Source: Syntrophaceae bacterium (GTDB lineage Bacteria > Desulfobacterota > Syntrophia > Syntrophales > PHBD01). Taken from it: a stretch of DNA of 64,000 bases. Location of the stretch: NCBI GenBank assembly GCA_013177825.1, contig JABLXX010000006.1, positions 186,001-250,000 on the forward strand. The letters run 5' to 3'. The notes under the pieces are model-generated. The model worked only from the letters and a program-made list of their open reading frames with translations. It had not been told where the DNA came from and ran no database searches. Made by a program: the position numbers and the translations under genes. This document shows, in pieces, positions 1-64,000 of the stretch. How positions within the stretch are numbered: the first letter of the stretch is position 1; every line of letters starts with the position of its first letter.

Positions 1-88
1 CGGCGAGGACATCCGGGCAGCGCCGGCCGGGGGGGAGCCGACAACGACCATCGCAACCCATTCCGATCCAGGAAAGGAGGAAAGAAGC

Positions 89-697
89 ATGCAGAAGTTC
101 GAAGAGTTCATCCAGAAGCTGAAAAGCCTCATCACCGAGGCGGGAAGTCCGGCCGCGAATCCGCCCGCCGGGAAGACCTTCTCGGAGACGGACATCGAGG
201 CGGCCCGGAAACAGGCGGCCGACGATGCAACGCAAAAGGAGCGGGAGAGGCTGAGCGCCGAGTTCGCCGAAAAAGAACGCACGGCGCGCCAGAATGCCCG
301 CCAGGCAGAGATCTCTTCCTGGTGCGAGTCCATGATCAAGGCCGGGAAGATGACGCCCGCGTGGGTTAAGTTCGGCGTGCCGGACATGATGCTCGCCTTC
401 GCAGGCATGGAGGGCGAGATCGAGTTCGGCGAGGGGGACGGCAAGGTCAAGGCCACCCTCTACGACCGGTTCAAGGCCTTCTTCGAGACGGAGATGCCCA
501 AGGTGATCGAGTTCAAGGAGATCGCCACCCGGGAGAAGGATCCGGGCGGCCGGGGGGATGCGGGAGCCAGGCTCAGCGCCCTCGTTGCGAAGAAACAGGA
601 GGCCGACAAGACCCTGACGTACAGCGCGGCCTTTGCCGAGGTCCAGCGGGAGAATCCCGACCTGGCCCGGGAATACCTCCAGGAGATCGGCGGCTGA
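89..697 (+). CDS. Mu I/Z-type phage protease C-terminal part / head scaffold protein
   Basis: The 202-residue product is charged and helical in its first half (Ala/Glu/Arg-rich, about residues 35-75) and then has a compact region around the segment SWCESMIKAGKMTPAWV. That layout resembles the C-terminal part of Mu-like I proteins, whose C-terminus is also made separately as the Z scaffold. The start at 89 is supported by a strong AGGAAAGGAGG site. The same frame is open without a stop to the window edge, so this could instead be the 3' part of a longer protease gene with an internal scaffold start. It lies directly upstream of the capsid genes, as expected for a protein that assembles and is cleared from the procapsid. 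Confidence 0.6.
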   Translation: MQKFEEFIQKLKSLITEAGSPAANPPAGKTFSETDIEAARKQAADDATQKERERLSAEFAEKERTARQNARQAEISSWCESMIKAGKMTPAWVKFGVPDMMLAFAGMEGEIEFGEGDGKVKATLYDRFKAFFETEMPKVIEFKEIATREKDPGGRGDAGARLSALVAKKQEADKTLTYSAAFAEVQRENPDLAREYLQEIGG

Positions 698-724
698 ATC
701 CCGCCGGGAAAGGAGCATTTCAAC

Positions 725-1489
725 ATGGCATCGGAAAACAAGATTTTGGACCTTTCCTTCCCGGCGGCGGAGGACCTTTCCAACGACCAGTACCGGTTCA
801 TGGTCCTCAACGCCAGCGAACAGGTCCGCCGGCCCGACAGCGCCTCGGAAGTGGCCCTGGGCATCCTCCAGAACGCGCCGGCAGCGGGCGAGGCGGCGGC
901 CGTGCGGATCATCGGCATCTCGAAGTTCCAGGCCAACGCAGCCATCGGGGTCGGGACCTTCATCGGCCCGGAATACGTCGACGCGACGGATGCCGGCAAG
1001 GCCCAGGACAACGCCGGGAGCCTGGCCTATGCACGCGGCTACGTCCTGGAGGCAGCCGAGGCGGAGGACGGCCTGGGATCCTGCCTGCTGTTGGGCATGG
1101 TGCCGGCCATCAACGACGCGGTGAAGCTGATGACCACCGTCACGACAAAGAATACCGCCGGGGCTGTGACCTACACGGCGGCGGAGCTGATCGGCGGCCT
1201 GATTCTCCGGGATCCGGCCGGAGACAACCGGTCCGACGTCACTCCCACGGCCGCACTGATTGTCGCAGGTGTTGCCGGCGCCATCGTCGGCTCCAGCTTC
1301 GAGTTCGTCATCCGCAACACCGCGGATGCAGCCGAGACCATCACCCTCACGGCGGGCGCCGGTGTGACCTTGAACGGCACCATGACGATCGCCCAGAACA
1401 ACTCCAAGCGGTTCCGGGCCGTCCTCACAAACGTCGGCACCGGCACGGAAGCGGTTACGATCTACAGCCTGGGAACCACGGTCCACTAA
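725..1489 (+). CDS. DUF2190-like capsid decoration/stabilisation protein with extra C-terminal domain
   Basis: 254 residues. The first 110 or so (with LGILQNAPAAGEAAAVRIIG near residues 45-65) look like the DUF2190 family, small beta-rich proteins encoded beside phage capsid genes. The remaining half, rich in Ala, Thr and Val, looks like a beta-sandwich appendage (ITLTAGAGVTLNGTMTIAQN) that could decorate the capsid surface. An AAGGAG site precedes the ATG. It lies 27 bp after the scaffold gene and 66 bp before the capsid gene, so co-transcription is likely. The family call rests on pattern recognition only; the C-terminal domain is unassigned. Confidence 0.6.
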   Translation: MASENKILDLSFPAAEDLSNDQYRFMVLNASEQVRRPDSASEVALGILQNAPAAGEAAAVRIIGISKFQANAAIGVGTFIGPEYVDATDAGKAQDNAGSLAYARGYVLEAAEAEDGLGSCLLLGMVPAINDAVKLMTTVTTKNTAGAVTYTAAELIGGLILRDPAGDNRSDVTPTAALIVAGVAGAIVGSSFEFVIRNTADAAETITLTAGAGVTLNGTMTIAQNNSKRFRAVLTNVGTGTEAVTIYSLGTTVH

Positions 1490-1555
1490 AACGGCGGTCC
1501 GCGCCCCGGCCTGAGCGCCGGGGACCGGACATCCCGATGAAAGGAGAACTAAGAC

Positions 1556-2542
1556 ATGCCGCAGCCGAACGTGAAGGAACAGATCGTTGCGGGACCCCTG
1601 CAGAACGTCTCCATCCAGTTTCGCAATGAGGAGTATATCGCCGACCGGGTCTTCCCCATTATCGACGGGGCGGATCCGAAGGCCAAGATCACAATCTACA
1701 ACAGGGCCGACTGGTTCCGGGACGAGGCGGGGATCCGCACCGCGGGAACCCGGGCGAAGCGGGGCGGGTACAAGCTGGAGGAGGTGTCCTTTTCGACCAA
1801 GGAATACGCCTTCGCCAAGGAGGTGACCGACGAAGACCGGCGGTTCGCCAAATCCAAGAACGCACCGCCTCTCCAGCCGGACCAGGACGCCATCGAGTTC
1901 GCTACCGACAAGGTCGACCTCAAGAAGGAAATCCGCACCGGCGAGTTGATCACGACCGGCACCTGGGCCGACGGCAATGCCGGCGGCGAGGATGCGGAAG
2001 GGCTCTGGTCGCCGGCCGGGTCGACCAACACCTTCCTGGCGGACATCACCAAGGCCAAGAAGGCCATCAAGAGCAAGACAGGCAAGAAGGCCAACGTTCT
2101 GGTCCTGGACGAGGCGACCTACCTGGCCCTGAAGGAGTGCGAGGCGATCCTGGACAAGGTCAAGTACACCCAGCGGGGTGTGCTCGGCAAGGATCTGCTG
2201 GCCGCCCTCCTGGAGCTCGACGAGGTCCTGGTCGGAGGGTCCATCAAGAACACGGCGAAAGAGACCAAGGCCGGGACGGAGTTCACGGGCGTCAACATCT
2301 GGGAGGTGAATGCCGGCAAAGGGATGGGGTTCCTCTTCCACCGGCCAAAGAAGGTCGGGCTCAAGACGGCGACGGCGGGCCTGCAGGTCCGGTTGGCCTA
2401 CGAAGACGGGCAGCCGCGGCGGGTCACCACCTGGCGGGAACCGGCGGAGCATCAGGACGTCTACGAAGCGGCGGAAGAGACCGACATCGTCCTGGTCCAT
2501 GCCGATCTGGGCTACCTTTTCAAGGACACCTACGCAACCTGA
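1556..2542 (+). CDS. Phage major capsid protein
   Basis: 328 residues beginning MPQPNVKEQIVAGPLQNVSI, followed by a segment typical of major capsid proteins of this group (EEYIADRVFPI, then KGGYKLEEVSFSTKEYAFAKEVTDEDR-like text) and an alpha/beta core with VLVLDEATYLALKECEAI. Length and position directly after the scaffold and decoration genes match a main capsid subunit. A clear AAAGGAGAA site precedes the ATG. No N-terminal delta domain is visible, consistent with a separate scaffold protein. Confidence 0.8.
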   Translation: MPQPNVKEQIVAGPLQNVSIQFRNEEYIADRVFPIIDGADPKAKITIYNRADWFRDEAGIRTAGTRAKRGGYKLEEVSFSTKEYAFAKEVTDEDRRFAKSKNAPPLQPDQDAIEFATDKVDLKKEIRTGELITTGTWADGNAGGEDAEGLWSPAGSTNTFLADITKAKKAIKSKTGKKANVLVLDEATYLALKECEAILDKVKYTQRGVLGKDLLAALLELDEVLVGGSIKNTAKETKAGTEFTGVNIWEVNAGKGMGFLFHRPKKVGLKTATAGLQVRLAYEDGQPRRVTTWREPAEHQDVYEAAEETDIVLVHADLGYLFKDTYAT

Positions 2543-2598
2543 TGAACCCCCAGCCGGGGGCGGGATCCGCCGCCTCCGGCCTCCCGGAAGGGTGAAAC

Positions 2599-3054
2599 AT
2601 GGCCTACTGCACACAGAACGATCTGATCGAACAGATATCCGAGGCGGAACTGATTCAGCTCACCGACGACGCCGGCGCCGACACGGTCGACACCTCCGCC
2701 GTGGCCCGGGCGATCGCCGACGCCGACGCGGAGATCGACGGCTATTGCGGGGCTCGCTACACCGTCCCCTTCTCCCCGGCGCCGGTGATGATCCGCAAGA
2801 TCTCCGTCGACCTGGCGATCTACAACCTGTTCTCCCGCCGTTCGGCCGTGAAGATCCCCGAGGAGCGGCAGAAGCGATACGACAACGCCGTCCGTTTCCT
2901 CCGGGACGTCTCCCGGGGACTCATCTCCCTGGGGGCCGACGCCCCGGCGGAACCGGACAGCGGCCTTCCCCGGGCCTCGACGAACCGGGACGACCGGATC
3001 TTCACGACGGGCAGGCCCTCCGCCGGCAAGACGGGAAGCCTCGACCATTACTGA
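2599..3054 (+). CDS. DUF1320 family (Mu gp36-like) head completion protein
   Basis: 151 residues starting MAYCTQNDLIEQISEAELIQLT, with AIADADAEIDGYCGARYTVP in the middle. This is the characteristic pattern of DUF1320/gp36-like proteins, which act at the head-tail junction. The segment MIRKISVDLAIYNLFSRR continues the helical core. It sits between the capsid gene and the DUF1834 gene, the same order as in Mu. A GGAAGGGTG site precedes the ATG. The tail after residue 120 is variable and polar. Confidence 0.8.
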   Translation: MAYCTQNDLIEQISEAELIQLTDDAGADTVDTSAVARAIADADAEIDGYCGARYTVPFSPAPVMIRKISVDLAIYNLFSRRSAVKIPEERQKRYDNAVRFLRDVSRGLISLGADAPAEPDSGLPRASTNRDDRIFTTGRPSAGKTGSLDHY

Positions 3055-3062
3055 GGGACACC

Positions 3063-3476
3063 ATGATCCAGGAAATCATCAATGACATCCTGACCCAGCT
3101 CACGGGCATCGAAGGGGTAGCCACGGCGGATGCCTGGCAGGGCGACCTCAAGGAGCTGCTCAAACAGCCCAAGAAGATCCCCGCGCTCTATGCCGTCTAT
3201 GAGGGATGCACATTCGGGGAAAACCAAATCGTGGGCGGGATCCAGGCCCCCTGCAATCTGGACTTTCTGGTACTCCTCATCGGCGGGAACCTCAAGGGGC
3301 GCGCCCAGGCCGCCTCCACCTGTTACCCGTTCATCGAGGCCGTTCGTTCCGCGCTGACGGGTCATGAGGTGTCCCCTTACGGAAACCTTTGGCCTCTGCG
3401 GGAAGAGCTGGTGCTGGCCGAAGGGGGGATTCTTGCCTACGGGCTTACATACCGCATGAACAACGTCATTTCGTGA
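3063..3476 (+). CDS. DUF1834 family (Mu gp37-like) tail terminator-type protein
   Basis: 137 residues starting MIQEIINDILTQLTGIEGVA, with the long-helix-then-sheet layout of DUF1834/gp37-like proteins, which are thought to finish the tail and contact the head-tail connector. The start codon lies 8 bp after the stop of the DUF1320 gene, with GAGGGA as ribosome site. A longer frame continues upstream through the previous gene but would be out of register with it, so this ATG is chosen. Confidence 0.7.
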   Translation: MIQEIINDILTQLTGIEGVATADAWQGDLKELLKQPKKIPALYAVYEGCTFGENQIVGGIQAPCNLDFLVLLIGGNLKGRAQAASTCYPFIEAVRSALTGHEVSPYGNLWPLREELVLAEGGILAYGLTYRMNNVIS

Positions 3477-3489
3477 GGAGGAATGCATC

Positions 3490-4659
3490 ATGGCACAGGC
3501 CAAGGGATCCAAAGGACGATTGGGGTACCAGGAGGAGACAGCGTTCGGCATCATGCCCGCCTCCTTCGCCCTGAAGAACCTGTATTTTGTCTCCGAATCC
3601 CTGTCGGAGAAGATCAACGCGATCACCTCCGACGTGATCCGCGACAGCCGAAACCCCGTCATGCCGGTCCGGGGCAACCGGGACGTTTCCGGGACCATCA
3701 AAACGCAGCTTGCCCCATCCCTGGGAACCCTCCTGAGAGCGGCCCTGGGGGCGAACACGACGACCGGGGCCTCGTCCCCCTATACCCACACGATGAAAGT
3801 CGGCGACCTGCCCTCGCTGTTCTTCGAGAAGGGCTTCACCGACCTGGGGGCCTACCTGCTGTTTGCCGGCTGCAAGGTCAACCGGCTGAGCATTTCGGCG
3901 AAACCGGAGGGATACCAGGACATCTCCTTCGATGTCTTCGGCGCCTACGAGGCCCAGGCCCTCAAATACAAGACCCAGACGGGCAACTTCGCCGTGGGAA
4001 ACACGCTGGCAGGCGGAACCTCCACGCACACGGCCCTCATCAAGGGGGACAACGACGGGGGAGAGACGGGCCTCCTCTGCCTCCTCAACGCCACGGGCGT
4101 CTTCCAGGACGGGGAGGCCCTCTCGGACAGCGGAACGGGCGCCGCCGTGGCGGACGGCACCCTGGGGTCCGCCTCCGTGGACTCCAGCCTGACGGATCCG
4201 GGACACGCACCGTTCAACGGCTTCAGCATCGCCACGGTCCAGGAGGGTGGGAGCGACATCGCCTGCCTGTCTGCCGTGGACATCGTCGTCGAGAACAACC
4301 TCGACGGCAACTCCTACGTGCTGGGAGGCGGCGGCGTCCGCCGGGCCATCCCCGAGGGAACGGTCAAGGTCTCCGGCACCCTGACGGCGCTGTTCGAATC
4401 GATGGCTCTGTACCAGAAGGCCCTCTCGTTCACCGAATCCTCCTTGAAGCTCATCTGGAAACACGGCACCGGCGCCGGCACCGCGGGCAACGAGTCACTG
4501 GAGATCCTGATCCCGGAGCTGAAGTTCTCCAAGGAGACCCCGGCGATCGAGGGACCCAAGGGGATCCTCTACAAGGGGCCGTTCGAGGCCTACTACCATG
4601 ACGCCGTGCAGGCCTCGGCCATCCAGATCATTCTCAAAAACGCGGAGGCAACGATCTGA
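3490..4659 (+). CDS. Phage tail tube (major tail) protein
   Basis: 389 residues. The N-terminal half has the look of a tail-tube subunit: KGRLGYQEETAFGIMPASF, then IRDSRNPVMPVRGNRDVSG and SPYTHTMKVGDLPSL. The middle (about 170-280) is a Gly/Thr/Ser-rich insertion that could be an exposed domain, and the tube fold resumes near residue 290 (GTVKVSGTLTALFES). The ATG follows a GAGGAGG site. It lies between the DUF1834 gene and the tail chaperone. No sheath gene precedes it, so a flexible tail is inferred. Confidence 0.7.
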   Translation: MAQAKGSKGRLGYQEETAFGIMPASFALKNLYFVSESLSEKINAITSDVIRDSRNPVMPVRGNRDVSGTIKTQLAPSLGTLLRAALGANTTTGASSPYTHTMKVGDLPSLFFEKGFTDLGAYLLFAGCKVNRLSISAKPEGYQDISFDVFGAYEAQALKYKTQTGNFAVGNTLAGGTSTHTALIKGDNDGGETGLLCLLNATGVFQDGEALSDSGTGAAVADGTLGSASVDSSLTDPGHAPFNGFSIATVQEGGSDIACLSAVDIVVENNLDGNSYVLGGGGVRRAIPEGTVKVSGTLTALFESMALYQKALSFTESSLKLIWKHGTGAGTAGNESLEILIPELKFSKETPAIEGPKGILYKGPFEAYYHDAVQASAIQIILKNAEATI

Positions 4660-4660
4660 C

Positions 4661-5185
4661 ATGGAGCCCATGCAGTATGAAATCGGCGACAAAGTTTATG
4701 TCCAGAAGCCTCTGGTTCTTGGCCAGATCCGGCAGCTCCTGGAGACCTTGATTGACTTCAGGATCCCCGCCGAATTTACCTCGGCGGAACTGATCAACCT
4801 CCTCGGATCCCGCCTGCCGGCCGTGCTGGCCGTGGTTCTGACGGAGAAAGACCGCTCTCCCAAGGGCAAGGACCTGTCCGCCTTCGCCGATGAGCTGGAA
4901 TTTACGGTCTCGGCGGAGACGGCCCTGAAAGTGGTCGACGATTTTTTCGTCTGCAACCCGATCTCCTCACTTTTCGAGAGGATGAGCGGGATGATGGGGA
5001 AAGTCGCGGAGGGGCTCCAGGGCAGGATCGACGATCTGTTCGAACGAATCGCGGATCGGATCATGGCCGAGATGCTGAAACGGATTGGATCGAAAACATC
5101 GTCTGCGCCCTCGCCGGCGGAGACATCACCAGACGAGACGCGATCCTCTGGGGATTCACCCTCGATGAGTGCAGACCGTACCTGA
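4661..5185 (+). CDS. Tail assembly chaperone (short, G-like product)
   Basis: 174 residues starting MEPMQYEIGDKVYVQKPLVL. It lies between the tube and tape-measure genes, where lambda G or Mu gp41-type chaperones are found. The first 145 residues read as a helical protein, ending with FERIADRIMAEMLKRIG. After that, this frame turns into a low-complexity Ser/Thr/Pro stretch to the stop, while the -1 frame becomes protein-like, as expected if a longer form is made by frameshifting. The ATG begins 1 base after the stop of the tube gene. Identification is mainly by position and size. Confidence 0.6.
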   Translation: MEPMQYEIGDKVYVQKPLVLGQIRQLLETLIDFRIPAEFTSAELINLLGSRLPAVLAVVLTEKDRSPKGKDLSAFADELEFTVSAETALKVVDDFFVCNPISSLFERMSGMMGKVAEGLQGRIDDLFERIADRIMAEMLKRIGSKTSSAPSPAETSPDETRSSGDSPSMSADRT

Positions 5186-5478
5186 CGTTCCGTAGGCGGG
5201 AGATCCTCTTCCGCGAGGCCGTGATCGCCATCCTCGTCGGGGAATCGGAAGAGGAAAAGGCCGATCGGATAACGGGCGAATACTGCAAAGCGTGCCGCTC
5301 CCTGGGGAGAGATGACGACTGCAGCAACTGCTTAAGCGGTACCATAAGGGAGATCAGCCGGCCGGCTGACCGGGACCAATCGGATGCCCAATCAGAACGA
5401 AATTCATCTCGTCATCACCGTCCAGGACAACGGGACCCCGACGGTCCATCGGTTCGGCAGCAGCCTGCAGAGCCTTGA
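5079..5478 (+). CDS. Candidate -1 frameshift extension of the tail assembly chaperone
   Basis: In the -1 frame, sequence from about 5079 reads DWIENIVCALAGGDITRRDA and continues LWGFTLDECRPYLTFRRREI and AILVGESEEEKADRI before reaching a stop at 5476-5478, inside the tape-measure gene. No good start codon or ribosome site lies in this frame near its onset; the GTG at 5221 is late and poorly preceded. The simplest reading is that ribosomes slip from the 4661 frame near 5076-5095 to make a GT-like long chaperone. No canonical slippery heptamer is visible at the crossover, so a sequencing indel or another mechanism is possible. Confidence 0.5.
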
Positions 5479-7975
5479 TTCGTCCGTCGGCAGCCTGAAG
5501 CGGAGCCTGCAGGATTACCGTGTCGAGACGGAACGGCTGGATGGGAAGACCGCTTCCCTGACAGCGACCATAGGCGGTCTCCTGGCGAACATCGTCAGCG
5601 TAACCGCCGTGGCCACCGTCGTGAAGAGCGGGATTTCCTACCTGGGCCAGATTGAGACGGCTACGCTCGCCATCGGCTCGGCGTTCATGACCGGCGGGGA
5701 ATACATCGACCAGACGAGCCAGAAGGCCCTGTCCGCGGAGGAAGCGCTGAAGGCCGCCCAGGGCGACGCGAAGAAGATTGTCGAGGAGCTGCAGTATGCC
5801 AACCTGCAGACGATCGCAACCCTGGACGAGCTGATCAATGCCTACCAGGTCACCCTTCCCGTGGCCCTGGCCAAGGGATTCGACCGGCAGCAGGTGAAGG
5901 AATTCACCGTGGCGATGGTCCAGGCCGCGGGTGCCATCGGCCTCCAGATGAACCAGCTTGGGGAGGAGACCAGGTCCCTCCTGACGGCGGCCATCGATCC
6001 GCGAAACAGCCGCATTGCAACGGTCCTGGGAATCCGGAACGAGGACATAAGGCAATACAAGGGGAACGCAGACGAGTTGTTCCGTTTCCTGATGGAGAAG
6101 CTCTCAGCGTACCGCGTCGCCGGTATCGAATCGCAGAACACATGGGCCGGCCTTTGGTCGAACGCGAAGGACATCGTCTCTCAGGCCCTGGGCAAGCGGC
6201 TGGAACCCCTTTTCGACGCCTTGAAGGCGGAGCTGAAGTCTCTCGCCGACTCCATCGTCGTCATCGATGATAAGGCCCAAAAAATCAAATGGAACCCGGA
6301 ATTCCTGGAAGGGATCAATCGATTCCGGGACCTGCTCCAGGAAAGCATTGCCGAGTTGTATCGCCTGGCGATGCTGCTGGACAAGTTCGGCGGTTCATTC
6401 TCCCGGATGATGCACGGGCTCTCGTTCTCGGAACTCACCGGGAGCACGCGCTGGTCCAAGATGAATGACGAATACCGGACCCGCTACATGGCGTCCGAGA
6501 AGTCCCTTCAGGACATGGTGATGCGCGGTATGGGCTGGAAGCCCGTCACGCCGGAGATGGACAAGCGGATGAAGGAGGCCGCGCAGCAGGGAAAGAAGAT
6601 CGCCGACCAGCTGCAGGTGAATGTCGGCGGAGAAGAGCCGGGAACACAGCAGCTTCTCCGATATTACCGGCTCAAGGAATCGGGCGGGCCGGCAGGCTGG
6701 CAGCCAAAGACACCCCGCCCGGAACAAGACAAGGCCGCGGAGAAGCTGGCCAAGGAATGGAAAAACACCCTGCGGGACCTCAACGCGGACATCGCCAAGG
6801 AAGATCTTCCGGACTTCGAAAAGAAACTGATCGAGATCAGGAAAAAGGCGGAGGAGCTTCAGGAGAAATTCAAGAGCATCCCGGGGGCAAAGGAAAAGAT
6901 CACGGAATGGACGACCAGCCGGGAAAACGACGAGGTCACCGAGGCCGCCCAGAAGGAATTTGAGGAATATCTGAAAGGCCTCGAGACGGAGAAGAGAATC
7001 CTCGAAGAGGTGGAGAAAAAGCACCAGCAGGCCAGGGCCGCCCGGGAATCAGCCATCAAGGCGAGCCTGGACGAGTTGGATATCGCGGAGGCATCGGGGA
7101 CCTATCATCGAGACACGCTGGATGAGCGGATCCGGCTGACGGAGGAGTTGATCGCCATCCAGGAAGAAAACCTTTCCCAGATGGATAAAATGAAAGATGC
7201 ATCCGCCTGGTATGCCCAGGACGCCGCGATCCGATCGACGAAGAAGAGCCTGCTGGCCCTGAAGGACGAGCTGGATCCCATCCGGGCAAAGCTTCGCAAG
7301 TATGCCGATGATGCGACCAACATGGGGGAGAATATCGGGAATGCTTACGTAAAGGCCTTTGACAGCATCGCCGACTCGCTGACGGAACTTGTCGCAACAG
7401 GAAAGGCCGATTTCAATTCCCTGGCGCAGTCCATCCTGAAGGACCTGATCAAAATCGAAATCCGGGCGCTCCTGGCTGCGGCGGCCGTATCCTCCATCGG
7501 CAGCGGAAGCGGCGGCGGCAGCTGGATCGCCTCGGCCGTCAGCCTGGTAGGCTCCTTTTTCGGCGGCTCGTCGTCTGGGAATTCATACACATTTGCCGAC
7601 ACCGGCGGCGACGTCGACTCCGGCTGGAGCACGACCGGTTATCGAAATGCCCGCGGGAACATCTTCGGTGGCGGAAGAATCATCCCCTTCGCCAAGGGCG
7701 GCACCATCGTTTTCAACCCGACGTATTTCCCGATGGCCAACGGCATGGGCCTCATGGGCGAGGCCGGACCGGAGGCCGTCCTGCCCCTGAAAAGGCTCTC
7801 CAACGGCAACCTGGGCGTCCAGGCGACGGGCTCACAGCATACCTGCATCGGAATCAGCGTCCCGGTGTCGGTCACTGGCAGCGACACGCCCGAGCGGATC
7901 TGGAAGTCACCCGCCTTCCGCAACGAAATGGAAACCCTGGTGATGGGCCTTGTGAGGAAGTACGCCAATGCCTAA
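5384..7975 (+). CDS. Phage tail tape measure protein
   Basis: 863 residues, the second longest phage gene here. The N-terminus is a long helical region with a hydrophobic patch (LTATIGGLLANIVSVTAVAT, about residues 58-80). A central coiled-coil region follows (about 440-660, rich in Glu/Lys). The C-terminal part has a Gly/Ser-rich hydrophobic segment and GLMGEAGPEAVLPLKRLSNG, a signature of lambda gpH-type tape measure C-termini. This protein sets tail length and is threaded through the tube. The start has only a weak ribosome site and may be coupled to translation of the overlapping chaperone extension. Confidence 0.88.
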   Translation: MPNQNEIHLVITVQDNGTPTVHRFGSSLQSLDSSVGSLKRSLQDYRVETERLDGKTASLTATIGGLLANIVSVTAVATVVKSGISYLGQIETATLAIGSAFMTGGEYIDQTSQKALSAEEALKAAQGDAKKIVEELQYANLQTIATLDELINAYQVTLPVALAKGFDRQQVKEFTVAMVQAAGAIGLQMNQLGEETRSLLTAAIDPRNSRIATVLGIRNEDIRQYKGNADELFRFLMEKLSAYRVAGIESQNTWAGLWSNAKDIVSQALGKRLEPLFDALKAELKSLADSIVVIDDKAQKIKWNPEFLEGINRFRDLLQESIAELYRLAMLLDKFGGSFSRMMHGLSFSELTGSTRWSKMNDEYRTRYMASEKSLQDMVMRGMGWKPVTPEMDKRMKEAAQQGKKIADQLQVNVGGEEPGTQQLLRYYRLKESGGPAGWQPKTPRPEQDKAAEKLAKEWKNTLRDLNADIAKEDLPDFEKKLIEIRKKAEELQEKFKSIPGAKEKITEWTTSRENDEVTEAAQKEFEEYLKGLETEKRILEEVEKKHQQARAARESAIKASLDELDIAEASGTYHRDTLDERIRLTEELIAIQEENLSQMDKMKDASAWYAQDAAIRSTKKSLLALKDELDPIRAKLRKYADDATNMGENIGNAYVKAFDSIADSLTELVATGKADFNSLAQSILKDLIKIEIRALLAAAAVSSIGSGSGGGSWIASAVSLVGSFFGGSSSGNSYTFADTGGDVDSGWSTTGYRNARGNIFGGGRIIPFAKGGTIVFNPTYFPMANGMGLMGEAGPEAVLPLKRLSNGNLGVQATGSQHTCIGISVPVSVTGSDTPERIWKSPAFRNEMETLVMGLVRKYANA

Positions 7976-8345
7976 CGCTACCCTGGGAAGCCTCACCTTT
8001 GCTTCGAACCCGGACACAATGACCCTGATCAAGAAGGACAGGGACGTCGCATGGGTGAAGACTTACAGCTCTGTCGCCATCTTCAGCTGGGGCAGCAGCT
8101 ATGCAGGGAAGAAACTGGATCTGGCATGGAGCTACATGGATACCGGCGAATTCGCCGACCTGGAGGACATTCAGGAAGCCGATGCGCAGGTTGTTTTCGA
8201 TCCCCAGGACGGCTCCGGAAGGACGTTCAACGTCGAGATCCTGGCTCTGGACGGAGAATATCACCTGTATCTCAAAGACGACACAGGCCAGTATCGGAAG
8301 AACGTAAAGCTGACCCTCCTGATTATGAGTGAGGCCGCGTCATGA
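7968..8345 (+). CDS. Small tail protein, possible distal tail component
   Basis: 125 residues starting MPNATLGSLTFASNPDTM. The sequence is beta-rich with WSYMDTGEFADLEDIQEAD in the middle, and has no motif recognised with certainty. The start overlaps the tape-measure stop by 8 bp, and the end overlaps the next gene by 4 bp (ATGA). Translation of tape measure, this protein and the hub is therefore likely coupled. Position directly after the tape measure suggests a distal tail or baseplate adaptor role, by inference. Confidence 0.5.
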   Translation: MPNATLGSLTFASNPDTMTLIKKDRDVAWVKTYSSVAIFSWGSSYAGKKLDLAWSYMDTGEFADLEDIQEADAQVVFDPQDGSGRTFNVEILALDGEYHLYLKDDTGQYRKNVKLTLLIMSEAAS

Positions 8346-11300
8346 GGACCTTGAACGCGACCTTGCAGGCGAATCAGGACGGGAACCGGAGGTCTCCTCT
8401 GGTCGAGATTCTTTCCGTCGATCCCGCCGGCTCCATCCCGATGGACGGCGCCACACTGACCACAGAAACCATCAACGAGTTCAGCCCCGCCGTCCTGGTC
8501 CATTCCCTCGGCCGGCTGGCGGGCTGCTACATCTTCGGTCCCGGAGAAGGCAGTGTCTACACCCTCAAATATTTCTTCACGGACACCGGCAAGACCACGT
8601 TCAGCATCATCGATCTGGAGCTTACAGGATCTCCCTATGTCACGGTGATCAAGAGCGTCTCCATCTGCGAGATGGCAAACGGAAACGTCGGGATCGTCTG
8701 GCTGGAAGACGATCAATCGAATCATTTTTACCGGATCAAGTATCAGATCGTCACGGTCACCGGGACGAAGGTGGCCAATGGGGAAATCGACCACTGGTCG
8801 CATGACTATTACAGCAACGGGATCTCGGTCATCTACAATCCCCTCGCCAATGAATATCTCCTCGTCACGGCCGGCGAATACGAAACCCCGACAGAATACG
8901 TGGTCTACACGATCGCCAGCGATGATTTCCAGACCTGGGGTGATTGGGGAATTGTAACGGACGCAGCAGCCCTGAAATTATCCGCCCCGTCCCTGATGTA
9001 CGATCCCGGCCATAGCATATTCTGGCTTTGGGTCACGGTGGTGGATAGCGTAGGGGGATCGGGGGAAGAGCGGACCAATATTTACTATGCAACGTCCCCC
9101 GATGGGACGACCTGGACCCTTGGCGGCGCCCTGACCGGGTATGACGATTATGCGACGATCGGGAACAACTGCCGATCGGTTATGAAGTCAGCATCTGAAA
9201 TCTATGCCATCTGGAACCAGGAACAAAAATCCTTGATGGTCAATAAAGACTCGGCCGGCTGGTTAACGCCTACATCTTACGATTCTTATAATGGAAATAT
9301 CTGTGGCATCCATTTCGATCCGACCGATCGGAAATTATACATTGTAACAACAAACTGGCCTGGAATTGCCGTTGAAAGGGTGGATGTCGACTCCTGGGAG
9401 ATTGATAAAGCCTGGTCGTCCTGGAACGGCGACTTTCATCAAATTTTCAATAACAACCCTGGATTCGGTTACGATCTTGGTTCCCGGAATGAAAGCCGTT
9501 ATGTTGCAGTCCATACCCTTGGGGCGCTTCAAACAGCCTATGTCGAGGTCCTGGACGCAAATGACAACCTTGTGATTCGCAATTATGCCTTTGGATCATG
9601 GCCGGCCTATGGAATCACAGCCAATGTCAATTTCACCAATACCTATTTCTGGGTTCATCTGCGTGCAACACAGATCGATTTAACAAATGATCGCATTTGG
9701 TTCTTTTCCTATTGGCAGGGAACCTTTGCCGTAGGATATATCCCGTTCAGCAGCGGATCATACACATACACCGAATTATTCTCCTGCCTCGACGCCGTTC
9801 CGGAATCAGATCCCGTTAATAATGTCGATGAGGTGTGTTATTTTAAGGTTTATCCCGAATATGATTATATTCTTATCTATGGAAGCAGATGGAACGGGAC
9901 GAATTCGGGGTTTTGCTGCATTTACAAAATATCCACGGGAGAGTTGATCAAGCATTATTATTTAAGCGCTTTTTCGACTTTCCCGGAAAAAGGACTTATC
10001 TGCGCCGAAATCGTCAACGGCAAAATCTATGCAGGATTTTACTATTCGAATCTGTACAGCCAGGGAGATCATCGAGGGCTCTTAATCATCGACCTGGCCA
10101 CAGATGCAATAAGCTTCCAGCGGCCCACCTTTGCGACTGTTGACGATTACGGATTCACCAATATCAAGGCAATGGAAGACGGCAGGCTTCTGATCACCTC
10201 CTCCATCTATGCCTTGATCATCTTTGACCCGACCACGCTGACCTGGACGAATTTCAGCAACGCCAATTGCCCTGGCCTGACCACGCCCGCGGACGATTCC
10301 TTCTATCTGCTCGACTATGATGAAGCCAACGAGCTGATCTTTACGGCTTTCGGCGGAATTGCAGACCCGCATGGAGTCATCGCCATCTCTGTCTATGGCG
10401 CGTTCAAACAGGCATATTACAAGATCGGAACCTACTCCGGCGGAACCTGGTCCTGGGGTGAAGCCGACAACATGGTCATGGGAAACAACATCTATGACCT
10501 GGCGGCGGCGATGGATGCTGAATCCGGGAACCTTTATGCCTTCGGTGTTTTCAAGGAGGAGGCGGAGATGTCGGTTTGGTGGGATCTGGCCGGTCCCTCA
10601 TTCGACTTCGCGCCCTTCTGGATCCGCGACACCGACCTGGCCTTGACATGGACCATTGATGGAGATCCCGGGAAACTGGAGATTACGCTTTCCCACGGCC
10701 ATCTGTTCGATCCCTTCAATACGGCGAGCCTGTTTCGGAAGTATGTGCAGAAAGGCCGGAAGGTTACCGTCCGCCTGGGGGAATTAATCGGCGGCGTCGA
10801 GTATTGGGAGAACCAGGGAACGTACTGGATCACCGAGCGGAGGATGGAGGGCTACGAAAGGGGAAAGCTTCCCACGATCAGGATCACAGCCGAGGACATG
10901 CGCACGCTTTGGAAGTTCAAGGAAATCATCGCTTCCGACGAATATTCGGATGATCCGACGGACATCATTGAAGACCTGGTCATGGAAGCGGACGATACCA
11001 TCGATTCCGGTGATTTCTCCTGGCCGGCCATCGACAACGAAACGATCCTTTACCACCAATGGGTTGAAACCACCCTGCTCGATGCGATCCAGCAGATCTT
11101 GGACAGGTATGGTTACTTTCTAAAGATCAACAGAGACGACAAGATCTCCGCCGGAAAGATCGCCCTCAATAATGCGGTTACCCATGCCTATGGCAATTCA
11201 GCGCAGGTTCTGAGCTTCATGCCTGACGACACGTTTTCCGATTTCACGAACCAGGTAACCGTTGTGGGCCAGGAGAGGACCTACACAGAGGTTGTATATG

Positions 11301-12088
11301 CAGAGGAACGCATCACAACGAGGAGCGGGACAACGGGATGGTACGGCTATAAGAATGATTTCATCGTTTATTACTCGGATGACCAGTCGGCACGGTACAG
11401 ATCTCCGCGTCTTGTCGTCATCGAGACCGCTACAACGATCGCTTTCAAATTGTCTGGCGGGGTCAGTGAAGGAATCACATATATCGATGCGAATGAAAAA
11501 TATTGCATCGTCACTGTCAGTGCCCCCAACCTTGTCCCCGCGCTGATCGTCGCAATCGCTGTATATCTTGTGGCCGCATTTATCCCCGACATCGTCGTAA
11601 CGGTGGGCTTCATCGTCGAGGGAGGCTTCACTATCCCGATCGGCCGGATCATCCAGGCCATCGCCATGATCGTCATCGTCAACATCATCAGCTCCATCGG
11701 GAATTATCAATATGAAATCTATGGCCTCCCTGTCGGGTATGTCCGCCGTTCTCTTCAGGCCACGGCAGACGATACGGAGCTTCAGGGAGAGATCGGGAAG
11801 GTCATCTCGACGAAGCTGGAGAACGAATTCTGTTACACCACCGAGGACTGCCAGCTGGTGGCGAATCATGAACGGGACGTTCTGAAGGGGCAGCGGCGCC
11901 GGGTGAAGTTCAGCAAAATATCTCACCTGCAGGATGAGGAAGGAGACACCATCAGCGTAATTCACCCCTATTCCGGGCAGGTCATGAAGGTCTTTATCAC
12001 GGATCTCAAGAGGACGTACCGGGTGCCTTCCGGAGCCAGGGAAGAAGCATCCTGCATCGACGAGATCGAAGGCTGGTATTTGTCGTGA
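8342..12088 (+). CDS. Very large tail hub/baseplate protein with beta-rich N-terminal half and hydrophobic insertion
   Basis: 1248 residues. Residues about 30-740 are rich in Tyr, Trp, Thr and Asp with recurring strand-like segments, suggesting a beta-propeller or receptor-binding assembly. From about residue 760 the text changes to a hub-like region (TYWITERRMEGYERGKLPTI, RITAEDMRTLWKFKEI). Residues about 1064-1121 contain two strongly hydrophobic stretches (ALIVAIAVYLVAAFIPDIVV and IIQAIAMIVIVNIISSIG), unusual for a soluble tail protein. DNA for residues about 200-620 is clearly AT-richer than its surroundings, which points to acquisition of that part by recombination. The exact family is not recognised; the hub role is inferred from position after the tape measure and before the spike-like gene. 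Confidence 0.6.
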   Translation: MRTLNATLQANQDGNRRSPLVEILSVDPAGSIPMDGATLTTETINEFSPAVLVHSLGRLAGCYIFGPGEGSVYTLKYFFTDTGKTTFSIIDLELTGSPYVTVIKSVSICEMANGNVGIVWLEDDQSNHFYRIKYQIVTVTGTKVANGEIDHWSHDYYSNGISVIYNPLANEYLLVTAGEYETPTEYVVYTIASDDFQTWGDWGIVTDAAALKLSAPSLMYDPGHSIFWLWVTVVDSVGGSGEERTNIYYATSPDGTTWTLGGALTGYDDYATIGNNCRSVMKSASEIYAIWNQEQKSLMVNKDSAGWLTPTSYDSYNGNICGIHFDPTDRKLYIVTTNWPGIAVERVDVDSWEIDKAWSSWNGDFHQIFNNNPGFGYDLGSRNESRYVAVHTLGALQTAYVEVLDANDNLVIRNYAFGSWPAYGITANVNFTNTYFWVHLRATQIDLTNDRIWFFSYWQGTFAVGYIPFSSGSYTYTELFSCLDAVPESDPVNNVDEVCYFKVYPEYDYILIYGSRWNGTNSGFCCIYKISTGELIKHYYLSAFSTFPEKGLICAEIVNGKIYAGFYYSNLYSQGDHRGLLIIDLATDAISFQRPTFATVDDYGFTNIKAMEDGRLLITSSIYALIIFDPTTLTWTNFSNANCPGLTTPADDSFYLLDYDEANELIFTAFGGIADPHGVIAISVYGAFKQAYYKIGTYSGGTWSWGEADNMVMGNNIYDLAAAMDAESGNLYAFGVFKEEAEMSVWWDLAGPSFDFAPFWIRDTDLALTWTIDGDPGKLEITLSHGHLFDPFNTASLFRKYVQKGRKVTVRLGELIGGVEYWENQGTYWITERRMEGYERGKLPTIRITAEDMRTLWKFKEIIASDEYSDDPTDIIEDLVMEADDTIDSGDFSWPAIDNETILYHQWVETTLLDAIQQILDRYGYFLKINRDDKISAGKIALNNAVTHAYGNSAQVLSFMPDDTFSDFTNQVTVVGQERTYTEVVYAEERITTRSGTTGWYGYKNDFIVYYSDDQSARYRSPRLVVIETATTIAFKLSGGVSEGITYIDANEKYCIVTVSAPNLVPALIVAIAVYLVAAFIPDIVVTVGFIVEGGFTIPIGRIIQAIAMIVIVNIISSIGNYQYEIYGLPVGYVRRSLQATADDTELQGEIGKVISTKLENEFCYTTEDCQLVANHERDVLKGQRRRVKFSKISHLQDEEGDTISVIHPYSGQVMKVFITDLKRTYRVPSGAREEASCIDEIEGWYLS

Positions 12089-13146
12089 GGCTTTACAGCA
12101 GGCAATTTATCAAATCCAAGGTCGAAAGACAGATCGCGGCCCGTTCCGAATCGATGGACGGGATCTTGTGGAGCGTAGAACCATCGACCAGGACCTGCCG
12201 AGTGAAAATCCAGGGCAGCAACAATCTGATCACGGCCTATTACCCGGAAAACTGGCAGCAGACGCCCGCCTGGCTCAAAATCGGAAATGCCGTCCGGATT
12301 GCGTACACCAGGGGAATCAGGGGCCGGATCGAGGTTGTGGGTTGCGGACTTGTCGTTCCTACTCCTGTGACTGGCGGATCGGCATCCCCGGGTTCGCAAA
12401 CACCTGCAGACGCCGTCATGACGGGTTGCAACCTGGTCCCTGCCTATAATGATCCGGGAATGGTTGTCCTGGTCAAGACGGGGACCTTCCGGATCGGCGG
12501 CACGGTTTATACCCTGGACGCCATCGCCTGCAATTCCGACGTGTTCAAAGCCTCAATGGGAGGGGTGATCAACACGATCGCCGGGGCGCTGGCTGTCCCG
12601 GCGGCCCCGGCCGCCGGTTACTTCCGGTTCGATCTTGTCCAGATCGGAGCGGACGGAGTTCTTGATTACGTCCAGGGAGCACCATTCCGGACAACGCCGG
12701 TCTATCCGGAAGTGAGCGCCGATCACGTCCAGATCGGCGGTGAATCCACTTATATATTCCTGCATTCAGGGACAGCGGAGATCACGTCAGCGAATATCGG
12801 GGGCAGGTACTCTACCCCTGCGGCTTCCAGCCTGTCCATATCCTTGACCCCGGACCACCTGAATGCGGCGGATACGCAATCCATCATCACCGTTACAGTG
12901 TTGGACCAATATGGCAATGCTGTTTCTTCATCGGCGCCCTATGTGCTGACCGCCGAAATCTACAACGATGATGACGGCACCCTTACAGGGGATGATGGCC
13001 CGGAGTCCACCGCGACAAGGACGGGCATCTTTTCATCAACGACTTTCACATACACGAAAGGAACAACTGATTACGCCGTCTTTAAGTTCACCTTGCATGT
13101 CAATGTCGCCCTCGAGGCGATGGCCAGCATCATCTGCTATCCATAG
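12085..13146 (+). CDS. Tail spike/baseplate protein with OB-fold-like start and Ig-like C-terminal domain
   Basis: 353 residues from a GTG start that overlaps the previous stop (GTGA). Residues about 20-90 (SMDGILWSVEPSTRTCRVKI, then VRIAYTRGIRGRIEVVG) resemble the OB-fold of gpV/gp45-type spike proteins. The middle has a fibre-like beta region. Residues about 245-350 (SLTPDHLNAADTQSIITVTV, LDQYGNAV) match the pattern of bacterial Ig-like (Big_1/invasin) domains, which often mediate surface binding. It is likely part of the host-contact tip of the tail. Confidence 0.55.
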   Translation: MRLYSRQFIKSKVERQIAARSESMDGILWSVEPSTRTCRVKIQGSNNLITAYYPENWQQTPAWLKIGNAVRIAYTRGIRGRIEVVGCGLVVPTPVTGGSASPGSQTPADAVMTGCNLVPAYNDPGMVVLVKTGTFRIGGTVYTLDAIACNSDVFKASMGGVINTIAGALAVPAAPAAGYFRFDLVQIGADGVLDYVQGAPFRTTPVYPEVSADHVQIGGESTYIFLHSGTAEITSANIGGRYSTPAASSLSISLTPDHLNAADTQSIITVTVLDQYGNAVSSSAPYVLTAEIYNDDDGTLTGDDGPESTATRTGIFSSTTFTYTKGTTDYAVFKFTLHVNVALEAMASIICYP

Positions 13147-13155
13147 GAGGGGATC

Positions 13156-13359
13156 ATGGAAGAGATAAAGGGAATGCTTAATGAGATCCTGGCGGAGTTG
13201 AAGAAGCTGAACGCTAACATTGAACAATCCAGGCAGAACGCCCAGGAGGCCATGCAAAGAAATAAGAGCCAGGTGGATAACACTTTATCCGCACTGAACG
13301 GAATGATCCCACCTCACCTTCGAAGCGTTGTCGACAATATCGCCAAGGGAGGGACCTAA
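13156..13359 (+). CDS. Small coiled-coil phage protein
   Basis: 67 residues. The N-terminal 45 residues show a heptad-like pattern (MLNEILAELKKLNANIEQ) followed by a short C-terminal tail. GGAGGGGATC directly precedes the ATG, and the gene sits 9 bp after the spike gene and 2 bp before the fibre gene. Short helical proteins between spike and fibre genes are common in phages and may help trimerisation or assembly of the fibre. No function is assigned. Confidence 0.6.
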   Translation: MEEIKGMLNEILAELKKLNANIEQSRQNAQEAMQRNKSQVDNTLSALNGMIPPHLRSVVDNIAKGGT

Positions 13360-13361
13360 TC

Positions 13362-14471
13362 ATGGGGAATTTCTTCACGGCCCTTACGGCCGAAACCCTC
13401 TGGAAATATACCCACATGAACATCCCGTTCAACGAACTGGATAAGGCGATCACCTATCTCAAGAACATCGTTGTCAGTTGTGACGGCGCCCTGTCCTGGG
13501 ATTCGTCGACGGGGACCCTTTCATGGGCGAGTACGATCCGGATTCACTTCAACACGGCAGCCGGGAACCTGGTTCAAAACACGATCGCCACCGGCAGCAT
13601 CGCCATGACGGACGGACAATTCGCTTATGTGGATCTGAATGAGACCAATGGCACAGCACTTACCGTATCGGCTGGAAACATCTCTACTGGGGCGGCATCC
13701 AACATCCTGGCTTACAACCGGCTTGTTCTGGGGTATCGGAATGCAGCCAGTGATGATTTCTACCCGGTCTATTTGAAGCCTCCCATGAAACCCGAAACGA
13801 AGGACTTTTTCATCCCGATCGTTGAGGATGGTGTTGCCTGCACCCAATGGGCAGCTGGAGCAATGAACGGCGTTCTACCTTCATCCTGGACAGGTTTGAA
13901 TTTGAAAGAGGTTATCGCTGGCACGGGATCACAGGTCGGTGTCGGCTCAACGATGTCGATCGGCCTTTATCGGCTTCGGGTATCATCCATCGGTGACAGC
14001 ACCACACGATTTGACATCACCCGCCCCGGAACCCCGGATGCCAACACAACACGCTATACATGGGATGGGACGGGAACGGATCCGGTCATCACCAATACCC
14101 TGGCATCCCTTCAACCTTACGATACAGCTTATATCCAGGCACAAAACTTCTCCGTCGGGAATAACGGGCAAAAGATGATCACGGCCGTGGGTGACAATTG
14201 GTTCGAGACGATCGATTCCGGTTCTTTGGAGGAGAACGACAAGACCATCGGGACAGGGTCAATCAGGATCGGAAAAGGCCGGCCCATGCTATCCACGGAA
14301 GTGACCATTGACAGCGATGAATTTTCAAGCCTGACGGCGGCGACTCCCGCGGTGATCAACACGGACTATGACGACCTGCAGGCGGGTGATCTTCTGTATG
14401 CAATGATTTCAGCGGTTCATACCACGCCAGCGGAGGGATGTTATCTGACCGGGACTTGCCGGCTGCCATAG
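13362..14471 (+). CDS. Putative tail fibre protein
   Basis: 369 residues. The N-terminal 60 residues (MGNFFTALTAETLWKYTHMN) may be the virion attachment part. The rest is rich in Thr, Gly, Asn and Ser with repeated short strands (IHFNTAAGNLVQNTIATGSI, MTDGQFAYVDLNETNG), typical of fibre or appendage proteins. There is no signal peptide or enzymatic motif. The position is the last large structural gene before the right end of the phage, where host-range fibres are often encoded. Confidence 0.55.
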   Translation: MGNFFTALTAETLWKYTHMNIPFNELDKAITYLKNIVVSCDGALSWDSSTGTLSWASTIRIHFNTAAGNLVQNTIATGSIAMTDGQFAYVDLNETNGTALTVSAGNISTGAASNILAYNRLVLGYRNAASDDFYPVYLKPPMKPETKDFFIPIVEDGVACTQWAAGAMNGVLPSSWTGLNLKEVIAGTGSQVGVGSTMSIGLYRLRVSSIGDSTTRFDITRPGTPDANTTRYTWDGTGTDPVITNTLASLQPYDTAYIQAQNFSVGNNGQKMITAVGDNWFETIDSGSLEENDKTIGTGSIRIGKGRPMLSTEVTIDSDEFSSLTAATPAVINTDYDDLQAGDLLYAMISAVHTTPAEGCYLTGTCRLP

Positions 14472-14480
14472 GAGATCGAG

Positions 14481-14663
14481 ATGAACGAATTGGAAAGGCA
14501 CCAAGCCGCGATGAAAGGAATGGCAGAAGCCAGAAAGACCAGGTCTCAAGAGAAGCAATTGAAAGAGGCCCGGGAGAAATGGGCTGATGCCATGATGGAC
14601 GGTGATGAAGCGGCGGCAGCGAAACATGCTAGCGAGAGGAAATCGATCAAGGAAATGAAGTAA
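14481..14663 (+). CDS. Small charged helical phage protein
   Basis: 60 residues, very rich in Lys, Glu, Ala and Met (MNELERHQAAMKGMAEARKT), predicted as one long helix. GGAGATCGAG before the ATG is a usable ribosome site. It follows the fibre gene by 9 bp. No family is recognised. The 160 bp after it hold no convincing gene. Confidence 0.5.
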   Translation: MNELERHQAAMKGMAEARKTRSQEKQLKEAREKWADAMMDGDEAAAAKHASERKSIKEMK

Positions 14664-14823
14664 TTCTTCCAAAAAGAAGCGGACAGCATTCCAGGGAGTG
14701 GCACCTCCCCAGACCAGGTACGGAAATACCTGACGGGATGACCCGCTGCCATCCGCTGTGCGAAGGGCATCGCGACGCGGCTTATAGCAGGGTCCATCCC
14801 GGATTACAATCTGAGGAGGACCG

Positions 14824-15603
14824 ATGAACAGCATGTTGGCTTATGTGGGCGGCAAATCCTTACTTTCAAAGCAAATTATCGAACGGATTCTCGAGCACCG
14901 CTGCTATTGTGAAGTATTTGCCGGCGCCGCCTGGGTCCTGTTCAAGAAGGAAGAGTCACGGGTGGAGATCATCAACGACATCAACACCGACCTGGTGACT
15001 CTCTACCGGGTGGTCAAACACCATTTGGACGAGTTCATCCGGTATCTTCGGTGGCTTCTTGTATCAAGGGAGGAGTTCGAACGTTTCAAGGAAGAAAGCC
15101 CGGAGACTCTAACAGACATCCAGCGAGCTGTTCGGTTCTATTATCTGCTTCGAAACGGCTACGCGGGACGGATCGTGTCGCCAGTTTTCAATATGGCAGC
15201 AACGGGCCGCCCTCGGTTTAACCTTCTGCGGATCGAGGAGGACCTGTCCGCAGCTCATCTCCGCCTGGCCAGGGTTTATATAGAGAATCTGCCTTATGAG
15301 AAATTGATCACTAGAGTTGATAAACCTTTTACTTTCTTCTATCTGGATCCGCCCTACTACGGATTTGAGGACTATTACGGCCCTGGGATCTTTAAAAGGG
15401 AAGACTTTAATAAGCTGGCAGATGTTCTACGAGGAATTAAGGGAAAGTTCTTGCTCTCGATAAATGATACGCCCGAGGTCCGGCAGATATTTAAAGGGTT
15501 TGTCCTGGAGGAAGTTACTACATCCTACACGATTGCCGGTGGAAATCATCATAAACGGGCGGCAGAACTACTGATTCGCAACTACGAGATCAACGGCAAC
15601 TGA
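14824..15603 (+). CDS. D12-class DNA N6-adenine methyltransferase (Dam-like)
   Basis: 259 residues. AYVGGKSLLSKQIIERI at the N-terminus is the typical opening of D12 (Dam/DpnM) adenine methyltransferases. EVFAGAAWVLF (about residues 30-40) is the SAM-binding loop, DPPY at 175-178 is the catalytic motif, and NGYAGRIVSPVFN (about 111-123) matches the conserved middle region. The ATG follows GAGGAGGACCG. It transfers methyl from SAM to adenine in DNA. At the right end of the prophage it probably protects phage DNA from restriction, a role parallel to Mu mom. No cognate endonuclease gene is adjacent, so an orphan enzyme is inferred. Target sequence unknown. Confidence 0.88.
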   Translation: MNSMLAYVGGKSLLSKQIIERILEHRCYCEVFAGAAWVLFKKEESRVEIINDINTDLVTLYRVVKHHLDEFIRYLRWLLVSREEFERFKEESPETLTDIQRAVRFYYLLRNGYAGRIVSPVFNMAATGRPRFNLLRIEEDLSAAHLRLARVYIENLPYEKLITRVDKPFTFFYLDPPYYGFEDYYGPGIFKREDFNKLADVLRGIKGKFLLSINDTPEVRQIFKGFVLEEVTTSYTIAGGNHHKRAAELLIRNYEINGN

Positions 15604-15626
15604 TCAGCCGTTTGAAAACATAAAAA

Positions 15627-15682
15627 GCGCACTTAACCTGCCGATTTCAGATCCCTTGATAAGTCGGACAGGTTTTGTGCGC
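15627..15682. other. Large imperfect stem-loop after the phage methyltransferase gene
   Basis: The arms 15627-15646 (GCGCACTTAACCTGCCGATT) and 15662-15682 pair with few mismatches around a loop of about 15 bases. It lies 24 bp after the methyltransferase stop. No long T-run follows, so it may be a weak terminator, or a structural element at the phage-host junction. Confidence 0.45.
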
Positions 15683-15703
15683 CCTTCGCACACCGGCTTT
15701 CAG

Positions 15704-15760
15704 TTTGTCGCCGATTCTGTTTCGTTGTCGCCGATTCTATTAATCTGTGTCGCCGAATAG
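15704..15760. repeat. Three spaced copies of TGTCGCCGAWT near the prophage right end
   Basis: TTGTCGCCGATTCT occurs at 15705-15718 and 15725-15738, and a shorter copy TGTCGCCGAAT at 15748-15758, giving periods of 20 and 22 bp. The pattern resembles tandem transposase-binding sites at an end of a Mu-like phage or an IS21-family element. No transposase gene is present in the window, so the assignment is inference. Confidence 0.6.
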
Positions 15761-15841
15761 ATTACGCCTGACAACAGAGATGATTCCTGACCCACAGCGC
15801 TGCCCATGGTCCGGAAGAAGAGCCATGGATTACCACGGCAG

Positions 15842-15888
15842 AAAAAAAGGGGGTCACGAATGGCTGACATCCGTAACCCCCTTTTTTT
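15842..15888 (-). terminator. Rho-independent terminator of tRNA-Arg
   Basis: A-run 15842-15848 and G-run 15849-15853 pair with C-run 15877-15881 and T-run 15882-15888; further pairs extend the stem inward. On the minus strand this gives a GC stem followed by seven T residues, ending just downstream of the tRNA 3' end. Confidence 0.8.
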
Positions 15889-15891
15889 CTA

Positions 15892-15968
15892 TGGTACGCC
15901 CACTTGGATTCGAACCAAGGGCCTTCGGATTCGTAGTCCGACGCTCTATCCAGCTGAGCTATGGGCGC
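15892..15968 (-). tRNA. tRNA-Arg (anticodon ACG)
   Basis: The minus strand reads GCGCCCATAGCTCAGCTGG at the 5' end, an anticodon loop CTACGAA (anticodon ACG), a T-arm GGTTCGAATCC, and an encoded CCA end at 15892-15894. The acceptor stem pairs over seven positions with one G-U pair at the first position. The 3' end faces the prophage, so this gene could in principle serve as an attachment site, although the phage genes look more like those of a transposable phage. Confidence 0.95.
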
Positions 15969-16012
15969 ACGGTGCAGGCCGTGTGAATTGCGGTTGACCG
16001 AAAGAGGAGGTG

Positions 16013-16041
16013 CCTATAGCATATTCCTCCAGCGGAGGCAA
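16013..16041 (-). promoter_or_regulatory. Candidate promoter for tRNA-Arg
   Basis: On the minus strand a TTGCCT (16036-16041) and TATAGG (16013-16018) are separated by exactly 17 bases, leaving a leader of about 44 bases before the mature tRNA 5' end. The hexamers deviate from consensus, so confidence is moderate. Confidence 0.4.
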
Positions 16042-16077
16042 AAATAAATCGAGGCCCCCATCCAGGAGAAATCCCCC

Positions 16078-16824
16078 GTGAAAATCATCGATTCCCACAT
16101 GCACTGCGGCGTTCAGAACGTCCGGCAGCCCTATACGCTCATCCGGAGTGAACTGGACGACGGGGACATCGCCGGGGCCTGTGTTTTTGCTCCGGTCGAG
16201 GATGTGTACGACCGGTACGACTACCACTTCGAGGACAACCAGGCCTGGGTCGACTGCCGCCAGCGGGCGAACCGCTATCTGCTGGACGTTCAGGAGCAGC
16301 ACGAGGACTTCTTCGCCTACTACTTCGTTTGGAACGACTTCCGCCGGGAGGAGTTGGGGAGAGGATACCACGGCGTCAAATGGCACCGCCACGAGTACGA
16401 ACCGATCTATCGCTATGGCGATCCGCGCTGCGGCGAATTCCTCCAGGAGGTCTTCCGCCTCGAACTGCCCATCGTCCTGGAGGAGTCTTTCGAAAACACG
16501 CTGTATTTCCTGAACCGGGTATCCGGGCGGACCGTCGTCATCATCCCCCACATGGGCATGCTCAACGGGGGATTTGCGGCTTTGTTCCGGGAAGGAATCT
16601 GGGACGACCAAACGGTATTCGCCGACACAGCCCTGGCGTCCCGCCACGAGATCAAGGCCTTCCTGGACCGCTACGGCCCGGACCGGCTCCTCTTCGGCAG
16701 CGACTTCCCCTTCGGAACGCCGTACCAGGAACTCCAGAAAATCGAGCGGCTGGGACTACCGGCGGAAGACATCGAAAAGATCTTCTCGAAAAACATCCTG
16801 AACCTGATGAGGGCCGGGTCATGA
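16078..16824 (+). CDS. Amidohydrolase family (TIM-barrel) metal-dependent hydrolase
   Basis: 248 residues from a GTG start with an upstream CAGGAG site. The HxH metal motif is at residues 7-9 (IIDSHMHCG), a further conserved segment is VVIIPHMGML, and GSDFPFG near residue 207 supplies the last metal aspartate; together these define the amidohydrolase-2 group. Members hydrolyse or decarboxylate varied small substrates, so the substrate cannot be named. The fold is short but complete. It is convergent with polA, with an inverted repeat between the two genes. Cytoplasmic; no signal peptide. Confidence 0.8.
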   Translation: MKIIDSHMHCGVQNVRQPYTLIRSELDDGDIAGACVFAPVEDVYDRYDYHFEDNQAWVDCRQRANRYLLDVQEQHEDFFAYYFVWNDFRREELGRGYHGVKWHRHEYEPIYRYGDPRCGEFLQEVFRLELPIVLEESFENTLYFLNRVSGRTVVIIPHMGMLNGGFAALFREGIWDDQTVFADTALASRHEIKAFLDRYGPDRLLFGSDFPFGTPYQELQKIERLGLPAEDIEKIFSKNILNLMRAGS

Positions 16825-16836
16825 AGGATTCAGGAT

Positions 16837-16858
16837 CGTCCCGGCCGATGCCGGGACG
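16837..16858. terminator. Hairpin between convergent amidohydrolase and polA genes
   Basis: CGTCCCGG at 16837-16844 pairs perfectly with CCGGGACG at 16851-16858 around a 6-base loop. It sits between the two convergent stops and could act in both directions. No T-run follows on either side, so it is at best a weak terminator. Confidence 0.35.
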
Positions 16859-16860
16859 GT

Positions 16861-19530
16861 TCACTCGTGGGCTTCGTCCCAGTTCAGGCCGGAACCGATG
16901 TCGACCTTCAGGGGAACCTGAAGCGAAATGACCTCCTCCATCTCCCGCTTCACCAGGGTCATGACCTCCTCCTTCTCCGGCGAAGGTACTTCCAGGACCA
17001 GTTCGTCGTGTACCTGGAGGATCATGGCCGACCGGAGTTTCTTCTTCTCCAGCAGACGGTGGATATTCACCATGGCCACCTTGATCAGGTCTGCGGCCGT
17101 TCCCTGGATGGGCATGTTGATGGCCGTACGCTCGGCAAACTGGCGCACCGCGGCATTGGAGCTTTTGATCTCCGGCAGATAGCGGCGGCGGTTCAGGAGG
17201 GTCGTCACGTATCCCTGCCGGCGGGCCTCTTCGAGAATGCCGTCCAGGAATACCCGCACCCCCTGGTAGCGCTGGAAGTAGCCGTCGATATAAGCTTGGG
17301 CCTGCTTCTGGTAAATTCCCAGCTCCTTCGCCAGGCCGAAGGCGCTCATGCCGTAGAGGACGCCGAAGTTGATAACCTTGGCCTGACGGCGCATGTCCGG
17401 CGTCACCATGCCCGGAAAGACGCCAAAGATATCCGAGGCGGTTCGGGTGTGGATGTCTTCCTCGGAGGCGAAGGCCTCGACCAGGGCCGGATCCCCGGAG
17501 AGGTGGGCCAGGACCCGAAGCTCGATCTGGGAGTAATCGGCGGAGACGATCTCCATTCCCTCGGGGGCCGTGAAGGCCTGTCGGATCCGCCGCCCTTCGG
17601 GGGTGCGGATGGGGATGTTCTGCAGGTTCGGGTTGCTGCTGGAAAGGCGTCCCGTGGCTGTGACGGTCTGGTTGAAGGACGTGTGGATCCTCCCCGTTTT
17701 CGGGTTCACGAGGAGGGGCAGCGCATCCACGTAGGTGGACTTGAGCTTCGCCAGGCTCCGGTGAGCCAGGATCATCGCCGGAAGCTCGTGCTGGGCCGCC
17801 AGGTTCGTCAGGACGTCGACGTCGGTGGAATATCCCTCTTTCGTCTTGCGCCCCCGGGGAAGCTTCAGCTTCTCGAAGAGGATCTGCTGAAGCTGCTTCG
17901 GGGAGTTGATGTTGAAGCGCTCTCCCGCCAGGGTGTGGATCCGATCCTCCGAAGTTGACAGGAGCCCGCCCATCTCACGGGAGATCTTATTCAGCAGCTC
18001 CGTGTCGACGAGCACCCCCTTCCGCTCGATCGCGGCCAGGACCTCCACCAGAGGCATCTCCACCTGGTGAAACAGGTCGCCCAGTCCGCCTTCCCGGATC
18101 TTCTCCAGAAGGACCGGGACCAGGCCCGCCGTCCCGTCGGCTCGTTTGCAGGAATAGGACAGGCGTGCCTCCTCGGGAAGATACCGGAAGGGAACGGCCT
18201 TGGCGCCGCTGCCCACCACTTCCCGGGGGGCCGGGACATGACGGCCCAGGTGCTCCGTGACCACATCGGGCAGGTCGGCGGACGGCTGTGCCGGATTCAG
18301 GAGGTAGGAAGCAACCATGGTGTCGCAGCCGAGTCCCGTCATACGGAGTCCCCGATCGGCGAGCAGGATCGCGGCGGCCTTCAGGTCATGGCCGTTCTTG
18401 GCCGCCTTCTCGTCAGCCAGAAGGGGCTGGAGCAGTCGGAGCAGTTCCTCGCTCCCCCCGTCCGGCGACAGGGGCAGGTAACTCACATCCCCGGGAGCGG
18501 GACAAAGCGCGAGCCCAACCAGGTCAGCCTTCATGGGATCCTCGCCGTCCATGAGGATGCCGATGGTGAAGGATTCCTCCCGGGACAGACGGTCCACGAG
18601 GACCTTCAGCTCCGCCTCCGTCCAGACGAGCCGGTACTCCCCCTCCACGGACTGTTCCCGGATTTTCAGCTGCTGGAGAAGCGAAGAGAACTCGAATTCC
18701 CGGAACAGCTCCTTGAGAACCTCGGTGTTCGGACCGCTCCAGCGGGCCTCATCCAGGTCGAAGGGCACGTCGGAGTCCGTGCGGATGACTGCCAGATCCC
18801 GGCTCAGGCGCGCCTGGTCGGCGAATTCCGTCAGGGCGGCCTTTGCCCGGCCGTTGTGTACCTTGCCCAGGTTTCCAAGGACCGCTTCGACGGACCCGAA
18901 CTCCTCGATGAGGCGCTGGGCGCCTTTCTGGCCGATTCCAGGCACGCCCGGGATATTGTCCGAGGCGTCTCCCATCAGGCCCAGAATCTCCGGCACCTGC
19001 TCCGGCTCCACGCCGAAGCGCTCCCGGACGGCCTTCCGGTCGTAGGTCTTGTCGTTCATCGTGTCCACGAGGATCACGTCGTCCGTTACAAGCTGCATCA
19101 GGTCCTTGTCTCCCGAGACCAGGACGACCTTAAGGCCCAGCGACGCATAGCGCCTGGCCAGGGTGCCGAGGATATCGTCCGCCTCGATCCCTTGCTGCTC
19201 CAGAACCGGGATGGAAAATCCCCGCACGATCTCCTTGACATAGGGAATCTGGGGCAGAAGCGCCTCCGGGACGGCGCGGCGGGTGGCCTTGTAGCCGTCG
19301 AAGGCCTCATGGCGGAAGGTAGGTCCTTTGACGTCAAAGGCCACGGCGATGTACTGTACCTCATTCTCCCGGATGAGCTTCAGGAGCATGTTGGTGAAGC
19401 CGTACAGCGCGTTGGTGGGGAACCCCTTGGAGTTGGAGAGGTCGCGGATGGCGTAGAAGGCCCGGAAGAGGTAGTTGCTTCCGTCCACCAGGTAGAGGGT
19501 CGGTTTCGTTTCGCTGCCCGAGCTCGTCAT
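16861..19530 (-). CDS. polA: DNA polymerase I, with degenerate proofreading domain
   Basis: 889 residues. The start is the ATG at 19530 (MTSSGSETKPTLYLVDGSNY); the open frame upstream is not protein-like. The 5'-3' exonuclease domain occupies about residues 1-290 (DASDNIPGVPGIGQKGAQ is its helix-hairpin-helix). The central proofreading-type domain (about 310-480) lacks the expected DxE pair, with ILMDGEDP at that place, so 3'-5' exonuclease activity is probably lost. The polymerase domain (about 510-889) has motif A SADYSQIELRVLAHL and motif C QVHDELVLEVP. It acts in Okazaki fragment processing and repair synthesis. Confidence 0.95.
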   Translation of the reverse strand: MTSSGSETKPTLYLVDGSNYLFRAFYAIRDLSNSKGFPTNALYGFTNMLLKLIRENEVQYIAVAFDVKGPTFRHEAFDGYKATRRAVPEALLPQIPYVKEIVRGFSIPVLEQQGIEADDILGTLARRYASLGLKVVLVSGDKDLMQLVTDDVILVDTMNDKTYDRKAVRERFGVEPEQVPEILGLMGDASDNIPGVPGIGQKGAQRLIEEFGSVEAVLGNLGKVHNGRAKAALTEFADQARLSRDLAVIRTDSDVPFDLDEARWSGPNTEVLKELFREFEFSSLLQQLKIREQSVEGEYRLVWTEAELKVLVDRLSREESFTIGILMDGEDPMKADLVGLALCPAPGDVSYLPLSPDGGSEELLRLLQPLLADEKAAKNGHDLKAAAILLADRGLRMTGLGCDTMVASYLLNPAQPSADLPDVVTEHLGRHVPAPREVVGSGAKAVPFRYLPEEARLSYSCKRADGTAGLVPVLLEKIREGGLGDLFHQVEMPLVEVLAAIERKGVLVDTELLNKISREMGGLLSTSEDRIHTLAGERFNINSPKQLQQILFEKLKLPRGRKTKEGYSTDVDVLTNLAAQHELPAMILAHRSLAKLKSTYVDALPLLVNPKTGRIHTSFNQTVTATGRLSSSNPNLQNIPIRTPEGRRIRQAFTAPEGMEIVSADYSQIELRVLAHLSGDPALVEAFASEEDIHTRTASDIFGVFPGMVTPDMRRQAKVINFGVLYGMSAFGLAKELGIYQKQAQAYIDGYFQRYQGVRVFLDGILEEARRQGYVTTLLNRRRYLPEIKSSNAAVRQFAERTAINMPIQGTAADLIKVAMVNIHRLLEKKKLRSAMILQVHDELVLEVPSPEKEEVMTLVKREMEEVISLQVPLKVDIGSGLNWDEAHE

Positions 19531-19573
19531 GGCCGGCCCCGGAAGGAGGATTCGTGGATCGCCGCTGTCGGCC

Positions 19574-19864
19574 TCAATTGGCCGATCCTCCGAACGGCGC
19601 GATGGTGAAGTCTTCAACGACCGCTCCGGGCGGCTGGCCTTCCTGGAGCCGGCCGACGACCTCCAGCACCGACTCCCGGTTCCAGTCCGTCTTGCCGCGG
19701 ACGGCACAGGCCAGCAGGACCGCCAGGAAAAGCTCCGGACGCACGCCGAAAGTCCGGCAGATCTCCTCGCAGGCATTTCGAAAGCGCCCCTGATCGAAAG
19801 ACCGCTCCTGCATCATGACATATCCTCCATAACGGTCCATGAACATCTTCACTGCCGAGGACAT
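19574..19864 (-). CDS. Hypothetical protein upstream of polA
   Basis: 96 residues from the ATG at 19864 (MSSAVKMFMDRYGGYVMMQE), preceded by AAGGATGCG. A TTG start at 19921 would add 19 residues but runs close to the parS-like site and is less likely. The middle has CEEICRTFGVRPELFLAVL, a helical region; no motif is recognised. It is followed by polA after 43 bp and may be co-transcribed with it. Function unknown. Confidence 0.5.
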   Translation of the reverse strand: MSSAVKMFMDRYGGYVMMQERSFDQGRFRNACEEICRTFGVRPELFLAVLLACAVRGKTDWNRESVLEVVGRLQEGQPPGAVVEDFTIAPFGGSAN

Positions 19865-19927
19865 CGCATCCTTACGGGGAGCCCCCGAGGGGGAGACGCG
19901 CCGGAGAGATTCACGTTCCAAACCGTT

Positions 19928-19943
19928 CGTTTCACGTGAAACA
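19928..19943. promoter_or_regulatory. parS-like ParB binding site
   Basis: The sequence CGTTTCACGTGAAACA differs from the bacterial parS consensus TGTTTCACGTGAAACA at one outer position. The inner 14 bp (19929-19942) are a perfect palindrome. It lies in the short gap between the hypothetical gene and the cupin gene. A second, perfect copy occurs at 31877-31892. Confidence 0.8.
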
Positions 19944-19950
19944 GGCGGGA

Positions 19951-20310
19951 TCAGCCATCGTTTCCCCGCCCGTAATCGTCTGCCAGGCGCTCGATGTCGT
20001 CCTCGCCGAAATAGTCTCCTGTCTGAACCTCGATGTAAACCAAATCGCCGCTGCCGCTGTTGAAGATCCGGTGGAGGGCTCCCTGGGGGATATCCATGGC
20101 ATCTCCTGCCTTCACGGAAATTTCGCGGACATCCAGGGTCACCGTCCCCTCTCCCCGGATGACGAACCAGTGCTCGGCCCGCCGGCGATGGCGCTGAAGG
20201 CTCAACCGGCCGCCCGGACGGACCAGGATCCGCTTCACCTTGGCCTCGCCTCCGTCGTAAAGGACTTCGTAGAAACCCCAGGGACGGTTGCTGTCGGCAT
20301 CGATTTTCAC
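19951..20310 (-). CDS. Cupin, mannose-6-phosphate isomerase type II-like
   Basis: 119 residues starting MKIDADSNRPWGFYEVLYDG. The text PWGFYEVL followed by KRILVRPGGRLSLQRHRRRA, EHWFVIRGEGTVTL and IPQGALHRIFN matches the cupin domain at the C-terminus of ManC-type mannose-6-phosphate isomerases. It carries the metal-binding histidines but stands alone without a guanylyltransferase domain. It probably isomerises or binds a sugar phosphate; the reaction is not proven. Single compact gene, minus strand, between the parS-like site and a Nudix gene. Confidence 0.75.
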   Translation of the reverse strand: MKIDADSNRPWGFYEVLYDGGEAKVKRILVRPGGRLSLQRHRRRAEHWFVIRGEGTVTLDVREISVKAGDAMDIPQGALHRIFNSGSGDLVYIEVQTGDYFGEDDIERLADDYGRGNDG

Positions 20311-20471
20311 GACCGGTTATCCTCCTGCATCCACGGTTTCGAGCGTATCTGAAAAATGCGTCCCTTTCAAGGCGAAGAAAGCCGTATAGGAGAAGGCCAT
20401 GGGCAAGGGGAAACCGCGCCGGTTGGAGCGGCCCGGAAAGAAAGCCCCCGTTCCCACTCCGGCTGAGGCTT

Positions 20472-21026
20472 TCAGGCTCCGCTGTGCCGGTACTCCATGA
20501 AATATCGGTAAAACGCGGCGATCACGAGGGAATGCCGAATCTCCCCTTCCCGGATCAGCCGGGGAATCTCCGCCAGCGGCAGGAGAACGACCTCGATATC
20601 CTCCTTGTCGTCCTGCTCCTGTGCGCCGACCGGAACTACTCCCTCCGCCAGGAACGTGTAGCAGCGGTTGTTCTGGATGGCCGGGTTGGGAATGACATAG
20701 CCGAGAGAGGTCATCCGCTCCTCCCTCCAGCCCGTCTCCTCCCGAAGCTCCCTCCGGGCCGCCCCTTCCGGCGTGTCGCCCTCTTCCATGACTCCACCCG
20801 GGATTTCCAGGGTGACTTCCCGGGTGCCGTGACGGTACTGGCGGACCAGGACCACCTCTTCCTCCGGTGTAAGCGGAATGACGTTTACCCAGGTCGGGGA
20901 CTCGAGAACGAAGAAATCGTGATCCTTGCCCGTCCGGGGTGAGCGGGCCCGGTCGGTCCGCAGGCGGAAGACCCGGAAGGAACGGTCATAGCGGGTGGAA
21001 AGGACATCCCATGCTTTCGGCATCAT
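20472..21026 (-). CDS. Nudix hydrolase, ADP-ribose pyrophosphatase-like
   Basis: 184 residues. A perfect Nudix box spans GGVMEEGDTPEGAARRELRE followed by ETGW (about residues 78-101). The N-terminal strand region (FFVLESPTWVNVIPLTPEEE) and VRQYRHGTREVTLEIPGG are typical of the ADP-ribose pyrophosphatase group, which cleaves ADP-ribose to AMP and ribose 5-phosphate. The gene is divergent from hsp20. The 160 bp between it and the cupin gene contain nothing recognisable. Confidence 0.82.
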   Translation of the reverse strand: MMPKAWDVLSTRYDRSFRVFRLRTDRARSPRTGKDHDFFVLESPTWVNVIPLTPEEEVVLVRQYRHGTREVTLEIPGGVMEEGDTPEGAARRELREETGWREERMTSLGYVIPNPAIQNNRCYTFLAEGVVPVGAQEQDDKEDIEVVLLPLAEIPRLIREGEIRHSLVIAAFYRYFMEYRHSGA

Positions 21027-21064
21027 GGGGCCTTCCTACTCCAGGAGGACGGGAAAAACAACGG

Positions 21065-21092
21065 TTGATTTTCTGCCGGAGGCCATTGTATT
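21065..21092 (+). promoter_or_regulatory. Candidate promoter for hsp20
   Basis: TTGATT (21065-21070) and TGTATT (21087-21092) are spaced by 16 bp, 51 bp upstream of the hsp20 ATG. This looks like a housekeeping-type promoter with a 4/6 match at -10. No sigma-32-type motif was recognised. Confidence 0.4.
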
Positions 21093-21142
21093 CATTTCTC
21101 CGTTACGGACATTCCACAGATCTGCCTCCGGGAGGACGGCCC

Positions 21143-21586
21143 ATGCCATACATCAGAATTCGCTTCGGAAAGGAATCCCACCGGGTGATCCCGGGCCACA
21201 TGCCCAAGGACGCCCTTCATTTTTTCCAGTCCGACCGGGAGGAAGGGCTTCGTGTCTGGCAGCCTCATATGGACATGTACGAAACCGTCGATGAAATCGT
21301 GCTTTTGGTCGAAATCGCCGGCGTTCGCCGGGAAGACCTGCACTTGGAGGTCTCTTCGGATACCGTGACCGTCTCGGGACAGCGCTCCGAAACACCCATG
21401 GAAGGCAGTGCGCGCTTCCGGCTGGCTGAAATCCCCTTCGGCCCCTTCGAGCGCAGCATTTCCCTTCCGGCCCCCGTCGATGCGGACCATGTCCGTGCCT
21501 CGTTTGTCAATGGCCTCCTGATCATCCGGATGGTCAAAAAGCCACTGGATCGGGTCCATCGCGTGCACATCCAGAATCACACTTGA
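21143..21586 (+). CDS. Small heat shock protein, Hsp20/alpha-crystallin family
   Basis: 147 residues from the ATG at 21143, preceded by GGGAGGAC; the frame is open further upstream but without protein-like sequence. The alpha-crystallin domain spans about 50-147, with DMYETVDEIVLLVEIAGVRR and a hydrophobic end motif NGLLIIRMVKKP. It holds unfolded proteins in a refoldable state. It lies 74 bp upstream of lon, so a shared proteostasis operon is likely. Confidence 0.9.
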   Translation: MPYIRIRFGKESHRVIPGHMPKDALHFFQSDREEGLRVWQPHMDMYETVDEIVLLVEIAGVRREDLHLEVSSDTVTVSGQRSETPMEGSARFRLAEIPFGPFERSISLPAPVDADHVRASFVNGLLIIRMVKKPLDRVHRVHIQNHT

Positions 21587-21660
21587 AATCCATCCCTTGA
21601 TCTCTGCCCGTTCATGCTTACTCTATAGCGGTGTGTGGAACGACCCGAATGGAGGCAATC

Positions 21661-24021
21661 ATGGAGGAATTGAAAGTTCCCGACGAAGTGAAGATTGAGG
21701 CCGGTACGGTTCAAGTCCCCGGCATGATTCCGATCATGCCGCTCTTCAATGTGGCCGTTTATCCCCGGATGATGTTCCCGATGGAGGTCTCCGGTGAGCA
21801 GGCGATCCAGCTCGTCGACGAGGCCATGTCGTCGGACCGGGTGATGGGATTGCTCGTGGCGAAGACTCCACCCCAGGAGACGAAGCTCGACCGGAGCCAT
21901 TTCTTCGACATCGGAACCAGCGCGGTTATCCTCAAGATGGCCAAGATCGGCGACAGCAAGGCCCAGCTGCTCGTTCAGGGCATCAGCCGGTTCCGGGTCA
22001 TCGAGTTCGTCGAGGGCAAGCCCTACATCCGCGCCAGGGTGGAAACCCTGGAGGACAGCGGCGGAATGGACATCGAGGTGGAGGCCCTGATGGCCAACCT
22101 CGTCAGCCTATTCGACCGCATTGTCAAGCTGTCTCCCTTCCTGCCTCAGGAATTCGGGGCCATGGCGAAGAACATCAGCGAGCCTGGTATCCTGGCGGAC
22201 ATCATCGCCTCCGTCATCAACGTCACCATGGAAGAGAAGCAGAAAATCCTGGAGGCCCTCGAGGTCAAGGAGCGTCTCCGTGAAGTGACCCGTCTGGTGA
22301 ACCACCAGGTGGAGATCCTGGAACTGGGCAGCAAGATCCAGTCGCAGGTAAAAAACGATATCGACAAGAGCCAGCGGGAGTACTTCCTGCGCCAGCAGCT
22401 GGCGGCCATTCGCAAGGAGCTGGGAGAGGACGAGGAATCCAAGGTCGAGATCGAGGAGTACCGCGCGAAGATCGAGTCCAAAGACCTGCCGGAAGAGGCA
22501 AAGAAGGAGGCCCTCCGGGAACTGGAGCGGCTGTCCCGGATGCATCCGTCCTCGGCGGAGTTCACCGTCGCCTCGACGTACCTCGACTGGATCACGTCCC
22601 TTCCCTGGCACGAGAGCACGGAAGACAAACTGGACATCCGGAAGGCCCGGAAGGTCCTCGATGACGACCACTACGGTCTGGAAAAGCCGAAAAAACGCAT
22701 CCTGGAGTACCTGGCGGTCCGGAGGCTCAAGCCGGACTCCAAGGGGCCCATCCTCTGCTTCGCAGGCCCTCCGGGCACCGGAAAGACATCCCTGGGCACG
22801 TCCATCGCCCGTGCGCTGGGACGGAAGTTCTACCGCCTGTCCCTGGGCGGCGTGCGGGACGAGGCGGAGATCCGGGGGCATCGCCGGACTTACGTCGGCG
22901 CTCTGCCGGGACGCATCATCCAGGGAATCCGGCGGGCCGAGTCGAACAATCCCGTTTTCATGCTCGACGAGATCGACAAGCTCGGCAGCGATTTCCGGGG
23001 GGATCCTTCCTCGGCGCTCCTGGAGGTCCTGGACCCGGCACAGAACAACTCGTTCGCAGACCATTACCTGGACGTGCCCTTCGACCTGTCGAAGGTGATG
23101 TTCATCACCACGGCCAACATCCTCGAAACGATCCCGCCGGCCCTGCGGGACCGCCTGGAGATCATCGAACTGCCGGGCTATACGGAGGAGGAAAAGGTCC
23201 ACATCGCCCTGCGCTACCTGATTCCCAGGCAGATCAGGGAAAACGGCCTCACGGCCGAGCAGATCCGCTTTTCCCGAGGGGCTATCCGGCGTATCATCTG
23301 CGGATACACCCGGGAGGCGGGCGTCCGGAACCTGGAGCGGGAAATCGCCAACATCTGCCGCGGCGTGGCCAGCCGCATCGCCGAGGGAGAAATCCAGAAG
23401 GCCTCCATCCGCACCGGGGACCTCCACAAGTATCTGGGCCCCGTCCGGATCTTTTCGGAGATGCATGCCCGCGTCTCCAAGCCCGGGGTCGCCATGGGCC
23501 TGGCCTGGACCCCCGCCGGCGGCGACCTCCTGTTCATCGAGGCCACCTCCATGAAGGGGAAAAAAGGCCTCACCCTGACGGGCCAGCTGGGAGACGTCAT
23601 GAAGGAATCGGCCTCGGCAGCCCTGAGCTTCATCCGGTCCAACGCCGCCGAACTGGGAATCCCGGAGGATTTCTTCGAGGACCGGGATCTCCATATCCAC
23701 GTGCCTTCCGGAGCCATCCCCAAGGACGGGCCGTCGGCGGGCGTGACGATGCTCACGGCTCTTACGTCGCTGCTGACGAACAAGGCTGTGAAAAAAGACC
23801 TGGCCATGACTGGCGAGATCACGCTTCGAGGTCTTGTCCTCCCTGTAGGCGGCATCAAGGAGAAGGTCCTGGCGGCGCATCGGGCGGGCGTCAGGACGAT
23901 TCTGCTCCCGCGCTGGAACCGAAAGGATCTCGAAGACGTCCCGGCGAAAGTCCGGAAGGAAATCGACTTCCACTTCGTCGACGACATGATGGACGTGCTC
24001 CGGCTTGCCCTGGAGAAATAA
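21661..24021 (+). CDS. lon: ATP-dependent protease Lon
   Basis: 786 residues. The ATG at 21661 is chosen because GGAGG stands five bases before it. The N domain covers about residues 15-210, then a coiled-coil linker, and an AAA+ module with Walker [10 protein letters not shown] near residue 370 and Walker [13 protein letters not shown]. The protease domain carries catalytic Ser692 ([11 protein letters not shown]) and Lys735 ([11 protein letters not shown]). Degrades misfolded and regulatory proteins in the cytoplasm. Length and architecture are those of standard LonA. Confidence 0.97.
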
Positions 24022-24072
24022 CGGCGTGGGGCCCTCGAAGGAAGACCCTGCTTCATGAAGAGAGGACCGGCC

Positions 24073-24888
24073 ATGCCTGTTGTCCCGAAGGAAGCATCCA
24101 CTGTCATTCTGCTCCGCCGTCCCCCCGGGGGCGGCGGCTTCGAAGTGCTCATGGTCCGCCGGGACCGGAGGAGCAGGTTCGTCCCCGACGCCTATGTCTT
24201 CCCGGGAGGTGTCCTGGACGAGGAGGACGGCTCGGAGCGCCTGAAACGGCTCTGCACGGGCTTGACGCCCTCCCGGGCCCTGGGGATCCTGGAGGCAAGC
24301 CCTTCACCGGAAATCGCCCTTGGATCGTGGGTCGCGGCCGTCCGGGAGACCTTCGAGGAAGTGGGCATACTCCTGGCCTACCGCCCCGACGGCAGCATCC
24401 TCTCTCCTTCCCCCGACGGGGAAACGGAGAGGCTGCGATCCCTCCGGAGGCGCCTGATCGAAGGCGAAACCTCCTTTGCGGACATCCTCGAACAGGAGGA
24501 GTTGACGCTGGCCTGCGACCGGCTCCATTATTACTCCCACTGGATCACACCGGAGTTCCTTCCCCTGCGCTACGACGTCCGCTTTTTCCTGGCGGAGGCA
24601 CCGGGACACCAGGAGGCGCTCCACGACGGGATCGAGCTGACGGAGCATGTCTGGCGCACCCCCGGGGACGTTCTCGAAGATTCCCGGCGGGGACGGTTCA
24701 ACATGGTCCTTCCGACTCTCCTGACCATCGAGGAACTGTGCCGCTACCGGACCCTGGAGGAAGCCATCGGTTCCACCCGGGGCAGGGTCGTTGAAGGCAT
24801 CCTTACGCGAATGCGGGAGGAAGATGGAGCCATTGTCGAGTACACTCCCGACGGACGGGCCTTCCGGAATCTTCCTCCGTCCGTCTGA
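24073..24888 (+). CDS. Nudix hydrolase of the NUDT7/NUDT19-like type
   Basis: 271 residues from the ATG at 24073, which has GAGAGGA six bases upstream; an in-frame ATG at 24055 is possible. YVFPGGVLDEED and SWVAAVRETFEEVGILLAYR are the two parts of a Nudix box separated by an insertion of roughly 40 residues, the layout seen in NUDT7/NUDT19-type CoA or acyl-CoA diphosphatases. The next gene encodes an acyl-CoA synthetase, so CoA-ester housekeeping is plausible. Substrate not proven. Confidence 0.72.
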   Translation: MPVVPKEASTVILLRRPPGGGGFEVLMVRRDRRSRFVPDAYVFPGGVLDEEDGSERLKRLCTGLTPSRALGILEASPSPEIALGSWVAAVRETFEEVGILLAYRPDGSILSPSPDGETERLRSLRRRLIEGETSFADILEQEELTLACDRLHYYSHWITPEFLPLRYDVRFFLAEAPGHQEALHDGIELTEHVWRTPGDVLEDSRRGRFNMVLPTLLTIEELCRYRTLEEAIGSTRGRVVEGILTRMREEDGAIVEYTPDGRAFRNLPPSV

Positions 24889-25009
24889 ACGCGTTCATTC
24901 CACACCATTCCTGCTTTTGCTGTCTACAATTGCAGAACCGGTTCGCCTGTGGTATGGGTCGAGCCGCGTTCTTTCCGTGAACGACGTTTCTTGCCCGTAG
25001 AGGTGTTTC

Positions 25010-27211
25010 ATGAAAGTCACTGCAGGAATTCAGAAGGCTCTCCAGGAAGGGAGATCCGCGTTGACGGAAGCGGAGTCGAAGACCCTGCTCCGGCAATACG
25101 GCATCCCCGTCGTGGAAGAAGCCGCCTGCACGGCTCCCGAGGAGGCTCTTGAAGCAGCCCGCCGTCTCGGCTATCCCGTTGTCCTGAAGGGTCTGGGCGC
25201 GCGCCTGACCCACAAGACGGAACGGGGGCTGGTAAAGCTCCACCTGACCACGGATGAAGAGGTAAGACAGGCCGCCCTGGTCATCGAGAACGCGGCCGGT
25301 TCCGACTTGGAAGGATACCTGGTGCAGCCGATGATTTCGGGCCGCCGGGAATTCGTAGCAGGCCTTTTCTGCGACCCCCTGTTCGGCCCCGTGGTCATGT
25401 TCGGACTTGGCGGCATTTTCACCGAGGCCCTGCGGGACGTCGTATTCCGTGTTGCCCCTTTCGACGAGGCAGAGGCCGCCTTGATGCTGGAAGAAATCAA
25501 CGCCGCCGCCATGCTCGGTCCCTTCCGGGGGGAGATGCCGGCCTTACGGGATGAACTCATCAGGACCCTGACGGGTCTGTCACGCCTGGCGGAGGACAGC
25601 CCGGAAGTGACGGAAGTGGACATCAACCCCCTGCTGATCGGGCCGGACGGCCGCGTTACCGCCGTCGATGCCCTCGTCGTGCTTGGGAAAAGAGCCGCGC
25701 CCCCGGCGGCGGCGGAGCCCGTCGATCCCCAGGATCTGGCAGGCTTCTTTTACCCCAGGTCCATCGCATTCATCGGCGCCTCGGGAATCATCGGGAAATG
25801 GGGCCATATGCTGTTCACCAACGTGGCCGCCGGTGGATATGAACATGATTTTTACCTGGTGAATGCCAAGGGAGGAGTCATCGCCGGGAGGCCCGTCTTC
25901 AAATCGGTGACGGACATCCCCGGACCGGTGGACCTGGCGGTGGTCACCGTTCCGGCGGCGAGCGTTTCCGCCGTCATTCCCGAGATCGCCGCCAAGGGGA
26001 TCCGCCGTGTCGTGCTCATCAGTTCGGGCTTCAGCGAAACGGGCGACAAGGGGCGGCAGCTCGAGCGGGAACTGGTCGCCCAGGCGCGTGAGCTGGGCAT
26101 CCTGATCCTGGGCCCCAACACCATGGGCCTGTGCAACCCGCATCACCATTTTTACTGTATGGGGATGCACGTTCGGCCCGGGGCAGGGGAAATGTCCCTG
26201 GTGGCCCAGTCGGGAAACCTGGGAACGCAGCTTCTGGCATTCGCGAAATCGCAGGGCATCGGGATCCGGGCCTTCTGCGGCTCCGGCAATGAAGGAATGA
26301 TCACGATCGAGGACTTCCTCGACGCCTTCGAAAAGGACGACATGACCCGCACGGTGGTTTTGTACCTGGAGAGCATCAAGAACGGGGCGCGATTCATCGA
26401 GACGTCCCGGCGGGTGGGTCGCAGGAAGCCGGTGGTGGTTCTCAAGGGCGGACGGACCGATGCCGGGAACCGGGCCGCGGCCAGCCACACCGGTGCCCTG
26501 GCTTCCAATATCGCCGTCTTCCAGGCCGCCTGCCGCCAGGCAGGCATTGTCCCGGCCGATCATCCCACGGATCTCCTGGATCTGTCCGCAGCATTCTCCG
26601 CCCTCCCCCTGCCGAAGGGAAGCCGGATCGGCATAGCGACCCTGGGCGGGGGATGGGGTGTCGTGGCGACGGATCTCTGCGTCGAAAACGGACTCGTGAT
26701 TCCCAACCTGACGGACGAAATCATTGCGGGCATCGATAAAATTCTGCCTCCCTACTGGAGCCGGACGAACCCCATCGACCTGGTGGCCGAGTTCGACCCC
26801 CTGATCCCGCAGAAAATCATAGAAGAACTCCTGAAATGGGAAGAATGCGACGCCGTTCTCCACCTGGGAATGCTGGGGCGGGTGAGCTTCTTCCGGACGG
26901 TTGCCGATTCGGCCATCCTGACGGACCCCAATTACTCGGAAGAGGGACTAAAAGGCAGCATTGCCCTGGCACGCCAGAGCGAGGCCGATTTCTCCCGATT
27001 CGCCGTCCGCATGATGGAGACCTACCAAAAACCCGTTCTGGGCGTCGCCCTCCTGAACGATGAAGACAGCCGGTCGATCGTGGAAGTGGAGGGGAGCCCT
27101 TACAAGGGCGTCGCCTTCCAGACGCCGGAACGGGCTGTCAGGGTCCTGGCGAAGATGTGTGCTTATTCCAGTTGGCTCTCCCGCGAGAAGAGCCGCACCG
27201 TGGAGAAGTAA
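25010..27211 (+). CDS. ADP-forming acyl-CoA (acetate-CoA) ligase, fused beta-alpha
   Basis: 733 residues. An ATP-grasp beta-type domain comes first (about 1-235: ALTEAESKTLLRQYGIPVVE, YPVVLKGLGARLTHKTERG). A CoA-binding domain follows (about 245-370: FYPRSIAFIGASGIIGKWGH), and then succinyl-CoA-ligase-like flavodoxin domains with the phosphohistidine candidate His493 (AASHTGAL). The enzyme makes ATP from ADP and phosphate while releasing a carboxylic acid from its CoA ester, a route suited to syntrophic or fermentative energy metabolism. A TACAAT at 24925-24930 could be a -10 element. Fatty or acetyl substrate cannot be decided from sequence. Confidence 0.88.
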   Translation: MKVTAGIQKALQEGRSALTEAESKTLLRQYGIPVVEEAACTAPEEALEAARRLGYPVVLKGLGARLTHKTERGLVKLHLTTDEEVRQAALVIENAAGSDLEGYLVQPMISGRREFVAGLFCDPLFGPVVMFGLGGIFTEALRDVVFRVAPFDEAEAALMLEEINAAAMLGPFRGEMPALRDELIRTLTGLSRLAEDSPEVTEVDINPLLIGPDGRVTAVDALVVLGKRAAPPAAAEPVDPQDLAGFFYPRSIAFIGASGIIGKWGHMLFTNVAAGGYEHDFYLVNAKGGVIAGRPVFKSVTDIPGPVDLAVVTVPAASVSAVIPEIAAKGIRRVVLISSGFSETGDKGRQLERELVAQARELGILILGPNTMGLCNPHHHFYCMGMHVRPGAGEMSLVAQSGNLGTQLLAFAKSQGIGIRAFCGSGNEGMITIEDFLDAFEKDDMTRTVVLYLESIKNGARFIETSRRVGRRKPVVVLKGGRTDAGNRAAASHTGALASNIAVFQAACRQAGIVPADHPTDLLDLSAAFSALPLPKGSRIGIATLGGGWGVVATDLCVENGLVIPNLTDEIIAGIDKILPPYWSRTNPIDLVAEFDPLIPQKIIEELLKWEECDAVLHLGMLGRVSFFRTVADSAILTDPNYSEEGLKGSIALARQSEADFSRFAVRMMETYQKPVLGVALLNDEDSRSIVEVEGSPYKGVAFQTPERAVRVLAKMCAYSSWLSREKSRTVEK

Positions 27212-27279
27212 AAAAAAATGAGAACTGCCCCGGTCTTCCCTTTGCGCCGTGAATCCGCGCAGAAAGAGAGGGCCTTGCT

Positions 27280-27990
27280 GTGAGCCGCATCGTCCTGATC
27301 CGCCACGGCCAGGCCTCCTTCGGCAAAGACCGCTACGACCGCCTCTCCCGGATGGGGTGGAGGCAGGCGCGGATCCTGGCCGCGCACCTGTTCAAGACAG
27401 GCAGCACGTTCGACGCCGTATACGCGGGAGAACTCGAACGACAGCAGGACACCGCCCAGGCCGTGCTAGCCCATTACGACGGCCGGGAACGGCCTCTTCC
27501 CCCTCTCGAAACCATCCCGGAATTCAACGAGTATCCATCCCGGTCGATCTTTCTGCATTATTTCCCGCTGGTCATTCGCGACAATCCGTCCCTGGAGAGC
27601 AACCTGGAACGGCTTTACAAAGACCGCAAGGCCTTCCAGCGGATTTTTGAAGCGGTCGTCCGCCGCTGGATCGACGACCCGGCACCTCCGGCGGAGATCA
27701 TGGGCTGGGACGATTTCCGCGTCACCGTCGCCTCGGGCATGCAAAAGGTCCTGCAGCGGAACGGCCGGGGCAGCCGGATCGCCGTTTTCACCTCCGGGGG
27801 GGCCATTTCCGCCACCGTCCAGACGGCCCTGGGCCTCTCCACGGAGGAGACGTTCCGCCTGGCCTGGATGATCCGCAACGCCTCCGTCACGGAATTACTC
27901 CACGACGGGGACCGGCTTTCCCTGCTGTCCTTCAACGGGACGACCCACCTCGAAATGGAGGGGGATCCGTCCGTCATCACATACCGGTAA
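27280..27990 (+). CDS. Histidine phosphatase family protein (phosphoglycerate mutase-like)
   Basis: 236 residues from a GTG start. VLIRHGQASFG holds the catalytic RHG motif (His9), and the second conserved His region is near FTSGGAISATV. YAGELERQQDTAQAV is the usual strand-helix after the motif. Such enzymes remove phosphate through a phosphohistidine intermediate; substrates vary widely. The gene lies between the acyl-CoA ligase and the acyl-CoA dehydrogenase, 68 bp and 22 bp away, and is probably co-transcribed with them. Confidence 0.82.
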   Translation: MSRIVLIRHGQASFGKDRYDRLSRMGWRQARILAAHLFKTGSTFDAVYAGELERQQDTAQAVLAHYDGRERPLPPLETIPEFNEYPSRSIFLHYFPLVIRDNPSLESNLERLYKDRKAFQRIFEAVVRRWIDDPAPPAEIMGWDDFRVTVASGMQKVLQRNGRGSRIAVFTSGGAISATVQTALGLSTEETFRLAWMIRNASVTELLHDGDRLSLLSFNGTTHLEMEGDPSVITYR

Positions 27991-28012
27991 TCCCCGGTAG
28001 AGGAGGTGTCCC

Positions 28013-29218
28013 ATGGATTTCGCCGTATCCGACAAAATGCAGGCCATCACGGGGATGATGGACGACTTCGTCCGGAAGGAGCTGTTTCCCCTCGAGCCGG
28101 AATTCCTGACCACGGATTTCCGGGACCTCCTCCCCGTCCTGGAGGAAAAGCGCCGGATGGTCCGGCAGATGGAGCTGTGGGCGCCGAACCATCCGCCCGA
28201 GTACGGCGGCATGGGACTCAACCTGATGGATCACGCCCTCGTCTCGGAGGTCCTGGGCCAGTCCCCCATCGGCCACTACGTCTTCGGCTGCCACGCCCCG
28301 GACGCGGGAAACATCGAGATCCTGCACAAATACGGGACGGAGAAGCAGAAAATCCAGTACCTGAAGCCGCTGGTGGAGGGGAAGATCCGCAGCTGCTTCT
28401 CCATGACGGAGGTGGACCTCCCGGGATCGAACCCGGTGATGATGGACACGACCGCCGTCACCGACGGGAACGACTACGTCATCAACGGCCAGAAGTGGTA
28501 CAGCACGTCGGCCGACGGGGCGGCCTTCGCCATCGTCATGGCCGTCACGAATCCCGACGCCGCTCCGCACATGCGGGCCAGCATGATCATCGTCCCCACG
28601 GACAACCCCGGATTCAACCTGGTCCGGAACATACCCGTCATGGGACACCAGGGAAGCGACTTCGCGAGCCATGCCGAGATCCTCTACCAGTCCTGCCGGG
28701 TCCCCCGGGAAAATCTTCTCGGTCCGGAGGGATGGGGATTCGTCATCGCCCAGGAGCGACTCGGGCCGGGCCGGATTCACCACTGCATGCGCTGGCTCGG
28801 CATCTGCAACCGCGTCTTCGACCTGATGTGCCGGCGGGCAGCCGGCCGGGTCATTTCGCCCGACGGCAACACACTGGCTTCACGCCAGATCGTCCAGGCC
28901 TGGATCGCCGAATCCGCCGCCGAGATCCAGGCGGCCCGCCTCATGACGCTCCACGCCGCCTGGAAGATCGAAAACCTGGGCGTCAAGGAGGCCCGGGAGG
29001 ACATCTCTCTCATCAAGTTCTACGTCGCCGGCGTCCTCCAGCGGGTCGTGGACCGCGCCCTTCAGGTTCACGGCGGCATGGGGATGACCGACGATACGAT
29101 CATCGCCTATTTCTACCGCCACGAGCGGGCCGCCCGGATCTACGACGGGGCGGACGAAGTACACAAGGTCACCGTGGCCCGGCGGATCATCAAGCAGGTG
29201 GTGGCCAGGAAGGCCTGA
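28013..29218 (+). CDS. Acyl-CoA dehydrogenase, ACAD10/11-like
   Basis: 401 residues. All three ACAD regions are present: the N-terminal helical domain, a middle beta domain with CFSMTEVDLPGSNPVM and GQKWYSTSADGAAFA, and the C-terminal helical domain with LQVHGGMGMTDDTIIAYFYR and RIYDGADEVHK. FAD-dependent; it would oxidise or eliminate at the acyl chain of a CoA ester. GGTAGAGGAGGTG precedes the ATG. The next gene encodes an aminoglycoside phosphotransferase-like kinase, the same pair that is fused in animal ACAD10 and ACAD11. Confidence 0.9.
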   Translation: MDFAVSDKMQAITGMMDDFVRKELFPLEPEFLTTDFRDLLPVLEEKRRMVRQMELWAPNHPPEYGGMGLNLMDHALVSEVLGQSPIGHYVFGCHAPDAGNIEILHKYGTEKQKIQYLKPLVEGKIRSCFSMTEVDLPGSNPVMMDTTAVTDGNDYVINGQKWYSTSADGAAFAIVMAVTNPDAAPHMRASMIIVPTDNPGFNLVRNIPVMGHQGSDFASHAEILYQSCRVPRENLLGPEGWGFVIAQERLGPGRIHHCMRWLGICNRVFDLMCRRAAGRVISPDGNTLASRQIVQAWIAESAAEIQAARLMTLHAAWKIENLGVKEAREDISLIKFYVAGVLQRVVDRALQVHGGMGMTDDTIIAYFYRHERAARIYDGADEVHKVTVARRIIKQVVARKA

Positions 29219-29340
29219 AAGGAAAAACGTCCCCGCTCCGCGGGGAAATTGGTGCCCTGCCGGCCGACTGCCGGCGAGAGACACGGGACGTCCCGCCCCG
29301 CGGCATCCTCCTGGACGGGAAGTCCTTGCGGCAAAGGAGA

Positions 29341-30414
29341 ATGGACGTGGATTACATCGATCGAACCAAGGCGATCCGCCCGGGCGAGGAACTGGATCTC
29401 ACTCGCCTTGAGCCGTACCTGAGAAGCGCCATTCCCGGCCTGGACGGGCCGATGGCGGTGGAGCAGTTTCCCGGCGGTTATTCCAACCTGACCTATCTGA
29501 TCCGCTGTGGCGGCCGGGAGATGGTCCTCCGCCGGCCTCCCTTCGGGAAAAAGGCCAAGACGGCCCACGACATGGGCCGGGAATACCGGGTACTCAAGGC
29601 CCTCCGGCCTTCCTTCCCCTGCTGTCCCGAACCCCTGGTCTACACGGAGGACGAATCGATCCTCGGCTGCCCCTTCTTCGTCATGGAGAGAATCCGCGGG
29701 ATCATCCTCCGGCGCGAGTTGCCGAAAGGGCTCATCTTCACGCCGCAGGAGGCCCGGAAGCTCAGCGAGAATCTGCTGGATGTCCTAGTCGATCTGCACA
29801 GCGTCGACGTAAAGAAGGCCGGGCTTGGCGATTTCGGCAAACCGGAGGGGTATGTCCGGCGCCAGGTGGAGGGATGGAGCGGGCGATACCGGAACGCCCG
29901 GACGCCCGACGCTCCGGACTTCGAGGCCGTCATGACCTGGCTCGCGGAAAAACAGCCGCCCGAATCGGACCGCGTTTCGTTGATTCACAACGATTACCGC
30001 TTCGACAACGTGGTCCTTCACCCGGACGACCCCTTCCGGGTCATCGGGATCCTGGACTGGGAAATGGCCACCATCGGCGACCCCTTGATGGACCTGGGAG
30101 GCGCCCTGGCCTACTGGGTGGAAAAGGACGACTCTCCGGACCGTCAGGTCATCCTCTTCGGGCCGACCAACCTGGAGGGAGCCCTCACACGCGAGGGGGT
30201 GATCGAGTACTACCTGCGGAAAATGGGCATCACGACGAAGGCCATGGACTTCTACCAGACCTTCGGCCTCTTCCGTCTGGCCGTCATTGCCCAGCAGATC
30301 TACTATCGATTCTACCACGGCCAGACGAAGGACCAACGGTTCCAGATGATGATCGTGGCCGTCCAGGTTCTCGAGAGGGAAGCCCTGAAGCTGATCGGAA
30401 CGTCATCCCTTTAA
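29341..30414 (+). CDS. APH-like kinase paired with acyl-CoA dehydrogenase
   Basis: 357 residues from the ATG at 29341 (AAAGGAG upstream). It has the N-terminal lobe (FPGGYSNLTYLIRCGGRE) and the catalytic loop IHNDYRFDNVV with Asp218 and Asn223, followed by the metal-binding Asp239 (ILDWEMATIGDP). This is the APH/choline kinase fold that forms the N-terminal half of ACAD10/11. In mammals this domain is reported to phosphorylate 4-hydroxyacyl-CoA so that the dehydrogenase domain can eliminate phosphate. A similar role is inferred here. The 122 bp before it contain small GC-rich inverted repeats only. Confidence 0.82.
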   Translation: MDVDYIDRTKAIRPGEELDLTRLEPYLRSAIPGLDGPMAVEQFPGGYSNLTYLIRCGGREMVLRRPPFGKKAKTAHDMGREYRVLKALRPSFPCCPEPLVYTEDESILGCPFFVMERIRGIILRRELPKGLIFTPQEARKLSENLLDVLVDLHSVDVKKAGLGDFGKPEGYVRRQVEGWSGRYRNARTPDAPDFEAVMTWLAEKQPPESDRVSLIHNDYRFDNVVLHPDDPFRVIGILDWEMATIGDPLMDLGGALAYWVEKDDSPDRQVILFGPTNLEGALTREGVIEYYLRKMGITTKAMDFYQTFGLFRLAVIAQQIYYRFYHGQTKDQRFQMMIVAVQVLEREALKLIGTSSL

Positions 30415-30475
30415 AAAAAAGCAGGGACGGACGGGGAGCGGACCGGCCGCGGCCTGACGTCGCACCCGGCCTGCG

Positions 30476-31186
30476 TCATAGACCTTCCAGAAGCAGATTT
30501 TTCCATCCCCAACGCCGGTCGTCCCGATCCTGCCCCTCCCGGATGCTTCGCTCCAGGTTCAGCCTCATGTCTTCGAATCCCTGGCCATCGAGATCCGCCG
30601 GGACGTAGATGGGGTCTCCCCACCGGACGACGATCGTGCTGAAGGGCTTCGGGACCAGCATCCGGTCCCAGCTGCCGAGGACCCAGGCCCGGCTGAAGGA
30701 GATGAACACAGGAACAATGGGGGCTCCGGAGAGCTGGGACATGCGAATCAGGCCCGCCTTGATGACCCCCCGGGGTCCCGTGGGGCCGTCGGAGGCATGG
30801 ACGGCAAAGGGATGCTCCCGCAGGTCCTCGATCATGGCCGAGAGGGCCTCCCGGCCGCCCCGCGTGCTGGATCCCCGGACAGGCCGGAAATTGAGGCGCA
30901 CCACGAGCCGGGCGATAAGATCCCCGTCCCGGCTGGCGCTGACGATGGCCGAGGGTTTGAACTCCCGGAATCGCGAAGCGTATCCCACGACGCCGAGAAC
31001 CCGCTGATGCCACAGGGCAGCAATGGCCTTGCCGCCGCCCCGGAGATGGGAAAGCATCCGCTCCTCTCCGATTACCTCAAGCCGCACCAGCAACAGGTAA
31101 CCGCGGATCAGGTTGTGCGCCAGGGGGATGATGAGGCCGGATTCAACCACCGTTTTGCCAAGCCACTTCAGAAACTTTTTTTTCAC
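30476..31186 (-). CDS. DUF374 lysophospholipid acyltransferase-like protein
   Basis: 236 residues. An N-terminal hydrophobic helix (VVESGLIIPLAHNLIRGYLL) is followed by IAALWHQRVLG, which supplies the catalytic His of LPLAT-type enzymes, then VSASRDGDLIARLV and ASDGPTGPRGVIKAG, the conserved signature of DUF374. It likely transfers an acyl chain to a lipid or lipid A-type precursor at the inner membrane. It is convergent with the kinase gene and follows the PHP gene on the same strand with a slight overlap at 31183. Confidence 0.78.
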   Translation of the reverse strand: MKKKFLKWLGKTVVESGLIIPLAHNLIRGYLLLVRLEVIGEERMLSHLRGGGKAIAALWHQRVLGVVGYASRFREFKPSAIVSASRDGDLIARLVVRLNFRPVRGSSTRGGREALSAMIEDLREHPFAVHASDGPTGPRGVIKAGLIRMSQLSGAPIVPVFISFSRAWVLGSWDRMLVPKPFSTIVVRWGDPIYVPADLDGQGFEDMRLNLERSIREGQDRDDRRWGWKNLLLEGL

Positions 31187-32250
31187 GACGTTCCCCGTAA
31201 ATAAACCGGATTTGAATAGATCCAGGGTCGCCAGCGTCCCCAGAATCGCTGTCTGACTTCCACCCGGTACACCCCGGGCCCCGGGGCCGGCACGGAAAGC
31301 AAACGCCCCTGTTCCTCTTTTACCAGGCCCCCGTCCCGGAGCAGGCGGATCCGTCCTTCCCCGGGAACCCGTACGGTGAGGACGCAGTCTTCATCGGACC
31401 GGAAAGGGGCATCTTCTCCCATGGCGACGTCACCACCCGGTCGTTCCGCGTGAAAGCGAAACCCGGTGGAGGATCCCAACCAGTCATTCGCCACATAGGA
31501 GCGGCCCTGCGCCAGGGCTTCCAGGACCGCTTCCGCCGCCGGCCCCGGCTCCTCCGGCAGGGGTTCCTCCGTCAGGATGTGGGTCCGCAGAATCGGCAGG
31601 ACCCGGGCAAAGGGAAAGACCGGCATGGCCACACCGAACCAGCGCTTTGTCGTGTTGTGGTTGTCGCACTCGCCGATCCCCGGGACCCGTCGCTCCCGCC
31701 CCAGGGCATCCCATCGGGCCAGCGTCTCCTGCTCGGGCCCTCGGAGGAACAGGCCCGGCATCAGGTAACTCGCCACGGCCTTTCCGTGTCCCGTGAGGGA
31801 TCCCTGCCAGTCCGTCATGAAATCCCAGATGCCGAGGCCGTTGTAACCGGTGACGTTCCAGTCCTTCCAGGGATAGTGTTTCACGTGAAACAGAGGGGCT
31901 CCCTTGTGGTCCGGGTGGGCGATGAAGCCGATGCCGCCCTCTTCCCGGACACGGTCGATGTAGCTTTGCGGATCCGCTTCTTCCGTGTCGTCGGGAATGT
32001 CGACGGCCCCGCAGGGACCGAACGCCAGATAATGATTGAAGCGCGGTGATATCTCCTGGCCAACGAGGACGAGGACGCCGTCGTGCCATCCTTCCCAGCC
32101 CCGGTCCCGGGCGGTGATGCAGGCATGGTCCGTCAGGGCGAGAAAATGAACTCCCGATGTCCGGGCCGCCCGGACCATCTCGGCCACCGGCGTCCGCCCG
32201 TCAAAGGAATACTCCGAGTGAAGGTGGATAACACCTGTATAATCATGCAC
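31183..32250 (-). CDS. PHP-domain metal-dependent hydrolase
   Basis: 355 residues from a GTG at 32250, preceded by GAAGGGAG; the open frame further upstream is only the antisense of the neighbouring frame. VIHLHSEYSFDG and FLALTDHACITA hold the first metal motifs of a PHP domain, and GIGFIAHPDHKG and GIGECDNHN provide later ones. A beta-sandwich-like C-terminal part (about 250-355, VLTVRVPGEGRIRLLRDG) is appended. PHP proteins hydrolyse phosphoesters; substrate unknown. A perfect parS site lies inside the gene. Start overlaps the end of the nuclease gene by 8 bp. Confidence 0.78.
   Translation of the reverse strand: MHDYTGVIHLHSEYSFDGRTPVAEMVRAARTSGVHFLALTDHACITARDRGWEGWHDGVLVLVGQEISPRFNHYLAFGPCGAVDIPDDTEEADPQSYIDRVREEGGIGFIAHPDHKGAPLFHVKHYPWKDWNVTGYNGLGIWDFMTDWQGSLTGHGKAVASYLMPGLFLRGPEQETLARWDALGRERRVPGIGECDNHNTTKRWFGVAMPVFPFARVLPILRTHILTEEPLPEEPGPAAEAVLEALAQGRSYVANDWLGSSTGFRFHAERPGGDVAMGEDAPFRSDEDCVLTVRVPGEGRIRLLRDGGLVKEEQGRLLSVPAPGPGVYRVEVRQRFWGRWRPWIYSNPVYLRGTS
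31877..31892. promoter_or_regulatory. Perfect parS site (ParB binding) inside the PHP gene
   Basis: TGTTTCACGTGAAACA is an exact match to the consensus parS of ParABS chromosome segregation systems. On the coding strand it encodes part of FHVKHYP. Together with the site at 19928-19943 it suggests that the window belongs to the origin-proximal parS cluster. Confidence 0.9.
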
Positions 32251-32929
32251 GATCCGGTTCTCCCTTCCGTCCGGACCGCCGCGGGCCGAGGCCGTCAACG
32301 GGACATCCTTCGCAGCGTGGTTCTGCTTTCCGGCAGAACACCTTCCCCGTCTGGACGAAGAGCGCGTGATACTGCTTGAAGAGGGGCACGTTCTCCGGCA
32401 GGCCGCGAACAACCACGTCCCGAACGGCTCTATAGGTTTCCGATCCATCGATCCATTCATGCCTGGCCAGGATCCGCCTTGTATAGGCGTCGACGACGAA
32501 CACTGGCCGGTTCCCCGCGTAGAGGAGAATACTGTCCGCCGTCTCCTCCCCGATCCCGTGAACGGACAGCAATTCATCTCTCAACGTCCCGGCATCCTGC
32601 CGGAACATCCGCTCCAGGCTCAGATCGTAGCGGGAATGCAGGAAAGAGAGAAATGCCTTCAGGCGGCGAGCCTTGACGCGGAAATACCCCGCAGGGCGGA
32701 TCCGTTCCGCCAGTCCCGCTTCGTCCAGCCCGAAGAGCCCCTCCGGGGTCAGACAGCCGGTCTCCTTGAGGTTCCCTATGGCCTTCTCCACGCTCGTCCA
32801 GACCGTATTCTGCGTCAGGATGGCCCCGACGGCGACCTCGAAGGGGGTCTCCCCGGGCCACCATCCGAGGTCCCCGAAATGGGCGTTCATCCTTGCATAG
32901 AGATCGACGGTCGAAGGAGCGCTGTCCAT
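32243..32929 (-). CDS. Endonuclease III-related HhH-GPD protein
   Basis: 228 residues from the ATG at 32929 (MDSAPSTVDLYARMNAHFGD). FEVAVGAILTQNTVWTSVEK, the helix-hairpin-helix LLSVHGIGEETADSILLYAG and VVDAYTRRI with the catalytic Asp are typical of the endonuclease III superfamily. The lysine used for strand cleavage by Nth is replaced by Glu (GIGEETAD instead of GxGxKTA). Only three cysteines of the iron-sulphur motif are seen (CRKAEPRCEGC). A monofunctional or altered glycosylase is inferred, as in the COG2231-type group. It overlaps the PHP gene by 8 bp. Confidence 0.75.
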   Translation of the reverse strand: MDSAPSTVDLYARMNAHFGDLGWWPGETPFEVAVGAILTQNTVWTSVEKAIGNLKETGCLTPEGLFGLDEAGLAERIRPAGYFRVKARRLKAFLSFLHSRYDLSLERMFRQDAGTLRDELLSVHGIGEETADSILLYAGNRPVFVVDAYTRRILARHEWIDGSETYRAVRDVVVRGLPENVPLFKQYHALFVQTGKVFCRKAEPRCEGCPVDGLGPRRSGRKGEPDRA

Positions 32930-33032
32930 GATTTTGCCTTGTCGGCTGGAAAAGAGGAGGGGTGGCTGCCTCCTCACCGGGGTTCCCCGGGAGGAGGCGC
33001 CTGGGGGATGGCCGTGGTAGTCGTCCGGAACC

Positions 33033-34508
33033 CTACTTCCGGAGGGCCACGTAAAAGGTGGCCCGGCCCCGCTTGATCTGGAGGAGCACCGTGTTCTTGT
33101 CGCTCTTCCTGGAGATCTCCCGTTGATAATCCCTTACGGAAGTGACCCGCACCTTGTTCACCTGGAGGATGATATCCTGGGGCTGCAGGCCGACTTCGTC
33201 CGCCTGGCTCGCCTCCCGAACCTCCGTCACCAGAACGCCGCTCCGCGGAGCGATCCCCAGGTACCGGGCCACCTGCGGCGTGATGTCCTGAACGGCGATG
33301 CCGAAGTCCTGTTTTTCGTCCTTGCCTCTCGCTCGTGCCATCTCCTTCGAGTCGGTCCGTTCCTCCACGACAACCTGGAACGTTCGTTCCACGCCGTCCC
33401 GCAGCACCTTTACGGAAATCCGGTCATCCACATGCATCGAAGCGATCATGAGCAGGAGATCGTGGGTGTCCTTCACCTTCTTGCCGTTGATCTCGGTCAC
33501 GACGTCTCCTGCCTGGATTCCCGCCTTGTCGGCGGGATCTCCCTTGAACACGTCGGAAATCAGGGCTCCGCTCCGGTCCTGTAGCTTCATGCTCTTTGCC
33601 AGGTCCTCCGTCACATCCTGCACGGAGATCCCCAGCCAGCCCCTGGTCACCTTCCCTTTTGCCTTCAGATCCGAAAGAATGGCCTTGGCCATCTCCATGG
33701 GAATGGCAAAACCGATTCCCTGTCCCTGGGCCACAATGGCCGTGTTGATGCCTACGACCTTCCCCTCCATGTTGAACAGGGGACCGCCGCTGTTGCCCGG
33801 GTTGATGGAGGCGTCGGTCTGGATGAAGTTGTCATAAGGCCCGGCCCCAATCACCCTTCCCTTGGCACTGACGATGCCCGCCGTCACGGTCGCGTCCAGG
33901 CCGAACGGGTTGCCGATGGCGACGACCCAGTCCCCGACCCGGATCTTCTCCGAGTCTCCCAGTTCCGCCACGGGCAGGCTGTCGGAGGTCTTGATCCGGA
34001 TGAGGGCGAGGTCCGTCTTGGCGTCCCGGCCGATGACCCGGGCCTCGAACTCCCGGCTGTCAGAGAGCTTCACGAGGATCTTGTCGGCCTGTTCGATGAC
34101 GTGATTGTTGGTGAAGATGTATCCATCGGAACTGATGATGAACCCCGAGCCCAGGCTCCGCTGCTTGAAGGTGCGCGGTGTATCGCCGAAGAACCGGCGG
34201 AAGAAATCGTCCCCAAAATACCGATCCATGGAATCGTCCTGCCCGAAGGGACTCCGGAGCATCCCCCGGCCGCCGGAACGGACGGTCTTGGTCGTGCTGA
34301 TGTTGACCACCGCCGGTTTCACCTTCTCCGCCAGATCGGCAAAGGAGCCCGGCGCCCGGACGCTGACGGCGTTGGCGTTGGGAATCTCCGTCCCAGACGG
34401 AGCGAATGACGATTTCAGGACCTCCACGAAGGAGACGATAAAAAAGGCGATCAGAAACGCCAGGAGAAACAGAATGAAGGTTCTCCGGCTGCTGCCTTCC
34501 TTGGCCAT
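33033..34508 (-). CDS. Do/HtrA-type periplasmic serine protease, membrane anchored
   Basis: 491 residues from the ATG at 34508 with GGGAGGAAAT before it. The N-terminal helix (TFILFLLAFLIAFFIVSFVE, residues 10-29) anchors the protein to the inner membrane. The trypsin-like domain has the triad His136 (FTNNHVIEQ), Asp166 (AKTDLALI) and Ser240 (NPGNSGGPLF). Two PDZ domains follow (about 275-370 and 385-491), the first with GDVVTEINGKKV. It degrades or refolds damaged envelope proteins. It has its own candidate promoter upstream. Confidence 0.94.
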   Translation of the reverse strand: MAKEGSSRRTFILFLLAFLIAFFIVSFVEVLKSSFAPSGTEIPNANAVSVRAPGSFADLAEKVKPAVVNISTTKTVRSGGRGMLRSPFGQDDSMDRYFGDDFFRRFFGDTPRTFKQRSLGSGFIISSDGYIFTNNHVIEQADKILVKLSDSREFEARVIGRDAKTDLALIRIKTSDSLPVAELGDSEKIRVGDWVVAIGNPFGLDATVTAGIVSAKGRVIGAGPYDNFIQTDASINPGNSGGPLFNMEGKVVGINTAIVAQGQGIGFAIPMEMAKAILSDLKAKGKVTRGWLGISVQDVTEDLAKSMKLQDRSGALISDVFKGDPADKAGIQAGDVVTEINGKKVKDTHDLLLMIASMHVDDRISVKVLRDGVERTFQVVVEERTDSKEMARARGKDEKQDFGIAVQDITPQVARYLGIAPRSGVLVTEVREASQADEVGLQPQDIILQVNKVRVTSVRDYQREISRKSDKNTVLLQIKRGRATFYVALRK

Positions 34509-34581
34509 ATTTCCTCCCCATGCACTTTGCTGAAAACTCTTGCCTCGCCGGAAGAATATGCGGCGGCTCGCGTGATCCGGT

Positions 34582-34609
34582 CTTATAAACGGATCCGGAC
34601 TTTTGTCAA
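34582..34609 (-). promoter_or_regulatory. Strong candidate promoter for htrA
   Basis: On the minus strand, TTGACA (34604-34609) is followed after 16 bp by TATAAG (34582-34587). Both hexamers are near consensus. The -10 lies about 73 bp upstream of the htrA ATG. Confidence 0.7.
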
Positions 34610-34648
34610 CCGCCTTCTCCACAGCCGGGAACGTTCACTCGCAACCGG

Positions 34649-35464
34649 TCAGGCCGGTCGGTTCTCCTGAAGAACAGGATTGGTGAGGGTCCCGATTCCC
34701 TCGATCTCCACGGTTACCGTGTCGCCGGCATGTAGGAAAATCGGCGGCTTCCTCGTGAATCCAACGCCCTGCGGCGTCCCCGTGAGAATCACCGTTCCCG
34801 GTTCGAGGGTCATGGAAAGACTCAGGTTGCTTATAATGGCCGCCACCGGAAAGATCATGTCGGCGGTGGAGGCGTCCTGCAGGGCCTGCCCGTTCACCAG
34901 GCAGCGGATCCGCAGGTTTCCAGGGTCAGCCACTTCGTCCCGGGTCACAAGCCAGGGTCCCAGCGGGCAGAAGGTGTCGAAACTCTTGCCCCGGGCCCAC
35001 TGCCCTTTCTGCTTCTCGATCTGCCAGTCCCGCGCACTGACGTCGTTGGCACAGGCATACCCGAAGATGTATTCCATCGCCTCCTCCGGGGCGATGTTCT
35101 TGGCCCGGCGGCCGATGATCACCGCCAGTTCCGCCTCGTAATCCACGTGTTCTGCACCGGCCCGGGGAAGGAGGATCGGATCGCCCGGACCGATGAGGCT
35201 CGTCGTGGCCTTCAGAAACAGAACCGGCTGCTCCGGATAGGACATGGCGAACTCATCCCCGTGCTGGCGGTAATTGATGCCGAGGGCAAGTATGTTCGGT
35301 GGAGACAGGGGGCAGAGGAGCCGCCTGACGGGCCGGCAATCCGCGCCGACCTCGAAACCACCGAAGAGATCCCCCTTCAGAACCCATGCCTCGTCCGCCC
35401 GGTCGTCGCGGGCCATCCCCCAGTCGATCCGGCCTTCCGGATCGGCAAAACGAATGATCTTCAT
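34649..35464 (-). CDS. Fumarylacetoacetate hydrolase (FAH) family protein
   Basis: 271 residues from the ATG at 35464 (MKIIRFADPEGRIDWGM), preceded by GGAGGGAG. ILALGINYRQHGDE, HVDYEAELAVIIGR and ANDVSARDWQ are the metal-binding signatures of the FAH C-terminal fold, and GTVILTGTPQGVGF is the usual late motif. Members hydrolyse or hydrate acylpyruvates or decarboxylate keto acids in aromatic and amino acid catabolism. Substrate not determined. Divergent from the MlaE operon. Confidence 0.88.
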   Translation of the reverse strand: MKIIRFADPEGRIDWGMARDDRADEAWVLKGDLFGGFEVGADCRPVRRLLCPLSPPNILALGINYRQHGDEFAMSYPEQPVLFLKATTSLIGPGDPILLPRAGAEHVDYEAELAVIIGRRAKNIAPEEAMEYIFGYACANDVSARDWQIEKQKGQWARGKSFDTFCPLGPWLVTRDEVADPGNLRIRCLVNGQALQDASTADMIFPVAAIISNLSLSMTLEPGTVILTGTPQGVGFTRKPPIFLHAGDTVTVEIEGIGTLTNPVLQENRPA

Positions 35465-35652
35465 GCCGCTCTCCCTCCGATCCATTGCACCGGCATCCAG
35501 GCCGCCGGGAACGTGATTCTTCCTGCTTTCATCGGACCCCTTCCCTCCGGACAGCCGGCAATTCCGGTTCCCGGCGCCGCAGGCCGGTCTTCCGGCGAAT
35601 CTATGCATTCATAACACGTTTGGGAACCCCTGGAAAGATCTCCAGATCCTCT

Positions 35653-35681
35653 TTGCCGGGCCGGCCCACCTGTGGTAGTAT
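35653..35681 (+). promoter_or_regulatory. Candidate promoter of the mla-type operon
   Basis: TTGCCG (35653-35658) and TAGTAT (35676-35681) are separated by 17 bp, 57 bp upstream of the permease ATG, in the 274-bp divergent gap between the FAH gene and this operon. Nothing else is recognised in that gap. Confidence 0.45.
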
Positions 35682-35738
35682 CATTTCCGCGGTTTTCACC
35701 CTCCTCCGGCGGATGCCGGGTGAATCAAGAACGGGATC

Positions 35739-36524
35739 ATGTACGCAACCATCGAGCGGATCGGAGAGACAAGCATCCGGACGGCCAGGTCCTTTTACGA
35801 GACGCTGGCCTTTTCCAGCCTTGTCTTCTTCAAGATGTTCGACCGGACATCCTACAACAGCGCCATGCGGATGGTCCTGGTCAACCAGATTTACTTCACC
35901 TCCGTCCAGGTACTTCCCCTCTTCATCGCCGTTTCCATTCTCTTCGGGTCCCCCATGGTGGGCATCACCCTGCAGGTGCTCAAGCACTTCGGCCTCGCCG
36001 ACCGCATGGGATCGGTCCTGATGGGCTTCATCGTGACGGAGCTGTCCCCTTTCATGACGGTTCTCCTGATCGCGCTGCGCTCCAGTTCCGCCATCAACGC
36101 CGAGATCGCCGTCATGAAGGTCAACCGGGAGCTCAAGACCCTCGATGTGTTCGGCATCGACGTCCTTGACTATCTCTTCCTCCCGCGGATCATCAACGGA
36201 ATCCTGTCCATCGTCTGCCTGAGCAGCCTCTTTTCCATCCTCGCCCTTGCCAGCGGCGCCCTGTTCAGCCGGTTTCTCTTCGACCTGGGCATCAATGAAT
36301 ACACAAACCTTCTGTTCCTGTCGGCGGACTTCTCGGATCTGTTCATCCTCCTGGTCAAGTGCATTCTGCTGGGCTTTTTCATCACCCTGATCCCCATCCG
36401 CTTCGGCCTTCGGGCCACCGACGAACTGACAAGCATCCCCGTCTCCGTGCTCAATGGGATGGTCAAGGTTTTCATTGCCATCGTCATTATCGAGGTGCTA
36501 TCATTACTACTCAGATTTCTTTGA
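35739..36524 (+). CDS. MlaE-type ABC transporter permease
   Basis: 261 residues with five to six hydrophobic segments. FTSVQVLPLFIAVSILFGSP, TELSPFMTVLLIALRSSSAI and AEIAVMKVNRELKTLDVFGI are the typical MlaE text, including the cytoplasmic loop that contacts the ATPase. It would move phospholipid-type molecules between the inner membrane and the periplasm. It is first in an operon with an ATPase-like remnant, an MCE protein and a lipoprotein. Confidence 0.92.
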   Translation: MYATIERIGETSIRTARSFYETLAFSSLVFFKMFDRTSYNSAMRMVLVNQIYFTSVQVLPLFIAVSILFGSPMVGITLQVLKHFGLADRMGSVLMGFIVTELSPFMTVLLIALRSSSAINAEIAVMKVNRELKTLDVFGIDVLDYLFLPRIINGILSIVCLSSLFSILALASGALFSRFLFDLGINEYTNLLFLSADFSDLFILLVKCILLGFFITLIPIRFGLRATDELTSIPVSVLNGMVKVFIAIVIIEVLSLLLRFL

Positions 36525-36997
36525 AACTTTTCCCCCGGGAGGAAATCCTGGAGCGTACGCTGGCGGTCACCTCGGCGGAGCACCGCGATCGATTGGGGCT
36601 CGTGGCCATGGATGTGCCCCTGATCTCCAACCTGGACATCCTGGGAAACCTCGCCCTAATCAAGCAGTTCCGCGAGAACCTCCCGAAACGAGAGGCAGAA
36701 GCCCTGGTTCTTTCGTACCTGCAGCGTTTCGACATGGAGCGAATCGCATACCGGCGGAATCCCAACCTGTCGGCGGAGGAGCGGTTTTGCGCCATGCTGA
36801 TCCGGGCCGTCCTGGTCCCCGAGGCGTTCGTCGTGATCGACCGCCCCCTGAAGATCGTGCCGGATCTCCAGGAAAACCGTTTTTTCCACGACATGCTGAC
36901 AAAAGTCGAGGATTTGTGGTCGTCCTGCGTGATTTTCGATTATCCCTGGAACCGAGAGCGCTATGAAGATATCCCGGTCGATATCGACGAACTTTAA
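36521..36997 (+). CDS. Degenerate ABC ATPase-like protein (MlaF-like, no Walker A)
   Basis: 158 residues from a TTG start that overlaps the permease stop (TTGA); no good ribosome site, so coupling is assumed. VAMDVPLISNLDILGNLALI matches the Q-loop region of MlaF-type ATPases, with Asp replacing Gln. NLSAEERFCAMLIRAVLVPE (about 82-101) matches the signature helix with LSAEE for LSGGQ. VVIDRP (104-109) stands where Walker B LLDEP is expected, and the switch His is replaced (CVIFDYPW). No Walker A exists in any frame nearby. It cannot bind ATP in the usual way. It overlaps the MCE gene by 35 bp. Confidence 0.65.
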   Translation: MKLFPREEILERTLAVTSAEHRDRLGLVAMDVPLISNLDILGNLALIKQFRENLPKREAEALVLSYLQRFDMERIAYRRNPNLSAEERFCAMLIRAVLVPEAFVVIDRPLKIVPDLQENRFFHDMLTKVEDLWSSCVIFDYPWNRERYEDIPVDIDEL

Positions 36998-37907
36998 GGT
37001 CGGGCTGTTCCTGTCGATCACGGCCCTGATGATGATTCTCTTCCTGTCCCATATGGCCTACAAGAAAGGGCTGTTCGAGGCGGAGCACACCTTTACGCTC
37101 TCCTCGAAAACCGGCGAGGATCTGGCGGAGGGCATGCCCATCCATTTCGCCGGGTTTCGGATCGGCAGGGTCGACCAGATGGAATTGAACGATCAGGGCG
37201 TCGTGATTATCCAGATCAAGGTGCCCCGGCGTCACGTGAAATGGATCCGGACCAACAGCGTCTTCAGCCTCTACAAGCCCCTCATCGGATCCCCCCGCCT
37301 CATCGTCTCGACGGAGAACCTGGCCAGCCCAATCCTGCCGGAGGACAAGGTGCTCGAACTGGTGGTCGTCAACGACATCAACGAGGCCATCAAGCAGCTC
37401 ACCCCGATCATCGAGAAGGTGGGGCAGATCGTCTCCCATATCGAGACCATCACGGGAAACCTGGCCAATCCGAAGGGAAGCGTCAACATGATCCTCCGGA
37501 ACGCCGAACAGGTGACGGCCAATTTCACCGACAAGAAGTCCATCGCCGAGATGGCCCTTGGGGACCCGGAAACAGTGAAATCGCTTCACGAGTCCGTCAA
37601 GAAGATCCGGGACATCCTCGTCAAGCTGGACGATATGGCCGGCAAGACGGACGTGGAACTCTACGGCAAGGACGGCGTGCTGCCGCTGGTCCGCTCCATC
37701 CTGTCGGATGTTCTGGCAAAGCTGATAAAACTGAATACGGCCCTGGACAACGTCACCAAGGTCACCTCCGATGCGGCGGCCTCGACGAAAGACCTGCACC
37801 TGCTCCGGAAAGACATCGACGCAACCATCCAGTCCATCGGCCGGACCGTGGAAGACCTGGACCGGATCGTTCCCCTCAAGAAGGAACGGGAGATCAAGTT
37901 GCCATGA
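36963..37907 (+). CDS. MCE-domain (MlaD-type) lipid transport protein
   Basis: 314 residues. One N-terminal transmembrane helix (FKVGLFLSITALMMILFLSH) is followed by the MCE domain (about 40-125: SSKTGEDLAEGMPIHFAGFR, IGRVDQMELND). A long helical tail (about 140-310) follows, longer than in E. coli MlaD, that may form a tunnel or bridge. The protein acts in the periplasm and receives or delivers lipids to the permease. The start overlaps the ATPase-like gene by 35 bp and the end overlaps the lipoprotein gene (ATGA). Confidence 0.88.
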   Translation: MKISRSISTNFKVGLFLSITALMMILFLSHMAYKKGLFEAEHTFTLSSKTGEDLAEGMPIHFAGFRIGRVDQMELNDQGVVIIQIKVPRRHVKWIRTNSVFSLYKPLIGSPRLIVSTENLASPILPEDKVLELVVVNDINEAIKQLTPIIEKVGQIVSHIETITGNLANPKGSVNMILRNAEQVTANFTDKKSIAEMALGDPETVKSLHESVKKIRDILVKLDDMAGKTDVELYGKDGVLPLVRSILSDVLAKLIKLNTALDNVTKVTSDAAASTKDLHLLRKDIDATIQSIGRTVEDLDRIVPLKKEREIKLP

Positions 37908-38587
37908 CGCACCGCCTCGCTCTCGCCCTTGTGATACTGATGGCCGCCGCCCTGGCCGGTTGCGGCGGCGCCCGGGTGCCCGACTGGACGACCGACGGAT
38001 ACAACAACCTGGAATCCTTCAAGGAACGGTACCTGGCCGGCCGCGACGGCCCGGCGGAAGCGAACTGGCGCAATGCCGTGGAGGCCATCCGGATGAGCGG
38101 GGACATGGAAGTCCTCGGCCGGGCCTATCTGACCCGGTACGCCGTTCTGACGGCCTGCCTGGAGACATTCGACGACCGGCCCTACCGGGAAATCGAGGCG
38201 CTCCGCCTCATGCCCGAAAACAGGGCCTTCCACCGGTTTCTGACCGGAGAACTACCCTCCGTGGACGACCGGAACCTTCCCGATCCCTACCGGGGCCTTC
38301 TGAAAGCCCTTCGGGACGGAAAAGACGAGGCCGTCGACCGGGAAGCCGGCCGGATCCAGGATCCCCTCTCCCGCCTCATCGGCATCGGCGTGGCGGTCAG
38401 GATGGGACACAGCGGCGAATCCCTGCTCAAAACGGGCCTTGCAGAGGCATCCCGGAACGGCTGGAAGCGGGTCGTCCTCGCCTACCTGGAGCGCCTCCGG
38501 CTTCTCTATGAGAAGCGGGGAGACGCGGCAGAGGCCGAAAAAACGCGAAAAACCCTGGAAATCCTGAAACGGGAAATCCCGTCATAG
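37904..38587 (+). CDS. Lipoprotein of the mla-type operon
   Basis: 227 residues. A signal peptide with lipobox LAGC (ALVILMAAALAGC) predicts a lipid-anchored cysteine at residue 19. The mature part is helical with repeats of TPR-like character (YLERLRLLYEKRGDAAEAEK) but no clear domain. It overlaps the MCE stop by 4 bp. Probable envelope partner of the MCE system, by position. No family recognised. Confidence 0.65.
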   Translation: MTHRLALALVILMAAALAGCGGARVPDWTTDGYNNLESFKERYLAGRDGPAEANWRNAVEAIRMSGDMEVLGRAYLTRYAVLTACLETFDDRPYREIEALRLMPENRAFHRFLTGELPSVDDRNLPDPYRGLLKALRDGKDEAVDREAGRIQDPLSRLIGIGVAVRMGHSGESLLKTGLAEASRNGWKRVVLAYLERLRLLYEKRGDAAEAEKTRKTLEILKREIPS

Positions 38588-38617
38588 AGGGGCTCTTCCC
38601 CCACCCAGACTCCGCAC

Positions 38618-38649
38618 AAAAAAACCGGGCAGTCATCCCGGCTGCCCGG
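38618..38649 (-). terminator. Rho-independent terminator of the deoxyhypusine synthase-like gene
   Basis: CCGGGCAG (38625-38632) pairs with CTGCCCGG (38642-38649). On the minus strand the stem is followed by seven T residues (38618-38624). It lies 30 bp beyond the stop of the minus-strand gene. Confidence 0.85.
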
Positions 38650-38679
38650 CGCTCATTCCCTTCCGTCGTCCAAAATCCT

Positions 38680-39720
38680 CTATTTATTCGCCGTCCTATC
38701 GGGAAACAGCTTCGAGAAGGACCGGCGGCGCCGCTTCTTCCATGCCCCCCGGTGGTAGACATAGCTGGCCATCAAAGGCAGGACCGACGTGGCCTCGGCA
38801 TAAACCATCTGCTCGCTCGTACCGTCCACTTTCCCCCAGGAGCTCGCCTCCTTCAGGGTGGAACTGGAGCAGGCCCCGTCCCGGACGTCGGCCACGGTGA
38901 CCTGGACGGCATACTTGTGCATCGGGACTTCCTTCCCCAGGACCTCCGCGCAGATCACCGTGTCCTGGGCGAAATTCTTGGGAACACCGCCGCCGATGAT
39001 AAAGAGTCCCGTGGTCCGGGCCTTGATCTTGATCTGTGTCAGTTCACGGAAATCCTTGACCGAATCGATGGATACGTGAGCGGCGGGATGCCGGGTCTGG
39101 TGCAGGACGAGCCCGAAGCCGGCGCTGCTGTCGGAAAAGGCGGGACAGAAGATGGGCACTTCATGATCGAAGGCCGTCTCCACCAGAGAGCCCTTCTTCC
39201 GGGCGCCCTTCTTGAGAAAACGGCCCATTTCCCGGATGAACTCCCGGGAGGAATAAATGCCCGGGGGCAGTGAGTCGGCGATTTCCCCGATCGTGCGGTC
39301 GCAGTGCTGGAGCTCCTCCTCGTCGATGAAGGTGTCGTAGATCCGGTCTATGTACAGGGAGCGCAGCTTAGCATCGTCCACATGGGGGCTTCCCTGGTAG
39401 TGGCGGAATCCGAGGGCCTCGAAGAAATCCATGTCGACGATGGCCGCCCCCGTCGCCACGATGGCGTCCACCATGTTGTACTTCACCAGGTCGGCGTAGA
39501 TGTTCATGCAGCCGGCGGCGCTTGCGCTCCCGGCGATACAGAGGATGACGGAGCAGGACCGGTCCTTCAGCATCCGTTCGAAGAGATCGGCGCCTGCGGC
39601 CAGGTCCCGGGCGGAAAAGGACATGCCCTTCATGGCCTTGACCAGGCCGACGGCGTCGACGGACGCGATATCCAGATGCCGGACCGGCGTTTGGAGATAA
39701 TCCTTCTTCTTCGTCTTCAT
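38680..39720 (-). CDS. Deoxyhypusine synthase homologue
   Basis: 346 residues from the ATG at 39720 (MKTKKKDYLQTPVRHLDIAS), preceded by AAAGGTGG. The Rossmann-type text VILCIAGSASAAGCMNIYAD, IVATGAAIVDMDFFEALGF, GLFIIGGGVPKNF and ASSWGKVDGTSEQMVYAEAT is that of deoxyhypusine synthase, with the lysine of WGK at the position of the catalytic Lys. Bacteria lack eIF5A, so the protein more likely acts on free polyamines (for example homospermidine formation) or another amine. Divergent from xseA, with its own promoter and terminator. Confidence 0.82.
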   Translation of the reverse strand: MKTKKKDYLQTPVRHLDIASVDAVGLVKAMKGMSFSARDLAAGADLFERMLKDRSCSVILCIAGSASAAGCMNIYADLVKYNMVDAIVATGAAIVDMDFFEALGFRHYQGSPHVDDAKLRSLYIDRIYDTFIDEEELQHCDRTIGEIADSLPPGIYSSREFIREMGRFLKKGARKKGSLVETAFDHEVPIFCPAFSDSSAGFGLVLHQTRHPAAHVSIDSVKDFRELTQIKIKARTTGLFIIGGGVPKNFAQDTVICAEVLGKEVPMHKYAVQVTVADVRDGACSSSTLKEASSWGKVDGTSEQMVYAEATSVLPLMASYVYHRGAWKKRRRRSFSKLFPDRTANK

Positions 39721-39751
39721 AACCCACCTTTCCGTTTTTTCTTCATTTTTC

Positions 39752-39779
39752 ATTAACCCAGGGACCAGCCGGTTGTCAA
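39752..39779 (-). promoter_or_regulatory. Candidate promoter for the deoxyhypusine synthase-like gene
   Basis: On the minus strand TTGACA (39774-39779) and GTTAAT (39752-39757) are 16 bp apart, about 30 bp upstream of the ATG. The -35 is perfect; the -10 matches at four positions. Confidence 0.55.
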
Positions 39780-39865
39780 TGATCACCTCGGCGGTCCGGC
39801 CCGGCGGCAGCGGGGAAGACAGAATCCGTCTTGTCATCCACTGGAATATCTGGTAGGTCCCCGAC

Positions 39866-41209
39866 ATGACGGACGGAATTTCCCAAAAAGTCTGGACGGT
39901 TTCGGAGCTGAACGAGGCCGTCCGGGACCTGCTGGAGGGGCGGTTCGATCTCCTGTGGGTGGAGGGGGAAGTGGCCGATCTTCGCCGTCCCTCCTCCGGA
40001 CATGTCTACTTCTCCCTGAAGGATGCGGGAGGCCAGGTTCGGGCGGTTCTGTTCCGCTCCTCCGCGGCGGCACTCAGGTTCCGTCTCGAGGACGGGATGC
40101 GCGTGCTCTGCCGGGGACGCCTGGGCGTTTATCCGCTCCGGGGGGAGTACCAGCTGGTCGTCTCCACAGCCGAGCCCTACGGCATCGGCGCCCTGCAGCG
40201 GGCTTTCGAGCAGCTCAAGGCCCGCCTGGAGGCGGAAGGGCTTTTCGACCGATCCCGGAAAAAGCCCGTTCCCTTCCTGCCCTGGCGGATCGGGGTGGTC
40301 ACCTCCCTCTCGGGATCGGTCCTGCGGGACATCCTTCACATCACCTCCCGGCGCTTCCCGTCGATTCCCCTCCTGATCGCCCCGGTGCGCGTCCAAGGGC
40401 CGGAGGCCCCTCCGGAAATCGTTCGGGCCGTCCGTGACCTGCAGGCGGAAGGACTCGTGGACGTCATCATCCTGGCCCGGGGCGGGGGATCCCTGGAGGA
40501 CCTGGCTCCGTTCAACGACGAACGGGTAGCCCGGGCCGTCGCCGCATCGACTGTTCCCGTCGTCTCCGCGGTGGGACACGAAACGGACTATACGATTGCC
40601 GACTTCGTCTCCGACCTTCGGGCCCCTACCCCCTCCGCGGCGGCGGAGCTGGTGGTTCCCGTGCGCCGGGACCTGCTGGCGACGGTGGAATCCTTCCGGG
40701 ATCGCCTTTTAAAAGGGATGGATCGAAGTGCTTCCCGGCGGCGGGAGCGAATCGCCCTGTCTCGCCGGCGGCTCAGGGATCCGGCCCGTCGGATTGCCGA
40801 TCATCGCCTGGCCATGGACGACCGCCTGCAGCGCCTGCAGAGACTCCTCCAGGGATCCGCTTTGGAACGAAGACAACGCCTGATCTACGCCGCCCGGCAC
40901 CTGCAGCATGCCAGCCCCGGCGAGCGGATCCGCCGGGAGGCCAGGCACCTGGAAACCCTGTACCGGGATCTCAAGCGGAACCTGGAAACGTTGCTGCTGC
41001 TGGAAAAGCAGCGGGTGCAAACCCTGGCGGTCCGCCTTGACGCCCTCAATCCCCTGGCCGTGCTCCGGCGCGGGTATGCCGTCGCCCGCCGCCTCCCCCA
41101 GGGAACCTTGATTACGGACGCCTCGGCGCTGATCGAAGAAACCCTCGTGGACGTGCGGGTGGCCGAGGGAGGATTCCGGGCGGCGGTGAAAGAAACCTAC
41201 AGGAGTTGA
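39866..41209 (+). CDS. xseA: Exodeoxyribonuclease VII large subunit
   Basis: 447 residues. An OB-fold N-terminal domain (VWTVSELNEAVRDLLEGRFD, VEGEVADLRRPSSGHVYFSL) is followed by the catalytic region with DVIILARGGGSLEDLAPFND and VSAVGHETDYTIADF. A long coiled-coil C-terminal part (about 280-440) follows. With XseB it degrades single-stranded DNA from both ends. First gene of the isoprenoid cluster; xseB starts 4 bp after its stop. Confidence 0.96.
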   Translation: MTDGISQKVWTVSELNEAVRDLLEGRFDLLWVEGEVADLRRPSSGHVYFSLKDAGGQVRAVLFRSSAAALRFRLEDGMRVLCRGRLGVYPLRGEYQLVVSTAEPYGIGALQRAFEQLKARLEAEGLFDRSRKKPVPFLPWRIGVVTSLSGSVLRDILHITSRRFPSIPLLIAPVRVQGPEAPPEIVRAVRDLQAEGLVDVIILARGGGSLEDLAPFNDERVARAVAASTVPVVSAVGHETDYTIADFVSDLRAPTPSAAAELVVPVRRDLLATVESFRDRLLKGMDRSASRRRERIALSRRRLRDPARRIADHRLAMDDRLQRLQRLLQGSALERRQRLIYAARHLQHASPGERIRREARHLETLYRDLKRNLETLLLLEKQRVQTLAVRLDALNPLAVLRRGYAVARRLPQGTLITDASALIEETLVDVRVAEGGFRAAVKETYRS

Positions 41210-41212
41210 CTC

Positions 41213-41440
41213 ATGGCCCGCGAAAAATTCGAGGATGCCCTCGAGAAGCTGGAACAGATCGTGCGTCGCATGGAAGCAGGAGAGATGAGCCTGGACGAAT
41301 CCCTCAAGGCCTTCGAGGAGGGCATCCGGCTGGTGCGTCTGTGCAACGCCCGTCTCGACGACGCGGAACGTCGCGTCGAGGTGCTCCTCCGGGAGGGGGA
41401 CCTCCTGACCACGAAGCCATTCGGCGGGGATGACGCATGA
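41213..41440 (+). CDS. xseB: Exodeoxyribonuclease VII small subunit
   Basis: 75 residues with FEDALEKLEQIVRRMEAGEM and SLDESLKAFEEGIRL, the standard two-helix XseB text. Usual length. Its stop overlaps the ispA start (ATGA), so translation is coupled. It binds the coiled-coil arm of XseA. Confidence 0.95.
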   Translation: MAREKFEDALEKLEQIVRRMEAGEMSLDESLKAFEEGIRLVRLCNARLDDAERRVEVLLREGDLLTTKPFGGDDA

Positions 41441-42342
41441 GCGGCATACCGGACGACTTTTCCTCCTATCTGAAGTCCCGGAAGGAACTTGTGGACAGCG
41501 CCCTGAACCGCTATCTCCCCGCCGAGGGTCTCTATCCGCCGGAGATTTATACGGCCATGCGTTACAGCCTGTTCGCCGGCGGCAAACGGCTCCGTCCCAT
41601 CCTCTGCATCGCCTCGGCGGAGGCCCTGGGAGGTCTCCTGGAAGACATCCTCCCGGCCGCCTGCGCCATCGAGATGATCCATACGTATTCGCTCATCCAC
41701 GATGACCTGCCCGCCATGGACAACGACGATTTCCGGCGTGGTGTCCCGACGAATCACAAGGTCTTCGGCGAAGGCGTGGCCGTTCTGGCGGGGGACGCCC
41801 TCCTGACCGAGGCGTTCCGCCTCCTGACGGACCCTGCTGTCATCTGCTCCGTCGAGCCCGGCCGGGTGGTCCGGATTGTTCACGAGATTGCCACGGCGGC
41901 CGGCGCCGGCGGCATGGTGGGCGGCCAGGTGGTGGACATCCTGTCGGAAGGGCGGCCTTCCGATTATGACACACTCCTTTTCATCCACAGCGGCAAAACC
42001 GGCCGGATGATCCTCGCCTCGCTCCGGACGGGGGTGATCCTGGCAGACGGCCGGGAAGAGGAGCTGGAGGCCGTCTCGGAATACGGCCGGCACATCGGCC
42101 TTGCTTTTCAGATCGCCGACGACATCCTGAATGTCGAAGGGGATCCCTCTCTCCTGGGGAAGGGAACGGGAAGCGACGCCGCCCGCCGGAAGGTCACTTT
42201 CCCGGCCCTGCTCGGTCTGGAAGAGTCGAGGGCCATGGCCCGGCAGAGCATCGAGGCGGCCCTGGAGGGCATCGCCTGCCTGGACGGCCGCGCCGAGCCC
42301 CTCCGCCGGATCGCCCACTACATCCTCGAACGAAAATCCTGA
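41437..42342 (+). CDS. ispA: Polyprenyl (geranyl/farnesyl) diphosphate synthase
   Basis: 301 residues. The first aspartate-rich motif is in IHDDLPAMDND (about residues 87-97) and the second in AFQIADDILNVEGD (about 225-238). AGGKRLRPILCIASAEALGG is the substrate-binding region. These are short-chain trans-prenyl synthases that join IPP to DMAPP or GPP; the residues before the first motif (MIHTYSLIHDD) fit a farnesyl-type product. Sits between xseB and dxs. Confidence 0.93.
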   Translation: MSGIPDDFSSYLKSRKELVDSALNRYLPAEGLYPPEIYTAMRYSLFAGGKRLRPILCIASAEALGGLLEDILPAACAIEMIHTYSLIHDDLPAMDNDDFRRGVPTNHKVFGEGVAVLAGDALLTEAFRLLTDPAVICSVEPGRVVRIVHEIATAAGAGGMVGGQVVDILSEGRPSDYDTLLFIHSGKTGRMILASLRTGVILADGREEELEAVSEYGRHIGLAFQIADDILNVEGDPSLLGKGTGSDAARRKVTFPALLGLEESRAMARQSIEAALEGIACLDGRAEPLRRIAHYILERKS

Positions 42343-42353
42343 CAAACGATCTT

Positions 42354-44267
42354 ATGGCAGCCAAAGAAGAGAAACCGACGTCCCGAATCGTATCCCTCGA
42401 AGAGATCAACTCGCCGGCCGACATCCGCGGCCTCGATGTTTCTCAACTGAACCACCTGGCAGAGGAAATCCGGACCCTCATCATCCGGACCGTCTCCGTC
42501 TGCGGGGGTCATCTGGCCTCCTCGCTCGGTTCGGTGGAGTTGACCCTGGCCATTCATCACGTCTTCGACACCCCACGGGACAAGCTCGTCTGGGACGTGG
42601 GACACCAGGCCTATGCCCACAAGATCATCACGGAGCGGCGGGACCGCTTCTCCACCCTGCGCCGCCGGGGGGGCATCAGCGGTTTCCCGAAGCGGGAGGA
42701 GAGTCCTTACGACGTGTTCGACGTCGGCCACAGCGGGACGTCGATTTCCGCCGCCACCGGCATTGCCGAGGCAAAATGCCTCCGAGGAGAGGCCTTCAAG
42801 GTGATCGCCGTCATCGGCGACGGCTCCATGACCTCCGGCATGGCATACGAGGGGCTGAACTGGGCTGGAGACCGGAAAAAGGACCTGATCATCATCCTCA
42901 ACGACAATGAGATGTCCATCTCTCCCAACGTGGGGGCCCTTTCATCCTACCTGAACCGGATGATGACGGGTCAGCGGGCCATGAAGATCCGTTCCGAGGT
43001 GAAGAGCTTCTTTCGGACCCTCCCGGGCATCGGCGAGCAGATGCTGAAGTTCTCCCGACAGGCCGAAGAAGCCCTGAAGGGCTTCATCGTCCCCGGAGCC
43101 CTGTTCGAAGACCTGGGCTTTACCTACGTCGGCCCCCTGGAGGGACACCGTCTGGATCACCTCGTCAAGAACCTGCAGAATGTCAGGGAGATGCCCGGAC
43201 CCATCCTGGTCCATGTGGTGACCCGGAAGGGCAAGGGATACGCCCCCGCCGAATCCAGGCCACTGCAGTTCCACGGAATCGGTCCCTTCTGCATCGAGAC
43301 GGGGGAACCCCTCACGTCTGCCGACGGGCGGATCTCCTATTCCCGGATGTTCGGAAACACCCTCGTCAGGCTGGCCGAACAGGATCCCCGGATCGTGGCC
43401 GTCACCGCCGCCATGTGCGAGGGAACCGGCCTCGACGCGTTCGCCCGGCAGTTTCCGACCCGTTTCTTCGACGTCGGCATCGCCGAGCAGCACGCCGTCA
43501 CCTTCGCCGCCGGCCTGGCGACGGAGGGGGTAATCCCTGTCGTAGCCATTTATTCGACATTCATGCAGCGCTCCTACGACCAGATTCTCCACGACGTCTG
43601 CCTGCAGAAGCTTCCCGTCGTTCTGGCCCTGGACCGGGGCGGCTTCGTGGGAGACGACGGGCCCACCCATCACGGCCTCTTCGACTTCTCCTACCTGCGC
43701 TCCATTCCCAACATGACCGTCCTGGCCCCGAAGGACGAAAACGAATTCCAGCACATGCTGAAGACCGCCGTGGAATGGGGCGCCCCGATCGCAATCCGCT
43801 ACCCCCGGGGCTCCGTGGCGGGGGTCCCCCTGGACGACGATCTGCGGGTCCTTCCCGCGGGCTGCGGGGAAATCCTGCGCGAGGGGAAAGACCTGGCCAT
43901 CGTGGCCATCGGCGCGACAGTCCTGCCGGCCCTGGCGGCGGCGGAACGGCTTCGGGAAGAGGGAATCGAGGCCCGGGTGGTCAACGCCCGATCCGTCAAG
44001 CCTCTGGATGCGGGGCTGTTGTGTGAATCCGCCGCCCGGACCGGGAAAGTGCTTACCGTCGAGGAAAATGTCCTCATGGGCGGCTTCGGCAGCGCCGTCC
44101 TGGAGCTTTTCCAGGAAAAAGGAATCCGAAACGTCACCGTCGTGCGCCTCGGGGTCCCCGATACGTTTGTCGAGCAGGCCACCATGGCGGAGCTGAGGAG
44201 CCTTTACAGGGTCGACGAAGAGGGGATTCTTCGGGCGGCCCGATCCCTGGCCCGCTCCGGCGGCTGA
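42354..44267 (+). CDS. dxs: 1-deoxy-D-xylulose-5-phosphate synthase
   Basis: 637 residues. TPP-binding regions are visible: GGHLASSLGSVELTLAIHHV, WDVGHQAYAHKI, VIGDGSMTSGMAYEGLNWAG and NDNEMSISPNVGA, then a transketolase-type pyrimidine domain (FFDVGIAEQHAVTFAAGLA) and C-terminal domain. It condenses pyruvate with glyceraldehyde 3-phosphate, the first step of the MEP isoprenoid pathway. Normal full length. Only a weak ribosome site precedes the ATG, 11 bp after ispA. Confidence 0.97.
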   Translation: MAAKEEKPTSRIVSLEEINSPADIRGLDVSQLNHLAEEIRTLIIRTVSVCGGHLASSLGSVELTLAIHHVFDTPRDKLVWDVGHQAYAHKIITERRDRFSTLRRRGGISGFPKREESPYDVFDVGHSGTSISAATGIAEAKCLRGEAFKVIAVIGDGSMTSGMAYEGLNWAGDRKKDLIIILNDNEMSISPNVGALSSYLNRMMTGQRAMKIRSEVKSFFRTLPGIGEQMLKFSRQAEEALKGFIVPGALFEDLGFTYVGPLEGHRLDHLVKNLQNVREMPGPILVHVVTRKGKGYAPAESRPLQFHGIGPFCIETGEPLTSADGRISYSRMFGNTLVRLAEQDPRIVAVTAAMCEGTGLDAFARQFPTRFFDVGIAEQHAVTFAAGLATEGVIPVVAIYSTFMQRSYDQILHDVCLQKLPVVLALDRGGFVGDDGPTHHGLFDFSYLRSIPNMTVLAPKDENEFQHMLKTAVEWGAPIAIRYPRGSVAGVPLDDDLRVLPAGCGEILREGKDLAIVAIGATVLPALAAAERLREEGIEARVVNARSVKPLDAGLLCESAARTGKVLTVEENVLMGGFGSAVLELFQEKGIRNVTVVRLGVPDTFVEQATMAELRSLYRVDEEGILRAARSLARSGG

Positions 44268-44287
44268 TTTCCTTCCGGCAGGCAGCC

Positions 44288-45103
44288 ATGAAAAAAGAAA
44301 AAAAGCCCAGAGTGCGTCTGGATGCGCTTCTCGTCGAACGGGGGTTCTGCACCAGCCGCGAACGAGCCCGGGCCCTGATCCTGGCTGGGGCTGTCCTGGT
44401 GGAGGAAATGCCGACGGACAAGCCCGGCTCCTTCCTGTCTCCCGACGCCGTCGTCCGCCTCCGGACCGCCGACCATCCTTACGTGAGCCGCGGAGGGGTG
44501 AAGCTCCAGGGCGCCCTCGAAACGTTTTCCCTCTCCGTCCGGGATATGATCTGCCTCGACGTGGGGGCCTCCACCGGCGGGTTCACCGATTGCCTCCTCC
44601 AGGCGGGAGCCCGGAAAGTCTACGCCCTGGATGTGGGCTATGGACAGCTGGCCTGGAAACTCCGGCAGGACCCGCGAGTCGTGCCCGTTGAGCGAACGAA
44701 CATACGGCTCTACAACGGCGGGGACCTGGAAGGACCGGTCGATCTGATCACCATCGACGCCTCTTTCATTTCCCTGAAGCTGGTCATCCCGGCGGCGCTG
44801 CGCTGGCTGAAACCCGGAGGCATCCTCCTGGCCCTGATCAAGCCCCAGTTTGAAGCGGGCAGGGAACGGGTCGGAAAGGGCGGCGTCATCCGGGACCCCG
44901 TCACCCACCGGGAGGTCGTGGAGGAAACGGAACGGTTCTGTCGTGGCGAGGGCCTCGCCGTCCGGGGGACCTGCGAATCGTCCCTCCCGGGCCCCGCCGG
45001 AAACCGCGAGTTTTTTATCCTTGCGGCAGCCCCTCCGCCGGCGGTCGGGGCGGAGCCGGAGGAAGCCATGGAGAACGGCGGCAGGACGCCGAAAGAGTCA
45101 TGA
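44288..45103 (+). CDS. TlyA-family rRNA 2'-O-methyltransferase (hemolysin-like)
   Basis: 271 residues. An S4 RNA-binding domain (about 1-65, RVRLDALLVERGFCTSRERA) is followed by an FtsJ-type methyltransferase with LDVGASTGGFTDCLLQAGAR for SAM binding, and DLITIDASFISLKLVIPAAL. In mycobacteria TlyA methylates 16S and 23S rRNA. The stop overlaps the ispH start (ATGA). The co-location with dxs and ispH is common in bacteria. Confidence 0.9.
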   Translation: MKKEKKPRVRLDALLVERGFCTSRERARALILAGAVLVEEMPTDKPGSFLSPDAVVRLRTADHPYVSRGGVKLQGALETFSLSVRDMICLDVGASTGGFTDCLLQAGARKVYALDVGYGQLAWKLRQDPRVVPVERTNIRLYNGGDLEGPVDLITIDASFISLKLVIPAALRWLKPGGILLALIKPQFEAGRERVGKGGVIRDPVTHREVVEETERFCRGEGLAVRGTCESSLPGPAGNREFFILAAAPPPAVGAEPEEAMENGGRTPKES

Positions 45104-46842
45104 GCGTTAGACTGGCGAAAACCGCCGGCTTCTGCATGGGCGTCAAACGGGCCGTGGACATGGTCCTCGACATGCCCGTTCCCCAGGGCAAGGTCCATTT
45201 TTACACGTACGGCCCCCTCATCCACAATCCCCAGACCGTTGAACTGCTCGAGAAGAGAGGGTTTCAGCCCATCCGGACGATCGAGGAGATCCAGGAGCCC
45301 CGGGAAGGGGCCACCCTCATTCTCCGCGCCCACGGCATCTCGCCGGAGGAGAGACGAAGGATCAAGGAATCGGGCCTGAAAATCGTCGACGCCACCTGCC
45401 CCAAAGTAGGCCACGTCCAGGCGATCATCAAGAAACACGCCTCCCGGGACTACGACATCCTCCTCATCGGGGACCCCCATCATCCGGAGGTGAACGGGCT
45501 CCTGGGATTCGCCGGCGAGCGGGGCATCGTCGTCCAGAGCGAAGAAGAGGTGGCCTCCCTGCCGGATCTCCGCAAGGTGTGCGTCGTCGCCCAGACGACC
45601 CAGAGCCTGGACACCTTCCACCGGATCGTCCGCCGGGTCCAGGACCGCTTCCCCGAGACGCTCGTATTCGATACCATCTGCAATTCCACGGAGGAACGGC
45701 AGCGGGAGATCCAGACCATGGCCGCCGAGGTGGACGCCTTCTTCATCGTCGGCGGCCGGAACAGCGCCAACACCCTGCGCCTGGCGGCCCTGGCCTCCCA
45801 GACGGGAACACCGACCTTCCATATCGAAACGGCGGATGAACTGGCGGGAATCGACCTCGCCCGTTACGACCGGATCGGCGTGTCCGCCGGCGCCTCCACG
45901 CCGAACTGGATCATCGACCGGGTCGTGGAAAGCCTCCGGAAGGAACAGGACCGCCGCAAGGGTCTGCTGCGCAGCCTGTTCCAGGGATGGATTCTCCTGG
46001 TCAAGACAGACGTCTTCTCCTCTCTCGGCGCCGGAATCCTGACCCTGGCCTGCCTGCTCCTGCAGGGACGTCCCCCGGAACTCCTTCCCGTCTGGACGGC
46101 GGCTCTTTACGTCTATGCGATGCACACCCTCAACCGGGTCCTCGACACCCGCACCAGCTCCATCCTGGGAACGTTCCGGGAGGCCTCCTACCGTCGCCAT
46201 CGCCGCCTCTACGGACAGCTTGGCTTCGCCTCCATGGTCCTCGCCCTGGTGGGAGCCCTTCTGGCGGGAACATCCTCTTTCCTGTTCCTCCTGACCCTTT
46301 CCGTTTTCGGAATGCTCTACAACGTCCGCATCTGGCCCAACCGATGGCGGTTCGAAACGTTCCGGGACATCCCGGGATCGAAAAACGTCTCCATGGCGAC
46401 AGCCTGGGCCGCCGTCACGGCCATTCTGCCGACCCTCCGGGACGGGCTTTCCCTGGAACCGGGATGGATCGTTTCCTTCCTGTTCGTCTTTGCCCTGGTC
46501 GTGGTCCGCTCGGCCCTTTCGGACCTGCAGGACCTGCAGAGCGACCGGCTTCTGGGACGGGAAACGATTCCCGTCGTGATCGGACAGGAAATGACCCAGA
46601 AGCTTCTGAACTCTTTCTCCTTTTTGCTGATATTGCTCCTCGTCGCGGCCGCGGCCGCGGGTTGGGTGACCCCCTTCGCCTGGCTCCTCGTATCCTGTCC
46701 CTTTTACCTGTGGATTTGTTTCCGCCTTTGTGATAGAAGGTCCGGACTTTCCGGTGTAGTTCTGGAGGGTTTGCTGGAAACGGGCTATTTCATTGCGGGT
46801 TTGGCCGCCCTGCTTTGGCTGGGGATCGGCCGGTCTGTCTGA
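45100..46842 (+). CDS. ispH: IspH (HMBPP reductase) fused to UbiA-like prenyltransferase
   Basis: 580 residues, about twice the length of normal IspH. Residues 1-285 are a complete IspH with the three cluster cysteines Cys12 (GFCMGVKRA), Cys100 (DATCPKVGH) and Cys194 (TICNSTEER). Residues 295-580 have about eight hydrophobic segments and UbiA-type motifs: NRVLDTRTSS (345-354) and DLQDLQSDRLLGRETIP. IspH makes IPP and DMAPP from HMBPP; the UbiA domain would transfer a prenyl chain to an acceptor in the membrane. Acceptor unknown. The first UbiA motif has Ser in place of its last Asp, so activity needs testing. Confidence 0.9.
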   Translation: MSVRLAKTAGFCMGVKRAVDMVLDMPVPQGKVHFYTYGPLIHNPQTVELLEKRGFQPIRTIEEIQEPREGATLILRAHGISPEERRRIKESGLKIVDATCPKVGHVQAIIKKHASRDYDILLIGDPHHPEVNGLLGFAGERGIVVQSEEEVASLPDLRKVCVVAQTTQSLDTFHRIVRRVQDRFPETLVFDTICNSTEERQREIQTMAAEVDAFFIVGGRNSANTLRLAALASQTGTPTFHIETADELAGIDLARYDRIGVSAGASTPNWIIDRVVESLRKEQDRRKGLLRSLFQGWILLVKTDVFSSLGAGILTLACLLLQGRPPELLPVWTAALYVYAMHTLNRVLDTRTSSILGTFREASYRRHRRLYGQLGFASMVLALVGALLAGTSSFLFLLTLSVFGMLYNVRIWPNRWRFETFRDIPGSKNVSMATAWAAVTAILPTLRDGLSLEPGWIVSFLFVFALVVVRSALSDLQDLQSDRLLGRETIPVVIGQEMTQKLLNSFSFLLILLLVAAAAAGWVTPFAWLLVSCPFYLWICFRLCDRRSGLSGVVLEGLLETGYFIAGLAALLWLGIGRSV

Positions 46843-46865
46843 CATGGAATCGTGGAGGAACAATC

Positions 46866-47453
46866 ATGAAAAAAACCGCCGGAGTCGTATGGGTGCTGTT
46901 CCTGGTTCTCCTGCTTGCCGGATGCGGCGGACTCCGTTATTCCCAGGTTGCCCCTGACGCCAAGGATTTCCATCCCCAGCGGATCGGCGTCCTGCCTGTC
47001 GAAACGGGGCCGTACGAAGAAGCCCGGGGAACCGCGGATTCGGTCATCGCCGCCGTCCTGGTGAACAAGAAGTGGTTCGCCGACGTGGTGGCCGCAGAGT
47101 CCATCAACCGGCAGATCCAGTCCAATGACGAACTCCGCAAGGTCGTCCTGGAATATCTGACCAAACTACGAACGGTGAACTTCTCCGATCCCGCGCTGAG
47201 CCGCCGCATTGGGGAACTGTGCCGGGTGGACGCCTTCCTGGTGGTCAACGTGGATTATTGGAATTACACAACGGAAGGCGAGAAGAAAATCGGAAAAGTG
47301 GGCCTGGGTGTAAAGATGGTGGAGGCCTCCACCGGAAAGATCATGTGGAAGGCGGGACATCATGAGGCTTCCAGATATTATCTTATCAAGCCGGACCTGA
47401 AAGACGTGGCGGAAAGCCTGTTCAAGACCATGATCGGTGAGATGCCCCACTGA
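46866..47453 (+). CDS. Putative lipoprotein (DUF799/GNA1162-like pattern)
   Basis: 195 residues from the ATG at 46866. Signal peptide with lipobox LLAGC (VLFLVLLLAGCGG) and a mature domain with RIGVLPVETGPYEEARGTAD, CRVDAFLVVNVDYWNYTTEG and STGKIMWKAGH. This pattern, an alpha/beta domain that assesses a target gene list of envelope lipoproteins such as GNA1162, is recognised only loosely. Likely attached to the outer membrane. Function unknown. Between ispH and nfu. Confidence 0.6.
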   Translation: MKKTAGVVWVLFLVLLLAGCGGLRYSQVAPDAKDFHPQRIGVLPVETGPYEEARGTADSVIAAVLVNKKWFADVVAAESINRQIQSNDELRKVVLEYLTKLRTVNFSDPALSRRIGELCRVDAFLVVNVDYWNYTTEGEKKIGKVGLGVKMVEASTGKIMWKAGHHEASRYYLIKPDLKDVAESLFKTMIGEMPH

Positions 47454-47478
47454 CGAGCGCCGCGGGCGGGAGGATGCC

Positions 47479-47944
<466 letters not shown>

Positions 47945-48072
47945 CGGACAAACGTCCGGACGGAAGGGAATAGGGGAAGCCACCGGCCCCTCCGGCCCGG
48001 TTGTTTCCCCTCTCGTATTTTCAGGCCGTCATCCGGCGGAGCGGTCAGGCTTTCTCCTGGCGGGAGTCCTCC

Positions 48073-48765
48073 ATGGGGCCCTTCATCACCTTTGAAGGCA
48101 TCGAGGGATCGGGAAAGAGCACCCAGATCCAACTGGCCGCACAATACCTTGAGGAACGGGGAATCCGGACACGGGTCACCGGCGAGCCCGGAGGAACGGC
48201 TCTGGGCATCAGGATCCGGGAGCTGCTCCTGAACCGGGGTCCCGTTGAAATCGGAGCCGAGTCGGAGTTGTTCCTTTTCGCCGCCGCCCGGAGCCAGCAC
48301 GTGCAGGTGCTGCTGCCGGCCCTTCGGGAAGGCTGCTGGGTCCTCTGTGACCGTTTCTCCGACGCCACGGTTGCCTACCAGGGATTCGGACGCGGGCTGG
48401 ACATCTCGTTCGTCCGGAATGTAAACGCCTTTGCCGGCGGCGGCCTGGTTCCCCGGCTTACCATCCTGGTCGACCTGCCCGTCGAGACAGGCCTGAACCG
48501 GGCCTTCGCCCGTGCGGCCAGGCAGTCCGGCCCCGCGGAAGACCGTTTCGAGCACGAAGAGCTGGCTTTTCACAAACGGGTCCGCTCCGGGTATCTCGAA
48601 ATGGCCCGGCAGGAACCGGGACGCTTCCGGGTGATCGATGGCGGCCGGACCATTCAGGAAATTCATCGGGAGGTCTGCACACATCTGGACGCCCTCCTCC
48701 CGAATGCAGGAGATCCATGCCCTTCCGGGACATCTGCGGCCATGAAAAACCCATCGCCATCCTGA
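48073..48765 (+). CDS. tmk: Thymidylate kinase
   Basis: 230 residues from the ATG at 48073 (MGPFITFEGIEGSGKSTQIQ), with the P-loop GIEGSGKST. TGEPGGTALGIRIRELLLN, CDRFSDATVAYQGFGRGLD and LVDLPVETGLNRAFARA follow the family. It phosphorylates dTMP to dTDP. The 3' end overlaps holB by 49 bp, and the last 16 or so residues are therefore unusual. First gene of tmk-holB-ricT-metG. Confidence 0.95.
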   Translation: MGPFITFEGIEGSGKSTQIQLAAQYLEERGIRTRVTGEPGGTALGIRIRELLLNRGPVEIGAESELFLFAAARSQHVQVLLPALREGCWVLCDRFSDATVAYQGFGRGLDISFVRNVNAFAGGGLVPRLTILVDLPVETGLNRAFARAARQSGPAEDRFEHEELAFHKRVRSGYLEMARQEPGRFRVIDGGRTIQEIHREVCTHLDALLPNAGDPCPSGTSAAMKNPSPS

Positions 48766-49700
48766 AGCGGGCCCTTGCCTCCGGCAGGATCGCCCATGCC
48801 TACCTTTTCCGGGGCATGGAGGGCATCGGGAAGCGAACCGTGGCGGAAACCTTCGCCAAAGCCCTCAATTGTACCCGGATGGAAGACGACGCCTGCGGCG
48901 ACTGCCCCTCCTGCCGAAAATTCGACAGCGGGAACCATGCCGATGTCGTCACCATCCGTCCGGTGGGTCCCTTCATCCGCATCGGCGATATCCGCACCCT
49001 CCAGGATCAGATGGGATTCCGCCCCCTCGAAGGAGGACGTCGGGTCTTTCTTGTCATGGAAGCGGACCGGATGAACGAGCCGGCGGCAAACGCCCTGCTC
49101 AAGACCCTGGAGGAACCGTCCTCCCGGAATCACCTGATCCTCGTCACGAGCCGGCCCCACCGTCTCCCCTCCACCATTTTGTCCCGGTGCCAGCACCTCC
49201 CATTCAACCCTTTACAAACGGAGGCGATTGCCCTATTCTTGCGCGAACATATGGATTTTTCAGAGGCCCAGGCGGCGACGCTGGCCTCCTCCGCGGGCGG
49301 CAGCATCGGCCGGGCACTGGAAATGGCCCGGGAAGATGACATCAAGGTCCGCGACGGACTCATGGATGCCGTTGCCGGGACCCTTCAGAATCGTACCTCC
49401 CCGCTGCGCACGACCCTTCCGGCCTCGCTGGGAAAAGAGCGGGAGGAAGTTCTCCGGCGCCTGGAGATGGTCCGACTGTTCCTCAGGGACCTGATCGTGT
49501 GGAAAGAAACGGGGCGCCGCGACCTTCTCCTGTACGGCGACCGCCTGGACCTGATCGGCCCCCTCTCGGAGACGCTTTCGGGCCGGGAGCTCCTCGCAAG
49601 GCTGGACGCTGTGAGCAGGACCCAACGGGCCGTGGAACAGAACGCGAACCGCCCCCTCGTTCTGGAAGCGATGATCCTTCAGTGGTCCGGGGCGGCCTGA
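48717..49700 (+). CDS. holB: DNA polymerase III delta prime subunit
   Basis: 327 residues. The clamp-loader text PFRDICGHEKPIAILKRALA, FRGMEGIGKRTVAETFAKAL, the zinc-binding CGDCPSCRKF, and KTLEEPSSRNHLILVTSRPH and ILSRCQHLPF is typical of HolB. It is part of the clamp loader that opens the sliding clamp. The Walker A is slightly altered (GMEGIGKRT), as is common in delta prime. Confidence 0.92.
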   Translation: MPFRDICGHEKPIAILKRALASGRIAHAYLFRGMEGIGKRTVAETFAKALNCTRMEDDACGDCPSCRKFDSGNHADVVTIRPVGPFIRIGDIRTLQDQMGFRPLEGGRRVFLVMEADRMNEPAANALLKTLEEPSSRNHLILVTSRPHRLPSTILSRCQHLPFNPLQTEAIALFLREHMDFSEAQAATLASSAGGSIGRALEMAREDDIKVRDGLMDAVAGTLQNRTSPLRTTLPASLGKEREEVLRRLEMVRLFLRDLIVWKETGRRDLLLYGDRLDLIGPLSETLSGRELLARLDAVSRTQRAVEQNANRPLVLEAMILQWSGAA

Positions 49701-49725
49701 AGAACGGTTTCAGAAAGTGAATGTC

Positions 49726-50535
49726 ATGGAAGAAGCAGCAGCCGAACCCCGGATTGTCGGTGTACGATTCCGGAAGGAAGGCAAGACATACCTCTTTGAC
49801 GCCGCCGGACTGTCCCTCAACCGGGATGATGCCGTCGTGGTGGACACGGAGTTCGGTCCGGCCCTCGGACTGGTGGCGACGACCTCCAGCATGATCCCTC
49901 TGGTCGAACCGCCGACGGCCCTGAAAAAAGTACTCCGGCTGGCGACGGACGATGACCTGCAGGTCCGGATGGATCTGCAGCGGTTCGAGCAGGAGTGCCA
50001 CCAGTTCTGCAAGGAGCGGATTGCCGAGCGGGCCCTGCCCATGAAGCTCATCGAGGCGGAATGCCTCTTTGACCGGAGCAAGGTGATCTTCTACTTTACC
50101 GCCGAAAACCGGGTGGATTTCCGGGAACTTGTCAAGGATCTCGTCCAGCGTTTCCGGATCCGCATCGAGCTCCGCCAGATCGGAGCGAGACAGGAAACGC
50201 GTCTGATCAAGGGAATGGGCATCTGCGGGCGGGAGGTCTGCTGCGCGGGATTCCTTTCCAATCTGGATCGGGTTACCGTCAAGATGGCCAAGGAGCAGGG
50301 CATGTCGCTCAACCCGGAAAAGATCTCCGGGCTTTGCGGGCGGCTCATGTGCTGCCTGGCTTATGAATACGACAGCTATGCGGAGAGAAAGAAAAAACTG
50401 CCCAAGTGCGGCAAGATCGTCCAGACCGAAGGGGGCCCCGGCAAGGTCGTCCGGCAGAACGTTCTCAAGGGGGACGTCATGGTCCAGCTGGAAGACGGGA
50501 AGGAAGTGACCCTGAGCATCAAGGACAACGATTAG
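49726..50535 (+). CDS. PSP1-domain regulator (RicT/YaaT-like)
   Basis: 269 residues from the ATG at 49726; a GTG at 49717 would add three residues. The PSP1 domain spans about 30-200 (VVVDTEFGPALGLVATT, FYFTAENRVDFRELVKDLVQ), and CGREVCCAGFLSN and GLCGRLMCCLAYEYDSY supply the conserved cysteines that hold iron-sulphur in the RicAFT complex of Bacillus. In Bacillus this family affects RNA maturation; its role in Gram-negatives is unclear. The position between holB and metG is conserved in many bacteria. Confidence 0.85.
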   Translation: MEEAAAEPRIVGVRFRKEGKTYLFDAAGLSLNRDDAVVVDTEFGPALGLVATTSSMIPLVEPPTALKKVLRLATDDDLQVRMDLQRFEQECHQFCKERIAERALPMKLIEAECLFDRSKVIFYFTAENRVDFRELVKDLVQRFRIRIELRQIGARQETRLIKGMGICGREVCCAGFLSNLDRVTVKMAKEQGMSLNPEKISGLCGRLMCCLAYEYDSYAERKKKLPKCGKIVQTEGGPGKVVRQNVLKGDVMVQLEDGKEVTLSIKDND

Positions 50536-50594
50536 CGGACTGCCGGAAAAGCCCGCCCAACGACGTTTCGAGCAACCTGTCAGAGGAATCGCAC

Positions 50595-52502
50595 ATGGAA
50601 AAGGCCTATTACATCACCACGCCCATTTATTACGTCAATGCCTCACCCCACATCGGCCACGCCTACACCACCATTGTCGCCGATGTCATGGCCCGCTATT
50701 ACCGAAACCTCGGCTACCGGACCTTTTTCCTCACCGGAACGGACGAACACGGGGACAAAATCGCCGAAGCCGCCGCCAAGGCCGGCATCAGCCCCCAGGA
50801 ATTCACCGACCGGATCAGCGCCCAGTTCCGGGATCTCTGGCCCGAGCTCATGGTTACCAACGACTATTTCATCCGCACGACCGACAAGAACCACGTCCGG
50901 ACCGTCCAGGCCCTCCTACAGAAAGTCTACGACCAGGGGGACATCTATTTCGGGCATTACGAGGGCTATTACTGCGTCGGCTGCGAGCGCTTCTACACGG
51001 AGAAGGAACTCGTCGACGGCAACTGCCCCGACCACCAGACCCCTCCCCTGCATCGCAAGGAAAGCAACTACTTCTTCAAGATGAGCGCCTACCAGGACTG
51101 GCTGATCCAGTACATCCAGGAGCACCCCGACTTCATCCGCCCTGAGCGGTACCGGAACGAAGTCCTGGCTTTCCTCCGGGAGCCCCTGGAGGACCTGTGC
51201 ATCTCCCGGCCGAAGACCCGCCTGACCTGGGGCATCGACCTGCCTTTCGACGACAAGTATGTGACCTACGTCTGGTTCGACGCCCTGATCAACTACGTGA
51301 CCGGCGTCGACTACCCCGACGGGGAGAATTTCCGGACCTTCTGGCCGGCGGCCCAGCATCTCATCGCCAAGGATATCCTCAAGCCCCACGGGATCTACTG
51401 GCCCACCATGCTGAAGGCCATGGGGATCGAGCCCTACCGGAACCTGAACGTCCACGGCTACTGGAACGTCGATCAGAGCAAGATGTCCAAGAGCTTGGGC
51501 AACGTGGTCAAGCCCCTGGACCTGAAGGACAAATACGGCCTGGACGCCTTCCGCTACTTCCTCCTTCGGGACATGGTCTTCGGACTCGATTCGAGCTTCA
51601 GCGAAGAGGCCTTCGTCCAGCGGGCCAACTCCGACCTGGCCAACGACCTGGGAAACCTGGTGAGCCGGTCGGTAACCATGGCCATCAAGTACGGAGCGGG
51701 AAAAGTCCCGGCCCCGACGGCCATCGTTCCGGAGGAAGACGGGATTCTGCAGGAGACCGCCGCCCGGACCCTTGCCGAGGTGGGGACCTGCTTCGGTGAA
51801 CTGGCCCTTCACAAGGCCCTGATCGCCATCTGGGAACTCATCGGCGTCACGAACAAATACATCGTCGAACGGGAGCCCTGGAACCTCGCCAAGGATTCCA
51901 ACCGGAAGGCCCGGTTGGAGACCATTCTGTACAACCTCCTGGAAACACTGCGGATCGTCGCCGTCCTGGTGATGCCGTTCATGCCCGGATCGGCGGAAAA
52001 GATTCTCCGGCAGATCGGCATCGTCGATCCGGCCCGGCAGACCATGGAAACCATCAGGACATGGGGCGGCCTGGCTCCCGGGCTGGCCCTAACGCGTGGT
52101 GAGTCGCTCTTCCCGCGCATCACTTACAGCAAGGAGGAACAGCCCGTGGAGACGAAAAAAGCCCCCCTGGCACCCATAAAGCCTGAAATTTCCTACGAGG
52201 ATTTCGAGAAGGTCGACCTCCGGGCCGCGAAGATCCTGGAAGCGGAACCGGTTCCGAAGTCCAGCAAGCTCATCAAGCTGAAAATCGACATCGGCGAGGA
52301 GCGGACCATCGTCGCCGGCATCGCCAAGGACTACAAGGCGGAAGAGCTGGTGGGGAAAACGATTGTCGTCGTGGTCAACCTCAAGCCCACGAAGCTCATG
52401 GGCGTCGAGTCGCGGGGGATGCTCCTGGCGACGGACAGCGAAGAGGGCCTGACGCTGGTGAGCTTCGACCGGTCCGCCCTGACGGGAGGAAAGGTCCGGT
52501 AG
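50595..52502 (+). CDS. metG: Methionyl-tRNA synthetase with C-terminal tRNA-binding domain
   Basis: 635 residues from the ATG at 50595 (MEKAYYITTPIYYVNASPHI). HIGH-type motif at HIGHAY, KMSKSLGN for the second signature, and a zinc-type CVGCERFYTEKELVDGNC. After the anticodon domain, residues about 530-635 (EDFEKVDLRAAKILEAEPVP) form a Trbp111/EMAP-type tRNA-binding domain. Charges tRNA-Met. Complete and of normal length. Confidence 0.97.
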   Translation: MEKAYYITTPIYYVNASPHIGHAYTTIVADVMARYYRNLGYRTFFLTGTDEHGDKIAEAAAKAGISPQEFTDRISAQFRDLWPELMVTNDYFIRTTDKNHVRTVQALLQKVYDQGDIYFGHYEGYYCVGCERFYTEKELVDGNCPDHQTPPLHRKESNYFFKMSAYQDWLIQYIQEHPDFIRPERYRNEVLAFLREPLEDLCISRPKTRLTWGIDLPFDDKYVTYVWFDALINYVTGVDYPDGENFRTFWPAAQHLIAKDILKPHGIYWPTMLKAMGIEPYRNLNVHGYWNVDQSKMSKSLGNVVKPLDLKDKYGLDAFRYFLLRDMVFGLDSSFSEEAFVQRANSDLANDLGNLVSRSVTMAIKYGAGKVPAPTAIVPEEDGILQETAARTLAEVGTCFGELALHKALIAIWELIGVTNKYIVEREPWNLAKDSNRKARLETILYNLLETLRIVAVLVMPFMPGSAEKILRQIGIVDPARQTMETIRTWGGLAPGLALTRGESLFPRITYSKEEQPVETKKAPLAPIKPEISYEDFEKVDLRAAKILEAEPVPKSSKLIKLKIDIGEERTIVAGIAKDYKAEELVGKTIVVVVNLKPTKLMGVESRGMLLATDSEEGLTLVSFDRSALTGGKVR

Positions 52503-52550
52503 GAAACGGCACCGGGGTCGCAGGTGGAAAGGTTCCAGGCTCGTCCCGCT

Positions 52551-52988
52551 TCAATCGATCTCCAGGAAATGGGCCTCGGCGATCCCGTCGAGAAGCTGGA
52601 AGGAGCGAATCCGGACGACCAGAACCCGGGCCTCCGGATTTTTCGCCAGATCCTCCAGGACGGGGTGCCGCTCGACAAGGCGGCGGCGAATGCCGGCCTC
52701 CCGTTCGGGTGAATCGGGAGAACGGAAGCAGCCGTTGATGGTAAGGGCCACTGGCCGGGGCCGGCCGGGCATCCGGGCGTCCTCCCGCGTGTCCACCAGC
52801 AGGCTGACGTTCGGATTCGCAAGCAGGTTCCGGTATTTTCTGGTCCCCATCAGGGTCAGCATCCAGACTTCCCGTCCGTCGTCGGAGACCGCGTAGGACA
52901 TGAGCGAACAATGCGGAAGCCCTTCCGACTCCGTGGCCATGACGCACAGGTCCTTCCGTTTCAGCAGTTCCTTCATCCGCTCCAGCAT
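52551..52988 (-). CDS. Pyridoxamine 5'-phosphate oxidase-like FMN-binding protein
   Basis: 145 residues from the ATG at 52988, preceded by GGGAGGCGAC; the long open frame upstream is antisense to mutY and not genuine. MATESEGLPHCSLMSYAVSD and TLMGTRKYRNLLANPNVSLL are the split-barrel text of the PNPOx-like superfamily. These proteins reduce or bind flavin or F420 cofactors and are often involved in redox defence. Specific substrate unknown. Convergent with metG, divergent from mutY. Confidence 0.82.
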   Translation of the reverse strand: MLERMKELLKRKDLCVMATESEGLPHCSLMSYAVSDDGREVWMLTLMGTRKYRNLLANPNVSLLVDTREDARMPGRPRPVALTINGCFRSPDSPEREAGIRRRLVERHPVLEDLAKNPEARVLVVRIRSFQLLDGIAEAHFLEID

Positions 52989-53021
52989 GTCGCCTCCCGG
53001 ACCGCTTCGTTTTGATTTCAA

Positions 53022-54191
53022 ATGAAACAGAAATCCCCAAGAAAAGCAACCCATCCCGGACCGTCTCTGCAGATGGAGCGCCCCCGGCCCCGCAGGTCCG
53101 CCGGGCCGGACGAGCGTACGCCCCTGATCCGGCGGAAGCTTCTCCGGTGGTATCGGAAAAACCGTCGGGCTCTTCCCTGGCGGGAAACCCGGGATCCCTA
53201 CGCCGTCTGGGTCTCGGAGATCATGCTCCAGCAGACCCGGGTGGAAACGGTCATCCCGTACTACAGGCGCTTCATGGAGCGTTTCCCCGACGCCGCATCC
53301 CTGGCGGACGCCTCGCCCGATGAAGTCCTGAAGGTCTGGGAAAACCTGGGCTATTATTCCCGGGCCCGGAACCTCCACGAAGCGGCGAAGATCGTGGCGG
53401 CCCGGCACGGCGGCCTGCTTCCGGAGCCGCAGGAGGACCTGGCGGGCCTGCCGGGAATCGGCGAATACACGGCAGGCGCCATCGGGAGCATCGCCTTCGG
53501 CCTCCCCGTCCCGGCGGTGGACGGCAACGTCCGCCGTGTCCTGGCAAGGGTATACGCCATCGGGGAGCCCGTCGCTACCGGCACCGGGAAATCGAGGATC
53601 CGGGCGCTCGCGGCGGGACTCGTCTCCCCGGAGGATCCCGGGGCCTTCAACCAGGCCCTGATGGACCTGGGGTCCGGAATCTGCACCCCCGCCTTTCCCC
53701 GCTGTCCCGAATGCCCCCTGGCGGACGTCTGCGAAGCCTTCCGGCAGGGCCGCCAGGAAGCGCTGCCCGTGACGTCCCCGAAAAAGACCCTGCCCTGCGA
53801 ATCCGCCGTCGCGGCCGTTCTCCGGGACCGGGACGGCCGCTTCCTGGTTGTCCGGCGGCCGCCACGTGGATTCCTGGGCGGGCTGTGGAAGTTCCCCGGC
53901 GGTTTCCTCCGGCCCGGCGAGGATCTCCGTGAGGGGCTCCGGCGAACCGTGCGGGAAGAGACGGGGATCCGGGTCAGCATCCTCGAGGAGCTGGTTTCGG
54001 TGAACACCGTCTATTCCCACTTCCGCCTCCTCCTGACGGCCTTCCACTGCCGGAAGCGGGGCGGCGGGAGCGCGCCTCCCGAAGGCCCCGGCCGGCAATG
54101 GGCCACCTTCGAGGAGATGAACGGTCTGGCCTTTTCCAAGGCAGACCGGCTGCTGTTCCCGGCCGTCCAGGTTCTCCGGCCGTCCCGCTGA
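53022..54191 (+). CDS. mutY: A/G-specific adenine glycosylase with Nudix-like C-terminal domain
   Basis: 389 residues. The glycosylase domain has EIMLQQTRVETVIPYYRRF with the catalytic Glu, GLPGIGEYTAGAIGSIAFG (helix-hairpin-helix) and VDGNVRRVLARV with the catalytic Asp. The iron-sulphur loop CTPAFPRCPECPLADVC has all four cysteines. The C-terminal part (about 255-389, KFPGGFLRPGEDLREGLRRT) resembles the MutT-like domain that recognises 8-oxoG. It removes adenine mispaired with 8-oxoguanine. Confidence 0.95.
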   Translation: MKQKSPRKATHPGPSLQMERPRPRRSAGPDERTPLIRRKLLRWYRKNRRALPWRETRDPYAVWVSEIMLQQTRVETVIPYYRRFMERFPDAASLADASPDEVLKVWENLGYYSRARNLHEAAKIVAARHGGLLPEPQEDLAGLPGIGEYTAGAIGSIAFGLPVPAVDGNVRRVLARVYAIGEPVATGTGKSRIRALAAGLVSPEDPGAFNQALMDLGSGICTPAFPRCPECPLADVCEAFRQGRQEALPVTSPKKTLPCESAVAAVLRDRDGRFLVVRRPPRGFLGGLWKFPGGFLRPGEDLREGLRRTVREETGIRVSILEELVSVNTVYSHFRLLLTAFHCRKRGGGSAPPEGPGRQWATFEEMNGLAFSKADRLLFPAVQVLRPSR

Positions 54192-54313
54192 AGGCATTCT
54201 TCCGGGCGCACCGGCGGTATAAAGCACGAAGATTCGATCGCCGCCGCCCGATCCCTTTACTTTTTCTGCCGGATTCATTATCTTGAAGCCAAGACTTTCT
54301 TTGCGAGGAGGGC

Positions 54314-54799
54314 ATGTCCAAGGACAAGATCCCGGCGACTCCCGCGGTCCGTTTCCTCAGGGAACGGGGAATCGATTTCAAGCTTCGTCCCTACCGTTAC
54401 GAGGAGCACGGCGGGACGCGCGTATCCGCCCGGGAGCTGGGCGTCAGCGAACACCAGATCATCAAGACGCTGGTCATGGAAGACGAGAGCGGCGCCCCGC
54501 TGATCATCCTGATGCACGGGGACCGGCAGGTTTCAACCAAGGCCTTCGCCAGGCAGCTGGGAGTCAAGAGCGTGTCACCCTGTGAACCGAAAACGGCGGA
54601 GCGGCACACCGGTTACAAGGTGGGGGGAACATCCCCCTTCGGAACCCGGAAACCACTGAAAATCTATCTCGAAGAGAGCATTGCCGGCCTGCCAAGGATC
54701 CTCATTAACGCGGGTGGCCGGGGCATCCTGGCGGAGATGTCGCCGGCCGATCTGATCCGAGTCCTCAACCCGGTCGCCGTGCAGGTCGCCATTGAATGA
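54314..54799 (+). CDS. ybaK: Cys-tRNA(Pro) deacylase, YbaK family
   Basis: 161 residues. AVRFLRERGIDFKLRPYRYE, ARELGVSEHQIIKTLVM and CEPKTAERHTGYKVGGTSPF match YbaK, including the conserved Lys in KTL and the glycine-rich loop. It hydrolyses Cys-tRNA(Pro) misacylated by ProRS. The stop overlaps the next gene (ATGA). Confidence 0.92.
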   Translation: MSKDKIPATPAVRFLRERGIDFKLRPYRYEEHGGTRVSARELGVSEHQIIKTLVMEDESGAPLIILMHGDRQVSTKAFARQLGVKSVSPCEPKTAERHTGYKVGGTSPFGTRKPLKIYLEESIAGLPRILINAGGRGILAEMSPADLIRVLNPVAVQVAIE

Positions 54800-55386
54800 G
54801 GCGCGTCATGCCGAAGGAACGGAAGCAGCAGAAAGAGCAGATGATCGTCCGGTGCCTCCATTGCGGGGTCAAGAACCGCATCCCCCGGGTCCGCCTCCAG
54901 GACCGCCCCGCCTGCGGGAGCTGCCATGCCCCGCTGGATGAAATGATCATCCGGTGTCTCCACTGCGGCGCCAAGAACCGCATGCCGGAAAACCGGATTC
55001 ACGACCGCCCCCTCTGCGGTGTCTGCAAGACCCCGCTGATCATATGCCACGCCCCCGCCTATCCCGTCGATGTGAACGACCAGAACTTCTCCCGTGAGGT
55101 CGTGGGTGAGGCCTGCTCCGTCCTGGTGGACTGCTGGGCCCCCTGGTGCGGCCCTTGCCGGACCATGGAACCCGTTATGGAAGATCTGGCCGTGAAGTAC
55201 GGCGGCGCGGTGAAGATCGCCAAACTCAACGTCGACGAAAACCCTCTGACGGCCTCCCAGTACACCATCCGGAGCATCCCGACGCTCCTGTTCTTCCGGG
55301 GCGGGGTGGTGGTGCAGCGGCTGGTGGGCGCCCAGTCCAGGGAATCGGTTGAGGAACAGCTCCTGGCAACCATCAAGACGAACTGA
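54796..55386 (+). CDS. Thioredoxin with two N-terminal zinc ribbons (TrxC-like)
   Basis: 196 residues. Two near-copies of a zinc ribbon occur at about residues 20-47 (CLHCGVKNRIPRVRLQDRPA, then CGSCHAPL) and 53-81 (CLHCGAKNRMPENRIHDRPL, then CGVCKTPL). A thioredoxin domain follows (about 95-196) with CWAPWCGPCRTMEPVMEDLA carrying the WCGPC active site. Normal TrxC (thioredoxin 2) has a single ribbon, so this is a duplication. It reduces disulphides in the cytoplasm. Overlaps ybaK. Confidence 0.9.
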   Translation: MRRVMPKERKQQKEQMIVRCLHCGVKNRIPRVRLQDRPACGSCHAPLDEMIIRCLHCGAKNRMPENRIHDRPLCGVCKTPLIICHAPAYPVDVNDQNFSREVVGEACSVLVDCWAPWCGPCRTMEPVMEDLAVKYGGAVKIAKLNVDENPLTASQYTIRSIPTLLFFRGGVVVQRLVGAQSRESVEEQLLATIKTN

Positions 55387-55496
55387 CGAAAACAGGTTCA
55401 ACCAGACCGGCCGCCCGAGCCGATGAAGCCGACGCGCCGTCCCTCCGTCTCCTCCACCGACCAACGCTTCGCACCCCTGTACCTGCCGTTCAACGG

Positions 55497-57941
55497 ATGC
55501 CTTCCAAAATGGACATCATTATGAAAAGACTGAAGGTTTTGGTCCTTGTGGTCATGGCCGCCCCGATTCTCACGGCCATGGGCTGCGCCCGGCTGAACTC
55601 CTTCCAGAGGGAGGGAGACATCCGCGCGGACGGCTTGAAGGCCCCCGTGGAGGTGGTCCGCGACGAAAAGGGGATGGCTTACCTCTATGCGGCCGACGAC
55701 CACGATCTGCTCTGGGCGCAAGGTTTCGTGACGGCCCAGGACCGGCTTTTCCAGATGGAGCTGATCCGTCTCCTCGCCTCCGGCCGCATCTCCGAGCTGG
55801 CGGGTCCGGCAGGCCGGGAAGCGGATGTCCGCATGCGGACCATCGGCTTCCTCCGGCAGGGGAGGAAACATGCAGCCATCCTGAGCGGCGAGGCGAAGCG
55901 TTCCATGCAGGCTTATCTGGACGGCGTGAACGCCTTCATCGCGCGCCCACCGGACTGGCCGCTGGAATTCAAACTGGCGGGCATCCGGCCGACGCCCTGG
56001 GCCATCGAGGATTCCCTCGCCATCGCCTACTTCATGGGCTGGGGTTCGGCGGCGAATCTCAAGGATGAAATCATCGCCCAGACGCTGGTCGAAAAACTGG
56101 GGCCCGAGCGGGCGCGGGAGCTTTTTCCCCTGAATATCAATCCCGACGAGGCACGTGAATGCCCGGCGTCGGACAGGATCCGGCAGGGCTCCCTGCCGGC
56201 AAAACGCCATCTCGATCTTGCCTCAGACCGGACCCTGATGGCCTTGTCGGCGGATCAGACCGCGGGATGGCGCGTGGGAAGCAACAACTGGGCGACGGGA
56301 GCCGCCCTTTCCCCAAGCGGCAAGCCCATCGTCGCCAACGATCCGCACCTCGACGCCCGCCTGCTCCCGGGTCCCTGGTATCCCTGCGGCCTGATCCTTC
56401 CCTCCTCGAGGGCGGTGATCGCATCCATCCCGGGCGTGCCGGGCCTCAGCATCGGCCGGACCGACCGCATCGCCCTGGGGGTGACCAACTCCTACAGCGA
56501 CGCCCAGGATCTCTACATCGAGACGGTTGATCCGGGCAACCCCGGTCGCTACCTCGAAGGCGGGAAGTCCCTTCCCTTCGAGACGATCACGGAGACGCTG
56601 AAAATAAAGGACAGGAGCGCCGCCGGCGGTTTCCGGGAGGAAACGGTCCTCGTCCGCCTCACGAAGCGGGGCCCCGTCGTGTCCGGTGTCCTGAAAGGCA
56701 TCGCCAACGATCATGTCGTCAGCCTGCGCTGGTCGCCCTTCGAGACGATGGCGCCCTCCCTGGGTACCGAGCGCCTGCTGAAGGCCCGGAACGTCGAGGA
56801 GGTGCGGGAAAGCCTGCGCGGCCTGACGATCATCATGCTGAACTTCGTCTTTGCCGACGTGGACGGGAATTTCGGCTGGCAGACGACGGGCCGCCTGCCC
56901 ATCCGGGCGCGGGGAGAGGGGGTTGTTCCCCATAAGGTTACGGACGACCGCGACGACTGGACCGGCTGGATCCCCTTCGACACGATGCCCCATTCCTACA
57001 ATCCGCCGAGAGGCTGGGTGGGAACCTGCAATCATCACGCGGTTCCTTGCGATTATCCTCACTACTACACGTCTCACGTGTCGGCCTCCTACCGCTACCG
57101 GCGGCTGATCGAACTTTTGGACGCGCCGGGGAAGAAGACGGTGGAGGACCACTGGCGCTTCCAGCGGGACGCCATGAACCTGATGGCCCGGCGGATCGCG
57201 CCCGTCATGTCGGATGCCCTGCTTAAGCACGAGGACACGAAAACCCTGGGCCGCATCCTCAGCCACTGGGATTTTGTCGACGATCCGGACCAGGCGGCGC
57301 CGGCCGTTTTCCAGGCGGTGTATCGCCGGTTTTTCTTCGCCGTTTACCGGGACGAGCTGGGACCATCTCTCACGGAACTCCTGGCCGACAATCCCTACTT
57401 CTGGCAGGAATCCCTCCAGAAAATGGTCCTGGCCGGGGAATCGCCCTGGTTCGACGACGTCTCGACGCCCGCCGTCAGGGAAACGAGGGACGACCTCCTG
57501 CACCGCGCCGGGCTGGAGGCGATGCGGGAACTGGGTCCTATTTACGGCGGCGACCCGGAAGGGTGGCGGTGGGGCCGCATGCATCGCCTGACCCTGGTGT
57601 CTCCGATCCGCCGCGAGGGGTTTGCGGCGGCCCTTCTGGGCGGCGGGTCCCATGCCATGGGCGGCTCCCAGGAAACCCTCTACCGCGCCAGCTACGATTA
57701 CAACCATCCCCATGACGTAACACTTTCCGCGTCCCTGCGCATGGTCATGGACCTGGGGGATCCCGACAAGGTCATGGCCGTTCTTCCCGGTGGCGTCTCC
57801 GGCCGCCTCTTCGACCCTCACAGCAAGGACCAGGTGGAACCCTTCATGAATGGGGAGGTGCGTTCCTGGTGGTTCAGCGACCGGAAAATCCGGGAAAACG
57901 CCCGGACGATCCTGCGTTTACTCCCGGGAAAACAGGAGTGA
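55497..57941 (+). CDS. Penicillin acylase family Ntn-hydrolase, lipoprotein-like
   Basis: 814 residues from 55497; the ATG at 55521 (MKRLKVLVLVVMAAPILTAM) is also possible. The N-terminus is a signal peptide with TAMGC as likely lipobox. GSNNWATGAALS supplies the N-terminal catalytic Ser262 of the beta chain, exposed after autoproteolysis, and ANDPHLDARLLPGPWY and GVTNSYSDAQDLYIE follow the family. Members cleave amides such as acyl-homoserine lactones or acylated peptides. It acts in the periplasm or at the envelope. Substrate unknown. Confidence 0.87.
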   Translation: MPSKMDIIMKRLKVLVLVVMAAPILTAMGCARLNSFQREGDIRADGLKAPVEVVRDEKGMAYLYAADDHDLLWAQGFVTAQDRLFQMELIRLLASGRISELAGPAGREADVRMRTIGFLRQGRKHAAILSGEAKRSMQAYLDGVNAFIARPPDWPLEFKLAGIRPTPWAIEDSLAIAYFMGWGSAANLKDEIIAQTLVEKLGPERARELFPLNINPDEARECPASDRIRQGSLPAKRHLDLASDRTLMALSADQTAGWRVGSNNWATGAALSPSGKPIVANDPHLDARLLPGPWYPCGLILPSSRAVIASIPGVPGLSIGRTDRIALGVTNSYSDAQDLYIETVDPGNPGRYLEGGKSLPFETITETLKIKDRSAAGGFREETVLVRLTKRGPVVSGVLKGIANDHVVSLRWSPFETMAPSLGTERLLKARNVEEVRESLRGLTIIMLNFVFADVDGNFGWQTTGRLPIRARGEGVVPHKVTDDRDDWTGWIPFDTMPHSYNPPRGWVGTCNHHAVPCDYPHYYTSHVSASYRYRRLIELLDAPGKKTVEDHWRFQRDAMNLMARRIAPVMSDALLKHEDTKTLGRILSHWDFVDDPDQAAPAVFQAVYRRFFFAVYRDELGPSLTELLADNPYFWQESLQKMVLAGESPWFDDVSTPAVRETRDDLLHRAGLEAMRELGPIYGGDPEGWRWGRMHRLTLVSPIRREGFAAALLGGGSHAMGGSQETLYRASYDYNHPHDVTLSASLRMVMDLGDPDKVMAVLPGGVSGRLFDPHSKDQVEPFMNGEVRSWWFSDRKIRENARTILRLLPGKQE

Positions 57942-58058
57942 GGCCTCAAGACCCCTGACGGGCAACGGAAGTCAACCCGTGCCCTGGGAAGGCCTTCGGC
58001 CGGCGGGACGATTGGAAAGGAATCAGCGCGAAGCGCCGGAAAGGGGGGATCGTACGGC

Positions 58059-58568
58059 TTACCGTGTCGTCCGGTTCCGCTGGTGAAGCTGGATTTCCAG
58101 TTCCTTGAGGAGCTTCAGGTCTTTCCTCAGCTGTTCGTTTTCCTGCTGGAGCGTCCCCAGTTCCGTCTGGAGGCGCTCTTTGACCTGGTTCATTTCCTTG
58201 CGGAGCTGCTCGTTCTCCCGATGGAGGCGCTTGTTCTCCGCCACCGTCTCGGCGGCCGTCCGGGTTCCTGCATGGATCGACTCGTTCAGGCGTTCCTGCT
58301 CGTCGAGCAGGCGAGCCAGAACTTCCGAAGTCCTTACCCAGCGGCTCTCGGGGTAAGTCAGCGTCAGCTCCGCAAACATGTTTCTCGCCCGGACCGGCGC
58401 TTCCGGTCCGCCTGCCTCGAGGGCCATGAGTCCCGCCTCAAAAAGCTCCGTGTCGGAAGAAGGCGGCTTGGGAACGGGCGTTTCGGTCACCACCGACGCT
58501 GACGGGGCGCAAGCGGCGATTCCCAGCAGCAGGAGAAGAACGGCTATCGTCCGCATGCACGGTCTCAT
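58059..58568 (-). CDS. Coiled-coil lipoprotein
   Basis: 169 residues. Lipobox in IAVLLLLLGIAACAPS. The mature part has a helical repeat-like segment (LFEAGLMALEAGGPEAPVRA) and a long coiled coil (about residues 105-165: NKRLHRENEQLRKEMNQVKE). It is downstream of the GGDEF gene and overlaps its stop by 4 bp, so both are made from one mRNA. Probable outer-membrane or periplasmic structural or signalling partner; family not recognised. Confidence 0.65.
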   Translation of the reverse strand: MRPCMRTIAVLLLLLGIAACAPSASVVTETPVPKPPSSDTELFEAGLMALEAGGPEAPVRARNMFAELTLTYPESRWVRTSEVLARLLDEQERLNESIHAGTRTAAETVAENKRLHRENEQLRKEMNQVKERLQTELGTLQQENEQLRKDLKLLKELEIQLHQRNRTTR

Positions 58569-59902
58569 GAGATCGCCTTTCCCAATGTCTCCTGTTTCAC
58601 GTAGTTGCTTCCCGGCAGTGTCTTGGCGTACTCCTTGAGCTCCGCCGCCTTTTTCGCCATCGACAGCGCACTCGGGAAACGGCTTCCGTCGTCCGTAACG
58701 ATGGCCACGCTCACGGTGATCAGGGGGAATTTCTGAGCCTGTCCCTTTCGGTCTTTCCCTTCGATGGAGCCGCGCTCCCGGTCCTCGGCGCTGTAGAAGG
58801 ACTGGATGTGCCCCTCAAATTCCTCCACGAGCTGGCGACTCATCGCCTCGGCGACCACCGGCTCGGCAATGAGTACAAAGTCGTCCCCGCCGATATGGGC
58901 GACGAAGACTTCCTCCTCGCCCGCCGCATCCAGATGCTGTGTCAGGATCTTGGCCACCTCCTTGATGACCTCGCTGCCCCACGCGTATCCATACTTGTCG
59001 GCGAAGGGCTTGAAGTTGTCAAGGTCCACGTGGCAGAGGGAGAACATTTTTCCTTCCCCCCTTCGCTGTTCCAGTTCCCGTTCGATGGCCAGATTCCCTG
59101 GGAGCCCCGTCAGGGGCGAAGCGTCAAGATTCAGGGCCTCCAGTTCCTTCAGTCGCTCCGTCATGACTCCAAAGGCCTGGGCCAGGGAGCCGATCTCATC
59201 GTCCCGCTCCATCTGAATGGCCGGGTCGAAGTTCCCCTCGGCGATCACCCCCGTGGCCTTCTCAAGTTTCCTCAGCGGAATCGATATGTTGTAGGTAATA
59301 AACAGGGCGACGATCATCCCGCCCAAGAGGCTGACGAGGCTGAGCAGGATCGTGATTCGCGAGGCCCGGAGGCCCTGTTCATTGATCAGGTTCATTCGGG
59401 AGTCGACGTCCCGTTCCCCCCGCTTCTGACAGTCCCGCAGAGAAGAGGCCATCTGGTCCAGAAGCGGCTTGCCCTCCTGCTCCGACAGGACCCGGGCTTC
59501 GTCGACCTTGTTTTCCTGAACGAGGGCAATCTCTTTCTGGAAAATCTCCCCGTACTGCCGGTGGAGAAGGCCGATCAGGGATACCCGCTTCGTGATGGTC
59601 GTCGAGCGGTTCTTCCCCATGGATTCCAGGCCCGTCTTGAATTCCCGGCTCAGGCTCCAGAAGATCTCCGTCAGTTGGGGATCCTTGAGGATCAGGAACT
59701 TCTTTTCCGCGCTCTCCTGGGCCAGGAGTGTCTCCGAGAGGCCCTTGGCGGTCTCCACCACCGGAACGTCCTCATTGATGATCAGGTAGGCCAGATCGCT
59801 CAGCCGCCCGAGGCTGAGCACGGCGTAGAGACTGGCCAGGACCGTCAGAAAGGCCATGGCGAAGTAGCCAAGAAGCAGTTTTCGGCGGATGGTCAGTTTC
59901 AT
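58565..59902 (-). CDS. Membrane GGDEF protein with HAMP, Hypr-like Asp-to-Ser substitution
   Basis: 445 residues from the ATG at 59902 (MKLTIRRKLLLGYFAMAFLT). TM1 is at about 9-32, a periplasmic helical sensor region at about 33-185, TM2 at about 190-212, and a HAMP domain at about 213-265. The GGDEF domain follows, with signature GGDDF at 338-342. In the nucleotide-binding loop the text is FKPFADKYGYAWGSEVI, where canonical diguanylate cyclases have N..D-YGH--GDEV. Ser310 replaces the guanine-contacting Asp, a mark of Hypr GGDEF enzymes that make 3',3'-cGAMP. No inhibitory RxxD site is visible. Overlaps the lipoprotein gene. Confidence 0.85.
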   Translation of the reverse strand: MKLTIRRKLLLGYFAMAFLTVLASLYAVLSLGRLSDLAYLIINEDVPVVETAKGLSETLLAQESAEKKFLILKDPQLTEIFWSLSREFKTGLESMGKNRSTTITKRVSLIGLLHRQYGEIFQKEIALVQENKVDEARVLSEQEGKPLLDQMASSLRDCQKRGERDVDSRMNLINEQGLRASRITILLSLVSLLGGMIVALFITYNISIPLRKLEKATGVIAEGNFDPAIQMERDDEIGSLAQAFGVMTERLKELEALNLDASPLTGLPGNLAIERELEQRRGEGKMFSLCHVDLDNFKPFADKYGYAWGSEVIKEVAKILTQHLDAAGEEEVFVAHIGGDDFVLIAEPVVAEAMSRQLVEEFEGHIQSFYSAEDRERGSIEGKDRKGQAQKFPLITVSVAIVTDDGSRFPSALSMAKKAAELKEYAKTLPGSNYVKQETLGKAIS

Positions 59903-60025
59903 GAACGCGTCCGGAAGCCTTTGAAAATAGGCCAATCCGTATCATATCCCCGCAGCGTAGGCAATCGTGAAATTGCTCTTTTCCTGCCTGCCGGCCTCTG
60001 CTACAAGAGCCGCGGAGGCAGCAAA

Positions 60026-60964
60026 ATGAACGCGGCAATCCGGGAGGGGTTCAGAAACGGCCTCGGCAAGGGATGGGACGGCTTCGTCTGGATGATCCAG
60101 ATCATTGTACCCGTCTCCCTGCTGACGTCGCTTTTGGCCTGGAGCGGCTGGCTCCGGGAGATCGATTTCATCGTCCGGCCCCTCATGAACGCCATCAGCC
60201 TCCCGGCCATGGCGGCCCTGCCGCTGGTGATCGGCATGTTCGCGGGAATCTACGGCGCCATCGCGGCCATGGCCGTCCTGCCGATGAACCAGGCGGAAAT
60301 GACCCTCGTGGCGATTTTTGCCCTGATGGCCCACAACCTCATCCAGGAAGGGATCATTCAGGCCCGGTCGGGAATCCACCCGTTCAAGGCAACCCTCTTC
60401 CGCCTGGTCTCCGCCTGCCTGACCGTAATGGCCGTCGCGGCGCTGATGGGATACGCTCCGTCCGGGGAGGCGGCCGCTCTCGCCGGCCCTGCTTCCGTGC
60501 GAGGTCCCCTGGGCCAGGCCCTGCTGGAGTGGCTGGTCTCAACGGTGAAGCTGACGGCGATCATCTTCGTTGTCATCATGGCCCTTCTCTCCGTCCTGGA
60601 AATCATGAAAAGCCTGGGTTGGATTCACCCCATCGTCCGGGCCTGCGTGCCGATCCTCCGACTCATGGGCCTCGATGAAAAGGTGGGGATCCTGTGGATG
60701 ACGGCCATTGTCTTCGGCCTCTCCTACGGGGGAGCCGTCATCGTCGAGGAGGCCCGGCAGGGCCACCTGACCCGGGAAGACCTGGAGACCCTGCATCTTT
60801 CCATCGGCATGAATCACTCGATGGTGGAGGATCCGTCCTATTTCATCGCCCTCGGCCTCAATCCCGTCTGGCTTTACCTGCCGCGGCTCGTGGCTGCGAT
60901 CCTCACGGTCTGGCTCATCCGCCTGTGGTACCGGCTGTCGGGGCGGATCCCCCATTCCTCCTGA
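60026..60964 (+). CDS. Gate-domain (nucleoside-recognition-like) membrane protein
   Basis: 312 residues from the ATG at 60026, preceded by GCGGAGGCAGC. The open frame upstream is antisense to the GGDEF gene. About eight hydrophobic segments are seen, with LVIGMFAGIYGAIAAMAVLP and AIVFGLSYGGAVIVEEARQG as the two Gate-type halves. The family includes nucleoside transport and spore maturation-type proteins of unclear substrate. Likely an inner membrane transporter. Confidence 0.75.
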   Translation: MNAAIREGFRNGLGKGWDGFVWMIQIIVPVSLLTSLLAWSGWLREIDFIVRPLMNAISLPAMAALPLVIGMFAGIYGAIAAMAVLPMNQAEMTLVAIFALMAHNLIQEGIIQARSGIHPFKATLFRLVSACLTVMAVAALMGYAPSGEAAALAGPASVRGPLGQALLEWLVSTVKLTAIIFVVIMALLSVLEIMKSLGWIHPIVRACVPILRLMGLDEKVGILWMTAIVFGLSYGGAVIVEEARQGHLTREDLETLHLSIGMNHSMVEDPSYFIALGLNPVWLYLPRLVAAILTVWLIRLWYRLSGRIPHSS

Positions 60965-61122
60965 AGGCCAAAAACGTCCGAATCCCGGGGAAATGGCGGG
61001 CACTTGCGGGTTGCCCCAGCCGGCGTCTTCTGCTATTTTAATATCCCATATGCCGGAAGCGCCCGTCTTCTGACGAAGTCCGCAAGGCCCGGCACGGAAA
61101 CCACCCCAGGGAGGCATGATGC

Positions 61123-62430
61123 ATGATCTACAATGAAGAGTTCGAAACGCTGCCGAGGGAGGCTCTGGAAGCGCTGCAGCTCAAGCGGCTCCGGCAGGTC
61201 GTCCAGCGGGTCTATCATACAGTCGGGTTTTACCGGAAGGCCTTCGACGAGGCCGGGGTGAAGCCCGAGGACGTGAAGAGCCTCTCGGACCTCCAGCGAC
61301 TTCCATTCACGACCAAACAGGATCTGCGAGATAATTATCCCTTCGGCCTCTTCGCTGTCCCCATGAGCAGCGTCGTCCGTCTCCACGCCTCTTCCGGAAC
61401 GACCGGCCGGGCCACCGTGGTGGGCTACACGAAGCGGGACATCGAGCACTGGTCGGAGCTGATGGCCCGCTGCTTCGTCGCCGCCGGGCTCACGAAAAAC
61501 GACATCATCCACAACGCATACGGTTACGGCCTCTTCACGGGCGGCCTCGGCGCCCACTACGGAGCGGAGCGGCTGGGAGCCAGCGTCATCCCCATCTCGG
61601 GGGGCAACACGAAGCGGCAGATCATGATCCTCCAGGACTTCGGCCCCACCGCCATCTGCTGCACCCCTTCCTACGCGCTGAACCTGGCGGAACAGGGAAA
61701 GGCCATGGGCATCGACATGCGGTCCCTGAGGCTCAGGGTCGGCGTCTTCGGGGCGGAGCCCTGGAGCGACGAGATGCGCAACCAGATCGAGGACGCCCTG
61801 GACATCCAGGCCATGAACATCTACGGGTTGTCGGAGGTCATGGGCCCCGGCGTCTCCATGGAGTGCACCGAGGGCCGCCAGGGAATGCACATCTTCGAGG
61901 ACCATTTCCTCGCCGAGATCATCAACCCCTTAACGGGTGAGGTCCTGCCGCCCGGGGAAGAGGGCGAACTGGTCTTCACCACCCTCACGAAGGAGGCCTT
62001 CCCCCTCGTCCGGTACCGGACCCGGGACGTTACGCGCCTCGTCCAGGACCCCTGCCGCTGCGGCCGCAGCCACGTGCGGATGGACCGGGTCATGGGACGG
62101 AGCGACGACATGCTCATCATCCGCGGCGTCAACGTCTTCCCCTCCCAGATCGAGGCCGTCCTCGTCGGCATCGACGGGCTGGAGCCGCATTACCAGCTCC
62201 TGGTGGATCGGGAAGGCACCCTGGACACACTGGAAGTTCAGGTCGAGGTCAGGGAAGAGGCGTTCGCCAACGCCGATGAAGTAAAGGTTCTCCAACGGAC
62301 CGAGCGGCGGATCGTGAAGGACCTGAAGGATTATCTCGGCATCTCCGCCAAGGTCAAACTGGTGGAACCGAAGTCCCTCCAGCGCTTCGAGGGCAAGGCC
62401 AGCCGGGTCATCGACAAACGGAAAATCTGA
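61123..62430 (+). CDS. paaK: Phenylacetate-CoA ligase family protein
   Basis: 435 residues. The AMP-binding P-loop is [18 protein letters not shown], with YRTRDVTRL and [20 protein letters not shown] as later motifs. The PaaK-type N-terminus ([20 protein letters not shown]) is present. It activates an aryl acid such as phenylacetate to its CoA ester with ATP to AMP. It is followed by an ACT-domain gene, a pairing common in anaerobes, where it often handles aryl acids from amino acids. The exact substrate is inferred. Confidence 0.88.
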
Positions 62431-62444
62431 CGGGAGGTGTCTTC

Positions 62445-62876
62445 ATGAAGGTGGAACAGATCTCCGTATTTCTGGAAAACAAGCCGGGGGTGCTCGAAGA
62501 GGTGATGAAGGCGCTCAAGGAAGCCAACATCAACATTCGCACCCTGTCCCTGGCCGACACATCGGATTTCGGCATTCTCCGGCTCATCGTCAACGACGTC
62601 ACGGCCACCAGCACGATCCTCAAGGCCAAGGGATTCCGGGTCAGCCGCACCACGGTGGTGGCCGTGGAGGTGCCGGACCGGCCGGGAGGGCTGCATTCCA
62701 TCCTGGAAGCCCTTGGAGGCGAGGCCATCAATATCGAGTACCTCTACGCCTTCGTGGAGAAAAGCGGCGAAAACGCCGTCATCATCTTCCGGTACGACAA
62801 CCCCGACCGGGCCATCGAAGTCCTTCAGAAGAAGGGATTCTCCGTCCTCTCGGGAGAAAAGCTTTACTCCATGTGA
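62445..62876 (+). CDS. Tandem ACT-domain protein
   Basis: 143 residues. Two ACT domains: about 1-70 ([20 protein letters not shown]) and 71-143 ([20 protein letters not shown]). The protein carries no catalytic domain and probably binds an amino acid as regulator. GGGAGGTG precedes the ATG. Lies 14 bp after paaK and is likely co-translated with it. Confidence 0.9.
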
Positions 62877-62991
62877 ACCCGCCACGGCAGGGATTTGTCG
62901 TCCTTGCCGGCCGACAGGGATGAAACGGCCACGCCGTACAGGGACATCGCCCCTGCACGGCCCGCAGAACATGCCCGCGAAAGGAGGTCCC

Positions 62992-63684
62992 ATGAAAGCC
63001 AAGCCCCGCTCCCTCGAACAACTGGTGAAAGAGCAACTTGACAAATGGAACGGCCTGCCGGTTCAGACCAGGAAAACGAAGGAAAGACCCGCTCCCGTCA
63101 TCACCGTCTCCCGGGAACCCGGATGCGGGGGCACAGCCATCGCCCGCAAGCTGGCATCAGCGCTCGGCATGGACCTGGTCAGCGGCCAGATCATCCAGAA
63201 GGTGGCGGACAGCGCCGAGATGAGCGAAAAGGTCGTGGCTTCCCTGGACGAAAAACAGGTCACCCGCCGCGACGACTGGCTGACATCCCTTTTCGAAGTC
63301 CGCCACCTCTGGCCGGACAGCTATCTCCGCCATCTGACGAAAGTCGTCGGCACCGTCGGGCGGCACGGAAACGCGGTCATCCTAGGCCGGGGCGCCAATT
63401 TCATGCTCCCGCCGGAGGAGACCTTCCGGATCCGCCTGATCGGTCCCCTGGAGGCCCGCATCGCCCGGGTCATGAAAGACAAAAAGGTCTCCGGGAGCGA
63501 GGCGGAGGAATACGTCGTTCGCACCGAGTCGGACCGGAATGCCTTCGTGCGGAAATATTTCCATGCCGACATCGGCGACCCCGCCCACTATGACATGATC
63601 CTCGACACGAGCCGCCTCGGCATCGATGGCGTTGTGGAGAGCGTCAAATCCGCTTATGCGGCGTGGCGGAAGCTCGCCGGCTGA
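62992..63684 (+). CDS. Cytidylate kinase-like family protein
   Basis: 230 residues from the ATG at 62992 with AAAGGAGGTCCC before it. ITVSREPGCGGTAIARKLAS is a P-loop of the cytidylate kinase-like type, followed by VILGRGANFMLPPEETFRIR and VRTESDRNAFVRKYFHADIG. The N-terminal 35 residues are a charged extension. The family is related to Cmk but usually differs in specificity; role unknown. A terminator follows. Confidence 0.82.
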   Translation: MKAKPRSLEQLVKEQLDKWNGLPVQTRKTKERPAPVITVSREPGCGGTAIARKLASALGMDLVSGQIIQKVADSAEMSEKVVASLDEKQVTRRDDWLTSLFEVRHLWPDSYLRHLTKVVGTVGRHGNAVILGRGANFMLPPEETFRIRLIGPLEARIARVMKDKKVSGSEAEEYVVRTESDRNAFVRKYFHADIGDPAHYDMILDTSRLGIDGVVESVKSAYAAWRKLAG

Positions 63685-63716
63685 AGTTCCGGCCGTTCAA
63701 CCCGGGTGTGACACGC

Positions 63717-63752
63717 GCCCCGGATTCCGGGAAGGAATCCGGGGCATTTTCG
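63717..63752 (+). terminator. Rho-independent terminator after the cytidylate kinase-like gene
   Basis: GCCCCGGATTCC (63717-63728) pairs perfectly with GGAATCCGGGGC (63734-63745) around a 5-base loop, followed by ATTTTCGT. It ends the paaK-ACT-kinase unit. Confidence 0.82.
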
Positions 63753-63863
63753 TCTCTCCGGGAAAGCGTGCCGTCCCAAACCGGTTGACGGCCCGGGGGA
63801 AAAACGTCAGAATGGCGGCAACCATTCGGCGGGAAAGCCCCGGAAAGGCGGCAGGAATCCCTC

Positions 63864-64000
63864 GTGGCGAAGAACACGGCACAGCAGAATCCGGCGGACG
63901 AGTTGGCCGGCCTCCGGCGAAGGATTGCGGACCTGGAAAAAGCGGAACAGGTCCGCCACGCCGGCGAGGCCCTCCTGGCCAGCATCATCGGCGGCTCCCC
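63864..64000 (+). CDS. Start of a probable PAS-type sensor protein (partial)
   Basis: A GTG at 63864 (CAGGAATCCC upstream) opens a frame that runs off the window. The 45 visible residues begin VAKNTAQQNPADELAG, continue with a coiled-coil stretch (LRRRIADLEKAEQ) and end in EALLASIIGGSP. That ending is typical of the beginning of a PAS domain in sensor kinases of Syntrophaceae-like genomes. The call is by pattern only and the gene is truncated by the edge. Confidence 0.45.
   Translation, partial: MAKNTAQQNPADELAGLRRRIADLEKAEQVRHAGEALLASIIGGS

Follow-up and report, generated by a model that had tools for sequence, protein, structure and literature searches.

Genes and features at the locus

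The window analysed here is the whole stretch of 64,000 nucleotides from a Syntrophaceae bacterium contig, and the subject of interest within it is a sensor-containing GGDDF protein (P0001) together with the lipoprotein encoded directly after it (Table 1). A preliminary description had delimited the first of these genes without naming its strand, and its open reading frame lies on the minus strand. Pfam matches of P0001 above cut-off were obtained for 4HB_MCP_1, CHASE3, HAMP and GGDEF. The lipoprotein reading frame starts inside the last four bases of the P0001 gene, at the stop codon, and the gene overlap noted earlier was thereby upheld. The other neighbours of the pair are a convergent penicillin amidase gene downstream, standing where a response-regulator gene was looked for and not found, and a divergent nucleoside-recognition (Gate) gene; therefore, the operon appears to be limited to two genes.

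The nearest named records to P0001 were from Deltaproteobacteria bacterium HGW-Deltaproteobacteria-19 (94% identity) and from two Syntrophaceae metagenome genomes (54–55%). Contig search with a single sequence yielded four loci, of which L053 (Fictibacillus) is merely a distant GGDEF match. The AlphaFold model of P0001 is weak (pLDDT 68, pTM 0.41, residues 205–269 below 50), for which reason pocket geometry was not drawn from it.

Table 1 Features of the P0001 locus, in window positions.
Feature	Positions	Strand	Remarks
P0001, four-helix sensor/HAMP/GGDDF gene, GSU1937-type	58565..59902	minus	445 aa; ATG at 59902, stop included at 58565
Periplasmic four-helix sensor of P0001	59333..59815	minus	about residues 30–190; QseE sensor domains are the best solved matches
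Sensor residues 61–75 (AQESAEKKFLILKDP)	59678..59722	minus	contains the sensor's 12 best-conserved residues; aligned to QseE region near R70/R73
HAMP domain of P0001	59144..59290	minus	residues 205–253, Pfam
GGDEF domain of P0001	58598..59131	minus	about residues 258–435
Asp293 codon	59024..59026	minus	metal ligand by alignment; invariant, 97/97 rows
Ala301 codon	59000..59002	minus	site of the guanine-contacting Asn
Ser310 codon	58973..58975	minus	site of the guanine-selecting Asp
GGDDF motif	58877..58891	minus	residues 338–342; sequence and 97-row alignment
Lipoprotein gene	58059..58568	minus	169 aa, Cys20; TPR-like part and coiled coil; 4-base overlap with cyclase gene
Lipoprotein residues 154–164, LKELEIQLHQR	58077..58109	minus	Leu/Glu/Arg at +0/+4/+10, matching in register the helix by which QseG binds QseE

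Guanine pocket and relatives of P0001

Alignment with a solved diguanylate cyclase (fkpfadkygyawgsev over fkaindtyghlsgdev) pairs Ser310 with the guanine-selecting Asp and Ala301 with the nearby pocket Asn, and both substitutions proposed on first reading are borne out. The same reading had the protein "keep" GGDDF; the motif is indeed present at residues 338–342, but the usual motif ends in EF. At the position of the cross-dimer Arg, P0001 has Asn270. Among the 18 GGDEF matches in the genome, P0001 alone carries Ser at the selecting position.

Conservation was followed in 97 full-length homologue rows, a set that includes at least two genomes twice (L021/L050 and L035/L051) and whose filter leaves six family rows outside, namely the fragments L044, L046, L047, L048 and L052 and the nearly whole L061. 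At the selecting position 88 rows have Ser, 9 have Asn and none has Asp, while Asp293, His336, Asp340, Asp341, Lys423 and Lys427 are invariant (97/97). A sub-branch of the family with Asn in place of Ser was also seen (L062, L064–L068, L070, L072 and L255). The pocket position 301 is occupied by Asn (35 rows), Ala (32), Gly (17), Ser (12) or Val (1), and Trp308 accompanies Ala in all 32 rows, occurs besides in one Val row and one Gly row, and is absent from the remaining 63. As judged from the alignment, the Asn-to-Ala change is a mark of the Syntrophus-like branch, and its link with Trp308 may be a single event on the tree. We found no assayed enzyme that has Ala or Gly in place of the pocket Asn.

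Ser and the stretch YGYAW[G/A]SE recur in every P0001 orthologue with a complete stretch (in L048 that part is broken, and L049 is another kind of relative), and dN/dS against the 94%-identical gene (L050) is 0.063 in the sensor and 0.074 in the GGDEF domain; therefore, the Ser310 pocket can be attributed neither to chance nor to decay. GGDDF/GGDDY relatives of the GGDEF domain without the P0001-type sensor have Asp at the selecting position in 22/22 cases. These Asp-bearing GGDDF relatives are likewise without the cross-dimer Arg (N, S or G), as are the family rows in the tree (N or G), and the replacement of this Arg is thus not specific.

Asp-to-Ser at the selecting position, named in the preliminary description as the Hypr hallmark, is indeed published as such, along with the Ser/Thr rule and Bd0367 (PMC9140294, PMC6456294). 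The founding Hypr GGDEF enzyme is GacA (GSU1658, Gmet_1914), in which roles have been explained for Ser348 and Asn339, for the cross-dimer Arg and for the Asp of GGDEF, the pocket Asn binding the base (PMC6456294). P0001 resembles GacA in the Asp-to-Ser change and in being without the cross-dimer Arg; however, GacA retains the GGDEF motif and Asn339 and is under Rec-domain control (PMC6456294), whereas P0001 has Ala301 and, in place of GGDE[F/Y], GGDDF, a departure for which GSU1937 is the published exception. GacA had been put forward as the comparator for P0001, and it is GSU1937 of Geobacter sulfurreducens that fits instead.

GSU1937 is the second cGAMP synthase of that organism, a transmembrane HAMP protein with Ser348 and GGDDF, and among 28 other GGDEF proteins of G. 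sulfurreducens it alone shares the Hypr serine of GacA (PMC8835794). When GSU1937 is deleted, a cGAMP reporter falls by ~25% on fumarate and by ~70% on Fe(III) citrate, and the enzyme thereby contributes to cGAMP in the cell (PMC8835794). The wild-type protein and three fusions with GacA were inactive in E. coli; of the four fusions F4 alone was active, making cGAMP and c-di-GMP and becoming inactive as a GADDF mutant (PMC8835794). GSU1937 is called the first known active GGDDF enzyme, and many homologues in Deltaproteobacteria are mentioned (PMC8835794).

P0001 and GSU1937 are alike in their transmembrane HAMP and GGDDF parts, in Ser at the selecting position and in having no other catalytic domain. 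Members of the family from Geobacter-like genomes align with P0001 over nearly the whole length at 35–40% and have the same four-helix/HAMP/GGDDF architecture. The upstream GSU1937 deletion primer matches ~700 bases before the family gene with 2–3 mismatches of 24 (L071, L093, L099, L301), the gene-end primer, reading STPGSNY where the family has PGSNY, matches with 4–5 mismatches of 21 (L093, L296, L071), and the other inner primer matches near the gene start with 3–4 mismatches of 19 (L077, L299). The published GSU1937 primers found no exact match among the loci compared from the phylum at large, the Geobacter-like family and its neighbour family, and the downstream deletion primer had a good match at no family locus compared. 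On the strength of shared architecture, residues and deletion primers, the P0001 family appears to be that of GSU1937; the Geobacter-like label given to the genus and family of genome G339 was itself drawn from the primer sites and the many GEMM-Ib riboswitches. The pocket differs, in that the Geobacter-like genus keeps Asn in 4/4 genomes (L073, L093, L094, L099) and P0001 has Ala, and the activity of GSU1937 is therefore probably no argument for the Ala pocket.

Homologues of P0001 were nearly whole in 25 of 60 related genomes (this one included) and present in parts in 4 more, with additional members in further genomes of the phylum; at E 1e-50 they were found in 44/48 genomes of the Geobacter-like family and in 10/13 of the family neighbouring it. 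A tree of 126 GGDEF domains was built by a quick method with the three pocket/motif columns removed, the program warning of long branches for L016 and several canonical rows, and it places the P0001 family and L061 on one side of a branch with SH-aLRT 93. L234, a domain resembling that of GacA from a Geobacter-like genome, carries Ser, GGDEY and, in the cross-dimer place, Tyr; it groups among the canonical GGDEF domains, across a branch of support 100 from the P0001 family. It follows that the selecting Asp was lost at least twice and that Ser arose separately. A GGDEF domain of the Geobacter-like G339 (L235) combines a selecting Thr (GHFAGTEM) with GGDEF and Met at the cross-dimer place, and is a possible further Hypr enzyme.

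QseE-related sensor and its lipoprotein neighbour

When the sensor profile, taken without HAMP, was compared with 177,635 PDB sequences, the best three matches were QseE (9m07 and 9m08) and 8jwd, labelled a histidine kinase, at modest E values of 0.00095–0.0019, with a designed repeat protein close behind as the fourth (E 0.0026). Against E. coli GlrK, the sensor gave an hhalign probability of 97.2. The VIA-align score of the four-helix part (QseE 9m07, Z 13.6) was not used, being no higher than for designed bundles. In the alignment, the 12 most conserved residues of the sensor (61–72) fall on the QseE region that includes R70 and R73, as counted on the E. coli sequence. QseE R70A abolishes and R73A weakens QseG binding (PMC12691602); in P0001, R70 corresponds to Ser64 (Arg in 23/77 rows) and R73 to Lys67 (Lys or Arg in 41/77 rows).

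Kinases with a related sensor were found in seven of the 10 kinase regions examined, the other three being without a sensor match (L248–L250). A response regulator of 452–460 residues is encoded downstream in 7/7 and a lipoprotein-like ORF lies between in 6/7, those of L246 and L247 being judged by eye and L251 having no clear lipoprotein. Where domains were checked, two kinases have HisKA and HATPase_c, and three regulators have a receiver and a sigma-54 activator. These loci share the glrK–qseG–glrR gene order of E. coli. The P0001 pair resembles QseE–QseG–QseF (GlrK–QseG–GlrR) in its four-helix sensor and HAMP, in the lipoprotein gene directly after and in a matching contact motif; unlike that system, it has a GGDDF cyclase where QseE has a kinase, and no QseF-type regulator gene follows. 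Another likeness is offered by YfiB–YfiR–YfiN of Pseudomonas, a membrane GGDEF enzyme controlled by a lipoprotein and a periplasmic protein, which nevertheless differs from the P0001 pair in its sensor, its separate periplasmic repressor and its canonical cyclase.

Among the 21 loci read, window included, 19 have a same-strand ORF with a lipobox-like start directly downstream of the family gene: 16 were flagged by script, two (L112 and L114) by a wider pattern, and L121, whose lipobox is unusual, by eye only. L109 and L118 showed none, and in the Geobacter-like locus L123 the lipoprotein gene has the same 4-base overlap. The cyclase-side and kinase-side lipoprotein sets match each other with hhalign probability 99.1 (E 1.1e-18), and both comprise a TPR-like stretch similar to BamD and a coiled coil. 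Pfam returned only sub-threshold coiled-coil matches for the window lipoprotein. Direct comparison with QseG gave a weak match confined to the C-terminal helix (probability 6.5, P 0.0056; three shuffled QseG sequences 0.53–0.73), and the TPR-like body gave no alignment.

Exchanges L209D and R219A in QseG abolish its complex with QseE (PMC12691602). These residues are L198 and R208 in E. coli, the offset of 11 fitting the five residues named, and hhalign sets them opposite Leu154 and Arg164 of the window lipoprotein. Two of 23 lipoprotein rows were dropped before counting (L106 truncated, L121 wrong ORF), and the anchored QseG contact motif is present in 18 of the remaining 21, i.e. 15/17 beside cyclases and 3/4 beside kinases, the exceptions being L120, L124 and L244. 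A looser pattern, L-x3-[ED]-x5-[RK], occurs in 16/21 lipoproteins; in 1000 shuffles of the tails, which do not preserve the heptad pattern, the expected number was 5.4 and the maximum 11. As the anchored motif was defined after the sequences had been seen, only the looser-pattern shuffle serves as a control, and as coiled coils are rich in such residues, the motif is taken as support and not as proof. The preliminary guess of a sensory complex is strengthened by the recurrent downstream lipoproteins, the match of the lipoprotein sets, the QseE sensor matches and the QseG contact motif.

Among the papers found in searches on GSU1937, QseG and cGAMP in Syntrophus, no title or displayed abstract describes lipoprotein control of this family, a stripped guanine pocket or QseG/QseE-type control, and the passages of PMC8835794 consulted do not describe lipoprotein control of GSU1937. 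The enzyme type is already known; judging by sequence comparison, what seems to be new is the QseE-like sensor, the lipoprotein linkage and the QseG-type contact residues.

Proposed cyclase module, alternatives and riboswitches

The homology, conservation, gene order and sensor–lipoprotein relationships observed here, together with the published GSU1937 activity and QseG–QseE contact, point with roughly even chances to a two-gene envelope-sensing module, in which a QseG-like lipoprotein would control an active, promiscuous cyclase of the GSU1937 type with cGAMP among its products. From these we infer the activity of P0001, its product and its control by the lipoprotein. The lipoprotein, probably of the outer membrane, would span the periplasm and contact the dimeric four-helix sensor by its C-terminal helix, in the way that QseG contacts QseE. 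HAMP would relay the signal, which would set the two GGDDF domains against each other, and from two purine nucleotides the paired domains would form a 3',3'-cyclic dinucleotide. Since Ser and Ala replace the guanine-reading Asp and Asn, and Asn replaces the cross-dimer Arg, P0001 should accept ATP as well as GTP and would form a mixture including cGAMP, as its homologue GSU1937 does. The invariant carboxylates, dN/dS of 0.06–0.07 and the active homologue favour an active cyclase; Asp in place of the Glu general base (fourth motif residue) and the loss of the pocket Asn speak against activity, as do the lack of c-di-GMP activity in the GGDDF protein PA3258 and the fact that only one of the four GSU1937 fusions worked in E. 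coli.

A broader proposal, put forward tentatively and with odds somewhat against it, is that one sensory module of QseG-like lipoprotein and QseE-type sensor serves either a kinase or a cyclase throughout the phylum, GSU1937 included, and that the Syntrophus-like branch, without any guanine-reading residue, would accept ATP and make a cGAMP-type signal read by receptors other than GEMM-Ib. GSU1937 accounts for most of the cGAMP reporter signal on Fe(III) citrate, and its switch is not given in the passages of PMC8835794 consulted; a conserved partner lipoprotein that makes contact in the manner of QseG would be a testable answer and would link envelope state to cGAMP signalling. The Ala/Ser pocket would further show how far guanine recognition by GGDEF domains can be stripped without loss of catalysis.

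It is unlikely, though worth serious consideration, that P0001 is an active diguanylate cyclase whose sole or main product in the cell is c-di-GMP, with Ser310 tolerated because of the Asp in the third place of the motif. Such behaviour is known from the D-to-S mutant of GSU3350 (a GGDEF protein), which is active solely as a diguanylate cyclase (PMC6456294), and the F4 fusion makes c-di-GMP at a level comparable to GacA (PMC8835794); moreover, the one GEMM-I riboswitch that the genome yielded belongs to the c-di-GMP type. However, all three guanine-reading positions are replaced in P0001, Asp is absent from the selecting position throughout the 97 full-length rows, and cGAMP was also a product of the GSU1937 fusion (PMC8835794).

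It is also rather improbable that the GGDEF domain is catalytically dead and kept as a receptor or scaffold, for example binding a nucleotide and relaying the state of the sensor to another protein. The invariance of the metal/base carboxylates and the two C-terminal lysines (97/97 rows) argues against this, albeit conservation alone is compatible with a binding role, and an active GGDDF homologue exists (PMC8835794); set against these are the change of Asn, Asp, Arg and Glu base alike, the variability of residue 301 (N, A, G, S, V) and the absence of c-di-GMP activity in PA3258, another GGDDF protein (cited in PMC8835794).

Very improbable is an ATP-preferring cyclase in the Ala301/Trp308 branch that would produce c-di-AMP or another adenine dinucleotide, for although the loss of Asn removes the other guanine contact and Trp308 accompanies Ala301, that link may be one tree event. 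The idea that P0001 makes up for an absent c-di-AMP synthase was abandoned, since a DAC-domain gene (c-di-AMP synthase) is present in the genome, as is a c-di-AMP riboswitch. We know of no GGDEF enzyme that prefers ATP or makes c-di-AMP.

For the preferred reading of a promiscuous cyclase with cGAMP among its products, the receptors in this organism are of concern. A search for GEMM-Ib (A20) cGAMP riboswitches, suggested at the outset, found none in the P0001 genome, where the single GEMM-I match has G20; in this the genome is unlike that of GSU1937, and a cGAMP signal would need other receptors here. The match (L019 1501–1588; G000 contig C9:75060–75147) precedes a DsbC/thioredoxin-like gene and an ORF resembling type IV pilin by eye. 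Position 20 was numbered on what we take to be the Vc2 riboswitch numbering, together with a Geobacter-like control. With the same model, A-type switches were found in 4/4 genomes of that control, its 30 loci showing A in 14 by script and, where the script was off by one base, in 6 more by eye, with 2 left without a call.

The 60 related genomes, this one included, gave 64 GEMM-I matches in 26 genomes, with G at position 20 in 61, A in 2 and one uncalled by script (L152, G by eye). Eight of the 29 genomes with a family gene hold 12 of these matches, none with A, and the two A20 matches, L213 (G031) and L216 (G053), come from genomes of the same order that are without a family gene among the matches. 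The filters were stricter than in the Geobacter-like control, so weak A-type switches may have escaped this search, L213 having been found nonetheless. L213 resembles a Geobacter-type riboswitch, and G031 may hold a Geobacter-like contaminant. Lastly, GEMM-I variants of the form AAGCC...GACGGAAAG or AACGGAAAG, as though C21 had changed places with G46 and G20 been kept, were observed at L149, L150, L151, L208, L214 and L217–L219 (genomes G004, G008, G019 and G023).
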